From assembly GCA_017454355.1 (NCBI GenBank), contig JAFTDD010000084.1:56318-120317 (forward strand): DNA of 64,000 nucleotides. Direction: 5' to 3'. This document shows positions 1 through 64,000 of this stretch, in pieces; position 1 is the stretch's first letter, and every line of letters starts with the position of its first letter. The DNA comes from Muribaculaceae bacterium (GTDB taxonomy: Bacteria; Bacteroidota; Bacteroidia; Bacteroidales; Muribaculaceae). A program made the translations under genes and the position numbers. The notes under the pieces are model-generated. The model did not search any database. It had not been told where the DNA came from and saw only the letters and a list, made by a program, of their open reading frames with translations.

Positions 1-43
1 TAGCACGTTGCGCGTTGCGGCACGTAGTCTGGCCGAAAGCCGT

Positions 44-1261
44 TTATTGCACTTGGTTAACATGGACATCAAGTTGTGGGAACGGGAAGTGTAGTCCGCG
101 TTCAGGGAATTGTTTATAAATCTGCTCGTTAACGGAATAAAGCACTCCCCAATAGTCGCTGGCTGCTGCCCATGCTCTAATCACAATTGTTATAGAACTG
201 TCGTCAAGGCTTTCCAAGTTTACGCTCGGCGAGAAATTCTTCTTTGGCAAGAATGCTTGGACCTTGGCCTCATGCTTGGCCTTTAGTTCCTCGGTCTTAT
301 TGCGGGTGTGGGCAAAAATTCGTTTCCACCAGGGCTTGTCGGTTGTTGTCGGCTCTTCCTCATGTGCGGCGGCTTCGGCGGCCGCGGCCTCGGCTGCCTC
401 CTCTTCAAGTTCAATAGTGCTCTCGACGGCATCCGTGCTCTTCTTTATTACGCGCGGGTCGGCATCAATAATCTCAAAGGCAACTTTACGCGCCAACTCA
501 ACATCGTCGCCATAGGCTAACGCCACCTGCCACTGGCAGCGGCGGTACTTCTCGGCACTGTAATTGTTAATCGTTCCTGTGGAGAGTCCTCCATTTGGAA
601 TTATAATGCGCTCGTTGTTGTAATTAATTATTATAGTGTGAAAGATCTGTATTTCCTTCACGTGGCCCTTGAAGTTGCCGAACTCGATATAATCGCCAAT
701 TTTATAGGGCTTGATGAGCAGAATGAGCACGCCTCCGGCAAAGTTCTGGAGAGTGCCGCTCAACGCCATACCAATGGCAACGCCGGCAGAAGCAAAAATT
801 GCGATAAACGAACTTGTCTCAATTCCCAAGATGCCGATAACCACGATGATTAGAATGAACATCAACGTGATTTTCACTAAACTCAACACAAAGGTGGTGA
901 GCGAACGGTCTACGTCCTTACTCACCATAATTGTGCCCACGATGGAGTGTATCTTATTAATGATAAACTTGCCGATGTAGAACACCAGTAAGGCTATGGC
1001 CAAGCGAAGCGCAAATGAGATAAACTGGCTCGAGAGGCTTGTGATGATATTGCCCCAGTCGATGCTTGTAACCGCGGTTGCCAAGCGTCCCGGCGAGATT
1101 GAAGGTACACTGTCACCGGGTTGCACGAGCAAATTGGTGAGAGAGTCGGCATGAGCCTTGGCGGCGTCGGCCACATCTTGGATCTGACTGGCCGTTGTGG
1201 TGTCAGGTTTGGCTTTGATGCCCAGGGCCTCAAGTTGAAGCAGTATTGTTGATAGCGTCAT
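44..1261 (-). CDS. MscS-family mechanosensitive channel with a charged insert
   Basis: Small-conductance mechanosensitive channel of the inner membrane (405 aa), expected to release solutes on osmotic downshock. Three hydrophobic segments lie at about residues 80-100, 122-147 and 150-185. The last is the Gly/Ala-rich pore helix (ASAGVAIGMALSGTLQNFAGG), followed by the MscS beta domain (KPYKIGDYIEFGNFKG). An Ala/Glu-rich then Lys-rich stretch of about 70 residues (275-343) sits between the beta domain and the C-terminal alpha/beta domain. This is longer than in E. coli MscS and probably extends the cytoplasmic cage. The N-terminal 75 residues are hydrophilic. The gene is divergent from the gene at 1416. 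The family call is firm; the role of the insert is unknown. Confidence 0.93.
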   Translation of the reverse strand: MTLSTILLQLEALGIKAKPDTTTASQIQDVADAAKAHADSLTNLLVQPGDSVPSISPGRLATAVTSIDWGNIITSLSSQFISFALRLAIALLVFYIGKFIINKIHSIVGTIMVSKDVDRSLTTFVLSLVKITLMFILIIVVIGILGIETSSFIAIFASAGVAIGMALSGTLQNFAGGVLILLIKPYKIGDYIEFGNFKGHVKEIQIFHTIIINYNNERIIIPNGGLSTGTINNYSAEKYRRCQWQVALAYGDDVELARKVAFEIIDADPRVIKKSTDAVESTIELEEEAAEAAAAEAAAHEEEPTTTDKPWWKRIFAHTRNKTEELKAKHEAKVQAFLPKKNFSPSVNLESLDDSSITIVIRAWAAASDYWGVLYSVNEQIYKQFPERGLHFPFPQLDVHVNQVQ

Positions 1262-1325
1262 ATTTATATGTTATAGATGTTAGATGATAGATGTTGCAGC
1301 ATGCAGCATACTACCTTTTGGGACG

Positions 1326-1333
1326 CAAAATTA
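1326..1333 (-). promoter_or_regulatory. possible -7 box for the MscS gene
   Basis: On the minus strand the sequence reads TAATTTTG, matching the Bacteroidota TAnnTTTG -7 box, about 65 bp upstream of the mscS start. No TTG lies at the proper -33 distance, so this is tentative. Confidence 0.35.
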
Positions 1334-1350
1334 CAAAAAAAATACACCAA

Positions 1351-1384
1351 TTGTGCCGTTTGTGGACAAATTGTTGTACCTTTG
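1351..1384 (+). promoter_or_regulatory. promoter for the 1416-3950 gene group
   Basis: TACCTTTG at 1377-1384 matches the TAnnTTTG -7 consensus, with a TTG at 1351-1353 roughly at -33. It lies 31 bp upstream of the ATG at 1416. Confidence 0.6.
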
Positions 1385-1415
1385 CATTGTTTTATCAACC
1401 ACGTCACTTTAAAAC

Positions 1416-1790
1416 ATGGAAGATTCATTGAAAAAGAAATTGGCCAAAGACCCCACCGGACTTGCCACCTACGAGTATATAGCAAACAATATCGAGACCA
1501 TCGATGCGATTCTGCCGGAACTGGTCGACAATATGATAAAGGTAGACTCTACCGGGCAGTTTGTCGTCAGCACTGCTCGCTACCTCAACGCCATCAGTAC
1601 CGACAAATATGCCGGCGCGATTGATTTGCTCATCAAGGCCGCCATCATTAAAGACCGTGACCGCGCTTATCTGCCCGGACTGGCCGCGTCAATTTGGGGA
1701 GATGACTACAAGGAGCACGCCGCCGACCTTGCTTCACGTGACGACAACTTCAGACGCATCTACAAGCGCCTTTACCCTGTCGGAATTTAG
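1416..1790 (+). CDS. small hypothetical protein
   Basis: I do not recognise this 124-aa protein. It has no signal peptide or membrane segment and looks mainly alpha-helical and charged, with a basic C-terminus (RRIYKRLYPVGI). Support for coding comes from the well-placed promoter at 1377-1384, the ATG start, and codon use like its neighbours. It ends 34 bp before the cyclophilin gene and is probably cotranscribed with it and the M16 peptidase. Likely cytoplasmic. Confidence 0.8.
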   Translation: MEDSLKKKLAKDPTGLATYEYIANNIETIDAILPELVDNMIKVDSTGQFVVSTARYLNAISTDKYAGAIDLLIKAAIIKDRDRAYLPGLAASIWGDDYKEHAADLASRDDNFRRIYKRLYPVGI

Positions 1791-1824
1791 TTCATTACAT
1801 TTAACGGATAATTTATAAACGATT

Positions 1825-2712
1825 ATGCTCAATCGTCATTACTTGTTATCGCTGGCACTCGTGCTCGTCACGACGGTCGCTTGCTCAATGAAAAACGGCA
1901 GCAGCGCCAACGCTGCGACCAATGCCGCTCAACAATCATCATCAACAACAGCCACAGTGAACGACAACAAAAATCCCCGAGTGAAACTCGAGACCTCGAT
2001 GGGCGACATCGTGGTCGAACTCTACAACGACACTCCCAAGCACCGAGACAACTTCCTCAAACTTGCTCGCGAGGGTTTCTATGACGGCCTCCTTTTCCAC
2101 CGCGTGATCAAAGACTTTATGATTCAGGGTGGAGACCCCGAGTCAAAGACCGCCACACCCGACACTCAACTTGGTGGTGGAGACCCCGGCTACACGATTG
2201 AGGCCGAAATCATCTACCCGACCCACTTCCACAAGCGCGGCGCGCTGGCGGCCGCACGCACCGGTGACCAAGTCAACCCCGAGCGACGCAGCAGCGGCTC
2301 GCAGTTCTATATCGTCACCGGCAACGTCTATCAGCAAGGCCAACTCGCCGGACTGCAACAGCAACTCGAGGGCGCAGCCAAGCAAGCCATCTTCAACCGT
2401 ATGGCCAGTGAGCATCGTGCCGAGATACAGCAGATGTACCAGAGTGGAGACCAAGCAGGCCTCGACGCACTGCAACAGCAACTCATCGCCGCTATGGAGG
2501 CCGAGTATGCCGCCCATCCCGCCTCGTTGACACAAGAACAAATAGCGGCCTACACCACTGTGGGCGGCGCTCCGCATCTCGACAACCAGTACACCGTCTA
2601 TGGTGAGGTGGTTGAGGGAATGGAAGTAGTTGACAAAATCCAAAATGTCGCTACCGGCCGTGCCGACCGACCTGTTAACGACGTGCGCATTATCAAGGCC
2701 ACAGTGCTGTGA
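1825..2712 (+). CDS. cyclophilin-type peptidyl-prolyl isomerase, lipoprotein
   Basis: Catalyses cis-trans isomerisation of X-Pro bonds in the envelope. The N-terminus (MLNRHYLLSLALVLVTTVAC) is a lipoprotein signal with the acylated Cys at residue 20, followed by a Ser/Asn/Thr-rich linker. The cyclophilin core starts near residue 55 (ETSMGDIVVELYNDTP), with FHRVIKDFMIQGGDP and GSQFYIVTG as active-site motifs. A Gln/Ala-rich helical insert of about 75 residues (roughly 170-245) splits the fold before the last strands. The protein is 295 aa against about 165 for the minimal domain. Its TGA stop overlaps the GTG start of the M16 gene. Confidence 0.93.
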   Translation: MLNRHYLLSLALVLVTTVACSMKNGSSANAATNAAQQSSSTTATVNDNKNPRVKLETSMGDIVVELYNDTPKHRDNFLKLAREGFYDGLLFHRVIKDFMIQGGDPESKTATPDTQLGGGDPGYTIEAEIIYPTHFHKRGALAAARTGDQVNPERRSSGSQFYIVTGNVYQQGQLAGLQQQLEGAAKQAIFNRMASEHRAEIQQMYQSGDQAGLDALQQQLIAAMEAEYAAHPASLTQEQIAAYTTVGGAPHLDNQYTVYGEVVEGMEVVDKIQNVATGRADRPVNDVRIIKATVL

Positions 2713-3950
2713 TTGAAGTCACACGCCATAAGTTCCCCAACGGGCTCACCCTACTGCATCACCACAACACGTCCACCGTCATGGCGGCGCTTGTGGTGAT
2801 GTATGATGTCGGGGCACGCGATGAAGTGCCCGGCGCTACTGGCATAGCCCATCTCACCGAGCATCTCATGTTCTCCGGCAGCCGTCATGTGCCGGACTTT
2901 GACGACGCGTTGCAGCGCGCCGGCGGAGTCAGTAACGCTTGGACGAGTTGCGATGAGACAATCTACTATTGTGTGCTGCCGGCCGTTAACATCGAGACTG
3001 CATTTTGGCTCGAGAGCGACCGTATGCTCCACTTGAACCTGGACGACGAGAGCATCAACACTCAGCGAAGTGTTGTTATCGAGGAATTCAAGCAGCAGGC
3101 TCTCAATGTGCCGTACGGCGATGTGGAACACTTGCTATTGCCGTTGGCTTATCGCGTCCATCCTTACCGTTGGCCCGTGCTGGGTCGCACTGTCGAAGAA
3201 TTGGAGCGCGTTGATAACGATACGGTGCGTGCTTTTCACGACAATCACTACGACGTGTCGCGTGCCACAGTGTGCGTCAGCGGCAACGTGCCGGTTGAGC
3301 GGGCCATTTCCCTTACCGAGCGATGGTTTGGTGATATTGAGCCGCGCGCACTTGCGCCACGACAGTTGCCGGCCGAACCATTCCAACAAGAGCACCGCGC
3401 TCTAATGGTCGAGCGCCATGTGCCAGCCACTGCCATCTATCGTGCCTACCACATGCCGGCAAGAGCCGATGCGGCTTTTTATGCCGCCGACCTGCTGAGC
3501 GATGTGCTTGCCAACGGACAGTCATCGCGTTTCTTCAAGCACATCCTGAGCAATGGAAAAGTGTTCACAGAACTCGACGCTTCGGTGGGCGGCACAATTG
3601 ACCCGGGATTGTTCTATATACGCGGGCGCCTTTGTGACAATGTGAATGTAGAGAGTGCCATGAAACTGGTTGACGATGAGATTAGCCGATTGCAGGACGA
3701 CGGGCCATCGCAATACGAGGTCGACAAATATACCAACAAGGCATTGTCTCACTCAATGTTTGAAAACGTCGACTATATGGCCCGTGCCATCAAACTATGC
3801 CAAATGGAGCACATGCTCGGTGACGCTAATTTAATCAACACCGAGGAGGCTCGCTACCGGGCGGTCACGCCCGATGACGTGCGTGAGGCGGCGCGTACAA
3901 TCCTCCGCCCCGACAACTGCTCCACACTCACCTACTCCACCACCAATTAA
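2709..3950 (+). CDS. M16-family zinc metallopeptidase
   Basis: Pitrilysin or processing-peptidase-like zinc protease of 413 aa, the single-unit M16B size. The inverted zinc motif HLTEH is at about residues 48-52, and the downstream Glu of RSVVIEEFKQQ fits the third zinc ligand, so it should be catalytically active. The C-terminal half has the M16 inactive-repeat fold. The start is a GTG overlapping the cyclophilin stop by 4 bp (GTGA), which implies translational coupling. There is no obvious signal peptide. The substrate is unknown; co-expression with an envelope isomerase suggests protein quality control, but that is inference. Confidence 0.92.
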   Translation: MIEVTRHKFPNGLTLLHHHNTSTVMAALVVMYDVGARDEVPGATGIAHLTEHLMFSGSRHVPDFDDALQRAGGVSNAWTSCDETIYYCVLPAVNIETAFWLESDRMLHLNLDDESINTQRSVVIEEFKQQALNVPYGDVEHLLLPLAYRVHPYRWPVLGRTVEELERVDNDTVRAFHDNHYDVSRATVCVSGNVPVERAISLTERWFGDIEPRALAPRQLPAEPFQQEHRALMVERHVPATAIYRAYHMPARADAAFYAADLLSDVLANGQSSRFFKHILSNGKVFTELDASVGGTIDPGLFYIRGRLCDNVNVESAMKLVDDEISRLQDDGPSQYEVDKYTNKALSHSMFENVDYMARAIKLCQMEHMLGDANLINTEEARYRAVTPDDVREAARTILRPDNCSTLTYSTTN

Positions 3951-4002
3951 CTAATTACTAATTATAAACTCGTTTTCAGCCAACGGGTATTACTAAAAGG
4001 AA

Positions 4003-4051
4003 AGGCAGGTTATCGGGCTCCTCGGTTTGGGGTCGGCACGATGACCTGCCT
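4003..4051 (+). terminator. hairpin downstream of the M16 gene
   Basis: AGGCAGGTTATCG (4003-4015) pairs with CGATGACCTGCCT (4039-4051), 13 bp with one G-U pair, around a 23-nt G/C-rich loop. The T tract that follows is poor, so it is either a weak terminator or another structured RNA element. Confidence 0.5.
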
Positions 4052-4159
4052 TCTGGCATTGAGTTAATTGGTACGGTAGATTAATTAATCAGATAGTTAA
4101 GCAATCTCTATGAAATTTCAGCCTTAAGTGGTGCAGTGTTTTGTTTGTGGCACAGATTA

Positions 4160-4202
4160 TTGAAAAGGTCTTGAACCAGCCATATACGGCGGTTCAAGAC
4201 CT
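4160..4202 (-). terminator. gdhA terminator
   Basis: AGGTCTTGAACC and GGTTCAAGACCT form a perfect 12-bp stem (4166-4177 with 4191-4202). Read on the minus strand the hairpin is followed by TTTTCAAT, 13 bp after the gdhA stop. Confidence 0.85.
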
Positions 4203-4214
4203 ATATTATACTTG

Positions 4215-5555
4215 TCAAATGATGCCTTGTCCCATCATGGCGTGGGCAACCTTCATAAATCCGGCGATATTGGCACCCTTCATGTAGTTCATATACCCAT
4301 CGGGTTCCTCACCGTAACGGCAGCACTGGTCATAGATGTCGGCCATAATCTGGTGGAGGTTCTTGTCGACCTCGGCCGCTGTCCAATAGATGTGCTGGGC
4401 ATTCTGGGTCATCTCGAGGCCTGATGTCGCCACGCCACCGGCGTTGACAGCCTTGCCCGGAGCATAAACCATGCGGTTCTCGATAAAGTAGTCGATTGCC
4501 TCGGCAGTGCAACCCATGTTGCTCACTTCGGCTACCAGCAACACGTTGTTGGCATGCAGTTGCTTGGCATCGTCGAGCGACACCTCGTTTTGGGTGGCGC
4601 AAGGCATGGCGATGTCAACCTTCTGCTCCCACGGCTTGCGGCCGGCGAAGAACGTTGCCTCGGGGAAGCGCTCGGCGTAGGGGGCACACACGTCGTTGCC
4701 ACTGGCGCGGAGTTCAAGCAGGCAGTCAATCTTCTCGGGAGTATTGATGCCGGTCGGGTCGTAGATGTATCCGTCAGGACCGCTGATAGTCACCACTTTG
4801 GCGCCAAGTTCGGTCGCCTTGGTGACGGCGCCCCAAGCCACGTTGCCAAAGCCGCTCACGGCCACTGTCTTGCCCTGGAAGTCGGTGCCCAGGCGCTTGA
4901 GCATGCTCTGCACATAGTAGCATGCGCCAAAGCCGGTCGCCTCGGGACGGATGCGCGAACCGCCAAACTCGAGGCCCTTGCCGGTCAGTGTACCGGTACA
5001 CTCGCGAGTGAGTTTTTTATACATACCATAGAGGTAACCGACCTCGCGGCCGCCAACGCCGATGTCGCCGGCAGGCACGTCCATATCAGGACCGATGTTG
5101 CGCCACAACTCCAGCATGAACGCTTGGCAGAAACGCATAATCTCGGCATCACTCTTGCCGCGCGGACTGAAGTCAGAGCCGCCCTTGGCACCGCCCATCG
5201 GCAGCGTGGTGAGCGCGTTTTTGAACGTCTGCTCGAAACCGAGGAACTTCAATATTGACAGGTTCACCGAAGCATGGAAACGAAGGCCTCCCTTATACGG
5301 GCCAATGGCGTTGTTAAACTGCACGCGGTAGCCGAGGTTAGTCTGCACCTCGCCATTGTCGTCGACCCATGTCACACGGAAGGTGAAAATGCGGTCAGGC
5401 TCAACCATGCGCTCGATAATTTTTGCTTTCTCAAACTCGGGGTGCTTGTTGTACTCATCCTGCACGGTGAGCAACACCTCGCGGACGGCCTGGAGATACT
5501 CCTTCTCGCCGGGGTGCTTGGCCTCGAGGTCAGTCAAGATTTTCTCAACATTCAT
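4215..5555 (-). CDS. gdhA: NADP-type glutamate dehydrogenase
   Basis: Hexameric glutamate dehydrogenase (446 aa) converting 2-oxoglutarate and ammonia to glutamate, the main ammonium-assimilation step in Bacteroidales. Visible motifs are the substrate region KGGLRFH, the catalytic-lysine region PMGGAKGGSDF, the GDIGVGGREVGYL segment, and the Rossmann motif SGFGNVAWG. Length matches the small bacterial NADP enzymes. It has its own promoter (5634-5663) and terminator (4160-4202), so it is monocistronic. Coenzyme choice (NADP rather than NAD) is inferred from the subfamily. Confidence 0.97.
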   Translation of the reverse strand: MNVEKILTDLEAKHPGEKEYLQAVREVLLTVQDEYNKHPEFEKAKIIERMVEPDRIFTFRVTWVDDNGEVQTNLGYRVQFNNAIGPYKGGLRFHASVNLSILKFLGFEQTFKNALTTLPMGGAKGGSDFSPRGKSDAEIMRFCQAFMLELWRNIGPDMDVPAGDIGVGGREVGYLYGMYKKLTRECTGTLTGKGLEFGGSRIRPEATGFGACYYVQSMLKRLGTDFQGKTVAVSGFGNVAWGAVTKATELGAKVVTISGPDGYIYDPTGINTPEKIDCLLELRASGNDVCAPYAERFPEATFFAGRKPWEQKVDIAMPCATQNEVSLDDAKQLHANNVLLVAEVSNMGCTAEAIDYFIENRMVYAPGKAVNAGGVATSGLEMTQNAQHIYWTAAEVDKNLHQIMADIYDQCCRYGEEPDGYMNYMKGANIAGFMKVAHAMMGQGII

Positions 5556-5633
5556 GACTCTGTTTTGATTTTAGATGCCAATAGTTGTTGTTTGATTTTG
5601 TTTAGTTGCAATCCAATGGTGGTTTGCACGTGG

Positions 5634-5663
5634 CAAAGGTAACTCATTTTTTCGGATTGGCAA
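5634..5663 (-). promoter_or_regulatory. gdhA promoter
   Basis: On the minus strand TTG (5663-5661), 19 bp, then TACCTTTG (5641-5634). This is an exact Bacteroidota sigma-ABfr layout, about 80 bp upstream of the gdhA start. Confidence 0.8.
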
Positions 5664-5880
5664 CGTTTTTTGGCGAATATTTTCAAAAAAAGTGAAAATT
5701 TTTTATCTCTCGAACTCTTTTTTTAATGGACGATTTGAGCCGTTTTTTGGCCAAGACGCCGGCAAAAAGTTAAAAGTTAAAACTTCCACACGATTTTTCA
5801 ATTCTTTTCTAAATAAATATTCCGCCGCCAATGTCAAGTTAACACAATCACGCCTTGCCATAAAAATATTGCGACACCGC

Positions 5881-5910
5881 TTGTCAATTCACGCAAATGT
5901 TGTAATTTTG
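5881..5910 (+). promoter_or_regulatory. serC-serA promoter
   Basis: TTG at 5881-5883, 19 bp, TAATTTTG at 5903-5910, 45 bp before serC. The rest of the 400-bp gap between gdhA and serC is AT-rich and shows no gene. Confidence 0.8.
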
Positions 5911-5955
5911 CGGTGAATGATTTCGCATAATTAATATCACTAAATAATAAATGAT

Positions 5956-7023
5956 ATGAAGAAACACAATTTCTACGCCGGCCCGTCGATTATGAGCCAG
6001 TACACTATCGACCACTGCATCGATGCCATCCACGACTTTGCCGGCACCGGCTTGTCCATCCTCGAGATTTCACACCGCAGCAAGGAGTTCAGTGCTGTTA
6101 TCGAGAAGGCCGAGCAGTTGTTCAAAGAACTGCTCGACATCCCCGAGGGCTATCGCGTGATCTTCCTCGGCGGCGGCGCCAGCCTGCAGTTTGCAATGGT
6201 GCCGATGAACTTGATGCGTACCCGTGCCGCTTACCTCGACACCGGCACCTGGGCCAACAAGGCCATCAAGGAGGCCAAACTCTTTGGCGAGGTGGAAGTC
6301 GTGGGCTCATCCAAGGCCGACAACTACACCTATATTCCAAAAGGATATGTCGTGCCCAAAGACGTTGACTATTTCCACATCACCACCAACAACACCATCT
6401 ACGGCACCGAAATCCGTCACGACATGGACGTGCCTGTGCGATTGGTAGCCGATATGTCGAGCGACATCTTCTCGCGTCCGGTTGATGTGTCGAAGTATGA
6501 CCTCATCTATGGTGGCGCGCAGAAGAACGTCTCACCCGCCGGTGTCACGTTTGTCATCGTGCGCGAGGACGCTCTGGGGCACGTCGATCGCGTCTTGCCC
6601 ACTATGCTCAACTACAAGACCCATGTTGAGAAGGGCTCGATGTTCAACACGCCGCCGGTGTTCCCGATTTATGCAGCCCTGCAGACCCTCGAGTGGTATA
6701 AGGAGTTGGGCGGCGTAAAGGAACTGCAACGTCGCGATGAGGAGAAGGCCGCCGTGCTCTACGATGCCATCGATGGCAGCCGCATGTTTGTCGGCACAGT
6801 ACATCCCGAAGACCGTTCTATCATGAACGTGTGCTTTGTGATGAAACCGGAATATAAGGAACTCGAGGCCGACTTCCTTGCCTTCGCTACCGAACGTGGC
6901 ATCGTCGGCATCAAGGGGCACCGCAGTGTGGGCGGCTTCCGCGCCTCGCTTTACAACGCGCTGCCGCTCGAGAGTGTCAAGGTGCTAACTCAGGCAATGC
7001 ACGACTTTGAAGCAACCCATTAA
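5956..7023 (+). CDS. serC: phosphoserine aminotransferase
   Basis: PLP enzyme (355 aa) converting 3-phosphohydroxypyruvate and glutamate to phosphoserine, the second step of serine synthesis. The N-terminus [10 protein letters not shown] and the segment LGGGASLQF fit class-V aminotransferases. The PLP lysine is K190 in [27 protein letters not shown] near the C-terminus is the substrate-binding signature. serA follows after 17 bp, so the two form an operon. Confidence 0.97.
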
Positions 7024-7040
7024 CGACTATCAACTTAACT

Positions 7041-7958
7041 ATGAAAGTATTAATTGCAACCGAAAAGCCTTTTGCACCGGTGGCGGTTGACGGCATCCGC
7101 CAAGTGCTTGAGCAGGCAGGCCACAAGGTGGCTCTGCTGGAAAAAGGCAGTCACGACGACCTTGTTGCCGCCGTGCACGATGTGACCGGACTGATTGTTC
7201 GCAGCGACAAGGTCACCAAGGATGTTTTTGATGCCGCACCACTGCTCAAGGTGGTTGTTCGCGCCGGTGCCGGATATGACAACATCGACCTCGATGAAGC
7301 CACGGCTCATGGCGTGTGTGTGATGAACACCCCGGGACAGAACGCCAATGCAGTTGCCGAACTCGTGATGGGAATGCTTGTCACCCTCGTGCGCAACCGC
7401 TATGACGGCACCAGTGGCACCGAACTGCTGGGCAAGACGCTGGGCATACATGCTTATGGCGCAGTGGGTCGCAACGTGGCGCGCATCGCCAAGGGCTTCG
7501 GCATGAAGGTGAGCGCGCTCGACCCGTTTGTGGCCGATGAGGTTATGGAGGCCGACGGCATCCAACCGGTGCACAGTGTGGAGCAACTCTATGCCGACAA
7601 CCAAATTGTCAGTTTGCACATACCGGCTAACGACCAGACGCGTCGTTCGGTGACCGAGCGACTGCTCACTTCGATGCCCAAAGGCGCCATTCTGGTGAAC
7701 GCCGCACGTAAGGAAGTGATTGACGAGCCGGGCTTGCAGGCCGCCATGGCGGCAAGAAGTGACCTGCGCTACATCGCCGATGTCAAGCCTGATATAGCCG
7801 ACGAACTGCAACAACTCTACCCCGCCCGAGTGTTGTTTACTCCCAAGAAAATGGGAGCGCAGACAGCCGAGGCTAACATCAATGCCGGTTTGGCAGCCGC
7901 GCGCCAGATTGTAGACCATTTGGCTACCGGTTGGAACCGCTTCCAGGTGAATAAGTGA
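7041..7958 (+). CDS. serA: 3-phosphoglycerate dehydrogenase, short type lacking the catalytic His
   Basis: First enzyme of serine synthesis (305 aa), oxidising 3-phosphoglycerate with NAD. It has only the catalytic and NAD-binding domains and no ACT or ASB regulatory domain. The nucleotide motif is GIHAYGAVGRNVA, with Ala in place of the usual first Gly of the GxGxxG loop. R in VNAARKEVIDE is the catalytic arginine. The usual TPHxG catalytic histidine is replaced: the text reads TPKKMG with K269 at that place. This resembles the Lys-type (IIIK) enzyme described for Entamoeba and Bacteroidota relatives. It is partnered with serC just upstream. Confidence 0.93.
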   Translation: MKVLIATEKPFAPVAVDGIRQVLEQAGHKVALLEKGSHDDLVAAVHDVTGLIVRSDKVTKDVFDAAPLLKVVVRAGAGYDNIDLDEATAHGVCVMNTPGQNANAVAELVMGMLVTLVRNRYDGTSGTELLGKTLGIHAYGAVGRNVARIAKGFGMKVSALDPFVADEVMEADGIQPVHSVEQLYADNQIVSLHIPANDQTRRSVTERLLTSMPKGAILVNAARKEVIDEPGLQAAMAARSDLRYIADVKPDIADELQQLYPARVLFTPKKMGAQTAEANINAGLAAARQIVDHLATGWNRFQVNK

Positions 7959-8113
7959 GGTTGAGGGTTGAGGGTTGAGAGGTTGAGCCAATCGCTATCG
8001 CGATTGGGAATAAATGTATGGTCTGGCCTTGGCCTGGCAGCCATGCGGCGACAAAGCCATTATCCCCGAGCGCGATAGCGTGAGGCTCAACCCCTCAACG
8101 CTCAACCCCTCAA
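7957..8113. repeat. long imperfect palindrome with GTTGAG tandem units
   Basis: The left arm is made of GTTGAGG repeats followed by GGTTGAGCC and CGCTATCGCG (7957-8002). The right arm is CGCGATAGCG, then GGCTCAACC and CTCAACCCC repeats (8071-8113). Together they can fold into a stem of about 40 bp with interruptions. It lies between the serA stop and the gyrA promoter and could end serA transcription. Confidence 0.7.
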
Positions 8114-8229
8114 CATCTTTCACGTTAATTCAGGGGAATTCACGGGAGTTGTTTTTACGGATTATGCGAGAAGTTTTACGCCATTTCACTTGAGATTGAA
8201 TTTAAGATATTAAAAAATCAAAAAAATGC

Positions 8230-8259
8230 TTGCCGTGTGGCAAAAAAATAGTAACTTTG
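8230..8259 (+). promoter_or_regulatory. gyrA promoter
   Basis: TTG at 8230-8232, 19 bp, TAACTTTG at 8252-8259. It lies about 90 bp upstream of the gyrA ATG. Confidence 0.8.
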
Positions 8260-8351
8260 TGGGTGGAAAGTTAACACCGCGACTGCGTGATAGCCTTGGG
8301 CAAAATGTGGCCTGCATTGCGTTGCGTGGACAATAATTTTTTATCGTATAA

Positions 8352-10943
8352 ATGGACATAAACAACGATCGGATTATCGATATTAATATCGAGAATCAGA
8401 TGAAGTCGGACTACATCGACTATTCCATGTCGGTGATAGTTGCACGTGCCTTGCCGGACGTGCGCGACGGCTTCAAGCCGGTGCACCGCCGCGTGCTCTA
8501 CGGCATGGCAAAACTGCGCAATTTTTCCAATACACCGCACCTCAAGAGCGCGCGTATCGTGGGCGAGGTGATGGGTAAGTATCATCCCCACGGCGACTCG
8601 TCGGTCTACTTTGCCATGGTGCGACTTGCTCAAGACTGGGCAATGCGCTACCCACTGGTGGACGGCCACGGAAACTTCGGCTCGATTGACGGTGACAGCC
8701 CCGCTGCCATGCGTTACACCGAGGCTCGCCTTGCCAAGATGGGCGAAGAGATGATGAGTGACCTCGACGAGGACACCGTCGACATGGACTGGAACTTCGA
8801 CCAGACCCTCAAGGAGCCCACCGTGATGCCAACGCGCTTCCCCAACCTGCTCGTCAATGGCGGCAGTGGTATCGCCGTAGGTATGGCGACAAATATGGCG
8901 CCGCACAATCTGGGTGAGTGTATCGACGGTTGTATCGCCTTGCTTGAGAACCCTGAACTCGACGTCGACGGCCTGATGCAATACATCAAGGCTCCGGACT
9001 TCCCCACCGGTGGCATTATTTACGGCACACAGGGTGTGCGAGAGGCCTTCGAGACCGGTCGCGGACGCATCGTCATCCGCGCCAAGTGTGAGATTGAGAG
9101 CGCCGCTCAACACGACCGCATCGTGGTAACCGAAATCCCCTACAACGTCAACCGTCGTGAACTCATCCTCAAAATCGCTCAACTCGTTGAGGATAAGCGC
9201 ATCGATGGCATTTCCTACGTCAACGACGAGAGTGACTACAAGGACGGCATGCGCATCGTTATCGATGTCAAGAAGGACTTCAATGCCAATGTGGTGCTCA
9301 ACAAGTTGTTCAAACTCACCGAGTTGCAGTCATCATTCAGCGTTAATAATGTGTGTCTTGTTAATGGTCGCCCGTGCACGGTCAACCTCAAGGAAATGTT
9401 GCAACAGTTCCTTGATCACCGTCACGAGGTGGTTATCCGCCGCACAAAGTACCGTCTGGGCAAGGCCAAAGACCGCGCCCACATCCTCGAAGGCCTCATC
9501 ATAGCCAGCGACAACATCGACGAGGTGATTGCTATCATCAAGTCAAGCAAGGACACCGAGCAGGCCATTCAACGCCTATGCGAGCGCTTTGCGCTCGACG
9601 AGGTGCAGGCTCGCGCTATTGTTGAAATGCGTCTGCGCCAACTCACCGGCCTTGAGCAAGGTAAACTCCGCGAGGAGTTGGCCGAGTTGATGAAGACAAT
9701 TGCCTATCTCGAGTCAATTCTCAATGACCCGGACGTGTGCCGTGGCGTGATTGAGGACGAACTGCGTGAGGTGAAAGAGAAGTACGGCGACGAGCGCCGC
9801 ACCCAGATTGTCTATTCGTCAAGCGAAATGAACGCCGAGGACTTCTATGCCGACGACCCGATGATTATCACCATCAGCCACTACGGCTACATCAAGCGCA
9901 CTCCGCTGAGCGAGTATCGCACACAGTCGCGCGGCGGCGTTGGAGCCAAAGGCAGCGACACTCGCGACGAGGACTTCATCGAGACCGTCTATGAGGCCAC
10001 CAACCACAATTACCTACTGTTCTTCACCGCCATGGGACGCTGCTACTGGATGCGCGTGTTTGAGATACCGGAGGGCACTAAGAACAGCAAAGGCCGAGCA
10101 ATCCAAAACCTGCTCAACATTGATGCCGATAACCGCATCCTTGCCATCGTGCGAGCCACTCGATTGACTGACCCCGCCTATAATGGCAGCCATTATATCA
10201 TGTTCGCGACCAAGAACGGCACCGTCAAGCGCACGAGCCTGGCGGCTTACTCTCGTCCGCGGGCCATGGGTATCAATGCCATTAACATTCTTGACGATGA
10301 CCGCCTGGTGGGGGCGGTTCTCACCGAGGGCGACAGCGAGATTTTGCTGGCTAACCGCAACGGCCGCGCCGTGCGCTTCAACGAGACCGACGTGCGCGTG
10401 ATGGGCCGCACCGCGACCGGTGTGCGTGGCATGCAACTTGACGCCGACGGCGAGGATGAGGTGGTCGCGATGATCTGCATGCGCCGCAACGCCAATGACG
10501 ACGTGCTTGTCGTGAGCGAGCAAGGCATGGGCAAGCGTAGCAAACTCGACGACTACCGCGTCACTCAACGTGGCGCGAAGGGCGTCAAGACCCTCCAAAT
10601 CACGCCCAAGACGGGTAAGGTGATTGCCATCAAGAACGTGAACGACGGCAACGACCTGGTAATCATCAACAAGAGCGGCATCATGATTCGCATGAAGGTG
10701 AGTTCGCTGCGCGTGATTGGCCGCGCCACGCAGGGTGTGCGCCTGATTAACCTTGAGAAGAAGAACGACGTTATCGCCTCAGTCTGCAAGGTCGACACCG
10801 AGCCGGAAGCCACCGATGAGCCCGAAGCATTCAACGCCGAGCCGACTCAAGCCACGCAGACGGCACTCGACTTTGACGACAACAACCTTAACGTTGACGA
10901 CGCTGACCTCGGTGAAGAGAACAACGAGAACGACGAGATTTAA
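8352..10943 (+). CDS. gyrA: DNA gyrase subunit A
   Basis: Type II topoisomerase subunit (863 aa) that cleaves and rejoins DNA to introduce negative supercoils, working with GyrB. The N-terminus (SMSVIVARALPDVRDG) and the active-site Tyr122 in AMRYTEARL are intact. The C-terminal beta-pinwheel carries a GyrA-box-like QRGAKG, which favours GyrA over ParC. The quinolone region reads HPHGDSSVYFAM. Numbering matches E. coli, giving Ser83 and Phe87 where E. coli has Asp87. The tail after about residue 815 is highly acidic. The following TPR genes may be read from the same promoter, as no terminator is seen at 10944-11017. Confidence 0.97.
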   Translation: MDINNDRIIDINIENQMKSDYIDYSMSVIVARALPDVRDGFKPVHRRVLYGMAKLRNFSNTPHLKSARIVGEVMGKYHPHGDSSVYFAMVRLAQDWAMRYPLVDGHGNFGSIDGDSPAAMRYTEARLAKMGEEMMSDLDEDTVDMDWNFDQTLKEPTVMPTRFPNLLVNGGSGIAVGMATNMAPHNLGECIDGCIALLENPELDVDGLMQYIKAPDFPTGGIIYGTQGVREAFETGRGRIVIRAKCEIESAAQHDRIVVTEIPYNVNRRELILKIAQLVEDKRIDGISYVNDESDYKDGMRIVIDVKKDFNANVVLNKLFKLTELQSSFSVNNVCLVNGRPCTVNLKEMLQQFLDHRHEVVIRRTKYRLGKAKDRAHILEGLIIASDNIDEVIAIIKSSKDTEQAIQRLCERFALDEVQARAIVEMRLRQLTGLEQGKLREELAELMKTIAYLESILNDPDVCRGVIEDELREVKEKYGDERRTQIVYSSSEMNAEDFYADDPMIITISHYGYIKRTPLSEYRTQSRGGVGAKGSDTRDEDFIETVYEATNHNYLLFFTAMGRCYWMRVFEIPEGTKNSKGRAIQNLLNIDADNRILAIVRATRLTDPAYNGSHYIMFATKNGTVKRTSLAAYSRPRAMGINAINILDDDRLVGAVLTEGDSEILLANRNGRAVRFNETDVRVMGRTATGVRGMQLDADGEDEVVAMICMRRNANDDVLVVSEQGMGKRSKLDDYRVTQRGAKGVKTLQITPKTGKVIAIKNVNDGNDLVIINKSGIMIRMKVSSLRVIGRATQGVRLINLEKKNDVIASVCKVDTEPEATDEPEAFNAEPTQATQTALDFDDNNLNVDDADLGEENNENDEI

Positions 10944-11017
10944 CTTTCGTCGTCTCGCGCAGTCTAACACGACAGAACAAACAATCAACCATAATCTAAA
11001 AACAAACTCTATCGAAA

Positions 11018-12190
11018 ATGAAAAAGATTATCCTCATGCTTGCCTGCGCATCACTGATGGCGACAAGCGCCACGGCACAAGAGGCCCTGGTGAAGGACGC
11101 CTCCAAGGCTTTCGGCGGCAACGTTGAGGCCAAAGCGGCCGCTCTCGAGAAACTCACTCCGGCGCTGACTAACCCCGAGACGGCTAAAGACGCCAACACC
11201 TGGCTCACCGGCGGCAAACTCGCTCTGGGCATCGTTGATGAGTACACCAAACTCAAGGTGATGGGTCAGGCTGTTGACAACGATGCGCTTGCCACGGCAC
11301 TCGATTGTGGCTATACCATGCTTGCCACGGCATTGCCCCTCGACACAGTGCCCGAGATTGACAAGAAGACCGGCCAACCCAAGTTGGACAAGAACGGCAA
11401 CGTGAAGGTGAAAACCAAGCACAGCAAGGAGATTCTATCGCTGCTGGGTGGACACGTGGGCGACCTGGCCCAGATGGGAGACATCTTCTTGGGCGAGAAC
11501 CAGTATGCCAAAGCGGCAGAGGCTTACAGCAACTACATCGGCTTTGTGCAGTCACCTCTGGCGACCATTGCAGGCGCTCCTGTGCCGGCCGATACCGTGC
11601 TGGGCAACTATAACTTCCTGGCCGGTTACTGCACCTACTTTTCCGATGTTGAGGAGAAAGACTACCTCACGGCCTTCAACTACTTCAAGAAGGCTCTTAG
11701 CCTGGGCTACACCGGCAACCAGTGCAAGGAGTTCCGCGACGCGGCTTTCCTGAGCAATGTTCAGAATATGATGACCCACGAGAACCAAAAGGACAATATC
11801 ATCCCGTTTATCGACAGTGCGATTGCAACGGACCCGCAGTCGCCCAACTTCTACGACATCAAGGGGCAGGTGCTGCTCGGTGAGGAGAAAGTCGCAGAGG
11901 CAAAGGCATTATTCAAGACGGCAATGGAGAAAGACCCGAACTATGGTGATTCCTACCTTAACTATGCGCGCGCGCTCTATGAGGAGGCGAACGCTTACAT
12001 CGCCGCCAACAGCCAAATGACCGACGTGCAACTCAAGCCCACCCTTATCCCCATCTACGAGGAGGCCATGCCCTATCTGCAACGCGCCATCCAACTCGAC
12101 AAGAGCGAGAACAAGACCCTGCAGACGCAGGCCAATAGCCTTATCGAGGACATCAACTACAAGTTCGAACTCCTCGGCCACAAGAAGTAA
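11018..12190 (+). CDS. secreted tetratricopeptide-repeat protein
   Basis: 390-aa protein with a clean Sec signal (MKKIILMLACASLMATSATA then QEA). The rest is helical with TPR-like units, for example GENQYAKAAEAYSNYIGF and AKALFKTAMEKDPNYGDSYLNYA. It is probably a periplasmic or envelope scaffold. The gene at 12345 is a paralogue: both share an N-terminal block of the type VKKA(V)..L..LKPALTxxxTA and a NxKTGQPxFKTKHSKE-like segment. This indicates tandem duplication followed by divergence. Function unknown. Confidence 0.9.
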   Translation: MKKIILMLACASLMATSATAQEALVKDASKAFGGNVEAKAAALEKLTPALTNPETAKDANTWLTGGKLALGIVDEYTKLKVMGQAVDNDALATALDCGYTMLATALPLDTVPEIDKKTGQPKLDKNGNVKVKTKHSKEILSLLGGHVGDLAQMGDIFLGENQYAKAAEAYSNYIGFVQSPLATIAGAPVPADTVLGNYNFLAGYCTYFSDVEEKDYLTAFNYFKKALSLGYTGNQCKEFRDAAFLSNVQNMMTHENQKDNIIPFIDSAIATDPQSPNFYDIKGQVLLGEEKVAEAKALFKTAMEKDPNYGDSYLNYARALYEEANAYIAANSQMTDVQLKPTLIPIYEEAMPYLQRAIQLDKSENKTLQTQANSLIEDINYKFELLGHKK

Positions 12191-12203
12191 CTAAGATAAT
12201 TCT

Positions 12204-12320
12204 CAATTCACAATTTTCTCACGTAAGATCCCGTAAAAAATTATCGTATAATCCGTAAAAATATTTTTACGAGTTTTACGTGAACTTTTACGTCGTTTTA
12301 CGTGAGAGAATTGTGAATTG
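12204..12320. repeat. nested palindrome (ACGTAAAA/TTTTACGT type)
   Basis: CAATTCACAATTTTCTCACGT (12204-12224 region) is the near-complement of ACGTGAGAGAATTGTGAATTG (12300-12320). The inner part repeats CGTAAAA against TTTTACG. It sits between the two TPR paralogues and belongs to the same family as the elements at 18191, 50328 and 53291. Confidence 0.75.
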
Positions 12321-12344
12321 TGATTTTTGAATTGTGTTTTTTTG

Positions 12345-13535
12345 ATGAAGAGGGTTGTTGTGTGTTGTGTCGCGGCCGTTGTGGCCGTTGCTGCTCTTGG
12401 GCAGAAGGCCGTTGTGAACGATGTCAAGAAGGCTGTCAATCAATTGAAAACATCTGCCACAGACTATACCAATGCTATTAATAAACTCAAGCCGGCATTA
12501 ACTCACGAGCAAACTGCCGACCGCAGCGAGACGTGGCTCATCAATGCCAAAATCCACATCGGTCTACACGACAGGTTGGGAGATGCCGCGCGAGTGGGCA
12601 AGAAAGTGGACGTGGCCAAAATGGAACACGCCCTTGTTGACGCTTACTCCAGCCTTGACCACTGCATGAGTATCGACACCACATGGCTCAAAGATGACAA
12701 CGGCCTTCCTATACTCAACAAAAAGACAGGACAACCACGATTTAAGACCAAACATAGCCGTGAGGCCACCCGGCTCATTAACGAATACTTGCCGCAAATC
12801 TACACCGCCGGCAATCGACTCTTCAACCTCGGCGACTGGCAAGGTGCTTACGATGCCTGGCAACACTACTGCCGCCATACTGTGGCTTCCGACACCATAG
12901 TGCCCTCCATACGATATTATCAGGCCATCTCACTATGGCACCAACAAGACTACAAAGCGGCGTCAGCATTATTTGCCGCTGCGAGGCAGGCCGGATATAA
13001 AAAGGCCGACGCGTATGACTACGCCCTATCGTGTCTCGAGGCAATCGGCGACACCGTCGCCATCGTCAATCTCGCCCACGAAGCGTTCGCTGCCTTGGGA
13101 ACAACGCGCCCGCGCTACTTGCGCATCATCATCAACGACTGCATCGCAACCGGCAAATTTGAAGATGCCAACAGACTGCTCGACACCGCCATCGCTAACG
13201 ACAGCACCAACGCCGAACTGCTCAACTCCAAAGGTTTTATCATCGAGCGACAGCACGATATTAATGCCGCGCTACCCTACTATCAACGCGCCCTCGCTTG
13301 CGCTCCCGATAACCACATCGCCCAATTAAATATGGGTCGCTATTACTACAATCAAGCCGTCCAACAACGATTCCACAACACGCAAGCCAGTCTCGACCTC
13401 TACCGCCAAGCGATGCCGCTGCTCGAGAACGCCTACGAGCAAAACCGCAACAGCCGCAGCGTTCGCGAAGCGCTGCGCGACATCTACTACCGCCTCGGCC
13501 TCGCCGACCGCCTAACCGCCATCGAACAACATTAA
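12345..13535 (+). CDS. secreted tetratricopeptide-repeat protein (paralogue)
   Basis: 396 aa from the ATG at 12345. An upstream in-frame ATG at 12327 would add six residues in front of the signal peptide and is less likely. The signal is MKRVVVCCVAAVVAVAALG, then QKA. The body is helical and TPR-like (FEDANRLLDTAIANDSTNAELLNSKG region). It is a paralogue of the protein at 11018 and is separated from it by a palindromic repeat. No enzymatic motif is seen. Likely a periplasmic scaffold; function unknown. Confidence 0.88.
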   Translation: MKRVVVCCVAAVVAVAALGQKAVVNDVKKAVNQLKTSATDYTNAINKLKPALTHEQTADRSETWLINAKIHIGLHDRLGDAARVGKKVDVAKMEHALVDAYSSLDHCMSIDTTWLKDDNGLPILNKKTGQPRFKTKHSREATRLINEYLPQIYTAGNRLFNLGDWQGAYDAWQHYCRHTVASDTIVPSIRYYQAISLWHQQDYKAASALFAAARQAGYKKADAYDYALSCLEAIGDTVAIVNLAHEAFAALGTTRPRYLRIIINDCIATGKFEDANRLLDTAIANDSTNAELLNSKGFIIERQHDINAALPYYQRALACAPDNHIAQLNMGRYYYNQAVQQRFHNTQASLDLYRQAMPLLENAYEQNRNSRSVREALRDIYYRLGLADRLTAIEQH

Positions 13536-13673
13536 CAATATTCCCACGCCAATAAGGAGACGAGAGTTTATGAATATTGTCGTTTCAATTACATGGTTTT
13601 AATAAACCTGCATAATATTCACCAATTATATAAATAATTGTTGAGATATTGGGGTGGTAATCATTTTTTTGCG

Positions 13674-13681
13674 TATTTTTG
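13674..13681 (+). promoter_or_regulatory. possible -7 box for the LRR protein gene
   Basis: TATTTTTG matches TAnnTTTG 32 bp before the ATG at 13714. The -33 element is weak (TTG 22 bp upstream). Confidence 0.45.
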
Positions 13682-13713
13682 TGAATTGAAATAACAATTG
13701 GAAATTTTCTATA

Positions 13714-15477
13714 ATGAGACAAAATCCGTTTTTAACACTGCGATGCGCTTTTATTGTTGCGCTTGCATTAATGTTCGCTTTTGTGGCGATGGCCGACAGT
13801 CGACGGTCACGCACGCGTTTCCGTACAAGTGGATATGACGTGGTCGATATGCGAATGCATCGCGCCGGCGAACTTGAAGAGGCAATTGATGACGTGGAGT
13901 TCAAAAGCGTGCGCGTGCTAATTCTCAGCGGACCGATCAACGGCAAGGACTTGGCGTTCATTAAGAAGATCGCTCAACGCTCCAGCGTCTATGATTTCGA
14001 CAACCGCAAAGTGGACAACTATCTCGATTTAGACCTTGGTGGCGCATACATCGAGAGCGGCGGTGGTGGGTTCTTCTCGTCCTCGCGAACAAGCCGCGAC
14101 GAACTGCCATCGAGTTGCTTTTCCGGTTGCGGCAATCTGCGCACGGTGATTCTGCCGGAGCGCACCAGTGAAATTGGCAACTACGCTTTCTCGAGTTGTT
14201 ATAACCTCGAGGAGGTGGTAATGGGCCGACGCGTGGTGCGCATCGGCGATAACGCTTTCTACGGCTGCTCCCACCTGAAGTATCTTGATATGAGCGACTA
14301 TGTGGAGGAACTTGGCGCCAGTTGTTTTGAGGACTGCTCAAGGCTCACTGCTGTCTATTTGCCGCAAGGGCTGCGCTCTATTGGCGACAAATGCTTCAAA
14401 AACGTGCCGATTACACGATTAGAGATGCCCACATCGCTCACCTACCTTGGCACTAATGCCCTGTCCGGCACCAAACTTGTTGAACTTTATATCCCCGCCG
14501 ACACCGAGATTGGTAACGACAATCCCGGCGATATCAGCACACTACGGGCTTATGTGGTGGAACGTGGCAACAGACGTTATATGTCAGACGCCGGCCTGCT
14601 TTATAATGCCGACGGAACCTTGCTCATCTCCTGCCCGGAAGGCATTTCGGGTCAGGTGAATATACCGAATGGAGTGGAAGCCATCGGACAATATGCTTTC
14701 TACAACTGCTCGCGTATATCCTATATCGCACTGCCTGCCTCTATAACTCGCATTGGCAGTTATGCCTTTGCTAACTCGGGTGTTACCGCCTTTGAGTTGC
14801 CGGAAAACGTAACCGTGTTGCCGGCTCATGCGCTGGAAGAGTGTGATGGCCTGCGCAGCGTCACTTTGCATGATGGAGTGACCACCATCGGCAGTTATGC
14901 TCTGGCCAACTGCCACAACCTGCCATCTATCGAGTTGCCCGCGAGCCTCTCAAGCATCAATGAGCATGCCTTCTATCGCTGCTACGCCCTGCGAGCCATC
15001 GACATTCCGGAGGGCATCACCGAACTGCCGCAAAGTGCTTTCCAAGACTGCACAGCGATGACTGATATTACATTAAGTGACCACCTAACGACACTTGGCA
15101 AGGAAGCGCTACGCAACTGCAAGAGCCTCCAATCCGTTCAGTTGCCGGCATCGCTACGCAGCATCGGAATTGAGGTCTTTCGCGACTGCAAAGTTCTCCA
15201 AAGCATAGACATTCCCGAGGGTGTGACCTCGATTGGGACAAACGCCTTCCGCAGCACAGCGTTAACAGAACTCATCCTGCCCTCTACTGTTACCAACATC
15301 GGCAAGAAAATCACCGAGAAGTGCAAACTGCAGCGCATAGTGTGCCACGCAATCACACCACCAGTACTCGAGAAGGAGAATGACAGCAAAGTGCCACTTT
15401 TTGTCCCGGCCGAGTCAATTACGGCCTACAAGAACGCCAAGCAATGGAAAAACTTTAAGCAAATCAACCCGATTTAA
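13714..15477 (+). CDS. BspA-type leucine-rich-repeat surface protein
   Basis: 587 aa with a Sec signal (MRQNPFLTLRCAFIVALALMF...). From about residue 125 it carries at least ten LRR_5 units of about 23 residues. These show the pattern I(G)xYAFxxCxxLxxVxLPxxVxxIG, for example IGQYAFYNCSRISYIALP and IGSYALANCHNLPSIELP. Such TpLRR/BspA proteins are secreted or surface adhesins in oral and gut Bacteroidales. No C-terminal T9SS sorting domain is evident. It is followed by a terminator and is therefore monocistronic. Confidence 0.93.
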   Translation: MRQNPFLTLRCAFIVALALMFAFVAMADSRRSRTRFRTSGYDVVDMRMHRAGELEEAIDDVEFKSVRVLILSGPINGKDLAFIKKIAQRSSVYDFDNRKVDNYLDLDLGGAYIESGGGGFFSSSRTSRDELPSSCFSGCGNLRTVILPERTSEIGNYAFSSCYNLEEVVMGRRVVRIGDNAFYGCSHLKYLDMSDYVEELGASCFEDCSRLTAVYLPQGLRSIGDKCFKNVPITRLEMPTSLTYLGTNALSGTKLVELYIPADTEIGNDNPGDISTLRAYVVERGNRRYMSDAGLLYNADGTLLISCPEGISGQVNIPNGVEAIGQYAFYNCSRISYIALPASITRIGSYAFANSGVTAFELPENVTVLPAHALEECDGLRSVTLHDGVTTIGSYALANCHNLPSIELPASLSSINEHAFYRCYALRAIDIPEGITELPQSAFQDCTAMTDITLSDHLTTLGKEALRNCKSLQSVQLPASLRSIGIEVFRDCKVLQSIDIPEGVTSIGTNAFRSTALTELILPSTVTNIGKKITEKCKLQRIVCHAITPPVLEKENDSKVPLFVPAESITAYKNAKQWKNFKQINPI

Positions 15478-15490
15478 GATTTAAAACAAT

Positions 15491-15561
15491 GCACGGGTCA
15501 CTCATAGTCGCTTTTATAGTATGGGTACACGAAGGGCTATGGTTCTGGCCCGTGCTTTTTT
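15491..15561 (+). terminator. terminator after the LRR gene
   Basis: GCACGGGTC (15491-15499) pairs with GGCCCGTGC (15547-15555) and is followed by TTTTTT. The long loop contains a second weak hairpin (CATAG/CTATG). Confidence 0.75.
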
Positions 15562-15566
15562 GTATT

Positions 15567-15596
15567 TTGTTATTTGACGAGAATTTACTAAATTTG
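15567..15596 (+). promoter_or_regulatory. promoter of the LysM/barrel gene pair
   Basis: TTG at 15567-15569, 19 bp, TAAATTTG at 15589-15596. It is followed by a CTAACGA tandem repeat that runs to the ATG at 15649. Confidence 0.7.
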
Positions 15597-15613
15597 CAAT
15601 TTGAAAACAACCT

Positions 15614-15645
15614 AATGACTAACGACTAACGACTAACAACTAATA
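15614..15645. repeat. CTAACGA tandem repeat before the LysM gene
   Basis: Three to four copies of an 8-bp CTAACGA(C/A) unit lie directly before the ATG at 15649. Confidence 0.7.
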
Positions 15646-15648
15646 ATA

Positions 15649-17463
15649 ATGTTGAATATCAAGAGATTGGCGGCTGCTGTGATAATTATCTTGGTCTGCA
15701 CGTCAACAATTGTGGCCGCGACTGTCGTCACTATTTGTGGCGAGCAGTTCACTTGTTATCATGCTACCGAGAAGTCGTCACTGCATCGTGTGGCACGCGC
15801 CTTGGGGGTGTCGCCGGAAACCGTGTTGACATATAACCCTTGGGCTACCGATGGCGTGACTAAAGGGCAAGCCGTCTTCATCCCTGCCGACAAGGCATCA
15901 ATGACGCCTACCGAGGCCACAAGTTACTATGCCCGTGGAACAATGGCAAAATATACTTTGGGCACTGACGAAAATATTTATACCGTGGCGCAGCGATTTG
16001 ACGCATCGGTTGAGGCCCTAATTGCCGCCAACCCCACAATAGCCCCTGAATGTTACGTCGCCGCGACTACTGTCCAAGTGCCATGCGGCACATCCACGCC
16101 ATTGACTATTGAACGCAAGTTGGTGACCTTCACACGTTACAAACTGCAAAATGGCGACTCATATTATATGCTAGCCAAAAAGAATGGTCTTAGCGAGAAC
16201 GACCTTCTGGCAGCCAATCCGGGTACTGAGCAGTTGAAGAAAGGCAAGTATTTTATCATTCCCGTAGTCACCACATCGAGCGTCACGGCCACGCCGGCGG
16301 CCCTCAGCGTCTATGAACTTCGCAACTACTACGGACGTCGCCTTGACGACCTCTATGAGGCCGCTCACCCTAAAACGCGCGCTAAAAGCGATGGCGCCAA
16401 CATCGCCATCGTGCTACCGTTCCAACTGCACAAGCCACAACCGCCACGTCAGGCGTTGCTTTATACTGATTTTTACAAAGGTTTTCTCATTGCACTCGAT
16501 AGCATCCAACGTCGCGGCGAGAAACCACGCGTCAACCTAACGGTGCTCGACACGGAACACAACCTCAATGTTACCGACAGCCTTTTGGCCAGCGGCACTC
16601 TCGATAATATGGATGTAATCGTCGCACCACTCGAGCCAAAGCAATTGGAGAGAATTATCAACTTTGGCAATAGCCACGACATCGCAGTGCTTAATTGTTT
16701 CGCCACAAAGAATGACAATCACCTCAATAACTCCAATGTTTTCCAAGCAAACGTGCCAATGGCAGCCATGACAGCATCTGTGGCCGCATGGGTCAAGGAA
16801 ACTACGCCCGACATCTCAGTGATTTATGTCACCGAGGGTGGCGTTGAGGACGCCGAGGCCTTCAATATGCTACGCAACAAATTTGACGACTTGAACATTT
16901 ACAACGTCTCGGTGCCCATCGGCTCCGGCGAGTTGTCGTTTGACAATTTGTCGTTGGAGATGCTACCCGGCTCGCAGTATCTCGTTGTGCCGTCCAACGG
17001 CAGCAAGTCGCTGCTGAAGCGTATTCTGCCGGCGCTCTCCAAGGCCAAGAAGGAACGCTTTGACTGTGAGATAAAGTTACTGGGTTATCCTGAATATGTC
17101 ACCTACCTCAAAGATTATCAAGAAGATCTGCAGGACGTTGACACATTTATGTTCTCCAGATTCTTCAACTCCAATGGCTACCGCACTCGCGACATTGAGT
17201 TCTATTATAATAAATGGTTCAAGGGGCAAATGCTCGCCTCTTATCCCAATATGGTGCTATACGGTTTCGACACGGCCATGTATCTCGTGCAAGCGCTGTC
17301 AAGCAGTGGCACGCTTGCCGACCACACCACAATGGAGCGAGGCATTCAGACCAGTTTCCGCTTTTCTCATGCCGGCGATGACCCGGCGATGGGATATATC
17401 AACGATGCAATCTGCATCGTCCACTTCACTCCCGCCCATACTATTGAGACCATCGTCAGATGA
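15649..17463 (+). CDS. LysM and periplasmic-binding-fold protein
   Basis: 604 aa, exported (signal MLNIKRLAAAVIIILVC...). Three LysM units at about residues 33-80, 102-147 and 162-206 should bind peptidoglycan. From about 245 to the end the sequence resembles the type-1 periplasmic binding fold of branched-chain amino-acid receptors (IAIVLPFQLHK, VNLTVLDTEHN, VIVAPLEPKQ). Such PBP1-LysM fusions are common in Bacteroidota and have no known ligand. The stop overlaps the start of the PorT-like barrel gene by 4 bp (ATGA), so the pair is coupled. It could anchor or position the barrel at the cell wall. Confidence 0.88.
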   Translation: MLNIKRLAAAVIIILVCTSTIVAATVVTICGEQFTCYHATEKSSLHRVARALGVSPETVLTYNPWATDGVTKGQAVFIPADKASMTPTEATSYYARGTMAKYTLGTDENIYTVAQRFDASVEALIAANPTIAPECYVAATTVQVPCGTSTPLTIERKLVTFTRYKLQNGDSYYMLAKKNGLSENDLLAANPGTEQLKKGKYFIIPVVTTSSVTATPAALSVYELRNYYGRRLDDLYEAAHPKTRAKSDGANIAIVLPFQLHKPQPPRQALLYTDFYKGFLIALDSIQRRGEKPRVNLTVLDTEHNLNVTDSLLASGTLDNMDVIVAPLEPKQLERIINFGNSHDIAVLNCFATKNDNHLNNSNVFQANVPMAAMTASVAAWVKETTPDISVIYVTEGGVEDAEAFNMLRNKFDDLNIYNVSVPIGSGELSFDNLSLEMLPGSQYLVVPSNGSKSLLKRILPALSKAKKERFDCEIKLLGYPEYVTYLKDYQEDLQDVDTFMFSRFFNSNGYRTRDIEFYYNKWFKGQMLASYPNMVLYGFDTAMYLVQALSSSGTLADHTTMERGIQTSFRFSHAGDDPAMGYINDAICIVHFTPAHTIETIVR

Positions 17464-18155
17464 GAGCGAACACTCCCCTATTACGGTTCTTGGTTCTAAT
17501 TGTAGCATTTCTCTCGATTTCCGCTACAGCCCAAGAGCGCATCTCGCGTCGCATCTCGGTTGGCGCCCATGCCGGTATGTCATTCTCTAAGGTGCAATTC
17601 AATCCAAGTGTGCCTCAGTCAATGCTTGGAGGCATCGTTGTGGGTGCCAGGGTACGCTATGTTGAAGAGAAACACTTCGGCCTCGTCGGCGAACTGAACC
17701 TGATCCAACGCGGATGGAAAGAGAAGTTTGAGGGTTATGACTTCCAATATCAGCACCGATTCACCTACATCAACCTGCCGGTGATGACCCACATTTACTT
17801 TGGTAGCGACAGGGTCAAGGGTTTCTTCAATGCCGGACCGGAAATATCGTTTATGATTGGCGACGCCGTGAGCGCCAACTTCGACTACGCCAACGCTTTT
17901 ACGCTGGAAGGCTTTCCGTCCACAGTGCATAGCACCGACCAATACACAACCCCTATCAAAAAACGCTTTGAATACGGCATTTGCGCAGGTGCCGGCCTGG
18001 AGGTAAACGTTCATCACCGTCATTCAGTGGTGCTCGAGGGGCGCTTCACCTACGGCCTGCAGGACGTCTTCTCAAATCACAACACGGATCCTTTCAGCGG
18101 CTCATCCTCAATCGGCATCGACGTCGTCATTGGCTACTACTTCTCCCTCCGTTAA
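17460..18155 (+). CDS. PorT-like outer-membrane beta-barrel protein
   Basis: 231 aa with a signal peptide (MRANTPLLRFLVLIVAFLSISATA). Alternating beta strands and a C-terminal aromatic-rich strand (IGIDVVIGYYFSLR) mark a small 8-strand outer-membrane barrel of the porin/PorT family. P. gingivalis PorT takes part in type IX secretion, but membership of this broad family does not prove that role. It is coupled to the LysM protein by an ATGA overlap. Confidence 0.85.
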   Translation: MRANTPLLRFLVLIVAFLSISATAQERISRRISVGAHAGMSFSKVQFNPSVPQSMLGGIVVGARVRYVEEKHFGLVGELNLIQRGWKEKFEGYDFQYQHRFTYINLPVMTHIYFGSDRVKGFFNAGPEISFMIGDAVSANFDYANAFTLEGFPSTVHSTDQYTTPIKKRFEYGICAGAGLEVNVHHRHSVVLEGRFTYGLQDVFSNHNTDPFSGSSSIGIDVVIGYYFSLR

Positions 18156-18190
18156 TGCATAATTCACAATGCATAATTCATAATTTTTTA

Positions 18191-18357
18191 TCACGAAAAT
18201 TTCCGAAAATTCTCGAAAATTAATATCTCGTAAATTTGCGTAAATTCTCGTAAATATTTATTTCCCGAATTTTATCGTCAAAATTAAATTTACGTGGATT
18301 TACGGAAATTTACGAGATAAAATATTTTTCGGGAATTTTCGAGAATTTTCGAGATAG
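18191..18357. repeat. long nested palindrome of about 10-bp AT-rich units
   Basis: The outer left arm has CGAAAATTTC, CGAAAATTCT and CGAAAATTAA in tandem. The inner left arm has three CGTAAATT units. The right side mirrors them as AATTTACG and AATTTTCGA units (18286-18357). The A-tracts recur every 10-11 bp. No gene is seen in this 334-bp gap. Confidence 0.75.
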
Positions 18358-18441
18358 AATTATCGAGTTGCGGAATTTAGTGTGAGATTAATTTTTTGAA
18401 AAAACTTAGGTTGTAATTCTTCGTAATTCATACTTTTTTCG

Positions 18442-18449
18442 TACCTTTG
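18442..18449 (+). promoter_or_regulatory. pnp -7 box
   Basis: TACCTTTG, 40 bp before the pnp ATG, immediately downstream of the nested palindrome. No well-spaced TTG is present at -33. Confidence 0.5.
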
Positions 18450-18489
18450 CACGATTTTTTACATAAGGTTTATATATTTTACAGTTTTT

Positions 18490-20766
18490 ATGTTGACACC
18501 TACAAAGAAAACCATCACCCTGCCCGACGGACGACAGATTACCCTCGAGACAGGCAAACTTGCCAAGCAAGCAGATGGTGCTGTTGAACTGCGCATGAAT
18601 AACACTATGATTCTTGCGACAGTCACCTCGGCACAGGAAGCCGAGGAGGGGGCCGATTTTATGCCCCTGCAAGTTGAGTACAAGGAGAAGTACTCGGCAT
18701 TTGGCCGCTATCCCGGCGGTTTCACCAAACGCGAGGGCCGCGCTAGCGACAACGAAGTGCTCACCGCACGCCTCGTCGACCGTGTGCTCCGCCCGCTCTT
18801 TCCGAGCAATTACCACGCCAACACAATCGTCCACATCATCCTTTTCTCGACCGATGGCGTGGACTGCCCGGACGCTCTTGCCGGACTGGCTGCAAGCACG
18901 GCAATCGCAGTGAGCGACGTCCCATTTGAGGAGCCTATCGCCGAGGTGCGCGTCGCGCGCATCGATGGCGAGTTCGTCATCAACCCCACCTTTGAGCAGA
19001 TTGAGAAAGCCGATATTGAACTGATGGTAGGTGCAACTTACGACAACATCATGATGGTGGAGGGCGAGATGAACGAGGTGAGCGAGGATGAACTGATTGC
19101 TGCCCTCAAGGCCGCGCACGAGGCCATCAAGCCAATGTGTCTCCTCCAGAAAGAACTCGCCAAAGAACTCGGAGTAGTCAAGCGTGAATATTGCCACGAG
19201 ACCAACGACGAGGAACTGCATGAGCGCATGAAGAAGGAGTGCTATCCGCGTTGCTACGAGATTGCAAAGGCCGGCTGCGCCGATAAGCACTGGCGCAACG
19301 ACTCGTTCAAGAAAATCTTTGATGACTTCCTTGAGACCATTCCTGAAGACGACCGCGATGCTCTTACCCCCATGCTCGCGCGCTACTATCACGACATCGA
19401 GCGTGATGCCGTCCGCCGCTGCATCCTCGATGAGCACATCCGTCTTGACGGTCGCCGTACCGACGAAATCCGCCCCATTTGGTGCGAGGTCGACTATCTG
19501 CCCTACCCCCACGGTTCGGCAGTGTTCACTCGCGGCGAGACCCAGGCTCTGGCCACTGTCACTCTGGGCACCAAGGACGATGAGAAACTTGTCGACGACG
19601 TGATCAAGCGTTACGATGAGCGTTTCCTGCTCCACTATAACTTCCCCGGTTTTGCCACCGGAGAGGCAAAGGCACCGCGCGGTGTCAGCCGTCGCGAGAT
19701 TGGCCACGGTAACCTGGCCCACCGCGCCCTCAAGCGCATGTTCCCCGATGACTTCCCCTACACCTGCCGCATCGTTAGCGATATTCTCGAGAGCAACGGC
19801 TCATCGAGTATGGCAACCGTGTGCGCCGGCACCCTCGCTCTGCTCGACGCCGGCGTGAAACTCAAGAAGCCGGTCGCAGGCATCGCTATGGGTCTCATTA
19901 CCGACGAGGGCAACGTCAAGCACGCTGTGCTGAGCGACATCCTCGGTGACGAGGACCACCTGGGCGACATGGACTTCAAGGTGACGGGCACAGTTGACGG
20001 CATCACCGCTACCCAGATGGATATCAAGTGCGACGGCCTCCCCTACGAAATTCTTGAGCAGGCTCTCCAGCAGGCCAAGCAGGCCCGCCTCCACATTCTC
20101 AACATCATCAACGAGACCATCCCCGCTCCGCGCGAGGACTACAAGCCTCACGTGCCTCGCATCGTCAAGATGACTGTCGACAAGGAGTTTATCGGTGCCA
20201 TCATCGGCAAGGGCGGCGAGGTGATTCAGAAGATGCAGGAAGAGACCGGCACAATCATCTCCATCGACGAGATTGACGGTCTGGGCTACATCGAGATTGC
20301 CAGCGCCAACAAGGACGGCATCGACGCCGCCGTGGAGCGCATCAAGGCTATCATCGCCGTTCCCGAGGAGGGCACCATCTACACCGGCACGGTGCGCTCG
20401 ATTCTCGAGTTTGGTGCCTTTGTCGAGTTTATGCCCGGCCGCGACGGTCTGCTTCACATCAGCGAGATTTCTTGGGATCGCCTTCCTGACATGGAGGCCA
20501 GCGGCCTGCACGAGGGCGACGAGGTGACCGTTAAACTCATTGAGATTGACAAGAAGACCGGCAAGTTCCGCCTCTCAATGCGCGCGCTGCAGGACAAGCC
20601 CGAGGGTTACGAGAAGCCGCGCCGTCCGCAGGGCAATGGCAATGCCGGCGGAGGCAACCGCGGTCCGCGCCGCGAGGGCAATAACGGTCCGCGCCGCGGC
20701 AACGACCACGGCCCGCGCCGCAGTGGCAACGACCGCCGTCGCCGCGACGACCGCGACGACGATTGA
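18490..20766 (+). CDS. pnp: polynucleotide phosphorylase
   Basis: Phosphorolytic 3'-5' exoribonuclease, trimeric, central to mRNA decay (758 aa). Two RNase PH domains are present (first with [14 protein letters not shown], second with [15 protein letters not shown] and [10 protein letters not shown]). A KH domain follows ([16 protein letters not shown]), then an S1 domain ([25 protein letters not shown]). The last 50 residues are an unusual Arg/Gly/Asn-rich basic tail with repeated GPRR units, which probably adds RNA affinity. A strong terminator follows. Confidence 0.97.
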
Positions 20767-20810
20767 GACGTCTTGGGAGGCACCCCACAACAGGTGCCCT
20801 ATCAAAAATA

Positions 20811-20849
20811 AAAAAGGCCTTGCGGGTTATTACTCGCAAGGCCTTTTTT
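20811..20849 (+). terminator. pnp terminator
   Basis: AAAAAGGCCTTGCG (20811-20824) pairs perfectly with CGCAAGGCCTTTTT (20835-20848), with a 10-nt loop and flanking A and T tracts. It is potentially bidirectional. Confidence 0.95.
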
Positions 20850-20880
20850 ACAACATTTTGCAACAATAATTTAAAAATAA

Positions 20881-20912
20881 TGTGAAAGAATGAAAAATAT
20901 TTTGTAATTTTG
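20881..20912 (+). promoter_or_regulatory. promoter of the structured RNA candidate
   Basis: TGTG at 20881-20884, 20 bp, TAATTTTG at 20905-20912. Transcription would start near 20918 and read through the structured region. Confidence 0.6.
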
Positions 20913-20915
20913 CGG

Positions 20916-21182
20916 TGTCATACCGGGTCAGAGGATCGCAAGAAGTATGACATTACATATTATATAATGGTGTTATTGGCATCAGACTTCTGTTCTCAAT
21001 CTTCGCAACATTGACAATTCCACAGAGGTGATGGTGATAGCATCTACATCAGTTGTTATCATAGCCATCATGCAAATGAGGCTTCCACACGATAGCAATA
21101 CTGGTGTGGGAGCTTTCATATTATCTGTGGAATGGTAGCGAAGACCGAGAACAGGATATGACCCAACAAGGCTCTCGCACCA
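20916..21182 (+). ncRNA. structured RNA candidate, rod-like (possibly 6S / Bacteroidales-1)
   Basis: The sequence folds into nested helices. TGTCATAC/GTATGACA forms a 5' hairpin (20916-20952). UGGUG/CACCA closes the main element (20968-20972 with 21178-21182). CTGTTCTC (20990) pairs with GAGAACAG (21147), TCTTCGC (21000) with GCGAAGA (21138), and ATTCCACAGA (21017) with TCTGTGGAAT (21124). An apical hairpin is GCTTCCACAC/GTGTGGGAGC (21081-21113). A rod with symmetric internal loops, an own promoter and no ORF fits a 6S-type regulator; Bacteroidales-1 RNA has been equated with 6S. Alternatively it is the leader of the LytTR gene, because no terminator is seen before 21279. A minus-strand TAATTTTG at 21251-21244 leaves the strand open. 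Confidence 0.5.
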
Positions 21183-21278
21183 TTTCTGTGTCGATAAAGC
21201 GACTTAAACCATACCATGGCTGGCATTACGAGGGCGGCCTTGCCAAAATTACATATTAATCAAGCATAGCACCCCATT

Positions 21279-21659
21279 ATGCCACGATTCTGTTATTATC
21301 AGCGCGACGAACTCACAATCGTCGACCTTGATTGGCTTGCGCTTGCCAAAGCCGAAGGAAACTATACCATCTTTTTCTACATCGGCGGTGAGAAAGCGAC
21401 AATCACCACCGGCATCAGCCATGTTGAGGCGCTCATCCGTCAAGGGTATGCCGTGGCTGGCACACCCAGCCCCTTTGTGCGCCTGGGTCGCAGTTGTATC
21501 ATCAATGAGAACTATCTGAGCAAGATTGACAACGTCAAGCAGCAGATTGTGTTGAGCGACTTTGTCAAGCGTCACATCATCGTCAAAGTGTCGAAGCCGG
21601 TGATTAGAGCCTACAAAGAGGCTATCCGCTCGGCTTTTGTCAATAACACCAATCATTGA
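21279..21659 (+). CDS. LytTR-domain DNA-binding protein
   Basis: 126 aa, essentially a lone LytTR DNA-binding domain (ALAKAEGNYTIFFYIGG, FVRLGRSCIINENYLSKID). There is no receiver domain or membrane segment, so it is not a classical response regulator. Its activity may be set by binding partners or by amount. The FHA gene starts 6 bp downstream. It may be transcribed from the promoter at 20905, which would put the structured RNA in its leader. It probably regulates the neighbouring kinase/FHA genes, but that is inference from position. Confidence 0.88.
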   Translation: MPRFCYYQRDELTIVDLDWLALAKAEGNYTIFFYIGGEKATITTGISHVEALIRQGYAVAGTPSPFVRLGRSCIINENYLSKIDNVKQQIVLSDFVKRHIIVKVSKPVIRAYKEAIRSAFVNNTNH

Positions 21660-21665
21660 TGAGAG

Positions 21666-22343
21666 ATGGGAAAACAAGTGTTCTTGCTTGGTCGCGGCGT
21701 TGACGGTCCGTTTAAAATCGAAGCCGAGGGTGTAAGCAAGCGGCATGCCTTAGTCACCATCACCACTGATGACGCCACCGGAGAGACGCAATGGGAGATT
21801 AAGGATCTCGGCAGCACCAACGGCACGTTTATCCGCGACGACGCAACCGGGGAAATGCGGCGCGTTAGCGAGGATAAGATTACGCCCGAAACGTTCATTC
21901 GCCTCGGGCCACAAGACGTCCGTGGGATTACGTTTTACGCCTGTCATCTACTTTCACCCGACAACTACGACACCGAGTTCAACCTCTTGGGTGGCATCGT
22001 ATCACGTTTCCGCAAAGAACTTGACCGTGAAGAGACTAAGACACAGATGCGCAACCTCGTCACACCTATACTTTACCTATTTGTTATTATCGTTTCTTTT
22101 ATGCCTTTTGAAAAATTTGGCATAACTGGCAATGGTGATTCCGCTAAAGCAGAGGCTTGGTTGCTTCGTGTGCCCATGATGCTGGGTGGCTTAATTGGCT
22201 TCTTACTGGCGATGTACAACAAAAAGAAAGTGATAACCAAGCGTTATGAGTCAATGCGTTGCTGCCCCAATCCGGGCTGCAACCACACTCTGAGCGAAGC
22301 TGAAATCGAGATGCGTCAATGCAGCCGCTGCAAAGCCCATTGA
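21666..22343 (+). CDS. FHA domain, two-TM, C-terminal zinc ribbon protein
   Basis: 225 aa. Residues 1-95 form a forkhead-associated domain with the phosphothreonine-binding signatures KRHALVTI and DLGSTNGTFIR. Two membrane segments follow at about 135-152 and 167-187. The cytoplasmic tail has CCPNPGCN and CSRC, a probable zinc ribbon. The FHA part would read phosphothreonine marks, plausibly made by the Ser/Thr kinase encoded at 24756. The TM helices tether it to the inner membrane. Cotranscribed with the LytTR gene. The architecture is clear; the partner assignment is inferred. Confidence 0.88.
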   Translation: MGKQVFLLGRGVDGPFKIEAEGVSKRHALVTITTDDATGETQWEIKDLGSTNGTFIRDDATGEMRRVSEDKITPETFIRLGPQDVRGITFYACHLLSPDNYDTEFNLLGGIVSRFRKELDREETKTQMRNLVTPILYLFVIIVSFMPFEKFGITGNGDSAKAEAWLLRVPMMLGGLIGFLLAMYNKKKVITKRYESMRCCPNPGCNHTLSEAEIEMRQCSRCKAH

Positions 22344-22408
22344 TTGGTCAACACTCACGGGCGATTGGTCAAAGAAGTGCGGCTATTCAAACAACATCGA
22401 CGCGAAAA

Positions 22409-22441
22409 TTTGCAAACGGGCTTCCGGCGGTTGTAATTTTG
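22409..22441 (+). promoter_or_regulatory. promoter of the kinase/SUMF1 operon
   Basis: TTTG at 22409-22412, 21 bp, TAATTTTG at 22434-22441, about 130 bp upstream of the ATG at 22568. Between them lie GTAGCA/GTAGCT tandem-like repeats (22487-22527). Confidence 0.65.
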
Positions 22442-22567
22442 CATCGTTGATTTGCTCAACGCCGGCCGGCAACAGCGTCAACTTTTAGCATGTAGCTTGT
22501 AGCAAGCAGCAAGTAGCATGTAGCGAGAGACAACAATTCATCAATTAAACTTTAGAACTATACGACA

Positions 22568-24094
22568 ATGGCAACAAAATCGATTAATTTCAAGTCAGAA
22601 GACAACAAGTCTCTGAGCGTGAGTGAACTCAAGAAGCGTGGTGCAGCAGCCGCAGCCCTTGCCGCCGCAATCATCGGAGGCTCGGTGGCCGTGGGAGGCT
22701 GCTCCGACCCTCAAGAGACAGCCGATGCAGCCGAAGAGCCCGCCGCTGATGCACTCGCCGAAGACCTCGCCGCCGAAGTGGCCGCCAACGAGGCCGCCGC
22801 TCGTGAGCCTCAACAGCCTCAAGCGCAGGCGGCACAGCAACCCGCCCCCCAGGCCCAAACGGCTGAGCACCCCCAGCCCCAGCACATCGCGCAGCATGAG
22901 GCCGAGGCCAATGATGCCGACATACCTGTTGACACTGACTTCCTGAACGGATATGCCAATAGCAATCAAGGCGAACACACCGATGCTCCCGCTCCGGAGC
23001 AGCCCGCCGAGCCTGCGGCCGCACTGCAAGGCATCCCCGCTGTGCCCATGACCATCTTTGAGCATGCGCAGTACACCCCGGTGGAAATCAGCCAGGTGGA
23101 CTTTGGCGGCTCGCCGGTGACCATGGCAGTCACCACCGACCCCAACGGCGAGACGTTCTATCTGGCCGACTTGGACGACAACGGAACGTTCGAGACTGTC
23201 CTCGACAGCGACCTCAACCCGGTTGCTCAACTCAACCTCCCCGGCAGCGACGACCTGTTCGCCGTGAACAAGGTGCAGGAAATCATCGACTATAACAACA
23301 GTCTGCTCAACGGAGAAGACAAGGAGCTCGTGGCCGAGAACACCGTGGCCGATGAGCAGTCCGCCGAGCCACAGCCCGGCGAGCAACCCGGCAATGAGTC
23401 GTGGCCCGAGCCATCAGGCGAGCAGCCCGTCGTGGCCGAACTGCAGGGCATCCCGGCGGCGCCGATGACCATCTTTGAGAATGCAAAATACACTCCGGTC
23501 GAGATCAATCAGGTGGACTTTGACGGCACTCCGGTGACTATGGCAATCACCACCGACCCCAACGGTGACACGTACTATCTCGCCGACATGGACGGCAACG
23601 GAACTTTTGAGACCGTTTTTGACGCCAACCTTAGCCCGGTGGCCCAACTCAACATCCCCGGCAGTGATGACCTGCTGGCAGTGAGTAAGGTGCAGGAGAT
23701 CATCGACTACAACAGCGACCTTCTCAATGGTCAAGACAAGGAGTTCATGGCTCAGCACGTTGAGGCCGATGAGCACCCCGCCGATGAGCAACCTGCCGAT
23801 GAGCCCCTTGTGGCGCAGAACGCCGATGAGCACCCCGCCGATGAGCACCCCGCCGACCAGGACGATGACGTGATCGAGATTGAGGACGACACCATCACCG
23901 ATGAGGTGCTTGTCGAGAACGTCAGCGGAGAGCAAGGCTCTGTGGTGAGTTTCCTCCACAACCTCGTGTTTGGCACCGACGATGACGTGGCCCAGAGCGA
24001 AGTGATGATTGAGGAAAACGAAGAGTTCATCGACGAGCCGGACTATGCCGACGATGTGACAGATGAGCCGATTGTTGACGAACCCGTAGAGTGA
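22568..24094 (+). CDS. acidic envelope protein with two near-identical modules
   Basis: 508 aa, family not recognised. After 24 polar residues comes an Ala-rich hydrophobic stretch ending AVGGC, so it is either a lipoprotein or a signal-anchored protein. An Ala/Glu/Pro/Gln-rich linker leads to two modules of about 103 residues (153-255 and 292-394) that are about 80% identical. Each carries TDPNG and a DxDxNGTFE loop typical of calcium sites. The C-terminal third is very acidic, with DEHPADE-type repeats around 400-440. First gene of the kinase operon. It probably acts outside the inner membrane as a binding or sensory partner; function unknown. Confidence 0.82.
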   Translation: MATKSINFKSEDNKSLSVSELKKRGAAAAALAAAIIGGSVAVGGCSDPQETADAAEEPAADALAEDLAAEVAANEAAAREPQQPQAQAAQQPAPQAQTAEHPQPQHIAQHEAEANDADIPVDTDFLNGYANSNQGEHTDAPAPEQPAEPAAALQGIPAVPMTIFEHAQYTPVEISQVDFGGSPVTMAVTTDPNGETFYLADLDDNGTFETVLDSDLNPVAQLNLPGSDDLFAVNKVQEIIDYNNSLLNGEDKELVAENTVADEQSAEPQPGEQPGNESWPEPSGEQPVVAELQGIPAAPMTIFENAKYTPVEINQVDFDGTPVTMAITTDPNGDTYYLADMDGNGTFETVFDANLSPVAQLNIPGSDDLLAVSKVQEIIDYNSDLLNGQDKEFMAQHVEADEHPADEQPADEPLVAQNADEHPADEHPADQDDDVIEIEDDTITDEVLVENVSGEQGSVVSFLHNLVFGTDDDVAQSEVMIEENEEFIDEPDYADDVTDEPIVDEPVE

Positions 24095-24099
24095 CGACA

Positions 24100-24753
24100 A
24101 TGAGCGACAACACTTCCAACAACAGTAACCAGCAGAACCCTGCCCGGCGCCAAATCAAGGCGTTGGGCAAGGCTTTGTCGGCCGGCCGACCCGGCCAATG
24201 GGCAGTGCGGCAGGTGGCCGAAGTGGGCAAGAAATACTACATTGGCTGTCCCCAATGCGGCAAACCGATTATCATTCAGCCCAGCGCGCGAGGAGACTAC
24301 CTGGCGCGGTGCCGCGAGTGTGGCAGCGTGGTGGCCTTTATGGCCAACGAACAGGGAGCCGCACCCGTAGAGAAGCCGCAGGCCGGTGAGCAGCCAAAGG
24401 CCACCGTCATTGCCGGTGGCGATGTGGAGACTCGCATGGGACAACTCGTGTGGCGCAAGTGGCTCGTGCCGCGCAGCGCGCCGCTGCCGGTGGGCACCAC
24501 CACACTGGGACGCCGCGACGATGCGATGCCCAGCGACCTGATGTGGCGTGACGGCAACATGAGCGCGCGCTCGGTGTCAATCACCGTCAGTCAAGACAAG
24601 AACAAGTCACTACGCTACCAACTCACCGTGCTGCGCGCCACCAACCCAGTCAAGGTCAACGGCCGGGCCTACAGTGCCGGCAGCAGCATCTACCTGCGCT
24701 TTGGCGATGAGATTGTGATGGGAAGCACCCACCTCACTTTTAAACCTCTCTAA
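24100..24753 (+). CDS. zinc-ribbon plus FHA domain protein
   Basis: 217 aa from the ATG at 24100. A GTG at 24091 overlapping the previous stop (GTGA) would add three residues. A zinc ribbon (CPQCGKP then CRECG) lies at about residues 50-75. A linker and a C-terminal FHA-like domain follow (TLGRRDDAMPSDLMW, VNGRAYSAGSSIYLRFGDE). There is no membrane segment, so it is cytoplasmic. It ends 2 bp before the kinase start, implying tight coupling. It is probably a phospho-reader or adaptor for that kinase; this is inferred from domain type and adjacency. Confidence 0.85.
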   Translation: MSDNTSNNSNQQNPARRQIKALGKALSAGRPGQWAVRQVAEVGKKYYIGCPQCGKPIIIQPSARGDYLARCRECGSVVAFMANEQGAAPVEKPQAGEQPKATVIAGGDVETRMGQLVWRKWLVPRSAPLPVGTTTLGRRDDAMPSDLMWRDGNMSARSVSITVSQDKNKSLRYQLTVLRATNPVKVNGRAYSAGSSIYLRFGDEIVMGSTHLTFKPL

Positions 24754-24755
24754 CA

Positions 24756-26384
24756 ATGGACAACGACAAGCAATTCACTTATGCCCTGCCGCCCGGTACC
24801 GTCCTGCGCGGCCATGAAATCAAATATAAAATCATCAAAGTCCTGGGACAGGGCGGCTTCGGCATCACCTATCTGGCCTCGGGAATGTTCCTGCAGGGCA
24901 ATATCTGGCAGGACGGCCGTTTTGCCATCAAGGAATTGTTTGTCAAGGACATCTGCCATCGTGACGCGGGCGATCCGACTATGCGCTACGGGCAGGGGTC
25001 GCAGGCTGTGATTGACCGCTCGCTCGGCGACTTCAAGAGTGAGGCCTCCAAACTCGAGCAGATTTGCAAGGACAATGCCGAGCGGGCTCGCCGCACCGGC
25101 GCCGATTCGCTCATCATCAACAACCGGCACATCGTGCCGGTGAACGAAATCTTCGAGGCCAACGGCACCGCCTATTTTGTGATGGAATATCTGGACGGTG
25201 GCAGCCTGCGCGACATGGTAAACCGCGAGGGACCCCTTCCCGAGGCGAAGGCACTACGGCTGATGAGGCCCATCATCAGCGCGGTGGACTTCCTCCACAG
25301 CAAACGCATCATGCATCTGGACATAAAGCCCGACAATATCGTGATGCGCAGCGAGCGCGGCGCGCTCAGGGCAGCCCCGATGCTGATTGACTTCGGCCTG
25401 TCGCTGCACTTCGACAGCGGCGGCCATCGCACGAGTATGGCTCACGGCTGCGGCTACACCCCCGGCTATTCACCGCTGGAGCAGATGAGCGGCGTGTCGA
25501 CATTCGACCCCAAGTTGGACGTATACTCCCTGGGCGCGACACTCTACTTCCTGCTCACAGGGCTTGACCCGGAAAACGCCTCGACAATCTCAACCGAAGA
25601 CGTGATGCGGCGCCTCAACGGTGTGTCGCCGGAAGCTGTGACAGCGATTTGCAACGCGATGCAACGCGACTCGGCACTGCGCACCTATTCGGCACCCGCG
25701 CTGCTCGAACAACTCAATTCACTGCCCGAGGTGCCTGATGACATGCCATCGGGTTATACCAGACGAGTTGACACGCCAACCGGCCCCACGATGGGCACTA
25801 AGCTCAAAGAAAAGTTGGCACGTGCCATGCGCGCGGCAGTCCCCTATCTGCCACTTATTACAGTTGTCGCGGCTGTTGTTATCGGTGCCATAGTACTGTT
25901 CAAGACGCAGCCCTGGAGAGGTTTGTTAAATTCCTCTTCGTCCGACAGTACTATTGTGGCCAACACCGACTCGATGGCCGCGGTGCCGACAGATACCGTC
26001 CAAACGGAGCCTCCCATCGCCCCTGAGCAAGCGCAGCCAACACCTGACAAAACGGCACAAGAGGCTGCCAAAACCGAGACGGCACCTGCCGCCAAAGAGG
26101 AGCCCAAACCGGCTAAGCCGGAAGATAATAAAAAGCCTGCGGCCGAAAAGAAAACTGTCTCTCAAGACAAGACCAATGACAGCCAACAACCGGCTCAAAG
26201 CGAGGAAACCACAGCAATCCGCGACACAAAGGCACTGAACTATTTCAATACCCTGCGCAACGCCGGCTCTACGCCAGATGCCGCTCAACTGGCCACACTG
26301 CGGTCTATGTTGAAAGGCACGTCACCGCGGGTGAGCAGCCAAATCAAGGCTTACGCGCGCAACGCGTGGGACGCGGATATGTAA
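24756..26384 (+). CDS. transmembrane Ser/Thr protein kinase
   Basis: Eukaryotic-type (Hanks) kinase, 542 aa. The glycine loop is GQGGFG at 31-36 and the ATP lysine K59 is in FAIKE. The catalytic loop is HLDIKPDN at 187-194 (Asp189), the metal motif DFG at 212-214, and the P+1 region PGYSPLEQ. All catalytic residues are present, so it should be active. One membrane helix at about 364-385 is followed by a Pro/Glu/Lys-rich extracytoplasmic stalk and a small C-terminal helical region, with no PASTA domains. Flanked by two FHA proteins, it is the likely hub of the locus. Confidence 0.95.
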   Translation: MDNDKQFTYALPPGTVLRGHEIKYKIIKVLGQGGFGITYLASGMFLQGNIWQDGRFAIKELFVKDICHRDAGDPTMRYGQGSQAVIDRSLGDFKSEASKLEQICKDNAERARRTGADSLIINNRHIVPVNEIFEANGTAYFVMEYLDGGSLRDMVNREGPLPEAKALRLMRPIISAVDFLHSKRIMHLDIKPDNIVMRSERGALRAAPMLIDFGLSLHFDSGGHRTSMAHGCGYTPGYSPLEQMSGVSTFDPKLDVYSLGATLYFLLTGLDPENASTISTEDVMRRLNGVSPEAVTAICNAMQRDSALRTYSAPALLEQLNSLPEVPDDMPSGYTRRVDTPTGPTMGTKLKEKLARAMRAAVPYLPLITVVAAVVIGAIVLFKTQPWRGLLNSSSSDSTIVANTDSMAAVPTDTVQTEPPIAPEQAQPTPDKTAQEAAKTETAPAAKEEPKPAKPEDNKKPAAEKKTVSQDKTNDSQQPAQSEETTAIRDTKALNYFNTLRNAGSTPDAAQLATLRSMLKGTSPRVSSQIKAYARNAWDADM

Positions 26385-26385
26385 C

Positions 26386-26410
26386 TAGATGTTAGATGTT
26401 AGATGTTAGA
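26386..26410. repeat. GATGTTA tandem repeat after the kinase gene
   Basis: Three tandem copies of an 8-bp AGATGTTA unit between the kinase stop and the next start. It creates a spurious upstream ATG. Confidence 0.7.
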
Positions 26411-26416
26411 ACGCTG

Positions 26417-27112
26417 ATGAGAACGTCAATAATAACACTTAGCATTGCGTTGCTGGCCACGATATTCTGTCCGGCGGCCATGGCGGCCACACCGGAGTAT
26501 GCCGGCGGCGCGACAGACAAGGCGGTTGCCGACTCGCTGATTGCCATGCGGCTCGACGCCGGCACAAGCGTCCGCCACACCACTCCGCCCGTGGTGGACA
26601 TCAAGCGACTGGTGGCGATGAGCGACAGCGTCACCTACGTGCTGCCCGGCAAGCGATACGGCGTGCAGGCGCTACGCTCCGACGTGTACGTCACCCTCGG
26701 CAGCGACCGCAAACCGCATTTCGTCTGCGACGCAACGACAAAAACACGCGCCGGGATGACACTCTCAAATCTGCTGTTGCAGGCACTGCCGGCCGGCAAA
26801 CGTTGGGTAACGCTCCACCACTATATGTACGGCGGAAAGGTGCCATGCTTCTCACTGCCGTTGGGCACCGCGCTTGACATTATCGCCGGCAGCGGAAAAC
26901 AAGTCACCGCCTACTGCGCCGTGACAAAGTCTCCGGCCGACAAACTCCACGCCATCGTCATCTATCATGACAAAGTCCTCAACGTGCTGCACATGCTTGA
27001 CGTGACAACAACCCCTGCCGACCTGATGAGCGACACCGGCGACTTCACCGCCCTGCTTAACACAAATATTCCGATGTCCTACTTGAAAAGCATTTGGGGC
27101 ATTAGCAAATAG
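26417..27112 (+). CDS. secreted hypothetical protein
   Basis: 231 aa from the ATG at 26417. An upstream ATG at 26396 lies inside a GATGTTA tandem repeat and would spoil the signal peptide. The signal is MRTSIITLSIALLATIFCPAAMA. The mature part has a VGTDLD-free, alpha/beta look with no catalytic motif I recognise. Segments such as VVDIKRLVAMSDSVTYVLPG and HAIVIYHDKVLNVLHMLD suggest a periplasmic domain. Fourth gene of the operon, 32 bp after the kinase. Function unknown; an external partner of the kinase's outer region is possible. Confidence 0.8.
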   Translation: MRTSIITLSIALLATIFCPAAMAATPEYAGGATDKAVADSLIAMRLDAGTSVRHTTPPVVDIKRLVAMSDSVTYVLPGKRYGVQALRSDVYVTLGSDRKPHFVCDATTKTRAGMTLSNLLLQALPAGKRWVTLHHYMYGGKVPCFSLPLGTALDIIAGSGKQVTAYCAVTKSPADKLHAIVIYHDKVLNVLHMLDVTTTPADLMSDTGDFTALLNTNIPMSYLKSIWGISK

Positions 27113-27131
27113 CATGTAAATATTAACGACT

Positions 27132-28148
27132 ATGATAAGAAGACTATGTTTTGCCGTCGCGGCGGTTATAACCGCGCTGACGGCCGGCGCGCAAGCCACA
27201 TTCTGCGTGAACAGTGGCATCAGCGACGAGGCGCTCATCACGCGCATCGAGAACTCGGTGAACGACCTGATGACATCCATCAACGTGTGCTACGTCAAGG
27301 ACAAAGACAAGGTGCAATTGAGCAAAGAGTTGTTTTCGGAAGGCGCGCGCAATGATGTGAACGAGATGTGGGAAGGCACGGGACACATGTCTGTGCCCGA
27401 CGGCGACTATGCCGGTCCGGTGATTCGTCTGCCAAAAGTGGGGCAACACGATGCCTACGAAGTGCGCAATATTCCGGTCGACTTCCACCGTGGCGACAGC
27501 ATTATGCGCCACGAGTTGGTGCTCGATGTGGGTACTTCCGGCAAGGTGTTTGCCGTCAAGGTTGCCGTTGAGAAGCACAGCTTCATGGAGTTGATGGCCA
27601 ATTCGGGCGAAGTGGATGACTTGGCGCAGCGACTAAGGGTAATCAACTTTGTTGAGCAGTTCCGCACGGCATATATCCGCAAAGACCTGGAATTTCTGGA
27701 GAGCGTCTATAGCGACGACGCTCTCATCATCACCGGTCGCGTGCTGCAGCACAAGGTGGGCGGCGGCATGAAGGATCGGATGAATATTCGCGGCAAGACC
27801 GTTCTCACACGCCAGACCAAACAGGAATATCTTAAAAACTTGAGGGGCATATTCAAGCGGAAAGATTGGCTCAAGATTGATTTTGAGGATCTTGAGATTG
27901 TGAAGGACTTGCGATATGACAACCTGTACGGCGTCACGCTCAAGCAATACTGGCAATCTCCGGGCTACAGCGACATCGGGTGGCTATTCCTGATTATTGA
28001 CATGAGAGACATGGCGCGCCCGCAAATCTACGTCCGCACGTGGCAACCCTATAAAGACACTCAGAACAAAGGCTACAACAAGGAAGATATCATCACCACG
28101 CGCGATGAGGTGTTTGAACTCGAAGACTTCCGAATTGAACTTCTGTAA
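27132..28148 (+). CDS. secreted NTF2-like protein
   Basis: 338 aa with a Sec signal (MIRRLCFAVAAVITALTAGA then QAT). The C-terminal half resembles an NTF2/SnoaL-like fold: LRVINFVEQFRTAYIRKDLEFLESVYSDDALIITG, split over about residues 172-206, then TKQEYLKNLRGIF and IGWLFLIIDM. Such cone-shaped domains often bind small ligands or proteins. The N-terminal half is unassigned. It lies 19 bp after the previous gene and 22 bp before the next, inside the kinase operon. Confidence 0.83.
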   Translation: MIRRLCFAVAAVITALTAGAQATFCVNSGISDEALITRIENSVNDLMTSINVCYVKDKDKVQLSKELFSEGARNDVNEMWEGTGHMSVPDGDYAGPVIRLPKVGQHDAYEVRNIPVDFHRGDSIMRHELVLDVGTSGKVFAVKVAVEKHSFMELMANSGEVDDLAQRLRVINFVEQFRTAYIRKDLEFLESVYSDDALIITGRVLQHKVGGGMKDRMNIRGKTVLTRQTKQEYLKNLRGIFKRKDWLKIDFEDLEIVKDLRYDNLYGVTLKQYWQSPGYSDIGWLFLIIDMRDMARPQIYVRTWQPYKDTQNKGYNKEDIITTRDEVFELEDFRIELL

Positions 28149-28170
28149 ATAACTTCTAATAAATAAAATC

Positions 28171-29604
28171 ATGAAAAGATTATTACTCATTACCGCCACG
28201 TTGCTGGCGTGGTGTGCCACCGCAATGGCACAGAACAAGCTCGAGGTAACCGAGATCACCGGAGAGTCGTTTGATGTCGTAGGCTCGCTCAACGATGCCG
28301 CCGACAGTCGCCCTGTCATTCAATTTATCGTGAGCAAGACAATGCCCTTGCGCTTCTACTCCTACACCGACCCGGCCCCCAACTTCGACACACCCAACGA
28401 TGATGCCTATGTCACTCAAAACGGCGAGGAATTAATCTACACTTGGCGAGTGAAGGTGCTGCCTGAGAATAAGGCTGACAAACGCGTGATTGAGATTGAC
28501 GCGTTCAATTACGACCGCTACTCTCTCAACGTGCGTCCATTGCAACCGCGCGACCGCGTCGTGTACCGCGTCATGGATCCGATGGATCCTATTCACAACA
28601 CCTGCTACCGTCAAAATCGTAACAAGGCATTGGAAGAAATACGCTCCTGCAACTATCGTCAGGCTCAGAACCTGCTCATTCAAGCCGATCTCTGCACAGA
28701 CATCAAACCGGAGGAGCACAAAGAGAACCAACAGAATCTTGACCTTGTCGCCAACTGCATCGAGTTCCGCCAGCGCGCCGACCAGGCCTACGAGAGCGGA
28801 GACTTTGCCGTGGCACTCGAATATTACAACAAGGTGGTGAGCCTTAACATGAATGATGAGTATGCCCGCACCCAACGTGACAAGGTGAAGTTCGACCAGG
28901 GTTACCGCGCTGAGATGCTCTTCGCCGAGGCGAAGTCGATTTGGGACCAGGGCAAGAAGATGCACAAGGATGCCGTTGTCAAGTTCCGTGAGATAGCCAA
29001 GTCTTCCGGTTCAAGTAGCACCTATGGCATGCTCGCCAACGACTATGTGCTCAAGTGGACCCAGGAAAGTATCGCCAGCGTCAACAAGCCGCACGTTCTC
29101 ACCTATGAGTGGCGCAAGGATGTGCCCATCGGCCTGCACACAGGTAAGTACAACCTCCACCGTGCCGGCGGCTTCTTCCAGATTGACCTTAACACCAAGA
29201 TTTTTGACCTCATCCGCGGTGACGGCAGGTTTGAGGGCAAAGAGAATATCAAGAGCACCGTCCACCCCGAGTTCAATATCGCCTTTGGATGGACAATCCA
29301 CCTCTTCGGCGACAAATCGCCTGTGTGGATTCACGTAGGCCCTGGCTTCACCGGCAAATTCTACTATGGTAATTATCTGGAGAAGAACTATCCTCTTGCC
29401 GATGATGATAAACTTGATGAAACAAACGTTAAAGATGATAAAATAAACTTCGCGCCGGCAATCTCGCCTGTCGCCGGTATCACCATCAAGTGGCGCTTCC
29501 TCGCCGCACGAGTTACTTACCAATATCGTTTCACCCTCAAAAGTCAACTCAAAGACTTCATGGGAACGTCGCGCGTGAGCTTCGGCGTCGGTGTGGCTTT
29601 CTAA
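28171..29604 (+). CDS. TPR-like protein with C-terminal outer-membrane barrel
   Basis: 477 aa with signal MKRLLLITATLLAWCATAMA. The N-terminal 100 residues form a beta domain, and the middle (about 150-300) has TPR-like helices (ADQAYESGDFAVALEYYNKV). From about 320 the chain alternates beta strands and ends with ...RVSFGVGVAF, with the terminal Phe typical of outer-membrane barrels. It would place the operon's output or sensor at the outer membrane. The SUMF1 protein starts 11 bp downstream. The family is not firmly recognised. Confidence 0.82.
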   Translation: MKRLLLITATLLAWCATAMAQNKLEVTEITGESFDVVGSLNDAADSRPVIQFIVSKTMPLRFYSYTDPAPNFDTPNDDAYVTQNGEELIYTWRVKVLPENKADKRVIEIDAFNYDRYSLNVRPLQPRDRVVYRVMDPMDPIHNTCYRQNRNKALEEIRSCNYRQAQNLLIQADLCTDIKPEEHKENQQNLDLVANCIEFRQRADQAYESGDFAVALEYYNKVVSLNMNDEYARTQRDKVKFDQGYRAEMLFAEAKSIWDQGKKMHKDAVVKFREIAKSSGSSSTYGMLANDYVLKWTQESIASVNKPHVLTYEWRKDVPIGLHTGKYNLHRAGGFFQIDLNTKIFDLIRGDGRFEGKENIKSTVHPEFNIAFGWTIHLFGDKSPVWIHVGPGFTGKFYYGNYLEKNYPLADDDKLDETNVKDDKINFAPAISPVAGITIKWRFLAARVTYQYRFTLKSQLKDFMGTSRVSFGVGVAF

Positions 29605-29614
29605 CGCATATAAC

Positions 29615-32407
29615 ATGAACAGACTGCGACACACAACAACAATCATGGCGGCCTTGGTCGCCATGATTGTGTTTCACATCACCGCCCAAGAGACGCCGTG
29701 GGAAGAGCGCGTGGAGCGGCAGCGCCAGGCAACCCTCAACGTGGCTCGCGAGATACTCGCCGACATGGTTGTCGTTGACGGCGGCACATTCGCCATGGGC
29801 AACGAGCAAGGCTATCCCGACGAGAAACCTGTCCACAACGTCACCGTCGGCTCTTTTGCCATCGGGCGACATGAGATCACACAGGCTCAATGGCTTGCTG
29901 TGATGGGCAACGACCCGTCTCACCACGTCGGCGCCAACGGGCTACCGGTCGACAATGTGAGTTGGGACGACTGTATCAAATTCATTGAGGCTTTAAATGA
30001 GGCCACCGGCCTAAGGTTCCGTTTGCCGACTGAGGCCGAATGGGAATTTGCCGCGCGTGGCGGCAAAAACAGCCACGGTACACGCTTTGCAGGTAGCAAT
30101 GACGGCGATGGCGTCGCGTGGCATAACGGCAATGCACAATCTTCACAGCCCGTCGGCAGCAAGGCAGCCAATGAGATAGGTCTATATGACATGAGCGGCA
30201 ACTTGTGGGAATGGTGCGCCGACTGGTACGGCGAGGACTACTATAGCGCCAGTAACGGCGCCGTCAATCCCACGGGACCGGCCGAGGGCGAATATCACAT
30301 CGTTCGCGGCGGCAGTTGGTATCGCAGCACAGTGTGCATGCAAGTGAGTTATCGTGAGAAGCATGCCGCATGGCTTGCCTATGACGACGTGGGCGTGCGT
30401 CTTGCTCTCACCATCGAGGGTAACACACTCCCAACAATTTCCGCCACTCCCCTGCCTCCGGCAATTACTCGGCCAGAACCAGAGATTATTGAAAATGTGA
30501 TAAAACATCAACCGGTGTCCACTTCGGAGTCAAAGCAGCAATCAATGCCTACACCGGAGTCAAAGCAACAACCGGTGTCGACTCCGAAGCCGCAGCCGGC
30601 TCCATCTCAAAGACCTGCCACACAACAACCATCGCAACCATCGCGTCAGAATCCGGAACGGACCACTGCCGCAACACAACAAGCGACTTCCGCTCTTCCG
30701 GCGCCTATAGCCAAGTTGATTGGCGACATGGTGCGCATTGACGGCGGCACATTCCAGATGGGCAACATGAACGGCTACGCCGACGAGCGTCCCGTGCATC
30801 AGGTCGGTGTCGGCACATTCCTTATCGGTCGATATGAGGTCACGCAGTCTCAATGGAGTGCCGTGATGGGTAATAACCCCTCTGAATTCAAGGGTGACAA
30901 TCTGCCGGTCGAGAATGTCTCGTGGGAGAACTGCGCCGCCTTTATCAGCAAACTCAACGCGATGACCGGCAAGCAGTTCCGCCTGCCCACCGAGGCCGAG
31001 TGGGAGTATGCCGCGCGAGGCGGCCGCCGCAGCAACGGCTTTACCTACTCCGGCGACGACAATGTTGACGGCGTGGCATGCATCAACGACAGCCACACTC
31101 AACCTGTCGGAACCAAATGGCCCAATGAGTTGGGCCTCTATGACATGAGCGGCAACGTGTGGGAATGGTGCAGTGACCTCTACGCCGAGGGATACTATGC
31201 CTCGAGCCCGGCCAAGAATCCCACCGGTCCCGCAACCGGCGAATACCGCATGATGCGTGGCGGCAGTTGGAGTCGCGGCGCCGTGTGCGCCCGCGTCACC
31301 TATCGTGACAAGCACGCGCCCACTCTCGCCTACAACGACGTGGGCCTGCGCCTGGCACTCTCCGTTGAAGGCAACACCCCGAGCGCGCAACCGAGCCATG
31401 GCCAGACTCAACATCGCCGCGACAACGCGAGTCCCGCAAGTGGCGACCGGAATTCCGGCAGGGCTGATGCGAGCCCTGTTAGGGGCGACCGGAATTTAGG
31501 CAGGGGTGGAGCCGAAGGCGGAACCCCTGCACAGGCCCAATCCCCGCATAGCCCCGTAGGGGCGACAGCCGCCGCCGCAACCGGTGCAGCCGTCACCACG
31601 GCCGCCACTTCTGCCGGCGGCCAACGGCCAACGGTCAACACTTCACCCTCACCTTACGAATCCTCATCGCGCAAGACTGCCAAGAAAGAGCCGCTGCCCG
31701 AGCGCCTCGACGAGGCCAAATGGCCTGAACCCGTCAAGCAACTGGTTGCAGACATGGTCACCATCAACGGCGGCTCGTTCATGATGGGCAGTGACGACGC
31801 TGACGCCGACATACACGAGCACCCCGCCCACAACGTCACCCTGTCGACGTTCTCAATCGCAAAGCACGAGGTGACTCAAGCCCTGTGGCGGGCGGTGATG
31901 AACAACAACCCCAGTGCCGTCAAAGGCGACAATCTGCCGGTGACCAACGTCAGCTGGGACGACTGCGAACTCTTCATCGCGCGCCTCAACGCCATCACCG
32001 GCCGCTCCTTCCGTCTGCCCACCGAGGCCGAATGGGAGTACGCCGCACGTGGCGGAGACAAGGACGTGCAGGGCAAGTATGCCGGCAACGACAATATCCA
32101 CGGCGTCGCTTGGCATAACGACAACAGCACCGGCACTGTCCACGATGTGGGCACAAAGGAAGCCAATGAACTTGGCCTGTTTGACATGAGCGGCAATGTG
32201 GGCGAATGGTGCGCAGACTTTTACTCAGGCACTTACTATCGCACCTCGCCGGCTAACAATCCCAAGTGCACCGACGAGGGGCCGTCGAGGGTGTTCCGTG
32301 GCGGCAATTGGAACAGCAGCGCCAAGGATTGCCGCGTCAGCGCGCGAGCCCGTTTCTCTCATAACAACGCTCGCGCCGGCCTGGGCCTGCGCCTGGCTTC
32401 CGACTGA
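29615..32407 (+). CDS. triple SUMF1 (formylglycine-generating-enzyme-like) protein
   Basis: 930 aa from the ATG at 29615. The ATG at 29591 lies within the upstream gene and precedes the signal MNRLRHTTTIMAALVAMIVF. Three SUMF1/FGE-sulfatase domains span about 40-275, 365-585 and 705-930. Each has DMVxxxGGxFxMGN, RLPTEAEWEFAARGG, LGLYDMSGNVWEW and RGGSW. In each C-terminal motif only one Cys is present (GGSWYRSTVC, GGSWSRGAVC, GGNWNSSAKDC), where true FGEs have two. Oxidase activity is therefore unlikely, and a binding or scaffold role is more plausible. Linkers are Pro/Gln/Ser-rich; the second contains a repeat-derived peptide (31427-31570). Last gene of the kinase operon. Confidence 0.93.
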   Translation: MNRLRHTTTIMAALVAMIVFHITAQETPWEERVERQRQATLNVAREILADMVVVDGGTFAMGNEQGYPDEKPVHNVTVGSFAIGRHEITQAQWLAVMGNDPSHHVGANGLPVDNVSWDDCIKFIEALNEATGLRFRLPTEAEWEFAARGGKNSHGTRFAGSNDGDGVAWHNGNAQSSQPVGSKAANEIGLYDMSGNLWEWCADWYGEDYYSASNGAVNPTGPAEGEYHIVRGGSWYRSTVCMQVSYREKHAAWLAYDDVGVRLALTIEGNTLPTISATPLPPAITRPEPEIIENVIKHQPVSTSESKQQSMPTPESKQQPVSTPKPQPAPSQRPATQQPSQPSRQNPERTTAATQQATSALPAPIAKLIGDMVRIDGGTFQMGNMNGYADERPVHQVGVGTFLIGRYEVTQSQWSAVMGNNPSEFKGDNLPVENVSWENCAAFISKLNAMTGKQFRLPTEAEWEYAARGGRRSNGFTYSGDDNVDGVACINDSHTQPVGTKWPNELGLYDMSGNVWEWCSDLYAEGYYASSPAKNPTGPATGEYRMMRGGSWSRGAVCARVTYRDKHAPTLAYNDVGLRLALSVEGNTPSAQPSHGQTQHRRDNASPASGDRNSGRADASPVRGDRNLGRGGAEGGTPAQAQSPHSPVGATAAAATGAAVTTAATSAGGQRPTVNTSPSPYESSSRKTAKKEPLPERLDEAKWPEPVKQLVADMVTINGGSFMMGSDDADADIHEHPAHNVTLSTFSIAKHEVTQALWRAVMNNNPSAVKGDNLPVTNVSWDDCELFIARLNAITGRSFRLPTEAEWEYAARGGDKDVQGKYAGNDNIHGVAWHNDNSTGTVHDVGTKEANELGLFDMSGNVGEWCADFYSGTYYRTSPANNPKCTDEGPSRVFRGGNWNSSAKDCRVSARARFSHNNARAGLGLRLASD
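31427..31570 (+). repeat. in-frame repeat element inside the SUMF1 gene
   Basis: Two 42-bp direct repeats (31427 and 31469) encode ASPASGDRNSGRAD and ASPVRGDRNLGRGG. They are followed by GCAGGGG...CCCCTGC inverted arms (31500-31506 with 31524-31530) and a further CCCCGTAGGGGCGAC. The base pattern is that of an intergenic palindromic repeat rather than coding DNA. Confidence 0.6.
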
Positions 32408-32461
32408 TTTTTGCCTCACGTGAGAAAAATAATTGAAGGCAATTCCTGTTAAAAAAACGAC

Positions 32462-32501
32462 AAAAAAATGGCTTGTGATTTAATTTTACGAGCCATTTTT
32501 T
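32462..32501 (+). terminator. terminator of the kinase/SUMF1 operon
   Basis: AAAAAATGGCT and AGCCATTTTTT form a perfect 11-bp stem with a 17-nt loop, ending in a T run, about 55 bp after the SUMF1 stop. Confidence 0.9.
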
Positions 32502-32596
32502 GTGTTAAGTTCTGTTAATATCGCGCTTTAATTGCAAACATATATTAAAATTGAAAATTTTATTGAGAAAAATGATTTTTTTCAACAAAAAATATA

Positions 32597-32604
32597 TAAT
32601 TTTG
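32597..32604 (+). promoter_or_regulatory. -7 box of the small RNA candidate
   Basis: TAATTTTG. No good TTG is present at -33, but a terminator hairpin follows 120 bp downstream with no ORF between. Confidence 0.5.
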
Positions 32605-32610
32605 CAACCA

Positions 32611-32759
32611 GTTTCATGGTATTAGTTTTTAAGGTTAAGAAACTGCTGTCGTCGAGATGACGATTTTCGTTTCATTCAATTCATCGTTTTTAGGTTTATG
32701 TTAATGGTATAATTAACAAGTTAAGCAATCCCCGACGTGAGTCGAGGATTTTTCTTTTT
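32611..32759 (+). ncRNA. small RNA candidate upstream of trxA
   Basis: About 150 nt between TAATTTTG (32597) and a Rho-independent terminator (32727-32759). It contains a short stable hairpin, TCGTC-GAGAT-GACGA at 32649-32663, and the segment ATGGTATTAGTTTTTAAGG. No ORF is present. It could instead be a leader that is attenuated before trxA, which has its own promoter beyond the terminator. Confidence 0.4.
32727..32759 (+). terminator. terminator of the small RNA candidate
   Basis: AATCCCCGAC pairs with GTCGAGGATT (one mismatch), GTGA loop, then TTTTCTTTTT. Confidence 0.75.
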
Positions 32760-32787
32760 GTAATTTAGATACTTTTTTCTATCTTTG
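32757..32787 (+). promoter_or_regulatory. trxA promoter
   Basis: TTTG at 32757-32760, 19 bp, TATCTTTG at 32780-32787; 77 bp upstream of the trxA ATG. The -33 box lies inside the T tract of the preceding terminator. Confidence 0.75.
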
Positions 32788-32863
32788 CATTCGCGTTTCG
32801 ATAGATGATACGGCGCTCGCCTTATCTTTATTTGATAATCAATTTTTTAACACAACAAATACA

Positions 32864-33178
32864 ATGGCTTTTACATTTACAGACGAGAATCTTAATGGCA
32901 TTATCGCTCAAGGCAACGCTGTGGTAGTTGACTTTTGGGCAACATGGTGCGGACCGTGCCGCGCCATCGCTCCCATCATCGAGGAGTTAGCCCACGACTA
33001 TGAGGGTCGTGTGCTCATCGGCAAGTGCGATGTAGACGAGTGTAGCGATGCCGCCGCCGAGTTCGGCATCCGCAGCATCCCCACCCTGTTGTTCTTCAAG
33101 GACGGCAAACTGGTTGACCGTCATGTGGGCGGCACCACGCGCGACGTGCTTGAGGCGAAAATCAAGGCATTGCTCTGA
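32864..33178 (+). CDS. trxA: thioredoxin
   Basis: Cytoplasmic disulfide reductase of 104 aa, the classic thioredoxin size. The active site is WCGPC in DFWATWCGPCRAIAP, and the cis-proline is in IRSIPTLLFF. No signal peptide. Monocistronic promoter upstream. The comEC reading frame opens right after the stop. Confidence 0.97.
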   Translation: MAFTFTDENLNGIIAQGNAVVVDFWATWCGPCRAIAPIIEELAHDYEGRVLIGKCDVDECSDAAAEFGIRSIPTLLFFKDGKLVDRHVGGTTRDVLEAKIKALL

Positions 33179-33195
33179 ACCGACCTCGCACTAAC

Positions 33196-33223
33196 ACGTT
33201 CCCCATTAATTTAGGGGAAACGT
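33196..33223 (+). terminator. hairpin after trxA
   Basis: ACGTTCCCC and GGGGAAACGT pair with one bulge around a 9-nt loop. It is followed by TACCC, so the T tract is poor. It may be a weak terminator or a translational control at the comEC start. Confidence 0.4.
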
Positions 33224-33240
33224 TACCCTCGGCACTGATA

Positions 33241-35283
33241 TTGCTGCCTATGGCCTGCGGCATCTGCATTGCGGATGCCACAGGCTTTGTTGTCGCATTT
33301 GCTATTGCCGGAGCATTGGCAGTTGCCTCTGCCGTCATACTCGCCGCTCTCGCTATATGGCGACCTTCGGTTACTTTAATCGCATGGAAACGGCGCCTGA
33401 GATTATTACCTGTTACAGCACTTGCCATATCCTTAGGTATCGCATTGATGGCCACAAGGTTACCGGCAGAGTTGCACATCGATCCTCACGAAACAATTGC
33501 CGCTCGCATCGAGACAATTGCTTTGAAAGAACAGTCGATGAAAATCGAGGCAACATTATTGACGACAACAACCGGAAAGAATATTACGGGCGAACGGGTG
33601 ATGATATATACCGCCGGTTGCGATTATCTGCTCTCGGCAGGCGACGTTATCGCGTTTCCCAACGATCTGTCGCCTATTATCACCGATGGAAACCCGGCCT
33701 CGTTTGATTACCCATCTCACTTCAGGCGGCTTGGCATAGGTTACCGCCAATTTATTAATGCCGACGACCTCATCAAAATAGGCACATTCGACACATTCAA
33801 GACACGCATAGCCCGATACCGCCGTGCGGCAGAGCATGCCGTAATGTCTCTTGACGGCTTATCGCCGCGCGCAAGGCGGTTGGTCATCGCTCTGGTACTT
33901 GGCAATGATGATTATATCGACCCTGATGTGAGAGATGACTTCTCAGCCGCTGGCATCGCCCATGTACTCGCATTGAGCGGACTGCACATCGCCATTATCG
34001 CAATGCTCGTCTTGCTTGTGCTTTATCCGTTGGATTATGCCGGACACAAACGGCTCAGACTCCTCGCCACGCTGCTTTTAATTGCGGGATATGCCGTTTT
34101 CACCGGTTTGTCGCCATCAGTAGTCAGGGCAGCAATTATGACCGGAGTTGTGACATGGGCATTCTATGTTTATCGCAAGACAACACTGGCCGACGCACTC
34201 TGCCTCTCGGCGCTACTAACTCTCGCGTTCAGACCAGGAGACCTGTTTTCGGCCGGATTTTGGATGAGTTATTTCAGCGTGGCAACTATTGGCGTAGTCA
34301 GCGCCACGGTATTGCCGTTGATGCAATCACGATGGCGCGTTGTAAACTACTTCATAGGCATTGTTGTCGTGTCTCTCGCGGCGATGATTGCCACATCGCC
34401 CATCTCGATGCACTGCTTTAACACAATTGCCCCTCTCGGTGTGGTGGCAAACGTGCTTGTGTTGCCTCTCTTCCCGGTAGTGATGATTGCCTGCATTCTC
34501 ACTGCGACACTTGCAGCCTGTGGCATCGAGTGGCAATGGCTTGACGCTGTTGTCAATGGTGCCGAAAGCGCTATCAGTTCAGTCGCATCAACGGTAGCAC
34601 ACATCTGCTATAACGGTCATCTTGGCTATAACTATATCAGTTTTACAGTAATGGTGCTTGCCATTGCTGCCATTGTACTCGCTCTGCTATGGCTGATGTG
34701 GCGTCAGCACAGGCACCTGATTGTTGCCATCATCGCTGCCGCAATTGCTTTTGGATTGAGTCTCGTTCACATCGCCAACATCCCATCGTCCGGTATCATT
34801 CTGCTTAACGACAGCCGTTACACACCTCTAATAGCATACAGTGGTGACACTGCGGTCGTGTGGGCACCATTCGACAAAAGGTTGGAACCATCACAATTCC
34901 TACGGCACAACCGCAACCTGCTGGCCAGCCTTGGCGTTGACAGAGTGGGCATTAATCCTGACTCTTTAAACGCTCGCCGGCCACGGGTCGAGATGCAGTA
35001 TGCCATCATCGGCAATAAGCGTTTTCTTGCTTTAGGTGGAGGGCACTGGCGCGACAAACGCCTCTACGCTCACCGCGATACCACTCAGTTTCATACCCAC
35101 TATGCCATCGCGACACGTCGATTTCACGGCACTTTGGATGCCGCGCGCCGCTTTGTCGACTTCGACACACTAATCATCAGCGGCAACGTCTATCCTGATC
35201 GTCGCGCTGAGATACTCGCAGCCTGCGATTCGTTGTCGATTCCGGTCATCGACATAGCCACAACAGGCGCCTTAGTTTTCTAA
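33241..35283 (+). CDS. comEC: ComEC/Rec2-family DNA-uptake channel
   Basis: Inner-membrane protein of about 680 aa, expected to carry single-stranded DNA into the cytoplasm. It has an N-terminal membrane/DUF4131-like region and the signature LVLGNDDYI...HVLALSGLHIAII. Further helices run to about residue 500, with a reduced C-terminal soluble domain. The start is uncertain. A TTG is at 33241 and an ATG at 33250, but the frame stays open and hydrophobic (TLPSALILLP) back to the trxA stop, so a non-ATG start further upstream is possible. Competence itself is not established by this gene alone. Confidence 0.9.
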   Translation: MLPMACGICIADATGFVVAFAIAGALAVASAVILAALAIWRPSVTLIAWKRRLRLLPVTALAISLGIALMATRLPAELHIDPHETIAARIETIALKEQSMKIEATLLTTTTGKNITGERVMIYTAGCDYLLSAGDVIAFPNDLSPIITDGNPASFDYPSHFRRLGIGYRQFINADDLIKIGTFDTFKTRIARYRRAAEHAVMSLDGLSPRARRLVIALVLGNDDYIDPDVRDDFSAAGIAHVLALSGLHIAIIAMLVLLVLYPLDYAGHKRLRLLATLLLIAGYAVFTGLSPSVVRAAIMTGVVTWAFYVYRKTTLADALCLSALLTLAFRPGDLFSAGFWMSYFSVATIGVVSATVLPLMQSRWRVVNYFIGIVVVSLAAMIATSPISMHCFNTIAPLGVVANVLVLPLFPVVMIACILTATLAACGIEWQWLDAVVNGAESAISSVASTVAHICYNGHLGYNYISFTVMVLAIAAIVLALLWLMWRQHRHLIVAIIAAAIAFGLSLVHIANIPSSGIILLNDSRYTPLIAYSGDTAVVWAPFDKRLEPSQFLRHNRNLLASLGVDRVGINPDSLNARRPRVEMQYAIIGNKRFLALGGGHWRDKRLYAHRDTTQFHTHYAIATRRFHGTLDAARRFVDFDTLIISGNVYPDRRAEILAACDSLSIPVIDIATTGALVF

Positions 35284-35319
35284 CATTTATCTCAAAAAAT
35301 CACGTGAAAAGGCTCACTG

Positions 35320-36072
35320 CTACAAGTGAAGAAGGGCTTCGGCCTTAGCCAAGGTCTCGGGCTTACCAACGTCCAACCAATCATAAGGTGCCGCTTGCTC
35401 ATATCCGGCGAAATGATAATCATGGCACTTGTCGATATAGAAGTCCATAATCGAGAACGCAGGGCCATGCTGTCGGGCATAGACTTGCAGCGGCTCTATG
35501 ATGCCCGGTGAGAGCACATGTATGCCGCCAAAGGCGAGACGACGCATTGCGGCCAGTTCTCCAGCCTGTAAGCCTTCAGGACGGCAAGCGCCGGTAGCAA
35601 TATTGGTCCAACCATGCATTTTCATCACATCGTCAAAGAGCAGATAACGCTGCGTGTCGCGCGGCTTGACAAGCAACGTCGCCATAGCGCCCGACGCAAG
35701 GTGATTATCCACAATGGCTCGCAAGTCGAGACCACGCGTGATGATGTCAACGTTGTGCACCAAAATCGGTTCGCTACCATCAAGCATACGAGTAGCGGCA
35801 ACAATTCCACCACCGGTTTCCAGCAAGAGGTCACGCTCATCGCTCACGAGGATGTCAACTCCGGGACGTCGCAGAGCATCGATAGCCGCAATAACCTTGT
35901 CGGCAAAGTGGTGTACATTCACAACAACGGTTGTGCAGCCTGCAGCCACAACGCTGTCAATCGTGTGTTCAAGCAGGGTTTTGCCGGCAACCTCCACAAG
36001 CGCCTTCGGACGGTCGTTAGTCAACGGCCGAAGGCGAGTGCCAAGTCCGGCCGCAAATATCATCGCTTTCAT
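35320..36072 (-). CDS. sugar-1-phosphate nucleotidyltransferase, MurU-like
   Basis: 250-aa nucleotidyltransferase with the N-terminal NTP signature FAAGLGTRLRPLTNDRPKAL and the metal Asp in HNVDIITRGLD. The single domain without hexapeptide repeats matches MurU (MurNAc-1-P uridylyltransferase) better than GlmU or RfbA. Its start overlaps the stop of the kinase-RapZ gene (ATGA), the same pairing as amgK-murU in Pseudomonas. It probably makes UDP-activated amino sugar from salvaged MurNAc or GlcNAc. Substrate specificity is inferred from context. Confidence 0.82.
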   Translation of the reverse strand: MKAMIFAAGLGTRLRPLTNDRPKALVEVAGKTLLEHTIDSVVAAGCTTVVVNVHHFADKVIAAIDALRRPGVDILVSDERDLLLETGGGIVAATRMLDGSEPILVHNVDIITRGLDLRAIVDNHLASGAMATLLVKPRDTQRYLLFDDVMKMHGWTNIATGACRPEGLQAGELAAMRRLAFGGIHVLSPGIIEPLQVYARQHGPAFSIMDFYIDKCHDYHFAGYEQAAPYDWLDVGKPETLAKAEALLHL

Positions 36073-37523
36073 AGAGGGGCTTTGGGTAGGAGTTCGCGAT
36101 CTTCAAGTTCCTCAAAGTTGGGCGTTTGGCTGTGAGTGAGCATAACATGCACGTTAAATTTCTCATTCAGGTGACGAGCCATGTGTTCGGCACAATACAC
36201 CGAGCGGTGCTGACCGCCGGTGCAACCAAAACTCACCATCAAGTGGGTGAACTTACGGTCAATATAACGTTGCACACTCGCGTCGACTAACGCGTAGGCA
36301 TGCTCAAGAAACTTGACAATCTCGCCGTTATCCTCAAGATACTTCACCACCTCGGGGTTGACGCCGGTCATAGGCTTATATCGGTCATATTTGCCTGGGT
36401 TGTCGATGGCACGACAATCAAAGACAAAGCCACCACCGTTCCCACTGGTGTCCACGGGATAGCCTTTCTTGAACGGGAAACTCGTCACCGTTACCGTCAG
36501 CGGTTGCTTGATTGCTGCTGTGAACTGCGGCAGTGTCACCATCTGCGATAGCACTTCGTTAAGGTAGGGGAACTCGATGAAGGGCGTTTCGCGCAGCATA
36601 TCGCTCATATTCTCGATGGCGGCAGGCACACTTTTGAGGAAGTGTGGTTTTTTCTCAAAGTAGCCACGGAAGCCGTAAGCGCCCAACACCTGCAACGTGC
36701 GGAACAACACGAAGTAACGCAATTGCGACTCAAAGTGGGTGCGCTCAATGCTTGCATATCGCGACAACTCATCGAGGTATTCGCCGATTAGTTCGGCACG
36801 CAGGCTCTTGGTGTAACGCGCGCGTGCCTGCCACAGGAACGAGGCGACGTCGTAGTAGAACGGACCTTTGCGGCCACCTTGAAAGTCGATAAACCATGGT
36901 TGGTCATCAACGATCATCACATTGCGTGCTTGGAAGTCGCGATACATAAACGTGTCGCTCATGTTAGCCAGCAATACGTCGGCAAGTCGGTCAAAGTCGT
37001 CCTCGAGGCGGCTCTCGTCAAACTCCAAGCCGGTGGCCTTCAAGAAGCAGTACTTGAAGTAGTTCAAGTCCCACATCACCATGCGGCGGTCAAAAGACGG
37101 AGCCGGATAGCATCGCGTGAAGTCAAAGCCGCGCGCGCCCTCAAACTGCATTCGGCACAGCATTCTAATGGTGCGTGAGAGCAGCATCCGGTCGTGTTCG
37201 TTAAACGAGCGTGTGATTGTGCTCTTCTCGATGCAGCCAAAGAGGATATCATTGCCCAAGTCCTCCTGGAGGTAAGCCATGTGGTCGTCACTCTCGGCCA
37301 CAACGGCAGGCACGGGCAAACCTTTACTCTTGAAGTGGCGGCTCATGTAGATAAAAGCCTCATTCTCGCGGCGGTCGACGCCCACGGCGCCCACTAACTG
37401 TCGCGGTCCCTCAATCCTGTAATAGGTGCGATTGCTGCCGCTGCGAGGCATCATTGTCACAGCGGTGGGTTCGGCGCCGGTCAGCCCGACATATAATTTC
37501 TTTAGAGTAGCCTGATGATTCAT
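36069..37523 (-). CDS. AmgK-like sugar kinase fused to RapZ C-terminal domain
   Basis: 484 aa with two parts. Residues 1-335 resemble aminoglycoside-phosphotransferase-type sugar kinases such as AmgK: the Brenner-type loop YRDFQARNVM and the metal motif FIDFQGG are in place. Residues 345-484 form a RapZ C-terminal domain (TSFPFKKGYP, FDCRAIDNPG, FGCTGGQHRSV). In enterobacterial RapZ this domain senses glucosamine-6-phosphate, but the usual N-terminal P-loop domain is absent here and is replaced by the kinase. Translationally coupled to the MurU-like gene. A sensor-regulated amino-sugar kinase for cell-wall recycling is the best reading; it is inferred, not shown. Confidence 0.85.
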   Translation of the reverse strand: MNHQATLKKLYVGLTGAEPTAVTMMPRSGSNRTYYRIEGPRQLVGAVGVDRRENEAFIYMSRHFKSKGLPVPAVVAESDDHMAYLQEDLGNDILFGCIEKSTITRSFNEHDRMLLSRTIRMLCRMQFEGARGFDFTRCYPAPSFDRRMVMWDLNYFKYCFLKATGLEFDESRLEDDFDRLADVLLANMSDTFMYRDFQARNVMIVDDQPWFIDFQGGRKGPFYYDVASFLWQARARYTKSLRAELIGEYLDELSRYASIERTHFESQLRYFVLFRTLQVLGAYGFRGYFEKKPHFLKSVPAAIENMSDMLRETPFIEFPYLNEVLSQMVTLPQFTAAIKQPLTVTVTSFPFKKGYPVDTSGNGGGFVFDCRAIDNPGKYDRYKPMTGVNPEVVKYLEDNGEIVKFLEHAYALVDASVQRYIDRKFTHLMVSFGCTGGQHRSVYCAEHMARHLNEKFNVHVMLTHSQTPNFEELEDRELLPKAPL

Positions 37524-37531
37524 TTTATTAA

Positions 37532-37570
37532 TTCACAATTCAGAATTCATAATTCATAATTCATAATTCA
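37532..37570. repeat. ATTCATA tandem repeat
   Basis: Four to five imperfect copies of a 9-bp ATTCATAAT/ATTCACAAT unit lie directly upstream of the kinase-RapZ start codon. Confidence 0.7.
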
Positions 37571-37589
37571 AACAACCAACGTTCATGCC

Positions 37590-37609
37590 GGGCGGGCACC
37601 ACCCCGCCC
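37590..37609 (-). terminator. GC hairpin after prfC
   Basis: GGGCGGG pairs with CCCGCCC (7 bp) just past the prfC stop on the minus strand. No T run follows, so it is a weak candidate. Confidence 0.4.
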
Positions 37610-37613
37610 AAGA

Positions 37614-39194
37614 CTAAAACTCGGAAGTGAAGTGGAAACGGATGGCCGGAAAGTCGTGCTGAGCCATCTGCAGCACATAGTACGAGTCGGCCAGGAACAC
37701 ATCGCGTCCCTCGCGGTCAACCGCCATAAACTGCTGCTTGCGGCGCTTGAATTGGGCGAGTTCCGCCTCATCATCGCTCTCAATCCAGCACGCCTTATAC
37801 AGGCTGATGGGCTCCCAACGGCACTGCGCGCCATACTCATGAAGCAAGCGGTATTGAATTACCTCAAACTGCAACTGACCCACAGTGCCAATAATTTTGC
37901 GTCCGTTAAACTGGTTGGTGAACAATTGCGCAACGCCTTCGTCCATCAACTGCTCCACACCGCGATTCAACTGCTTGGCCTTCATCGGGTCATTGTTCTC
38001 GATATACTTGAACATCTCCGGCGAGAAACTGGGCAGACCACGGAAGTGAAGCAGTTCGCCCTCCGTCAGCGTGTCGCCAATCTTGAAAATGCCGTTGTCC
38101 GGCAGACCCACAATGTCGCCGGGATAAACATCATCTATGATTTCTTTCTTTTGAGCCATGAACGCCGTCGGAGCCGAGAACTTATATGTCTTGCCACTGC
38201 GCACGTGCGTATATAGCGCGTTGCGGTGAAACACGCCACTACACACTTTCACAAACGCGATGCAAGAGCGGTGGTTTGGGTCCATATTGGCGTGAATTTT
38301 GAAGACAAAACCGGTGAACTTCTCTTCCTGCGGCTCCACGACGCGCTCAACCGCCGCCACAGGACGCGGCGACGGGGCGATGCGCACAAAGCAGTCCAGC
38401 AACTCCTTCACGCCAAACGTGTTCAGCGCGCTGCCGAAAAACACCGGCGCCACGCGGGCCGCCAAGTATTCATGCTCGTCAAACTCCGGATATACGCCGT
38501 CAATCAGTTCGACGTCGGCGCGCAATCGCTCGGCTTCGCGCTCCCCCACTGCCCGGTCAATCACCGGGTCGTTGATATCGCTGACGGCCACGCGCTCCGT
38601 CACATGTTGTTTGTCGGGAGTGAACAAGTCCAACCCTCGGTCCAAGATGTTATAGACACCTTTAAACGAGGCTCCCATACTGATTGGCCACGTGAGAGGC
38701 CTCACGGCAATCTGCAACTCTTTCTCAAGTTCATCGAGGATGTCAAAGGGGTCACGACCCTCGCGGTCAAGTTTGTTGACAAAAATTATGACCGGTGTGT
38801 TGCGCATGCGACACACTTCCATCAGTTTGCGAGTCTGTGTCTCAACGCCCTTCGCCACGTCAACAACAATAATCACACTGTCAACCGCCGTCAGCGTGCG
38901 GTAGGTGTCCTCGGCAAAGTCTTGGTGGCCGGGAGTGTCAAGAATATTAATCTTATAGTCGCCGTAGTTAAAGCCCATCACACTGGTAGCCACCGAGATA
39001 CCACGTTGTTTCTCAATGTCCATCCAGTCGCTCGTCGCCGTCTTGCGTATTTTATTACTCTTCACCGCGCCGGCGACATGGATTGCTCCACCAAAAAGCA
39101 GCAACTTCTCGGTGAGGGTCGTCTTTCCGGCATCGGGGTGTGAAATGATGGCAAATGTGCGCCGTTTAGTTATCTCGTTATCTAATATACCCAT
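37614..39194 (-). CDS. prfC: peptide chain release factor 3
   Basis: GTPase (526 aa) that recycles RF1/RF2 from the ribosome after termination. G1 is [16 protein letters not shown]3 DTPGHQDF, G4 NKLDRE. EF-Tu-like domain 2 and the RF3 C-terminal domain follow. Length is standard. It lies 24 bp after rfbD and belongs to the DUF4924-rfbD-prfC block seen in other Bacteroidales. Confidence 0.97.
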
Positions 39195-39218
39195 CTTTAG
39201 TAATTAGTCATTAGTCGT

Positions 39219-40079
39219 TTATCGAACTGCCTTCATCACATCAACAAGAGCCGCGTGCCAATGAGGTGTTTCCACTCCGAAAGTATCGCGTATCTTATGT
39301 TTGTCCAGCACACTATATGACGGTCTGGCTGCCGCTGTCGGGAACTCTGCGGTGGCAATGGGTGTCACGTGGCAACGGCGACCGGCAGCCTCGAGAGTGG
39401 CAACCGCCAAGTCATACCACGAGGCAACGCCCTCGTTGCTGTAATGATAGATGCCACCTTGCCAAAGTCCGCATTGAATAATAGCGGCAATCGCCGCAGC
39501 AAGTGTCGCGGCGCTTGTGGGCGTGCCCACCTGGTCAACTACCACGTGCAGTTCGTCGCGCTCCATGGCCAAGCGTAGCATTGTCTTGACGAAGTTGTTG
39601 CCGTGTGGCGAATAGAGCCACCCGGTGCGTATCACCATTGCATCATCACACAATATTGAAAGTGCCGCGCGCTCTCCGGCCAACTTGGTCGAGCCATATA
39701 CGCTCTGCGGCCCGGGAGTGTCGTCTTCGCGGTATGGCCGATAGGCGTTGCCGTCAAACACGTAATCGGTTGAAATGTGCACCAGACGCGCGCCTTGAAC
39801 TTTGCAGCACTCGGCAAGGGTTGCCACGGCATGGTGGTTGATTGCCTCGCAAATATCGCGGTTGGCGGGCGCTTCGGCAGCATCAACAGCGGTGAAGGCG
39901 GCGCAATTCACCACAATATCAAAACGATGCTTGGCAAAAAACGCAGCCACGGCAGCGTCGTCTGTCAAGTCCAAGTCTGCCGCATCAATAGCCACCACAT
40001 CGCGACCGCGCAGTGCCGTTTGCAATTCTGTTCCAAGTTGCCCGGCTGCTCCGGTTATCAGAATTAACGGGTTATTCAT
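39219..40079 (-). CDS. rfbD: dTDP-4-dehydrorhamnose reductase
   Basis: Short-chain dehydrogenase (286 aa) making dTDP-L-rhamnose, the last step of the pathway. The Rossmann motif is ITGAAGQLGTELQ and the active site is STDYVFDG...YGSTKLAGE (YxxxK). The start is set at 40079 (MNNPLILITG), overlapping the DUF4924 stop by 8 bp. Longer in-frame starts would run into that gene and give a non-conserved leader. The other dTDP-rhamnose genes are not in this window. Confidence 0.93.
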   Translation of the reverse strand: MNNPLILITGAAGQLGTELQTALRGRDVVAIDAADLDLTDDAAVAAFFAKHRFDIVVNCAAFTAVDAAEAPANRDICEAINHHAVATLAECCKVQGARLVHISTDYVFDGNAYRPYREDDTPGPQSVYGSTKLAGERAALSILCDDAMVIRTGWLYSPHGNNFVKTMLRLAMERDELHVVVDQVGTPTSAATLAAAIAAIIQCGLWQGGIYHYSNEGVASWYDLAVATLEAAGRRCHVTPIATAEFPTAAARPSYSVLDKHKIRDTFGVETPHWHAALVDVMKAVR

Positions 40080-40632
40080 CAGCATCAGGCTCAAATAATG
40101 GTTTCTCTTCGTCCTTCTTGAAATAGGCAGCCAACATCCCAATAAAGTAACTCACTGTTGTGACAGCCTTTTGAGTCGATTCACTCACGGACTTGCCTTG
40201 CAATCGGAGCATCATCACGCCGTAGAGCAGATTGAAGCACGTTTCCAATTCGGGAGCCGCCGCGTCGCCGGCTTTGGCGCGTAATTCCACAATGAAGGGC
40301 AGCGCGCTGTAAAAAGCGGCGCTATACTGTGCGAAGCGGTCACTCTCATGAAGAAGTTGTGAGTGCAAGTCATTGAGGCGAATGAGAACGTTCTTGCAAA
40401 TCTGCAGATGACCGCCGTCCTTGAGATGCTCGGCGTGCATCATCATCACAAGGTTCTCATACCAGTCGCGTATCTCATGCCGCTTGGCATCGTCCACGTC
40501 ATAGCGCGACACCAAGGCGGCCTCAACACGGTCCATGTCAAGGTCGCATGCCCTGAGCATATCCTCTACCTGCCACAGATAGAGCAAATACTCGGCAATA
40601 TTCTCTTTTCTCTTCTGTTGTGCTATCAACAT
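40072..40632 (-). CDS. DUF4924 family protein
   Basis: 186-aa, mainly helical cytoplasmic protein found next to rfbD and prfC in Bacteroidales (MLIAQQKRKENIAEYLLYLWQ). No catalytic motif. It abuts the Crp-family gene directly and overlaps rfbD. Function unknown. Confidence 0.85.
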   Translation of the reverse strand: MLIAQQKRKENIAEYLLYLWQVEDMLRACDLDMDRVEAALVSRYDVDDAKRHEIRDWYENLVMMMHAEHLKDGGHLQICKNVLIRLNDLHSQLLHESDRFAQYSAAFYSALPFIVELRAKAGDAAAPELETCFNLLYGVMMLRLQGKSVSESTQKAVTTVSYFIGMLAAYFKKDEEKPLFEPDADE

Positions 40633-41334
40633 TTACCCAAACTTGCTGATGTGGCGCAGGGCCTGCTCATCGATAATCTTGATGCGGCGCCCGTCCACTG
40701 TAATAATCTTCTCTTGAGCAAAGGCCGAGAGCGTGCGTATGGCATTGCTCGTCGTCATGTTGCTAAGGTTGGCGATATCCTCACGCGCCATATAGATGCG
40801 CAGCGTCTTGCCGTCTTCCTCATAACCGTAGTTGTCGCGCATCAGCACCAACGCCTCTGCCAGTCGTCCGCGGATATGCTTCTGAGTGAGCGACACGATT
40901 TTGTTGTCACTGCCGCCCAGATGCTTGCTCAACTCGTGGATAAAAAACCATGCCAACTCGCGGTTGCCGTCAATCAGCCGCTTGACAACATCCATCGGCA
41001 CAGCCCCCACAGTCGACGGCTCGAAAGCCGCCGCGCTTGACGTGTAGTGTTCTCCGGCGAAAAAGGCACGGTAACCAAAGTACTGTATCGGCCGATAAAG
41101 ACGGATAATCTGCGGACGGCCACCAAAACCGTCCTTAAACACCTTTACCTTGCCGCGAAGCAGGCACCACAGGTTGCGAGGCTCGTCCTTCTCGTTGTAA
41201 ATCAGTTGATTCTTCTTGAAATTATGCACAGCAAAGTGCTCGGCGATTAAGTGCTTCTCGTCAGGTGACAGCACTTTCCAAATCTCCGATAAGCCCTGGC
41301 TGAGGATTTTTTCAAGAGTACTCTTCTTTATCAT
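40633..41334 (-). CDS. Crp/Fnr-family transcription regulator
   Basis: 233 aa. The N-terminal cyclic-nucleotide-binding-like beta roll has NLWCLLRGKVKVFKDG and FGYRAFFAGE. It is followed by a long dimer helix and a C-terminal winged helix with ARGEDIA-like AREDIANLSNMTTSNAIRTL. No Fnr-type Cys cluster is present. The effector is unknown. Its start overlaps the plsC end by 23 bp, so it is translated in the same operon as plsC and DUF4924. Confidence 0.92.
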   Translation of the reverse strand: MIKKSTLEKILSQGLSEIWKVLSPDEKHLIAEHFAVHNFKKNQLIYNEKDEPRNLWCLLRGKVKVFKDGFGGRPQIIRLYRPIQYFGYRAFFAGEHYTSSAAAFEPSTVGAVPMDVVKRLIDGNRELAWFFIHELSKHLGGSDNKIVSLTQKHIRGRLAEALVLMRDNYGYEEDGKTLRIYMAREDIANLSNMTTSNAIRTLSAFAQEKIITVDGRRIKIIDEQALRHISKFG

Positions 41335-42061
41335 CGTTAGTCGCTAAACTTAGTCCGGAGGCGATAGCCTCACGGCAGCGGGCTGAGAGGTCATCAATGT
41401 CGTGCCCGTCGGCGCCGGGCTCGATGGGTTGATGGATTGTGATTGTGATTGAGCCGGGCGTGACAACGTAGGCCGTGCGCGACATCACTCTATAGGCTCC
41501 ATCAATGGTTATTGGCACGATGGGACGTTTAAACTCGGCGGCCAGTTTGAAGGCTCCGGGCTTGAAGGTTCCCATGGCGCCGTCATCCGTGCGTCGACCT
41601 TCGGGAAAGATGATGAGCGACTGTCCTCGTTGCAATGCCTGCTCGGCATTAACGATGGTGTTTGCCATGCCATGAGCCGAATGTGTGTCAACAAGGATAT
41701 ATCCCGCGGCACGACAGGCCGTGCCCACTAACGGAATGTTAGTCAACCCCTTGCGCATCATCCACTTGAAGTTGTGATCCAAGTAGCCTTGTAGAGCGAA
41801 AATGTCAAAGGCGCCTTGATGATTAGCCGCAAAGACGTATGGCTCATTGGGCCTGATGTTATCACGCCCCTTCACAACCACAGTCACGAGCAACACAGCG
41901 CACATGCACCGCGACCACCACTTGGCAGGATAGTAACCACCCGCGTCGCTGTTGAATTGGCTCCAAATGATGGTGACAACGGCCGTGATGAACGTGACAA
42001 CGGCGAGCACCGGCACCGCGATTACCCACTGATATATGCTATATATAAATTTCTTCATCAA
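41312..42061 (-). CDS. plsC: 1-acylglycerol-3-phosphate acyltransferase
   Basis: Membrane acyltransferase (249 aa) forming phosphatidic acid. An N-terminal membrane helix pair is followed by the catalytic NHQGAFD (NHxxxxD), then FPEGRR and a conserved IVPITIDGAY segment. It abuts the response-regulator gene on one side and overlaps the Crp-family gene on the other, so phospholipid synthesis may be co-regulated with envelope signalling. Confidence 0.93.
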   Translation of the reverse strand: MMKKFIYSIYQWVIAVPVLAVVTFITAVVTIIWSQFNSDAGGYYPAKWWSRCMCAVLLVTVVVKGRDNIRPNEPYVFAANHQGAFDIFALQGYLDHNFKWMMRKGLTNIPLVGTACRAAGYILVDTHSAHGMANTIVNAEQALQRGQSLIIFPEGRRTDDGAMGTFKPGAFKLAAEFKRPIVPITIDGAYRVMSRTAYVVTPGSITITIHQPIEPGADGHDIDDLSARCREAIASGLSLATNDDKEEYS

Positions 42062-42784
42062 TTATTGTGTCACCTCTTCACCGGCACCTTCCGCCTCCGG
42101 AATGATTAACTTATACCCCTTGCCATGGATGTTGATAATCTCGATGGTGGGGTCATCGCGCAGTTTCTTGCGCAGTTTGGTGATATAGACGTCCATCGAC
42201 CGGGCGTTGAAGTAGTTGTCGTCAATCCAGATGGTCTTCAGAGCAAAGTTGCGCTCGAGCACCTCGTTGGCGTGGGCGCACAACAGGCTGAGCAGTTCAC
42301 TCTCCTTCGTGGTCAGGTTCTCGCTGCGGTCTGCGGTGAACAGCACTTGTCGCTGAGTGTCGAAGGTGAACATTCCAAGTTTATATACGGTCACGTCTTT
42401 GCCCTTCTTCCCCTTCACGCGACGCAGGATTGCCTCGATGCGGAGCACAAGTTCTTCCATCGAGAAAGGCTTGGTGATGTAGTCGTCGGCGCCAATCTTG
42501 AAGCCCTCCAGCACGTCTTCTTTAAGGGCACGTGCTGTAAGGAAAATGATAGGTACATCAGCGTTGACGGCGCGGATGTCGGCCGCTAACTGGAAGCCAT
42601 CCTTCTTGGGCATCATCACGTCAAGGAGGCAGATGTCATACTTGCCCTTCAAGAACGCGCGGTAGCCGGCCTCACCATCGGCAAAGAGTTCGGCGCGGTA
42701 GCCTTTGTCCTCAAGGTACTCGCGGGTGAGGGTGCCCAAATTCTCGTCGTCCTCACAGAGTAAAATTCTCAGTTTCGTTTCCAT
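42062..42784 (-). CDS. rprY: OmpR-family response regulator, RprY-like
   Basis: 240 aa. The receiver has the phospho-Asp in CLLDVMMPKKDGF, Thr/Ser in FLTARAL and Lys in ITKPFSMEEL. The C-terminal winged helix ends in SMDVYITKLRKKLRDDP. It is partner to the histidine kinase encoded 54 bp upstream, matching the RprX-RprY pair of Bacteroides. It directly abuts plsC. Confidence 0.93.
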   Translation of the reverse strand: METKLRILLCEDDENLGTLTREYLEDKGYRAELFADGEAGYRAFLKGKYDICLLDVMMPKKDGFQLAADIRAVNADVPIIFLTARALKEDVLEGFKIGADDYITKPFSMEELVLRIEAILRRVKGKKGKDVTVYKLGMFTFDTQRQVLFTADRSENLTTKESELLSLLCAHANEVLERNFALKTIWIDDNYFNARSMDVYITKLRKKLRDDPTIEIINIHGKGYKLIIPEAEGAGEEVTQ

Positions 42785-42838
42785 TTTGTCTTTATATTAT
42801 TGATTATAATTATACTTTAAGAGGGGCGTGGAGAGGCC

Positions 42839-44347
42839 TTAGGAGTAGAGAGGCAGCACGATGATAAATCGAGTGCCCTCACCGACCTCGCTCTCGGCGC
42901 GTATTGTGCCTTTAAAGAGGCTTATCATCTTGTGAACGTAGGCTAGGCCCAGACCAAATCCCTTCACATCGTGCCGGTTGCCGGTATTGACGCGATAGAA
43001 TTTATCGAAAATGCGCTTCAAGTCCTCTTTCTTGATGCCGATACCGTTGTCCTTCACCACAATCTCCACCGACTTTTCGTCCGGATTGCGCGTGGTGATG
43101 CTCAAGTGGAGCGGGACATCCTCGCGCCGATATTTCACCGCATTGTCGAGCAAGTTAAACACCACATTCATCAAGTGCATGCGGTCCACGTTCACAATCG
43201 GATCCTCGGCATCAAGCGCGGTCTCAATTGTGCCGCCATATTTCTCCACACGCAGTTTAAATGTGCTCGCCACGCTGTCCACGAGGGCGTTGGCGTCCTC
43301 CTCCTCGAGGCGCATAGTTGCCTCGTCGCGGTCAAACATCGACATGTGCAACAACTTCTCTACTTGAAAGCGGAGGCGCTTGGTTTCCTCAGTGATAACG
43401 CGAGCAACATGATTGAGCATCGACGGGCTCTTGGTCACCGAGTTGTCGCTTAGCATCTGCGCTGCGATTGACAATGAAGAGATTGGAGTCTTGAACTCAT
43501 GCGTCATGTTGTTGATAAAGTCTGTCTTCATTTCGCTGAGGCGTTTCTGTCGGAAGGCGACGAATATCGTGTAGATAAACACTGCCAGAAGAACGAGAGT
43601 GAAGGCCAGCGACGGTATCATATACCGCACCGAACTGAACACATATTTTCCCTTGGTTGGGAACACGACATTCAAGAAATGCTGTTTGCCGACGGGGTCT
43701 CCCGGGAAAAGCACTTGCACGTATGGCGACATGTCGTCATCTATCAGTTTGCTATATCCGGAGGTGCTATAGTCTACGCCGCCTCCACGGCGTGTGACGG
43801 CAAATTCAAACGGAAAAGATAACCCACTCCTTTCCAGTTCAATAGCCAAATATTCTCGCACGGTTGTGGAGTCGGCGCGCTCTGCGATTGGGCGGTCGCT
43901 GGATTGGGTGAGGATTGTGAGGATAACTTCGTTGAGCATCGAGCGTTGATACATATACTGCTCAACAAGTATTTCTTGCTTTAACTGGTAACTGTCGTTG
44001 AGGTTTTTGAGTGTATTGAAGTTGGCGGGGCGTTGAATCTTGATATCATCAATCGCATCGCTTACTGTAGTAGAGTCGATTGGCTGGGACGCATCGGCAC
44101 GACCTCCATAGGCACGGTTTCCGCCGTAAGCGTTCACCGCTTCCTGCAAGTCTTGTTCGAGGAAATACTTCGTCTCGTTCTGCTCAAGCATCCCGCTCAC
44201 GTCGTGCATACAGTGTGTCACTATCTCGCCGAACTGCTCGTTGCGCATCTGCACCATCTTCTCCATATAGAAAATCTGCACCGCAAGCAGTCCCAGGATA
44301 GCAACAACCATGACCACTGTCAGTATCCATATTGTTGAGCGTTTCAT
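42839..44347 (-). CDS. rprX: sensor histidine kinase, RprX-like
   Basis: 502 aa, two membrane helices (about 6-27 and 245-268) flanking a periplasmic sensor of about 215 residues. The phospho-His is in MTHEFKTPISSL, the N box NLLDNAVKY, and the G boxes DNGIGIKKEDL and GFGLGLAYV. It phosphorylates the adjacent RprY. The promoter is at 44383-44414, making it first in the rprX-rprY-plsC-crp run. Confidence 0.94.
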   Translation of the reverse strand: MKRSTIWILTVVMVVAILGLLAVQIFYMEKMVQMRNEQFGEIVTHCMHDVSGMLEQNETKYFLEQDLQEAVNAYGGNRAYGGRADASQPIDSTTVSDAIDDIKIQRPANFNTLKNLNDSYQLKQEILVEQYMYQRSMLNEVILTILTQSSDRPIAERADSTTVREYLAIELERSGLSFPFEFAVTRRGGGVDYSTSGYSKLIDDDMSPYVQVLFPGDPVGKQHFLNVVFPTKGKYVFSSVRYMIPSLAFTLVLLAVFIYTIFVAFRQKRLSEMKTDFINNMTHEFKTPISSLSIAAQMLSDNSVTKSPSMLNHVARVITEETKRLRFQVEKLLHMSMFDRDEATMRLEEEDANALVDSVASTFKLRVEKYGGTIETALDAEDPIVNVDRMHLMNVVFNLLDNAVKYRREDVPLHLSITTRNPDEKSVEIVVKDNGIGIKKEDLKRIFDKFYRVNTGNRHDVKGFGLGLAYVHKMISLFKGTIRAESEVGEGTRFIIVLPLYS

Positions 44348-44382
44348 TGTATCAACTTAAATGCAATTTTAACAATTCGCCG

Positions 44383-44414
44383 CAAAATTAACAATTAATT
44401 GTGAAAACTGCAAA
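44383..44414 (-). promoter_or_regulatory. rprX operon promoter
   Basis: Minus strand TTTG (44414-44411), 20 bp, TAATTTTG (44390-44383), 36 bp upstream of the rprX start. Confidence 0.8.
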
Positions 44415-44446
44415 TTTTTCACATGAAAAATGCTGTCAACCACGTG

Positions 44447-47011
44447 TTAGAACGTGAAGTGGAGCGCGATGCGCACACCGCGGCGAGACGTGCCGGGCAC
44501 ATCACGATAAGTCAAACGCCACACGTAGTCGACACGCAGGATGGTGAGAATATTGTCGAGTCCGACACTCATCTCGACATAGGGCTTGCCGTCATGCGCG
44601 CCGATAATTCCCTCCGGCAACTGGAGCAGGTCTGTGTTGAGACGAGGGTCGTTTTTCGATGACAAACTCCCCCACCACATTCGCGCGCTGACTACCTCAC
44701 GCAGTTTGAGTTTCTTGAGCAGCGGCACACGATTGAAGAGCCACCCATTTAGCCAATAGGTTACATCAAGGTGCACATAGCGGTCCGCGATAAACTCCAT
44801 CGGCTCCATCAACGCAAATGACTCCGGCTGGATGGTGTAAGACATATTTGCGGCCGGCATCATCAAGTTGGGATACTCGACGCGGCTCCACACTTGACCG
44901 GCACGCAACAACGCGTCAACGTAGCCGAAAGCCGACAGCCAAAAGCGCTTCTCAGCGCCCAACTCTGTGGCATGGACCTCGCGGCGGTTGCCGAACATAT
45001 TGCCGGGCATATAGACATGGGTGATGGAAAACACCGGAGCGTCAAGGTTAATTGGCAGTCGGATAGAGCGCATCTGGAAGAACTTCTCACCGGGTGCCCA
45101 GCGCAACGTCAATCGAGCCCCTGTCTGGTCATAATACGGCACAACGGTTCCGGCACCCGTCACGTAGGGCACCTGCAGTGAATGTTCATGACGACTATGC
45201 TCGAGTGTGAGCGTCACAGAAAAGTGGTGGTTGTTCTCACGGCGATACTCGAGCGAGGTGTGGCGCAGGTAGGCAATTCGGTTATCGCCACTGCGCTTCA
45301 GCGCGAGAAACACATTGTCGGCATTGGTGAACAGATAACGCTGGCCGTGACGCTCAACATCGTAACTGTGGCGCAGGCGCAACGAGTGGATGGGAAATTC
45401 GGTCTCGTAGCGTTCTTTTGGCGTGAACGAGTATTCAACCTGTCCCATATACTTCCACTTCTTGTCGCGGAAGCCGTAAGCGACATATCCGCGCATAAAC
45501 CAATGTTTGCTCAAGTTAGCGTTGGTGACCGCTCCGGTACGAAGTCTGAAGCCTTCGAGCGAGTTGCCGCTCAGCATCGTGTTCAGCGGACCGATATCCA
45601 CCTTGCTATTCTTGCGCGACGTGCCCACATAGCCACGCGCCAACGCCACTACGACACGCTCGGCCCAATAGAAGAACTTGCGGGAACGCAGTTTTTCGAC
45701 CATCGTTTTAACGCCGGTCTGCAAGTCATTATGCTCAGCGGGCCTCACAGCCTGCCAATACGCCTCACCCTGTGAGCCGGCTCGTGATTCGACTGTCACC
45801 TCATCCGGAAGATCAAACGGCGAACCAACGCCGTCAATCGACGGTGGCGGCACTGCGCCGAACGTTGTCATACGTCTGGCAAAAAGACCGGGAGTACCCG
45901 GGATGATGCGGAACTCTGCCTCGAGAACGTCAGTCAACGGTTCGCGGCAGCCATCGGCCCCACGGCGATAAGTCTGCTCCATGCTCACGCGCTCCACATA
46001 GTTGAGATTGATATTACGTGGCACGCCCATTGACACACGTTTGATAAAGAGGCGTGTAGTATCGGCCAAAGAGACGTAAATGTGTCCCACAAAACCGAAC
46101 GACTCGGTATTGAACGGAATGAAACTCAAATCTACACACCGTTCGCCATCCACCTCGATAGTGTCGTTGAGGTAGAACTTATAGAAACTGATCGCGATTG
46201 AAGATAACGGACTGACGAAGCGGTTGGTGAGAATCGTCACGTCGTTACCGTCAGTGATATCCACCTCGCGCAGCAGGTCGTCCATAAAACGCCTCATGCT
46301 CGCGGCATCAAACGAGTCGTCAAGTCCCTCGCTTTGTGAGGCATGCACCACTTGACGATGAGCGGACGGATTAAGTCGCCAATAGTGAGTGGAAAATTGT
46401 TCTTTGGCCACAATGGGGAGAACTTGCTTGCCGGTAACTTGAGAGACAAGGGCGTATTCATTGAGAAAATCGAATTTCTTCATCATGGTGCGCGTGGCCG
46501 CATCATCACCAACTTCATTGAGGCCAAACACCAATTGCTCAAATGCAGTCCACGACGTCTGTGGCCTCACTCGGCGCGGGTCATCATCGTGTTTGTGCTC
46601 AATCAGTCGCCGCGCCAACTCAACAGCGGGATTGTTCTTCTTGCTGTACTTCTCCTTGCCACGGGTCACCACCACTTCGCCCAAAGCATTGGCCGCAGGC
46701 ACCAGATCAGCCACAAGCACCGAGCGGGAATTGTCTACCGACACAACGCGAGGTTCATATCCCACAGCCGTAATTCTCAACACGGCAACCGCCGCCGGAG
46801 CGGCAATGTGGAAGCCTCCCTTTTCGCCGGCAACAACACCAATGGTAGAGCCCATGACAGCAACGGTGGCAAACGGCACCGGCTCGCGGCTAATTGAGTC
46901 GCGCACAAAGCCGGTTATCTCAATCGCCGTGGCTCGCATCACCGCTATAACCATGAGAAACTCCATCAAGGTCAATCGCGGCGAAAAAAATCTAATACGT
47001 TGAAAACTCAT
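44447..47011 (-). CDS. DUF5686 / carboxypeptidase-regulatory-like outer-membrane protein
   Basis: 854 aa. After a hydrophobic leader comes a carboxypeptidase-D-regulatory-like beta sandwich (ITGFVRDSISREPVPFATV) at about residues 32-115. The DUF5686 region then runs to the end, finishing in beta strands that fit an outer-membrane barrel (RRGVRIALHFTF). It resembles TonB-receptor relatives without a plug. Its start overlaps the stop of the upstream lipoprotein gene (ATGA). Function unknown; common in Bacteroidota. Confidence 0.88.
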   Translation of the reverse strand: MSFQRIRFFSPRLTLMEFLMVIAVMRATAIEITGFVRDSISREPVPFATVAVMGSTIGVVAGEKGGFHIAAPAAVAVLRITAVGYEPRVVSVDNSRSVLVADLVPAANALGEVVVTRGKEKYSKKNNPAVELARRLIEHKHDDDPRRVRPQTSWTAFEQLVFGLNEVGDDAATRTMMKKFDFLNEYALVSQVTGKQVLPIVAKEQFSTHYWRLNPSAHRQVVHASQSEGLDDSFDAASMRRFMDDLLREVDITDGNDVTILTNRFVSPLSSIAISFYKFYLNDTIEVDGERCVDLSFIPFNTESFGFVGHIYVSLADTTRLFIKRVSMGVPRNINLNYVERVSMEQTYRRGADGCREPLTDVLEAEFRIIPGTPGLFARRMTTFGAVPPPSIDGVGSPFDLPDEVTVESRAGSQGEAYWQAVRPAEHNDLQTGVKTMVEKLRSRKFFYWAERVVVALARGYVGTSRKNSKVDIGPLNTMLSGNSLEGFRLRTGAVTNANLSKHWFMRGYVAYGFRDKKWKYMGQVEYSFTPKERYETEFPIHSLRLRHSYDVERHGQRYLFTNADNVFLALKRSGDNRIAYLRHTSLEYRRENNHHFSVTLTLEHSRHEHSLQVPYVTGAGTVVPYYDQTGARLTLRWAPGEKFFQMRSIRLPINLDAPVFSITHVYMPGNMFGNRREVHATELGAEKRFWLSAFGYVDALLRAGQVWSRVEYPNLMMPAANMSYTIQPESFALMEPMEFIADRYVHLDVTYWLNGWLFNRVPLLKKLKLREVVSARMWWGSLSSKNDPRLNTDLLQLPEGIIGAHDGKPYVEMSVGLDNILTILRVDYVWRLTYRDVPGTSRRGVRIALHFTF

Positions 47012-47613
47012 CGGCGCAAATTCTCAAGATGAAAGCGAGCGGCCCGCCAAAGCGGTACACACGATGTGTCGGCCATAAGGTGAATGTGCCGCAAGGTGTC
47101 CGACAAAAGGCTGTCGCGCCTCCAAAGCGTACTATCGGCGTCGGCCGTGAGCGATGTGTCGGCAATCGCGGCAATGTATTGATGAGCAATATCCCGGCGC
47201 TCGCGCTTGTCGTTACCGGCCTGAGTGACAATATTAGCCAAACGGGCATTGACAGCACTTCCGCTCACCTCCCATCTGTCGCCTTTTATAGTTAAACTGA
47301 TATGACCTGGATGCATTACAAAATAAAACGGACGGCTATCACGGCCAAAGGTGAGGAAAGCCAGCCGTTCTCCGTCCAACTGAGTGGCAAAGCGACATGG
47401 TTCGCCTGTACTTTTTAACCAACTACCCATCGAGCGAGCCGAACAATAATCCGGCTCAATAACAAAGAACTCGACGGTATCGGCACGCAACCCGTCATCA
47501 ATCGAAATGTCAAGTGTAGCATCGCACAACGGCGTTACACCGTCAGTGCAAGCAACTGTTAGCAATAGCAAGGCTATTGCCGACAATAATTTATGTAGAA
47601 AACCAAAATCCAT
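47008..47613 (-). CDS. lipoprotein, DUF4369-like
   Basis: 201 aa with a lipoprotein signal (LLSAIALLLLTVAC, acylated Cys near residue 22). The mature part has a beta-rich domain like the DUF4369 region that precedes thioredoxin domains in Bacteroidales (FYFVMHPGHISLTIKGD), but no thioredoxin domain follows. A helical tail runs to the end. Coupled to the DUF5686 gene. The family call is moderate. Confidence 0.75.
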   Translation of the reverse strand: MDFGFLHKLLSAIALLLLTVACTDGVTPLCDATLDISIDDGLRADTVEFFVIEPDYCSARSMGSWLKSTGEPCRFATQLDGERLAFLTFGRDSRPFYFVMHPGHISLTIKGDRWEVSGSAVNARLANIVTQAGNDKRERRDIAHQYIAAIADTSLTADADSTLWRRDSLLSDTLRHIHLMADTSCVPLWRAARFHLENLRR

Positions 47614-47625
47614 AAAATCGAATGC

Positions 47626-47633
47626 AAAATTAC
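47626..47633 (-). promoter_or_regulatory. -7 box for the lipoprotein/DUF5686 pair
   Basis: Minus strand TAATTTTG, 13 bp upstream of the lipoprotein start. No TTG is found at -33. It is divergent from the tmRNA promoter. Confidence 0.4.
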
Positions 47634-47652
47634 AAAAAAAACATTATTCCGC

Positions 47653-47682
47653 TTGCTATTCCAGAAAAAAGATGTAACTTTG
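47653..47682 (+). promoter_or_regulatory. ssrA promoter
   Basis: TTG at 47653-47655, 19 bp, TAACTTTG at 47675-47682; the mature tmRNA begins 22 bp downstream. Confidence 0.8.
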
Positions 47683-47703
47683 CAGCCGCTTTTATCACTA
47701 ACT

Positions 47704-48100
47704 GGGGCTGACTTGGCTTTGACAGCGTGTAGAGGTGATGAGTAAGCATGCAGAGCGATGATGGCTATGCTCTTTAAAATCAGACATCGACTTAATTAAA
47801 TGGCGCAAACAACTACGCTCTTGCTGCCTGATCGAAGTATAGTAGATCGGCTTAATCCTCGCCCATAGCGCGGGGACAAGACATCACCCGGTGGCCGTGG
47901 CTTCGAGGCTTATCGACAAGGTGGTGCTAGCATATCGGAGATAGGCGACGGGGAGTCCCGACCCTGACCCGAAATTTAGGGGCTAAGTCTTCGGTTGGCG
48001 GTCACGGGCCTGCCGACGGTCGAAAAACAATCCGCGACTAAGCATGTAGAAACCTGATTGTCTCCGCGTTTGGACGAGGGTTCAAACCCCTCCAGCTCCA
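47704..48100 (+). ncRNA. ssrA: transfer-messenger RNA
   Basis: The acceptor stem pairs GGGGCTG (47704) with CAGCTCC (48093-48099), with a T-arm GGTTCAAACCCC just before it. CCA is not encoded. The tag frame GGC GCA AAC AAC TAC GCT CTT GCT GCC TGA at 47802-47831 gives GANNYALAA. Together with the charged alanine it marks stalled peptides for proteolysis. The segments between the tag and the 3' end contain several pseudoknot-like complementary runs. Confidence 0.97.
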
Positions 48101-48110
48101 CATCGCAATT

Positions 48111-48163
48111 AAGAAGGTAACGCCTCACGCATAATCGTTCACGCGAGGCGTTACCTTCTTTCT
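48111..48163 (+). terminator. ssrA terminator
   Basis: AAGAAGGTAACGCCTC (48111-48126) and GAGGCGTTACCTTCTT (48145-48160) form a perfect 16-bp stem followed by TCT. Confidence 0.9.
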
Positions 48164-48176
48164 AATGTAGCAACAA

Positions 48177-49094
48177 ATGCGATACTCGATACTTGTGCCG
48201 GCGTACAAGGCGGCATTTCTTGACGGATGTCTGCGCAGTGTAATTACCCAGGACTGCGACGACTGGGAATTGGTGGTGGTCGACGACGCATCGCCAGACG
48301 ATTTGCGCTCAATCGTGCTTCCCTACCTGAGCGACCCACGAGTGAGTTACCGCCGCAACGCTGTCGGCTATGGCGCGGCAAGCGTGGTTGGCAATTGGAA
48401 CGAGTGTCTTCGCCACGCCTCCGGCGAGTTTGTCATCTGCATGGGCGACGACGATGTGCTGCTACCAGGCTGCTTAAGCCGCTATGACTCGCTCATAGCG
48501 ACGCACCCCGGTCGTGATGCCTACCACACACGCATCGTTGTTATTGACGCCACTGGCGCGGTAATTGAGGATGGCGGTGAGCGCCCCGAGACGGAGGACG
48601 CCGGCGAGGTGCTATGGCGCAAGTGGCAAGGACGCAGGCAAGCGATGGGCGACTGGCTGCTGCGGCGCTCGACTCTAATGGCTCACGGCGGCTTCGCCTA
48701 CTTCCCCTACGGCTGGGCCAGCGACGATGTGACTGCAGCAATGACGGCGACAAACACCGGCGTAGCAAACTGCAACATAGCCGGATACGGCTTCCGCAGA
48801 CACGAACAAGCCCTCACTCGCGCCTACTCGCCGGAGCAGACGCTCGGCAAACTTGAGGCTTGGGACATGGTAGCACAGTGGGTACGACAATGGCTGCCAA
48901 CGCTACCCTCCGGCACACGCCACACCACCGACATCAATCAAGACCTCAACAAATATATCGCCCGCCGCAAGCGAGGCGACCTCTACCATGGCCTCACACC
49001 CTCACCCACAACCATATGGCGCTACCTGCGAGCCGACACCGGCCTCTGTGCCCCCACCGTCCTCGCTCTCTACCTCAAGCGCCTGTTCTGTTAG
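48177..49094 (+). CDS. family 2 glycosyltransferase
   Basis: 305 aa, GT-A fold. The N-terminus SILVPAYKAAFLDGCLRSV and VVVDDASPDD bind nucleotide sugar, and MGDDDVLLPGC holds the DxD metal site. There is no membrane segment, so it acts at the cytoplasmic face. It opens the surface-glycan region and starts 14 bp after the tmRNA terminator, with no obvious promoter of its own. Donor and acceptor sugars are unknown. Confidence 0.92.
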   Translation: MRYSILVPAYKAAFLDGCLRSVITQDCDDWELVVVDDASPDDLRSIVLPYLSDPRVSYRRNAVGYGAASVVGNWNECLRHASGEFVICMGDDDVLLPGCLSRYDSLIATHPGRDAYHTRIVVIDATGAVIEDGGERPETEDAGEVLWRKWQGRRQAMGDWLLRRSTLMAHGGFAYFPYGWASDDVTAAMTATNTGVANCNIAGYGFRRHEQALTRAYSPEQTLGKLEAWDMVAQWVRQWLPTLPSGTRHTTDINQDLNKYIARRKRGDLYHGLTPSPTTIWRYLRADTGLCAPTVLALYLKRLFC

Positions 49095-49125
49095 CAAAAA
49101 ATTTTAAAGAATGAAATAGAATTAT

Positions 49126-49133
49126 TACCTTTG
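49126..49133 (+). promoter_or_regulatory. -7 box of the acyltransferase gene
   Basis: TACCTTTG 18 bp before the ATG at 49152. Its overlap with the in-frame TTG at 49131 shows that TTG cannot be the start. Confidence 0.55.
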
Positions 49134-49151
49134 CAAAAAAATGTGACAATT

Positions 49152-50153
49152 ATGACAAAACAACGCATCGCCTACATAGATTTCATGAAGGGCTTGTGCA
49201 TCATTCTGGTGGTAGCCTTTCATATTAATCATAGTGTTATTGGAGACCATCTTAACGGAATGTTACAACAATTTCGCATGCCGATGTACTTCTTCTTGTC
49301 CGGATTGTTCTTCAAACTATACGATGGTTTTTGGGACTTCACTCGCCACAAAGTGAACAATATCATTATCCCAACTATCTTTTTCCTCTTAATAGGCTTT
49401 ACTTACGCAACTCTTCGTGGATTGGCATTCAACAACTTCGACTTTTCGGCCGCATTTCATTCATTGCCATCAAATCCGATACATCTGAATGCTCCATTAT
49501 GGTTTCTTATCGTACTATTTGAAGTCAACATTATATACTACCTATTACAGAAATTTCTGCCCCGATGGCTAACCATCGTTTCTGCCATATTATTATCCGC
49601 TATCGGATATTATATTGTCGATAGCGGGTATTATGTCCAACCATACTTGGATATTGCGATGATAGCCATGCCTTTCTTTGTGCTTGGAAGCGAATCAAGG
49701 AAAAACGGACTTTTAACCAACGGTCCCAAACTTTGGATTAGCTGCGCATTTGCCATTTTTACTCTAATTATCCTATATTATTTTGCCAGTGAGATTAATA
49801 TGTCTCATCGCGTATACCCAAATTATTTCCTTCTTTATCTATTGCCCTGCTTGGCTATCATGTCGCTGCTTTTCCTCTGTCAATACATCAAGCGACCGGT
49901 TCCGATTATCTCCTATGTGGGTCGATACTCAATCATCGTGTTGGGTACCCATTACTTCGTCTTATTTCCGATTAAAGCACTGATTTCCAGTCTATTACCC
50001 CCCCCCACTATAGACGAAATTCAACTGTTTCTGTTAACACTTTTGTGCACTCTCGCGCTAGAGTTTCCAATCATATACTTCCTCAAGAAATACCTACCGC
50101 GCTTTACCGCCCAACAAGAGTTTTTCACCACCGGCTGGAAAATTGCAAAGTGA
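49152..50153 (+). CDS. acyltransferase 3 family membrane protein
   Basis: 333 aa with about ten membrane helices. The N-terminal YIDFMKGLCIILVVAFHINH carries the acyltransferase-3 His; these proteins add acetyl or other acyl groups to surface glycans. The start is ATG 49152, not the upstream TTG in the promoter. The gene is markedly AT-richer than its neighbours, which suggests transfer. A run of nine C (49998-50006) inside the frame encodes three prolines and could slip. Confidence 0.9.
   Translation: MTKQRIAYIDFMKGLCIILVVAFHINHSVIGDHLNGMLQQFRMPMYFFLSGLFFKLYDGFWDFTRHKVNNIIIPTIFFLLIGFTYATLRGLAFNNFDFSAAFHSLPSNPIHLNAPLWFLIVLFEVNIIYYLLQKFLPRWLTIVSAILLSAIGYYIVDSGYYVQPYLDIAMIAMPFFVLGSESRKNGLLTNGPKLWISCAFAIFTLIILYYFASEINMSHRVYPNYFLLYLLPCLAIMSLLFLCQYIKRPVPIISYVGRYSIIVLGTHYFVLFPIKALISSLLPPPTIDEIQLFLLTLLCTLALEFPIIYFLKKYLPRFTAQQEFFTTGWKIAK
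49998..50006 (+). repeat. C9 homopolymer tract in coding sequence
   Basis: Nine consecutive C within the acyltransferase gene in an otherwise AT-rich gene. A change by one base would frameshift the last 50 codons. Confidence 0.9.
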
Positions 50154-50327
50154 TAATGCAGTAATTTCAGCCACGTGGCTGAATGATTATCTGAGGCGAC
50201 AATGATGCGGTTGCCTCCGATAATTTTTTGTTCAATATTTTTCAGTTGTCACATAAAAGTATCATCTTTTTATTGTTGTCAGCAAAACTTTGACATTGCA
50301 TTAACAGCAACAACACCTCACGAATTC

Positions 50328-50460
50328 CTCACGGAAATTTTTCTCGTAAATTTTCGTAAATAATTTTTAACGATAACCACATGCAAATAAGACATTTACG
50401 AAAATTTACGAAAATTCACGGGAGATTTATTTTCGAAAATTTTCGTGAATTTTCGTGAGA
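50328..50460. repeat. nested palindrome upstream of the flippase
   Basis: CTCACGGAAATTTTTCTCG and CGTAAATTTTCGTAAATAA on the left are mirrored by TTTACGAAAATTTACG, AAAATTCACGGGAG and finally CGTGAATTTTCGTGAGAG. It ends 17 bp before the -7 box. The 373-bp gap holds nothing else recognised. Confidence 0.75.
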
Positions 50461-50477
50461 GTAAATTCAATATTTTG

Positions 50478-50485
50478 TACCTTTG
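50478..50485 (+). promoter_or_regulatory. flippase -7 box
   Basis: TACCTTTG 41 bp before the ATG at 50527. The same palindrome, -7 box and leader recur at 53291-53425. Confidence 0.6.
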
Positions 50486-50526
50486 CAATTCGATTTAAAT
50501 TCCGACGCGTAACAGACACTGAAATA

Positions 50527-51975
50527 ATGCAGGACAACGCCCCCAAACACCCCGTCAACCGCGGCTCGCGGTTTATCAAGGACTTCGGCATATATGCCCT
50601 TGGCAACATCGGCATGAAACTCATCACGTTCATGCTCGTGCCGCTTTACACCTACTTTGTTGACAATCCGGGCGACTATGGCTACTTCGACATGTGTTTA
50701 GCGGCCTGCTTCTTGCTGATGCCAATTATGACGCTTCAGATGCGCGACGGCTCCTACCGATTTCTTGTCAACAACAAGGATGAGGCCTATCGCAAAGGTC
50801 TCATCTCGTTTGTCTACAAGGCATTGTTAGGCAATATCATGCTGGAGATACTCATTGCCACGGGCATGGCACTCTTTTATCCAGTGCGCTGCTTGTGGTA
50901 CACGGTGGCACTACTGGTGACGATGTCGGTGTTTGAGGTGATGATACAGATGATTAGGGCGACCAACGACAACCGCGCCTTTGTCGCCACAACGTTAACC
51001 ACTTCATTGATTACACCGATTCTTGCCGTGGCGTTTGTCGTTGTGATGAAAATGGGCATTGACGGCATCTTCCTGTCAAATATCCTCTCAAAAGTGTTTG
51101 GCCTTGCGGTGGGCGAGGCCCGCACGGGACTGTTCCGCAAGTATCTTAACCTGCGCTATGCCGATGGCGCTTTGGGCAAGGAGTTGCTCAAGTTCTCGCT
51201 GCCGATGATTCCCACTGCCGTGTGCTGGTGGCTGATTGGCAGCAGCAACCGGTTTTTCATTAAGGAGTTTATCGGCCTTGAGGCCAATGGTCTCTATGCC
51301 GTGGCGGCGCGCATGACAACGATGCTGCACATCCTGGGCACAATCTTCCATCAAGCCTGGCAGGAGCATGCCTTCAAGCAGTACAACAGCCCGGATCGCG
51401 ACAGTTACTTCTCCTCAATCTTCAATAACTTCATTTTCTTCTACATCATCTCGGCCATCGCGTTCATCTTTGTCGTGAAACTGATTTTCCCGTGGCTCAT
51501 CGGTCCAAACTATCAAGGCGCCATCAACTTTGTCTATCTTCTCACGGTGAGCACCATCCTCGCTGGCATGAGCAGTTTCTTTGACATCGCCTATCAATGT
51601 GCCAAGGAAACCAAACGCTCGATGTCGGCGGTGTTTGTCAACGCAGTAGCAGTGCTCGCCTTGAACTTTATCCTGATCAAGCCTTTGGGTGTCAATGGCG
51701 TAATATTGTCGATTATCATCACCTATTTCTTCTATTTCGCTTACCGTTACTACGACACGCGACGCTACTTCACCATCAGCGTCACGCCACGCATCATTGT
51801 GCCAATCGCGTTGCTGTTGGCCTGTGCGATGCCATTCTATTGGCTTGGCAACGTCTGGCTGAATATCGCGTGTGCCGTCGTCGCGTTGGCGATATCGGTC
51901 CTCTCGCTGCCGCGGCAAGCCAAAGATTTTTTCTCCACAATGTTCCTCTCAAAACTCCACCGCAAGAAAAAATAA
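50527..51975 (+). CDS. Wzx-type polysaccharide flippase
   Basis: 482 aa from the ATG at 50527. An earlier frame opening at 50455 includes the promoter and is rejected; the duplicated copy at 53426 supports this start. It is a MATE/Wzx-like integral membrane protein with about 12-14 helices (IYALGNIGMKLITFMLVPLYTYFV, GLEANGLYAVAARMTTMLHILG), expected to move lipid-linked glycan units across the inner membrane. A truncated paralogue lies at 53426-54323. Confidence 0.92.
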   Translation: MQDNAPKHPVNRGSRFIKDFGIYALGNIGMKLITFMLVPLYTYFVDNPGDYGYFDMCLAACFLLMPIMTLQMRDGSYRFLVNNKDEAYRKGLISFVYKALLGNIMLEILIATGMALFYPVRCLWYTVALLVTMSVFEVMIQMIRATNDNRAFVATTLTTSLITPILAVAFVVVMKMGIDGIFLSNILSKVFGLAVGEARTGLFRKYLNLRYADGALGKELLKFSLPMIPTAVCWWLIGSSNRFFIKEFIGLEANGLYAVAARMTTMLHILGTIFHQAWQEHAFKQYNSPDRDSYFSSIFNNFIFFYIISAIAFIFVVKLIFPWLIGPNYQGAINFVYLLTVSTILAGMSSFFDIAYQCAKETKRSMSAVFVNAVAVLALNFILIKPLGVNGVILSIIITYFFYFAYRYYDTRRYFTISVTPRIIVPIALLLACAMPFYWLGNVWLNIACAVVALAISVLSLPRQAKDFFSTMFLSKLHRKKK

Positions 51976-52034
51976 AACACTCAGGTTTCTGACGTAAAAG
52001 TGATTAATCATTATGTTAAAAATAAGCGGTTATT

Positions 52035-52097
52035 TGTAGGGGCAGAATTTATTCTGCCCGCCTGCCGCAAACGGGCAGAATAAATTCTGCCCCTACA
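52035..52097. repeat. 63-bp perfect inverted repeat (REP-like), copy 1
   Basis: Perfect 26-bp arms: the left begins TGTAGGGGCAGAATTTATTC (52035-52060) and the right is its exact complement (52072-52097), with an 11-nt loop. A second copy lies at 63927-63996. It sits between convergent-neutral genes and may also end transcription. Confidence 0.9.
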
Positions 52098-52146
52098 TTT
52101 CTCACAACTATCAATTTATCTACTATAGATATTTTAATATAACAGA

Positions 52147-53283
52147 ATGTTACCATCAATAACCAAAATTCAAGAAACACCATGTTATGTTTACGACATG
52201 GTGTTGTTGCGAAGCACAATCGACGAGATTAAACGCAACATTCAAGGCTACCCCGCCATTGTGCACTACGCTATCAAGGCCAACTATGCGCCGGAAATTC
52301 TCGCCACGATAGCAGCGACCGGCCTCGGTGCCGACTTGGTGAGCGGCTATGAACTGCAGGCGGCACTTGATGCCGGCTTCAAGCCGTCTCAACTCGCGTT
52401 CTCGGGGGTGGGGAAGACCGACTGGGATATCAAGGCCGGGCTTGACCACGACATCTTCTGCTTCAATGTGGAATCGTTCCCGGAATTGCAAAATATCAGC
52501 GACATCGCCACCGCCTGCGGCAAAGTCGCCAACATCGCAATCCGCGTCAATCCCAACATCAATGCCCACACCCACCGCTACGTCACTACCGGCGTTGCCG
52601 AGAATAAGTTCGGTATCAACCTCAACCTGCTGGACGACATCGTCGATATGGCGTTGCGCCTGCCGGGCATACACCTGCGCGGCCTGCATTTTCACATCGG
52701 GTCACAAATCATGACCATGCGACCGTATAAACTGTTGTGTGGCCGCATCAACGAATTGCAAGACCATTTTAACGCCCGTGGCATCTTCTTTGAGATAATT
52801 AACGCCGGCGGAGGACTCGGAGTGGACTATGACAATCCCGATGAGCACCCGATTGCCGACTTCAAGGGTTTCTTTGATGTGTTTAAAGCCAACCTCAAAC
52901 TCCGCGAAGGTCAACAATTACACTTCGAGTTCGGGCGCTCGGTTGTGGCACAGTGCGGCACACTGCTCTCGCGAGTGCTGTACGTCAAGGACAACGGCAA
53001 CAAGCAGTTCGTCATTCTTGACGCCGGTATGACCGACCTCATCCGCCCGGCTCTCTACCAATCTCACCACCTGATTCAAAACTTGACCTCAAAGTCCGAG
53101 CGCTGTCAGAACTACGATGTCGTGGGACCGGTGTGCGAGTCAAGCGACGTGTTTGGCCGTGACGAGCAATTGCCCGTCACGACCCGCGGCGACCTTATCG
53201 CCATCCGCTCGGCCGGAGCCTACGGTGAGAGCATGTCATCGCGCTACAACATGCGCCCCCTCCCCCACCACCAATTCATATAA
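52147..53283 (+). CDS. lysA: diaminopimelate decarboxylase
   Basis: PLP enzyme (378 aa) making lysine from meso-diaminopimelate. The PLP lysine is K44 in HYAIKANY. Other signatures are HFHIGSQ, GGGLGVDYD, FEFGRSVV (EPGR-like loop), VCESSDVFGRD and GAYGESMSSRYNMRP, the last two binding substrate. Length is slightly short for the family. It is isolated from other lysine genes and lies between an intact flippase and its decayed duplicate, so it may have been caught in that duplication. Confidence 0.9.
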   Translation: MLPSITKIQETPCYVYDMVLLRSTIDEIKRNIQGYPAIVHYAIKANYAPEILATIAATGLGADLVSGYELQAALDAGFKPSQLAFSGVGKTDWDIKAGLDHDIFCFNVESFPELQNISDIATACGKVANIAIRVNPNINAHTHRYVTTGVAENKFGINLNLLDDIVDMALRLPGIHLRGLHFHIGSQIMTMRPYKLLCGRINELQDHFNARGIFFEIINAGGGLGVDYDNPDEHPIADFKGFFDVFKANLKLREGQQLHFEFGRSVVAQCGTLLSRVLYVKDNGNKQFVILDAGMTDLIRPALYQSHHLIQNLTSKSERCQNYDVVGPVCESSDVFGRDEQLPVTTRGDLIAIRSAGAYGESMSSRYNMRPLPHHQFI

Positions 53284-53290
53284 TACGCAA

Positions 53291-53359
53291 ATATTCACGA
53301 AAATTCACGAAAATTCACGGGATATTAATTTTCGAAAATTATCGTGAATTTTCGTGAGC
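53291..53359. repeat. nested palindrome upstream of the flippase pseudogene
   Basis: Tandem CACGAAAATT units (period 11) are mirrored by AATTTTCG, CGTGAATTTTCGTGAG. Nearly the same as the right half of the element at 50328-50460. Confidence 0.75.
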
Positions 53360-53376
53360 ATAAATTCAATATTTTG

Positions 53377-53384
53377 TACCTTTG
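53377..53384 (+). promoter_or_regulatory. -7 box of the flippase pseudogene
   Basis: TACCTTTG, duplicated from the element at 50478 with the same spacing to the ATG (41 bp). Confidence 0.5.
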
Positions 53385-53425
53385 CATTACAAATTAAATT
53401 CTGACACATAACAGACACTGAAATA

Positions 53426-54323
53426 ATGCAAGACAACGCCCCCAAACAGCCCGCTAACCGCGGCTCACGGTTTATCAAGGACTTCGGCATATATGCTCTT
53501 GGCAACATCGGCATGAAACTTATCACGTTCATGCTCGTGCCGCTTTACACCTACTTTGTTGACGATCCGGGCGACTAGCAACCGCTTGTTCATCAAAGAG
53601 TTTGTGGAAATTGAAGTCAACGGACTCTATGCCGTGGCGGCACGCATGACAACAATACTACACATCCTCGGCACCATTTTCCACCAGGCATGGCAGGAGC
53701 ACGCTTTCAAGCAATATCACAGTCCTGACCGCGACAGTTATTTCTCATCAATCTTCAACTACTTCATCTTCTTTTATGTCATATCGGCCATTGCTTTTGT
53801 GTTTGTTGTTAAACTTGTGTTCCCCTGGCTGATTGGTCCCAATTATCAAGGTGCGGTTTCATTTGTTTATTTGTTGACCGTTAGTACTGTATTGGGTGGC
53901 ATGAGCAGCTTTTTCGACATCGCTTACCAATGTGCAAAACAAACAAAACGTTCGTTTCCGGCTGTATTTGTGAATGCAGTAGCAGTGCTCACGCTGAATT
54001 ACATATTAGTCAATACACCTCTCAAAGCCAATGGTGTTATTGTTTCGATTATAATCACATACTTCTTCTACTTTTCATACCGCTTCTACGATACTCGCAG
54101 ATATTTTAAAATCAGAGCGACTCCTCGTCTGGTCGTTCCAGCATTGTTGCTGCTGATCTGCTCAATACCATTTTATTTGATAGACAATCCATGGCTGAAC
54201 ATCGGGTGGTGCATTATGTCACTTGCGGTATCAATCATCTCATTGCCAAAACAAGCAAAGGCATTTTTCATTACAACATTTTCAAGCAAAATACGACGGA
54301 AGATACAAAATTCCTCCTCGTGA
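53426..54323 (+). pseudogene. flippase pseudogene with internal deletion
   Basis: The first 50 codons match the flippase at 50527 almost exactly. The frame then hits TAG at 53576 (codon 51). The sequence immediately continues at the equivalent of codon 240 of the intact gene (SNRLFIKEF), in another frame. About 566 bp are missing and the junction shares only one base with both parents. From 53579 the rest of the flippase is open to 54323, but diverged from the intact copy (for example VSTVLGGMSSFFDIAYQ against VSTILAGMSSFFDIAYQ). It is an older duplication that was later disabled. Confidence 0.88.
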
Positions 54324-54604
54324 ATACCAAATTAGTACAAAAACGGCCGTCTCCTGCGGTTGCCGTTAATAATATTGTCGACAACCACGCAAGATAGACG
54401 CTTTGTACGATACACCTGATATTCCAACTATTTCTGCATGCAAAGTTGCAACATCTTCAACGAGAATGAGACCGGTATAGATTTATCATCTATAATGGCA
54501 TCGTCGAAGTACAAAGTACATAAAAACGCATTTTAATCGCTTTGTGTAAGCACGCAGTTCTTCAAGGAAACATGGTAGGTCATTTGAACGCTTGAGTGCA
54601 GTAT
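54324..54604. other. gene-free AT-rich gap
   Basis: 281 bp between the flippase pseudogene and the truncated ATP-grasp gene. I see no ORF, promoter pair or strong hairpin. Probably remnant DNA. Confidence 0.5.
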
Positions 54605-55075
54605 CTATTTTCTGAAGTACCGTGGCAGGTGCTGTTTACGTTTCTCGTCATCCAACAAAAATGCCAAAAGTTCTTCTGTAAATTGTCCTGCATACGGCCC
54701 ACCGGCAAATTGATACAACTTGGTGCCCGGCTCCTTGATATTATACTCTATACAAACAGGGGTGCCGTTGTTGTCGATAGTGACGTCCCAACCGATAAGA
54801 TCATGGAAAAACATACGTCGATGTCCTTTTGTCACCATTTCCACAGCTTCTTTCCATCCGGGGATTTGCACCCTCTTAAGTGGATGGTCTCCTTCTTCTT
54901 TCCCCTTGAAAGAAGACCAGTCACCTTGGACGATGCCTGTTTCAACATCCACTTTGACAGAATACGTTATTTCCTCTCCATCAATATACACCACATCGGT
55001 AATACCATCCTCAACACCGTATCTCACGCATGGATTGAAGATGACTATTGAATCGTCAGGTCGATGCCAAGTCAT
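54605..55075 (-). pseudogene. truncated sugar-transfer-associated ATP-grasp gene
   Basis: 156 residues matching only the C-terminal part of ATP-grasp proteins of the type encoded at 55176. Aligned parts are GIVQGDWSSFKGKEEGDHPLKRVQIPGW with KGAQIPNW, and GWDVTIDNNGTPVCIEYN with GWDIAITDAGEPELIEVN. The N-terminal half and ATP-binding lysine region are absent. The frame begins about 100 bp before the start of the intact gene, on the opposite strand. It is a remnant of another glycan locus, and lower in GC. Unlikely to be functional. Confidence 0.75.
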
Positions 55076-55110
55076 GATGTGAATAATATTCCACTTAACC
55101 CACGATTATT

Positions 55111-55140
55111 TTGTCAATTAAAATATATTGTGTAATTTTG
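55111..55140 (+). promoter_or_regulatory. promoter of the ATP-grasp/PP-loop pair
   Basis: TTG at 55111-55113, 19 bp, TAATTTTG at 55133-55140, 35 bp before the ATG at 55176. Confidence 0.8.
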
Positions 55141-55175
55141 CAGTCTAAAAACATTTTTCATCGTAAACAAAACAA

Positions 55176-56258
55176 ATGAGCCGAATTATCAAAACTCTTG
55201 GCAACAAGTTGTCGTTAATGTTTCCACGCTTGTGGCTTTTCCGCCAGCGCCGCATCTACATCAAGCGCTACAGCGCCGAGGCCCGCAAGTATTTCGCCAC
55301 CGCGACCGACATCCCCGAGGGAGCGACGCTTGCCGATTACCTCGATGCTTTGGAGAAACATCTGGTGATGCCCAAAGAGTACCTGAGTGTTTATGAGATG
55401 TACAAACTCAACGAAGAAGAGCGTTCCAGCATCATCTCCGTACCTGCCACGTTCATGCTCTATCACAGGTTGCGTTTGTACTATCCCGAGCATTACGATC
55501 CCACATTCTTCATCAACAAGGAGACGTTCCTTTCCTTTGCGACAAGCAACGGCTTGATTCATCGCAAATGGCTTTTTGCTCCCGACGCCACAAGAGACCA
55601 ACTCGAGCAACTGCTGCGTTCAACAGACTGCATCTATAAACTCAACAACCAGTCGCATGGAGACGGCATTCATAAGATTCATCATGACAACGAAGAGGAG
55701 ATTCAAACGGCCTTGAGCAACGCCGTTGCCCAGCGTGCGGTGATTGAGGAATGCCTTGTCGGGCATGAGGCGTTGCAGGTATTCCATCCGTCATCGCTCA
55801 ACACCATCAGGGTCGTCACCCTGGCTCGTGAGGGCAAGTCGGTCATTCTCACTTCGTTCCTGCGCGTGGGTGCCGGCGGGCATGTGGTGGACAACCTGGT
55901 TGCCGGCGGGCTCAGGGCCAACATTGACATCGAGACGGGCGTCGTCGACAGCGACGGACTGTATATCGACGGACGGCGCGCGACGCATCATCCCGATACG
56001 GGTGTCGCCTTCAAGGGTGCACAGATTCCGAACTGGGACAAGGTGAGACAGGTGTGTCTCAAGGCAGCCTCGATGGTCAATCAATCCATTGTCGCCGGTT
56101 GGGATATAGCGATCACCGACGCCGGCGAGCCGGAACTGATCGAAGTGAACAGTTTGCCCGACATCATCTCGTGCAAGCAACTCACCAGCCGCATCGGCGA
56201 CAAGAAGCGCATCGAAAACTCGGTTTATCAGATTATAGGCAAACACTACGACCTGTGA
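55176..56258 (+). CDS. sugar-transfer-associated ATP-grasp protein
   Basis: 360 aa. The ATP-grasp core covers about residues 120-355. CIYKLNNQSHGDGIHKI and AVIEECLVGHEALQVFHPSSLNTIRVVT form the nucleotide and substrate region. GWDIAITDAGEPELIEVN provides the metal ligands. ATP-grasp enzymes join a carboxylate to an amine or thiol through an acyl-phosphate, and this subfamily occurs in capsule and O-antigen loci. There is no membrane segment. It is followed after 39 bp by the PP-loop gene. It may attach an amino acid to a sugar; that is inference. Confidence 0.85.
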   Translation: MSRIIKTLGNKLSLMFPRLWLFRQRRIYIKRYSAEARKYFATATDIPEGATLADYLDALEKHLVMPKEYLSVYEMYKLNEEERSSIISVPATFMLYHRLRLYYPEHYDPTFFINKETFLSFATSNGLIHRKWLFAPDATRDQLEQLLRSTDCIYKLNNQSHGDGIHKIHHDNEEEIQTALSNAVAQRAVIEECLVGHEALQVFHPSSLNTIRVVTLAREGKSVILTSFLRVGAGGHVVDNLVAGGLRANIDIETGVVDSDGLYIDGRRATHHPDTGVAFKGAQIPNWDKVRQVCLKAASMVNQSIVAGWDIAITDAGEPELIEVNSLPDIISCKQLTSRIGDKKRIENSVYQIIGKHYDL

Positions 56259-56297
56259 AATCGATTCTAATATTCACTACCATTTTTCAGACGGACA

Positions 56298-57662
56298 ATG
56301 ATAACGATTGGAAAGCCATTCGTCTATGATGACGGCGTTTACGCTTATCTAAAAGCAAAGGTTGAGATATCGCAGGATACCGTTTCGGCCTACATCGCCG
56401 CATCCCATGTGATAGAGAAAGTGCACTGGCGCACCCACGAGGACTATCCCCCGAAGTGCTGGCAGGACGAGAACAGCGGGTTGTGGTTCGCTGTTCCTCT
56501 TGAGTACAAAGACGGCCTGTGTGCCGACCGCGGCGATGCTTTTGTGGCGTCATTCTTGTGGTATGCCATGATCACGGGGTCAGACATCAAGTCCGAGGCG
56601 CCGCTGTCGCAGCAGATGGTGTTCAATATCAAGAGGTTCCTGATTCCGGCATTGTGCACCGACCAGAACGGTTACAGGCGCATTGACATCCTCGGCGAGA
56701 CCACAAGCGAACCCGTGCGGAACGCGGCGGCCGTCGGCACCGGTATGTCGTGCGGAGTCGACAGTTTTTACACTGCCAATCAGTACGTAAGGCCCGACAC
56801 ACCCAGCCGCTATCGCCTCACGCACCTGTGCTACTTCAACATGGGAGCGATTTTCCACCCCGACCGCCAGTCTAAAAAGGAATACACCGTCAAGGAGTTC
56901 TATGACACCACCGACCGGATGTCGGAAGAGAAACGTGACCTCGCGCGGCAAGTCGCCGACCAGTCAAACATGCCGCTCGTCTATGTTAAGTCCAATCTGG
57001 ACTCGGACTACTACCGCGGAGCATACGGCCACACGGGCGTCTACCGCAACTGTGCCATGGCACTTTCATTGCAGGGCTTGTTCTCGGTATACTACAACTC
57101 GTCAGGTGGATGGCCGGGCTATTTCGACTTGACCTTGACCGAGGGGTCGCAACACTACGAGGCGCTGCTGTGCCAGTGTCTCAGCACCGAGTCATTGGCG
57201 TTCATCCTGTCGGACTACACCACCCGTTTTGAGAAAACGGCAGTCATTGCCGACGACAAACTCGCGCAGAAGTATCTCGACGTCTGTTTCCGCTTCAACA
57301 ACTGCGGCACATGCTCCAAGTGCATCCGCACTTTGGTCACCCTAGAGATCCTTGGCAAACTTGACCAGTTTGCCGACGTCTTCAACATTGACTATTTCAA
57401 GAAGCATCGCGCTCAAGCCTACTATAAGATTCTGCTCACCAAGAGCGGTGACGCTAAAGACGACGACGCGGTGTTCACACGTGACTTGTATAAGAGAGCC
57501 AAGGAGAAAAACCTGATTCCCTTCAGTTCCTACCTGAAGTATTGGTTGGTGACCATTTTGGGCATCAACAAGATTAAAAAAGGTGCAAAACACTTAGCCA
57601 AACGAGTGTTATCTCCCGACACCATCCGTTCGCTCAAGGCACGCTTCTCAAGAAACGGCTGA
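56298..57662 (+). CDS. QueC-like PP-loop ATPase family protein
   Basis: 454 aa, no close family recalled. The PP-loop motif is SCGVDS at 151-156 in GTGMSCGVDSFYT, which binds ATP and adenylates a substrate. A Cys4 site (C330, C336, C339, C342 in CFRFNNCGTCSKCIRT) is like the zinc motif of QueC. Residues 1-140 form an extra domain and the last 100 are basic. QueC partners (queuosine genes) are absent, so a different substrate is likely. Pairing with ATP-grasp suggests carboxylate or amide chemistry in the glycan region. Ends at the bidirectional terminator. Confidence 0.8.
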   Translation: MITIGKPFVYDDGVYAYLKAKVEISQDTVSAYIAASHVIEKVHWRTHEDYPPKCWQDENSGLWFAVPLEYKDGLCADRGDAFVASFLWYAMITGSDIKSEAPLSQQMVFNIKRFLIPALCTDQNGYRRIDILGETTSEPVRNAAAVGTGMSCGVDSFYTANQYVRPDTPSRYRLTHLCYFNMGAIFHPDRQSKKEYTVKEFYDTTDRMSEEKRDLARQVADQSNMPLVYVKSNLDSDYYRGAYGHTGVYRNCAMALSLQGLFSVYYNSSGGWPGYFDLTLTEGSQHYEALLCQCLSTESLAFILSDYTTRFEKTAVIADDKLAQKYLDVCFRFNNCGTCSKCIRTLVTLEILGKLDQFADVFNIDYFKKHRAQAYYKILLTKSGDAKDDDAVFTRDLYKRAKEKNLIPFSSYLKYWLVTILGINKIKKGAKHLAKRVLSPDTIRSLKARFSRNG

Positions 57663-57686
57663 CTGCCGTCACATCGGCCCTAGATA

Positions 57687-57741
57687 CAATAAAAGCGGCG
57701 ATGCCCACTGATTGACAGCAGGCATCGCCGCTTTTATTGTG
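57687..57741. terminator. bidirectional terminator between convergent operons
   Basis: ACAATAAAAGCGGCGATGCC (57687-57706) and its exact complement (57722-57741) form a perfect 20-bp stem with a 15-nt loop. T-rich distal arms exist on both strands. Confidence 0.95.
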
Positions 57742-57775
57742 TCGCGCCGCCACAAGTCGCGCCAGTCTTCAGCCC

Positions 57776-58858
57776 TCAACTGATGGCCTGCCGGATGTCT
57801 TCGACAGTCACATCGTCTTTGCCGAGAAGGTATTGGATTGTGCGGGCCTGGCTCGTGAATTCCTTGTTGAGAAGCGCTCCCGCCAGTGTCATGACCGACT
57901 CCTGGATTGAGGTGTCGACACCAACGACCTTGCCGATGGACACAAACAATCCCAGGCCCATGGGCACATCCTCGTTCAGATACCTGTGGTTGATGAACGA
58001 CGGGCCTTTGTTTGACGACGCGCCAAAAGAGCGGAACACTTCCATTGCGTCGATACTCAAGTCCTCCTCATTGCGCCACTTGGCGGCCTCGAAGTAGTCA
58101 AGCGGCTCACAGCCGAAAGCCTCAAGAATTTTGTTCTTGCGCTCATCGAAAGCCTTGATGACATTGACAACCGACGGAGTGAATGCCTCACGGTACATCC
58201 AGAACTCTCCGCCGCTATGCTCGATGCGTGATGCCGAGAACAGTATGCCGATCGGATGAACAATCATATTGGGATTGTGCAGAGCCGACTCGAGGATGTT
58301 GCGACGCAGATAGTGAGTGTTGTCAAACACCTGCGACAGTTTGTCCAGAACCTTCTTCGAGCGCGCGACCGGCAGCACCGACACGGCATTGCGGGGATTG
58401 TAGAATGTGATGCGCACAAACTCGCTGTTCATGATACGGCCGTTGTAAGCCGTCGTCTCACACTCGGCATAGGTCACATCTTTCTTGATGAACTTCTTGA
58501 AGATGAGACTGCCCATATAGCCCGGCACCAGAACAATGGTCTGGCCGTCGCGCACGTAGGGGGCTATTTTCTCGGCGACGCTCTCGTGCTGCAGTGTAGT
58601 GGTCATCACAATCAGCACGTCGGCAAACTCAACCGCACGCCTCACATCCTGAGTGATGAATGCCGGACGCGCGGTGAAGTGCTTCCCGCCATTCGTCTCG
58701 TCGACAACATGATAAGCACTCTCGGCGGCGATGCGGTTGAAGAAGTCCATATCGCCGTAGGACGATGTCTTCAGCACGGCGACATCAAATCCTCTCTCAT
58801 AAATCTTGGCGGCATGTATAAGTCCGGAATTGCCGCTACCGATTACAGTAAATTTCAT
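57776..58858 (-). CDS. octopine/nopaline-type opine dehydrogenase
   Basis: 360 aa. N-terminal Rossmann domain with VIGSGNSGLIHA (residues 5-16). The C-terminal octopine-dehydrogenase helical domain has HNPNMIVHPIGIL, whose His is the family's catalytic residue. The family condenses an amino acid with an alpha-keto acid using NAD(P)H. Last gene of the minus-strand cassette, 18 bp after the lipoprotein gene. The substrate is unknown. It may make an opine-like moiety used by the upstream enzymes, or simply act as a 2-hydroxyacid/imine reductase. Confidence 0.85.
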   Translation of the reverse strand: MKFTVIGSGNSGLIHAAKIYERGFDVAVLKTSSYGDMDFFNRIAAESAYHVVDETNGGKHFTARPAFITQDVRRAVEFADVLIVMTTTLQHESVAEKIAPYVRDGQTIVLVPGYMGSLIFKKFIKKDVTYAECETTAYNGRIMNSEFVRITFYNPRNAVSVLPVARSKKVLDKLSQVFDNTHYLRRNILESALHNPNMIVHPIGILFSASRIEHSGGEFWMYREAFTPSVVNVIKAFDERKNKILEAFGCEPLDYFEAAKWRNEEDLSIDAMEVFRSFGASSNKGPSFINHRYLNEDVPMGLGLFVSIGKVVGVDTSIQESVMTLAGALLNKEFTSQARTIQYLLGKDDVTVEDIRQAIS

Positions 58859-58876
58859 AAGTACAATAATAAAAAA

Positions 58877-60658
58877 TCAGAAGAACACACGGTGTGTTGC
58901 CACACCGTATTCACCTCGAACAAATATTTTTACGCACGTGGCATTGCGCGATGTAGGCACTGCCGCATGTCCGGCCGACACCTCGGCATCGGTCAGGGCA
59001 TGGGTGCCGGCCGACAGGCCATCGGTACGCTCGGCACGCAGCAGATACGGCACGCCGCCGTCACATTCAAAGTCAACACTCGCCGATAATCCTTTGAGAG
59101 ACACACGCATGTCTATGCCGATGATCTCCCAACGCCCCCATGCGCTTGCTTTGAAGCCGTTCGCCAGGCGAGCCTTGTATTTGCCCGGCGCCAAGCCCAA
59201 CGGCCGCACATCAAAAGCCACCCAATCACCGCCATAGGCATCTGACGGGTAATGCTTGCGGTCACTGATGTCGACTGTACACACAGGCGCGGCAGCATTG
59301 TTGTCGGGATATATTTCAAGGAGCGGATATCCATTGCCCCGATTGAGATTCAAGTAGAACACCTCATCTTGGGCAACGGTCGGTTTGTCGCCGTACATTG
59401 TAGATATGTCCTCGTTATAGACAATGTTGTCTGTGGGAATATCCATCCATGGAGTGGCGTTCGTTTGTGACTTGCCCCACCCGTTCCAACGGAAAATGCG
59501 GGCCTCCACCTGGCTGACGCGTTCCGCAAAGCGTTGTGCGGTGTATGGTGTAGCATATGAGCCCGGCTTGCTCTGCTCTCCCCAAATGACAAAACGTTTT
59601 TCACCACTCCGGTCGACAATAACATCAGTGACAATGGAGATGTGACCGCTGTTCCATATCAAATCAAGTGGCTGAACGTCATCGGGACTGACTTGGACAT
59701 AGTCCGACGAGCCAAGCCGCCGTTCAATAGTACCGTCGGCATAGGCATTGGCGCCATACACATTGTCAAGGCCCATCACATAACCCGTGAGTCCGCAACA
59801 GACGGTACCATAAAAGGCGGCGCAATACCTCTCGCCCAGTCCATGATAGGAGATGCCGTATCCAGACATCGGATGGGTCGACGATATGTCCTCGGTGTAG
59901 AGCACGCTGCGCCTGTTGTGCACTGCCGTGAGAAACGTATAGAGGCTGACGTGCTGGCCAATGTATCTGCTATACTCATTGTTCTCACTGTAAGGCACAC
60001 CGATGTAGGTCTTGCTCGCCGTATAATAGTAATTACGGAAACTCACACCTTGCGGATACTTGGCGGCGGTCACCTTGGCTAACGGAACCCATTGTACTTG
60101 AGACAAATCAGTGAACCGCTTCTTGACCGCACTATAGCCATCAACACGCGCCGACAGACGCGTGAACTCCGGATCGTCTAGGTAAACAAAGGATTCGACA
60201 ATCCGTTCGGTGGGACTGACGGCCGACTCATCGACATGCCGGATCACAAGCCGAACGCAGAATTGACGTGGAATCAAGTCGCTGCCGTACTCGTCGCGCC
60301 AGTCGCCTTTCCAATCGCTGCGCGTGGCAGCGTTCCATGTGTCGGGATAGAGATAATTCGGAACAATGACATTGCCGTTGTTGTCTACCAGATGGACGCT
60401 GTAGACACGGTAACCGCTGTGCAGTTTGATGTGAAAGCCACGCCCACCGTGTATCACCCCGGTGAGAAGGGAGTGCGACGACATCACTATCCGGCCATTG
60501 TCGTCGACGTCGTGATTTGACAGTGAAAGAACCTGTGTGGGTGCCGGAACCGGAGGTGCCGGAACGGGTTCCGCCCCGCCGGCATTCTCCCGGCACGACA
60601 GCACCGCCAGCAATGCGACGACCGAGACTAAGGCAAACTGCCGTGACATCAAGATCAC
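58877..60658 (-). CDS. papain-like (NlpC/CHAP-type) lipoprotein
   Basis: 593 aa with lipobox VALLAVLSC (acylated Cys near residue 22) and a Pro-rich linker. An N-terminal beta domain is followed by a probable papain-fold hydrolase. The candidate nucleophile Cys is near residue 287 in TVCCGLTGYVMG, His near 339 in SGHISIVTDV, and a GEQ motif lies further on. The rest is beta-sandwich. It may cut or remodel peptidoglycan or peptide-modified glycan at the cell surface. The start at 60658 overlaps the CapK-like stop by 4 bp (ATGA). The family assignment rests on the motif order only. Confidence 0.75.
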   Translation of the reverse strand: MILMSRQFALVSVVALLAVLSCRENAGGAEPVPAPPVPAPTQVLSLSNHDVDDNGRIVMSSHSLLTGVIHGGRGFHIKLHSGYRVYSVHLVDNNGNVIVPNYLYPDTWNAATRSDWKGDWRDEYGSDLIPRQFCVRLVIRHVDESAVSPTERIVESFVYLDDPEFTRLSARVDGYSAVKKRFTDLSQVQWVPLAKVTAAKYPQGVSFRNYYYTASKTYIGVPYSENNEYSRYIGQHVSLYTFLTAVHNRRSVLYTEDISSTHPMSGYGISYHGLGERYCAAFYGTVCCGLTGYVMGLDNVYGANAYADGTIERRLGSSDYVQVSPDDVQPLDLIWNSGHISIVTDVIVDRSGEKRFVIWGEQSKPGSYATPYTAQRFAERVSQVEARIFRWNGWGKSQTNATPWMDIPTDNIVYNEDISTMYGDKPTVAQDEVFYLNLNRGNGYPLLEIYPDNNAAAPVCTVDISDRKHYPSDAYGGDWVAFDVRPLGLAPGKYKARLANGFKASAWGRWEIIGIDMRVSLKGLSASVDFECDGGVPYLLRAERTDGLSAGTHALTDAEVSAGHAAVPTSRNATCVKIFVRGEYGVATHRVFF

Positions 60659-61935
60659 TTCTTGTACTGACTGAGATCCAGACGCTGCACCATGCGGCGC
60701 AACTTGCCGATGCGCGTCTTCTCAAGTTCGGTAACTACCTTCACATCACAGTCCACCGCGCCTGCAAACGACTGCTCCATATCGCGCACGAGAGTCAAAC
60801 GGTCCTCCTCATTGAAGTCATCACCCTTGGGAATAACGTGGAACTCAACCTTGCCCGGCGTGTCCTGATAATACTGAAACTGGAGCACCTTCAACATCGG
60901 AGCCTTGCTGAACACAACAATGCACGGCGACAGTTTGCCATTCTTGTTGACCGCATAGTCCGAGGTGCGTCCGATTATATTAATCACATTGCCGGCGGCA
61001 TCCAACTCGGCATAGTCGGCCGTGGCATAACGGATTAGCGGCATTGTATCGTTCATCACACTCGTGGCAACAATCTCACATATTTTGTTGCCCGCCGGAG
61101 TGCGGTCACCCGTGTCGATAAACTCGACATAGCCATAGTTGAAATTGAACTCATAATTGCCCATGCCTATACTATAGGCAGCCGTGGCAAACTCCGACAT
61201 CGAATAGAAGTCAATCACAGTCACATTGGGAAACACACTCGTGACCAACTCCTTGTCTTCGCGCGAAAAGATTTCGCTCGATGTCATGATTGCCTTCAGC
61301 GTGGGTAAGTCTGCCACACCATAACGGTCTTTTACCAGATGGGCAAACACCGTAATTGACGATGGATAAGCCAGCAGGCAAGTGATGCCCTCATCGCGAA
61401 TGATATTGAGATAGGTGTCTATCGTGGCGTCGCTCATCAGGTAGGATGAGAGCACAAGCCTCTTGGAACCGATGCGTTGACTAATCTGGCCTCCTGCCGG
61501 CCGGTTGCCACGCAACATTGCGGCCTTGAACGGCTTGCCCACGTAACGGTCATACAGGATGTCAGGCTGGGCTGTGCGGGCAAACGATAGGGTGGGTGAA
61601 TAAAACAGTTTCATCGAACGACCGGACGAGCCGCCGGTTTTCTCCTGGCGAAGAAGGCATTTGAAGAAGCGGTCCGAAACCATCTCCTCCTCATGACCTA
61701 TCACATCCTCCTTGGTAATAATCGGAAATTTGGTTATATCAAATTCCTCACTGCCTGTCGGCAACAAACCGGCATAGCCATGCGACTTATAATAAGGAAC
61801 ATAAGCGATCGCTTGGGCGACAGCACGGTGCAGTTTTCCCGAAGTGAACGTCTCTTCAAGGCCGGCACGCGCCGCACGATATTGTGGAGTGAAATGCGCA
61901 AGGTCGCGCACAAATTCTTTTAACGATGAATTCAT
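60655..61935 (-). CDS. CapK/PaaK-like adenylate-forming enzyme
   Basis: 426 aa, related to phenylacetate-CoA ligase and CapK. The AMP-binding P-loop is KTGGSSGRSMKLF near residue 100. Further motifs are FYSMSEFATAAYS and GRTSDYAVNKNGK. Members in capsule loci activate a carboxylic acid for transfer to a glycan. No membrane segment. It lies between the deacetylase gene (21 bp upstream) and the lipoprotein gene. The acid is unknown; an amino acid or the opine product would fit the neighbours. Confidence 0.88.
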   Translation of the reverse strand: MNSSLKEFVRDLAHFTPQYRAARAGLEETFTSGKLHRAVAQAIAYVPYYKSHGYAGLLPTGSEEFDITKFPIITKEDVIGHEEEMVSDRFFKCLLRQEKTGGSSGRSMKLFYSPTLSFARTAQPDILYDRYVGKPFKAAMLRGNRPAGGQISQRIGSKRLVLSSYLMSDATIDTYLNIIRDEGITCLLAYPSSITVFAHLVKDRYGVADLPTLKAIMTSSEIFSREDKELVTSVFPNVTVIDFYSMSEFATAAYSIGMGNYEFNFNYGYVEFIDTGDRTPAGNKICEIVATSVMNDTMPLIRYATADYAELDAAGNVINIIGRTSDYAVNKNGKLSPCIVVFSKAPMLKVLQFQYYQDTPGKVEFHVIPKGDDFNEEDRLTLVRDMEQSFAGAVDCDVKVVTELEKTRIGKLRRMVQRLDLSQYKK

Positions 61936-61956
61936 TATTCAGAAAGTAATCTGCGG

Positions 61957-63012
61957 TTAACGTACCTGCAATTTATCTATAAATGATGAGACTGTGACGG
62001 TGTTTTCGATTCGTGAGAAGAGGTATATAGCACTCCCCTCGTCGGCAAAGCCCTTGGGATGACCCACCAAAACGTAAGTGTCGCGACTATTTGACACATT
62101 GTGGGCCAGAAAATCGCGATGCATAGAGTTAGAGAACAAGCAGAAGTCCCACGTTTGGCTCTCTTGCGAGAATAAATACTTGACTTTGTGGCATAGGGCC
62201 GATAACCTTCCGCCACCGCCACCAACGGAGGCCGTCTTTGCGGCAAACGAGCGTTGAGCCGACTCTCGGTTATTCAAAATCGACTTGATGCGACTCCATG
62301 ACAGGAACTTTTTGATGCGCAACATCGGTGCCGACACTATCGGCAATTCAATCAAGCCGGCACTTCCGGCAGCCGGCTGCTCAAGGCAAGCGTCAACATA
62401 CCACCAACCGCTCTCAATGGGAGACGAGGAATAATCGTAGCGAGACAGTGCCCCGTTCTCTACCGCGCCGGGCACCACCGATGAGTCTACCGTCAGGCCC
62501 ACCTCACGCATTGCCTTGACGATGTGTTCACTCGGATAGGCATTATAGCCGCCGGCACGCAAGGCTATACAGCGATAGTCAGGCTTCGCCGGCCGCAACA
62601 TCTCCTCGAGAGTCTGCTTGCCGCGGCTCAACAAGTCGGCCATATCACCGGCGTAGTCGGCCAAACGCCATTGGCTATTATCAACGACCCAATGACCATC
62701 CTGCCACATCGCGCCACACCATTGCGGGTGGATGTGGAGTTGCACATCGTGCCCATCGGCAACAGCCTGTCGCATCTGCGTTTCCATCGCCTCCACCGGG
62801 TTGCGGCTGTAACCCATGGTATTGCCACGCTCCCACTCGCTCTTGAGGCACAAATACTCCACCACCTCAAAGAAGAACGTGTATCTCACGCCTCTCTCAC
62901 GGGCAATAGTCAGCAACCTCTGTGTCGGCTCGACAACGTTGCGGAACACATCGCCGCTGCCGTCACCGTACAATTCATAGTCAAGAGTCAGTATGAACTG
63001 TTTTTCTGACAT
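61957..63012 (-). CDS. polysaccharide-deacetylase-fold protein
   Basis: 351 aa with NodB-like motifs: TLDYELYGDG (catalytic Asp pair), LHIHPQW (the HxH/metal His) near residues 92-98, and ALRAGGYNAYP (RxGxY). It could remove N-acetyl groups from a sugar and free the amine for the acyl- or aminoacyl-transfer chemistry encoded beside it. No signal peptide, so it acts in the cytoplasm. It starts 16 bp after the AAC(3)-like gene. Confidence 0.85.
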   Translation of the reverse strand: MSEKQFILTLDYELYGDGSGDVFRNVVEPTQRLLTIARERGVRYTFFFEVVEYLCLKSEWERGNTMGYSRNPVEAMETQMRQAVADGHDVQLHIHPQWCGAMWQDGHWVVDNSQWRLADYAGDMADLLSRGKQTLEEMLRPAKPDYRCIALRAGGYNAYPSEHIVKAMREVGLTVDSSVVPGAVENGALSRYDYSSSPIESGWWYVDACLEQPAAGSAGLIELPIVSAPMLRIKKFLSWSRIKSILNNRESAQRSFAAKTASVGGGGGRLSALCHKVKYLFSQESQTWDFCLFSNSMHRDFLAHNVSNSRDTYVLVGHPKGFADEGSAIYLFSRIENTVTVSSFIDKLQVR

Positions 63013-63028
63013 AAATATTAGTTATTCA

Positions 63029-63892
63029 TTAATGACGTATGCGGGAATTACCGGCGGCGAACTCTTTCTTGCATCGCTCAAACAGATCGTCATTATCAAT
63101 GATATAAAGAAACGCGTAGCCAAAATTAAGTCGCTTATATGTGGGGCATCGCAGGTCACGAACATAATCACCGGCCGCGACACATTTGTTCAACACTTCA
63201 TCACTGTGAACGTAAGTTTCTACAATCTCATGCAAGCCGTCGGGTAAAATCATTTCAAGTTTATACTTCTCGGCTTGATAATAGTCTGAAGGGTGCGCTG
63301 AAAGCACATCTTCAAAAGTATGGAAAATCGGGATATTTTTCAATCCAAGCCCAAGAGACTTGCTATGAGCCTTCAACAGTCGACCATACGGCGAGTCCCA
63401 ATAAAACGGTGTTGTCGACTTATCATGGTCCGCAATCATTTCGGCGGCCCCGGAGCCCCAAGCGCACACTCCCTTGATGGGATGCTTGCTCATCACAACG
63501 CCTTCGGAATGGGCGAACACATTAGTGAGCACACCCATACCGGACTTAGTGTTGTTCATGTCAAAGACAAGGCCCTTGGCTGCCCACTCGGTCGAATTCA
63601 TTGGAGGGTAATATGGCATCATAATCAAGCCTTCAGGACCAACAAGTTCCTTCAGCAGGTTCACAACCTGTTGCGGGCTGTATGTTGCGTTGAGTTGTCC
63701 GAAACTTGACGAGACAATCAGTTTGTCGCCACGCTTGATGCCGAACTCATGCACAAGCACATCACGCAAATCATCTATAGTGGTTTGCGCTTTGCCACGC
63801 TTGAACCAGTTCACGAAATGGCGCTTCCATTTGCGCAATTTAACCCGAACTGACGAAGGGAATACTTTTTTTATAAATTTCTTAAAACTCAT
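63029..63892 (-). CDS. AAC(3)-family N-acetyltransferase-like protein
   Basis: 287 aa of the aminoglycoside 3-N-acetyltransferase fold: LLKELVGPEGLIMMPYYPP, SKHPIKGVCAWGSGA (active-site His region) and FYWDSPYGRLLKAHSK. A basic N-terminal stretch may touch the membrane. In glycan loci these enzymes acylate amino sugars rather than antibiotics, and no resistance context is seen here. First gene of the five-gene minus operon. No clear promoter is visible in the 34 bp up to the repeat at 63927. Confidence 0.85.
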   Translation of the reverse strand: MSFKKFIKKVFPSSVRVKLRKWKRHFVNWFKRGKAQTTIDDLRDVLVHEFGIKRGDKLIVSSSFGQLNATYSPQQVVNLLKELVGPEGLIMMPYYPPMNSTEWAAKGLVFDMNNTKSGMGVLTNVFAHSEGVVMSKHPIKGVCAWGSGAAEMIADHDKSTTPFYWDSPYGRLLKAHSKSLGLGLKNIPIFHTFEDVLSAHPSDYYQAEKYKLEMILPDGLHEIVETYVHSDEVLNKCVAAGDYVRDLRCPTYKRLNFGYAFLYIIDNDDLFERCKKEFAAGNSRIRH

Positions 63893-63926
63893 TTTATTAG
63901 AAAATAGTCAAGTTGTTATGTTTTAA

Positions 63927-63996
63927 GCTTGTAGGGGCAGAATTTATTCTGCCCGCTCGTCGACAAACGGGCAGAATAAATTATGCCCCTACAAGC
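63927..63996. repeat. REP-like inverted repeat, copy 2
   Basis: Arms 63927-63955 and 63968-63996 match over 29 bp with one mismatch. The core GGGGCAGAATTTATTCTGCCC is identical to the copy at 52035-52097; only the loop and edge differ. Confidence 0.9.
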
Positions 63997-64000
63997 CTAA

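Follow-up and report, generated by a model that had tools for sequence, protein, structure and literature searches.

To our knowledge, the input to the membrane proteins of LytTR Regulatory Systems is lacking from what has been described, and only few targets or transcriptional outputs are known to us for the Hanks kinases of Bacteroidota. LytTR Regulatory Systems carry 9-bp repeats with a spacing of 12 bp immediately 5' of the −35 box (PMC6193735). In the type VI secretion system of Agrobacterium, TssL is phosphorylated in a PpkA-dependent manner at Thr14, near its cytoplasmic N-terminus, and Fha reads this mark (PMC3953482). Features of both kinds occur together in the locus described here. 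It lies in a window of 64,000 nucleotides from a Muribaculaceae bacterium (GenBank assembly GCA_017454355.1, contig JAFTDD010000084.1), and its genes, named A to I, and all other features given below are on the plus strand.

The ORF listing of the window confirmed a run of nine plus-strand genes at 21279-32407, where an earlier note on this DNA had placed it. In gene order the products are a LytTR protein, an FHA protein with two transmembrane segments and a zinc ribbon, the acidic membrane protein C, a zinc ribbon-FHA protein, a Hanks kinase, three exported proteins and a triple SUMF1 protein. A terminator hairpin 3' of pnp (20810-20849) parts the locus from its upstream region, and a second hairpin (32462-32501) follows gene I. 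Genes A and B are spaced by 6 bp and the gaps within C-I are 2-22 bp, with D overlapping C if it begins at GTG 24091; the ORF coordinates leave 224 bp between B and C. This gap contains the element TTTG-N21-TAATTTTG (22409-22441), which by its fit to the consensus we take to be a Bacteroidota-type promoter. The promoter position suggests that A-B and C-I are transcribed separately. The single promoter and single terminator proposed earlier thus stand (they are absent from the feature-scan list, the models of which do not cover such elements), but they bracket seven genes (C-I) rather than eight, since A and B lie upstream of the promoter. Nor do two FHA proteins flank the kinase, as had been claimed: both FHA genes are located 5' of the kinase gene.

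Gene A (21279-21659) encodes a stand-alone LytTR DNA-binding protein of 126 amino acids. Its match to PF04397 (E 1.6e-4, 22.3 bits) is just under the cut-off of 22.6 bits, a score that is reached when the protein is searched with its neighbours in frame. The LytTR match is the only one, without a receiver domain, and A is unique among the assembly's five LytTR matches in being short and stand-alone. In the window the gene is hidden by an antisense ORF, an artefact of the ORF caller. Gene B (21666-22343) encodes a protein of 225 amino acids composed of an FHA domain (E 5.3e-9), hydrophobic segments at 127-154 and 164-184 and a C-terminal CxxC zinc-ribbon-like end; 20 of 49 B proteins have a single hydrophobic segment instead of two. 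The median A-B gap is 4 (31 loci).

Gene D (24091-24753, starting at GTG 24091 or ATG 24100) encodes a zinc ribbon, as noted before, together with an FHA-like domain for which the match is weak and under the cut-off (E 0.029). The FHA residues that we take to contact phosphothreonine are largely kept in alignments of the B family (n=53; G 53, R 49, S 50, H 53, N 51) and the D family (n=56; G 56, R 56, S 55, N 53), which include the duplicates L067 and L068 and, for B, also the L012 and L013 rows; the B and D copies in the window keep these residues as well. Gene E (24756-26384) encodes a protein with a kinase domain (E 1.7e-31), a hydrophobic segment from about residue 364 and a long tail after it. 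The catalytic motifs are present as a G-loop (GQGGFG), the lysine in AIKE, a non-RD HLDIK and DFG. A scan of viral contigs with the kinase found no relative. There is no gene between D and E in the window, hence no PP2C at this position, and the only PP2C_2 matches in the assembly (89% complete) are at C60:43614 and C70:16176, both in other FHA clusters.

Protein C (gene at 22568-24094) is acidic and consists of a short N-tail (MATKSIN...), one hydrophobic segment and two repeated modules of about 105 amino acids, identical at 81 of 105 positions. The structure model of the module is of low confidence (pLDDT 69.5) and gave no structure match at E <= 0.001. The N-tails were compared in a discovery set of 85 candidates, from which 20 were removed by hand (secreted, housekeeping, duplicate or truncated proteins); the remaining 65 formed 60 clusters, counted without L067 and L068. 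A threonine at residues 2-15 was found in 57/60 cluster representatives as compared to 56% of 1025 other proteins, and a TxxPhi motif in 38/60 as compared to 27% (shuffled tails 8.7, maximum 19). The held-out set comprised 19 C proteins, one of 20 candidates being left out as not FHA-linked; it retains L164_10, which looks like a non-C protein, and two loci from genomes used before (G117, G394), at other places. Threonine occurred here in 14/19 tails (shuffles 12.8) and TxxPhi in 7/19 (shuffles 3.3-3.4, maximum 9), which replicates the strict motif only weakly. A looser pattern, T-x(1-2)-Phi, picked after seeing the data, was found in 13/19 (shuffles 5.7, maximum 12). In a few proteins (L151, L161) the N-termini are uncertain. 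The threonine motif is thus strong in the discovery set and weaker in the held-out set, and its threonine is a putative phosphorylation site.

A new element found here is a direct repeat with a 21-bp period immediately 5' of the −33 box in the C promoter (22365-22397; TTGGTCAAAGAA, 9 bp, TTCAAACAACAT), which we predict to be a LytTR operator. In the window the half-sites agree at 5 of 12 positions, and the site scores 6.1 with a site matrix, under chance matches elsewhere in the window. The matrix is too weak to recover the window's own site and was rejected, so the case for an operator depends on the offset test in relatives. A TAnnTTTG-type box is present in 24 of 27 post-B gaps of at least 60 bp (expected 4.2), and in 18 non-redundant loci, window included, the self-identity over 12 columns 5' of the box peaks at offset 21 (0.55; next best 0.37 among offsets 10-34); these counts left out L067 and L068, which duplicate L045 and L046. 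In loci with a caspase gene between B and C, it is C that the promoter and repeat precede (0.57 at offset 21, next 0.46; 10 of 22 gaps alignable), and held-out C candidates gave 0.68 at offset 21 (next 0.42) in the 10 of 19 with a promoter. In the negative control, the offset test upstream of A, no 21-bp peak was seen in the 13 of 38 A genes that could be aligned (0.37 at 21, best 0.42 at 20), which argues against LytTR autoregulation via a repeat at that position. Neither the weak matrix nor a half-site pattern matched upstream of A in the window, and 4 of 38 relatives (L049, L123, L128, L138) had a matrix score 5' of A above the second-best of 20 shuffles, which with this weak matrix is about chance level. 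The repeat at the C promoter has the geometry of a LytTR operator, to which a LytTR protein would bind.

The genes after E open with segments that by eye are signal-peptide-like; the barrel proposed for H was unsupported by the searches made, its TPR-like middle weakly supported. Domain-family searches gave no family above cut-off for F (26396-27112, 238 amino acids) or G (27132-28148), the latter having a weak NTF2-like C-terminal part under the cut-off. For F the structure model is confident and resembles NTF2-like folds weakly (best Foldseek E 0.011), with no structure match at E <= 0.001, and for G a sequence search against solved structures returned nothing below E 0.38. Gene H is located at 28171-29604. 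Gene I (29615-32407, open also from GTG 29591) encodes three SUMF1/FGE-like modules, with an FGE-sulfatase match over three stretches (E 1.5e-145). When aligned to 6s07, module 3 keeps the second and lacks the first of the two cysteines that we take to be the catalytic pair of formylglycine-generating enzyme, and modules 1 and 2 have an arginine near the first position; on these cysteines I was rejected as a working formylglycine enzyme. Domain matches and module comparison thus agree with the earlier assignments of the LytTR protein, the FHA-membrane-zinc ribbon protein B, the two-module protein C, the kinase and the triple SUMF1 protein.

Related loci in diverse other Bacteroidales have the order LytTR, FHA membrane protein, C, often a secreted caspase, Zn-FHA, PP2C, kinase and payload, the payload being exchangeable (Sel1, SUMF1 or F-G-H). 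Gene order was counted in 42 fully flanked loci anchored on PP2C, including two further clusters of the window genome itself. An FHA gene lies directly 5' of PP2C in 32 of these, a C-type gene at most four genes upstream in 33, and a kinase at most three genes downstream in 26; B is present in 27, and a caspase, confirmed as C14 by Pfam, was found by profile in 23. LytTR was found in 20/42; this is an undercount, because in the window, and perhaps in other loci, an antisense ORF masks LytTR for the ORF caller. In L099, L117 and L144 a six-frame check showed that D is masked by antisense ORFs as well. The recurrence of a similar order in other genomes indicates that the grouping is more than chance, and the gene order foreseen in the earlier note was mostly recovered, with FHA, C and kinase positions recurring. 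Shuffling, which that note had set against its reading, does affect the payload, whose F-G-H, SUMF1 and Sel1 genes are exchanged between relatives, as well as caspase and C, which swap positions, and the core of some more distant loci (L178-L181, L184, L185), but in the window's family the FHA-C-FHA-PP2C-kinase order is mostly kept. The window copy lacks the caspase and PP2C of many relatives and hence is not the complete device that had been proposed. Of 397 genomes sampled from this family, 109 encode a PP2C homologue at E <= 1e-40; not every one of these homologues sits in a cassette, but the cassette is probably common in the family.

We give about an even chance to the reading that the locus is a phosphothreonine-gated LytTR Regulatory System. 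It builds on what was observed of the genes present and their recurring order, on the geometry of promoter and repeat, on the intact residues of the FHA and kinase domains and on the threonine bias. LytTR protein A would bind the 21-bp repeat and drive the C-to-I operon, and membrane protein B, made together with A, would restrain or recruit it. Kinase E may watch the envelope via the part past its membrane segment and the exported F-G-H-I proteins, and would phosphorylate a threonine at the tip of the cytoplasmic C N-tail. This phosphothreonine would be read by the FHA domains of B and D, which in turn could alter the handling of A by B. In many relatives PP2C would erase the mark, a task that in the window genome would fall to a PP2C of another cluster, acting in trans. 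The topology, the binding, phosphorylation and sensing steps, the direction of the signal and indeed the signalling role of the locus are what we infer from the comparisons above.

An envelope machine controlled by kinase and FHA proteins, as in type VI secretion, is unlikely by our estimate: C, F, G, H and the SUMF1 protein would form a complex and LytTR would merely set its expression. The PpkA-Fha-TssL precedent (PMC3953482), the signal-peptide-like starts after E and the match of I to the GldK/PorK family (240.4 bits) fit such a machine, but this score is far under the NCBIfam cut-off of 350, and membership of I in type IX secretion is unsupported. None of the nine proteins matches a type VI family, payload genes are exchanged between relatives, and through the repeat before C the operon is connected with LytTR. 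That repeat, directly 5' of C even with an intervening gene, together with the recurring gene order also speaks against a loose neighbourhood in which a LytTR-FHA pair and a kinase operon share a strand and act independently. We consider this improbable, even though A-B and C-I look separately transcribed by promoter position and in a locus of genome G005, where LytTR, FHA and C are all missing, a kinase is accompanied by a Sel1-like protein (by eye), F, G and H, so that kinase and payload can exist without the rest.

Quite improbable, finally, is a conflict or cell-death system in which the caspase, kinase, PP2C and FHA proteins of relatives would serve in defence and the window locus would be a reduced version. 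Caspase C14 occurs in relatives, one account mentions kinase, caspase, FHA, FGE-like, Sel1 and PP2C domains for conflict systems (PMC7159879), and PADLOC models match the kinase, caspase and PP2C proteins. The PADLOC matches look like common domains rather than a common system and leave defence membership unsupported; by eye, the caspases inspected have signal-peptide-like starts, and vWA and MoxR are unmatched among the nine proteins.

The phosphothreonine-gated LytTR reading can be set against each of these known systems. Similar to the vWA-MoxR and related conflict systems (PMC7159879), the cassette combines FHA, caspase, Sel1 and kinase domains and has kinase-PP2C gene pairs, but it differs in that no vWA or MoxR matched among the nine proteins. 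With PorK/GldK it shares a SUMF1-like exported protein in Bacteroidota, whereas I has three modules in one protein, scores below the GldK cut-off and has no por or gld partners among the nine genes. The resemblance to PpkA-Fha-TssL (PMC3953482) comprises a Hanks-type kinase, a reader with an FHA domain and a membrane protein that bears a threonine close to its cytoplasmic N-terminus; unlike that system, the nine proteins include no secretion gene matches, no relation of C to TssL was seen, and a LytTR regulator is linked to the cassette. The earlier note could match the set to no named system, and in the literature searched we found no description of a kinase, LytTR and envelope-protein combination, so this holds for the whole; the LytTR/membrane-protein pair resembles LytTR Regulatory Systems (PMC6193735). 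As in HdrRM and BrsRM of Streptococcus mutans, a soluble LytTR gene is followed at once by a membrane-protein gene, and paired repeats of 21-bp period lie just 5' of a −35-type box (PMC6193735). In contrast to those systems, membrane protein B bears FHA and zinc-ribbon parts, a kinase is added (in relatives also PP2C and caspase), and the repeat precedes the C operon and not A, as it would in autoregulated members (PMC6193735). It is conceivable, though we lean slightly against it, that the locus represents an undescribed class of trans-envelope switch, in which the phosphorylated N-tip of an acidic membrane protein is read by the FHA-bearing partner of a LytTR protein and eukaryotic-type phosphosignalling directly gates a LytTR operon with exchangeable exported proteins. 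The cassette joins the input problem of the LytTR systems and the output problem of the Hanks kinases in one locus, and it offers, side by side, one probable kinase substrate and its candidate site, a pair of readers, and a regulator with its predicted DNA site.

The nine genes A-I occupy 21279-32407 on the plus strand of the window. Domain searches placed A slightly below the cut-off for LytTR regulators and identified an FHA domain in B, a zinc ribbon with a weak FHA match in D, a Hanks kinase in E and three FGE-sulfatase modules in I; C matched no family, and F and G gave no match reaching the cut-off. C is composed in part of two modules of ca. 105 amino acids that are identical at 81 of 105 positions. 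Upstream of the set, pnp is followed by a terminator (20810-20849); C is preceded by a Bacteroidota-type promoter (22409-22441), and a second terminator lies 3' of I (32462-32501). This promoter and the second terminator bracket seven genes, not eight as counted in the earlier note, which had also placed FHA genes on either side of the kinase, an arrangement that was not found; the barrel it proposed for H is unsupported by the searches made, in which H gave a weak TPR match. A tmRNA gene (tag GANNYALAA) is present at 47704-48101. Among the matches listed, no paper describes this gene set, and the searched literature, which excludes most subscription papers and preprints, holds no instance of 'LytTR' and 'FHA domain' in one paper.

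The locus is best accounted for as a LytTR Regulatory System, i.e. a LytTR regulator paired with a membrane protein, in which the membrane partner would read phosphothreonine. C would carry the phosphorylation mark, and the operon that begins with C would be the regulatory output. The main competing account is an envelope machine controlled by phosphorylation. The exported proteins could be sensors or the regulated product.

A TAnnTTTG-type box follows B in 24 of the 27 gaps of at least 60 bp, against 4.2 expected in shuffles. With this box as the anchor, an alignment of the non-redundant loci (18 out of 21, including that of the window) revealed a direct repeat of 21 bp, with a self-identity of 0.55 at offset 21 and at most 0.37 at the remaining offsets from 10 to 34. 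Where a caspase gene separates B and C, promoter and repeat are located before C (0.57 at 21, next 0.46; 10 of 22 gaps alignable). A held-out set of 40 loci yielded 19 C candidates linked to FHA, and the 10 of these that have a promoter gave 0.68 at 21 and no more than 0.42 at other offsets. As a negative control, the promoters 5' of A, alignable in 13 of 38 cases, gave 0.37 at 21 with a maximum of 0.42 at 20. The repeat is visible by eye at three more C-like genes outside the set defining it. In the window it reads TTGGTCAAAGAA-N9-TTCAAACAACAT (22365-22397); its halves agree at only 5 of 12 positions, and the second is identical to the second half-site of L045, a relative's locus. A pattern modelled on the window sequence and those of its closest relatives, with two mismatches permitted, found the window site and one other in the assembly (reversed control 0). 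This other site, a 21-bp repeat with matching promoter at G000:C63:16969-17001 (-) (L150), precedes a 163-aa lipoprotein gene in the same placement as before C, and the gene is a possible further target of A, the sole short one among five LytTR proteins in the assembly.

Kinase E retains its catalytic residues, and the residues by which FHA domains contact phosphothreonine are kept in both the B family (n=53) and the D family (n=56). C proteins start with a short N-terminal tail followed by a hydrophobic segment. Thr occurs within residues 2-15 in 57 of 60 C cluster representatives, as compared to 56% of 1025 other same-locus proteins, and Thr-x-x-hydrophobic within residues 2-17 in 38 of 60, as compared to 27% of other proteins, while shuffling of the tails yields 8.7 of 60 (at most 19 in 2000 shuffles). 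The dominant spellings are M.T..[IL]N and NEETIY.G, the latter often with a hydrophobic residue at +2. A looser form, picked after the data were seen, is present in 49 of 60 discovery tails (shuffles 16.8, maximum 28) and in 13 of 19 held-out tails (shuffles 5.7, maximum 12). Of the 19 held-out tails, 7 contain the strict form (shuffles 3.3-3.4, maximum 9) and 14 contain Thr (shuffles 12.8). In view of these discovery and held-out counts, the N-tail is a good candidate phosphorylation site, though not an established one.

The core order LytTR, FHA membrane protein, C, Zn-FHA, PP2C, kinase is repeated in relatives, where F-G-H or different exported proteins follow it. The check for shared gene order proposed in the earlier note came out mostly positive. 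The payload varies between Sel1 proteins, SUMF1 proteins and F-G-H, caspase and C swap positions from group to group, and the core is rearranged in some loci from other families (L178-L181, L184, L185). The PP2C of relatives, used as second anchor for locus retrieval, was found at E <= 1e-40 in 25 of 393 order and 109 of 397 family genomes. Among the 42 anchored loci with full flanks, which include two other, differently ordered clusters of the window genome, PP2C has an FHA gene as its neighbour in 32, C lies at most four genes upstream in 33 and the kinase at most three genes downstream in 26, with caspase in 23, B in 27 and A in 20; since regions were taken from better-scoring matches, these fractions are not genome-wide rates. 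PP2C and caspase are absent from the window locus, and both PP2C_2 matches of the 89%-complete assembly lie in other clusters. The paralogous clusters, G000:C60:41814-47658 (L012) and G000:C70:12955-18458 (L013), contain FHA, two kinases, PP2C, FHA and a protein of FHA-FHA type whose C-terminal part looks protease-like by eye; each has one FHA protein whose end is a tip bearing Thr. The phosphatase also occurs in a different setting: the PP2C relatives of L122, L124, L132, L133, L141 and L143 have no neighbours labelled as FHA or C.

H homologues were found in 2 of 61 genomes, counting the window's own. G homologues occur in 101 of 397 family genomes (E <= 0.001), many aligning via the C-terminal half only, within other proteins. 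Among genome contigs, G is present at 23 loci, which belong to Muribaculaceae, Prevotellaceae and other Bacteroidota. One 628-aa protein (G000:C13:33941-34597; L087:7754-9640), which starts with a signal-peptide-like segment, shares only the C-terminal part with G, and similar proteins of ~640 aa are frequent in the family; at L065:1386-11065 a ThiF (E1-like) gene is found close to a G homologue, as are several genes without an assignment. Homologues of F and G are also encoded behind a tubulin-like protein of ~1020-1070 aa and a zinc-ribbon-like protein, in place of the kinase (L079:2359-11344, also e.g. L057, L064, L072, L074, L075, L077, L080; PF13809 by a Pfam check in L079 only), so that the same set of exported proteins seems to be coupled to either of two front ends. 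The model of F is confident (pLDDT 88.1), with no confident structural match. Module 3 of I has the Treponema variable protein TvpA as its best solved-structure match, and none of the I modules has the first of the two catalytic cysteines found in formylglycine-generating enzymes, so they are likelier to serve binding than catalysis.

Similar to the C promoter, the LytTR Regulatory Systems possess such a repeat geometry, as described in PMC6193735. For the putative marked tail of C, Agrobacterium PpkA-Fha-TssL provides an experimentally tested precedent: according to PMC3953482, phosphorylation of TssL at Thr14 is PpkA-dependent and is read by Fha.
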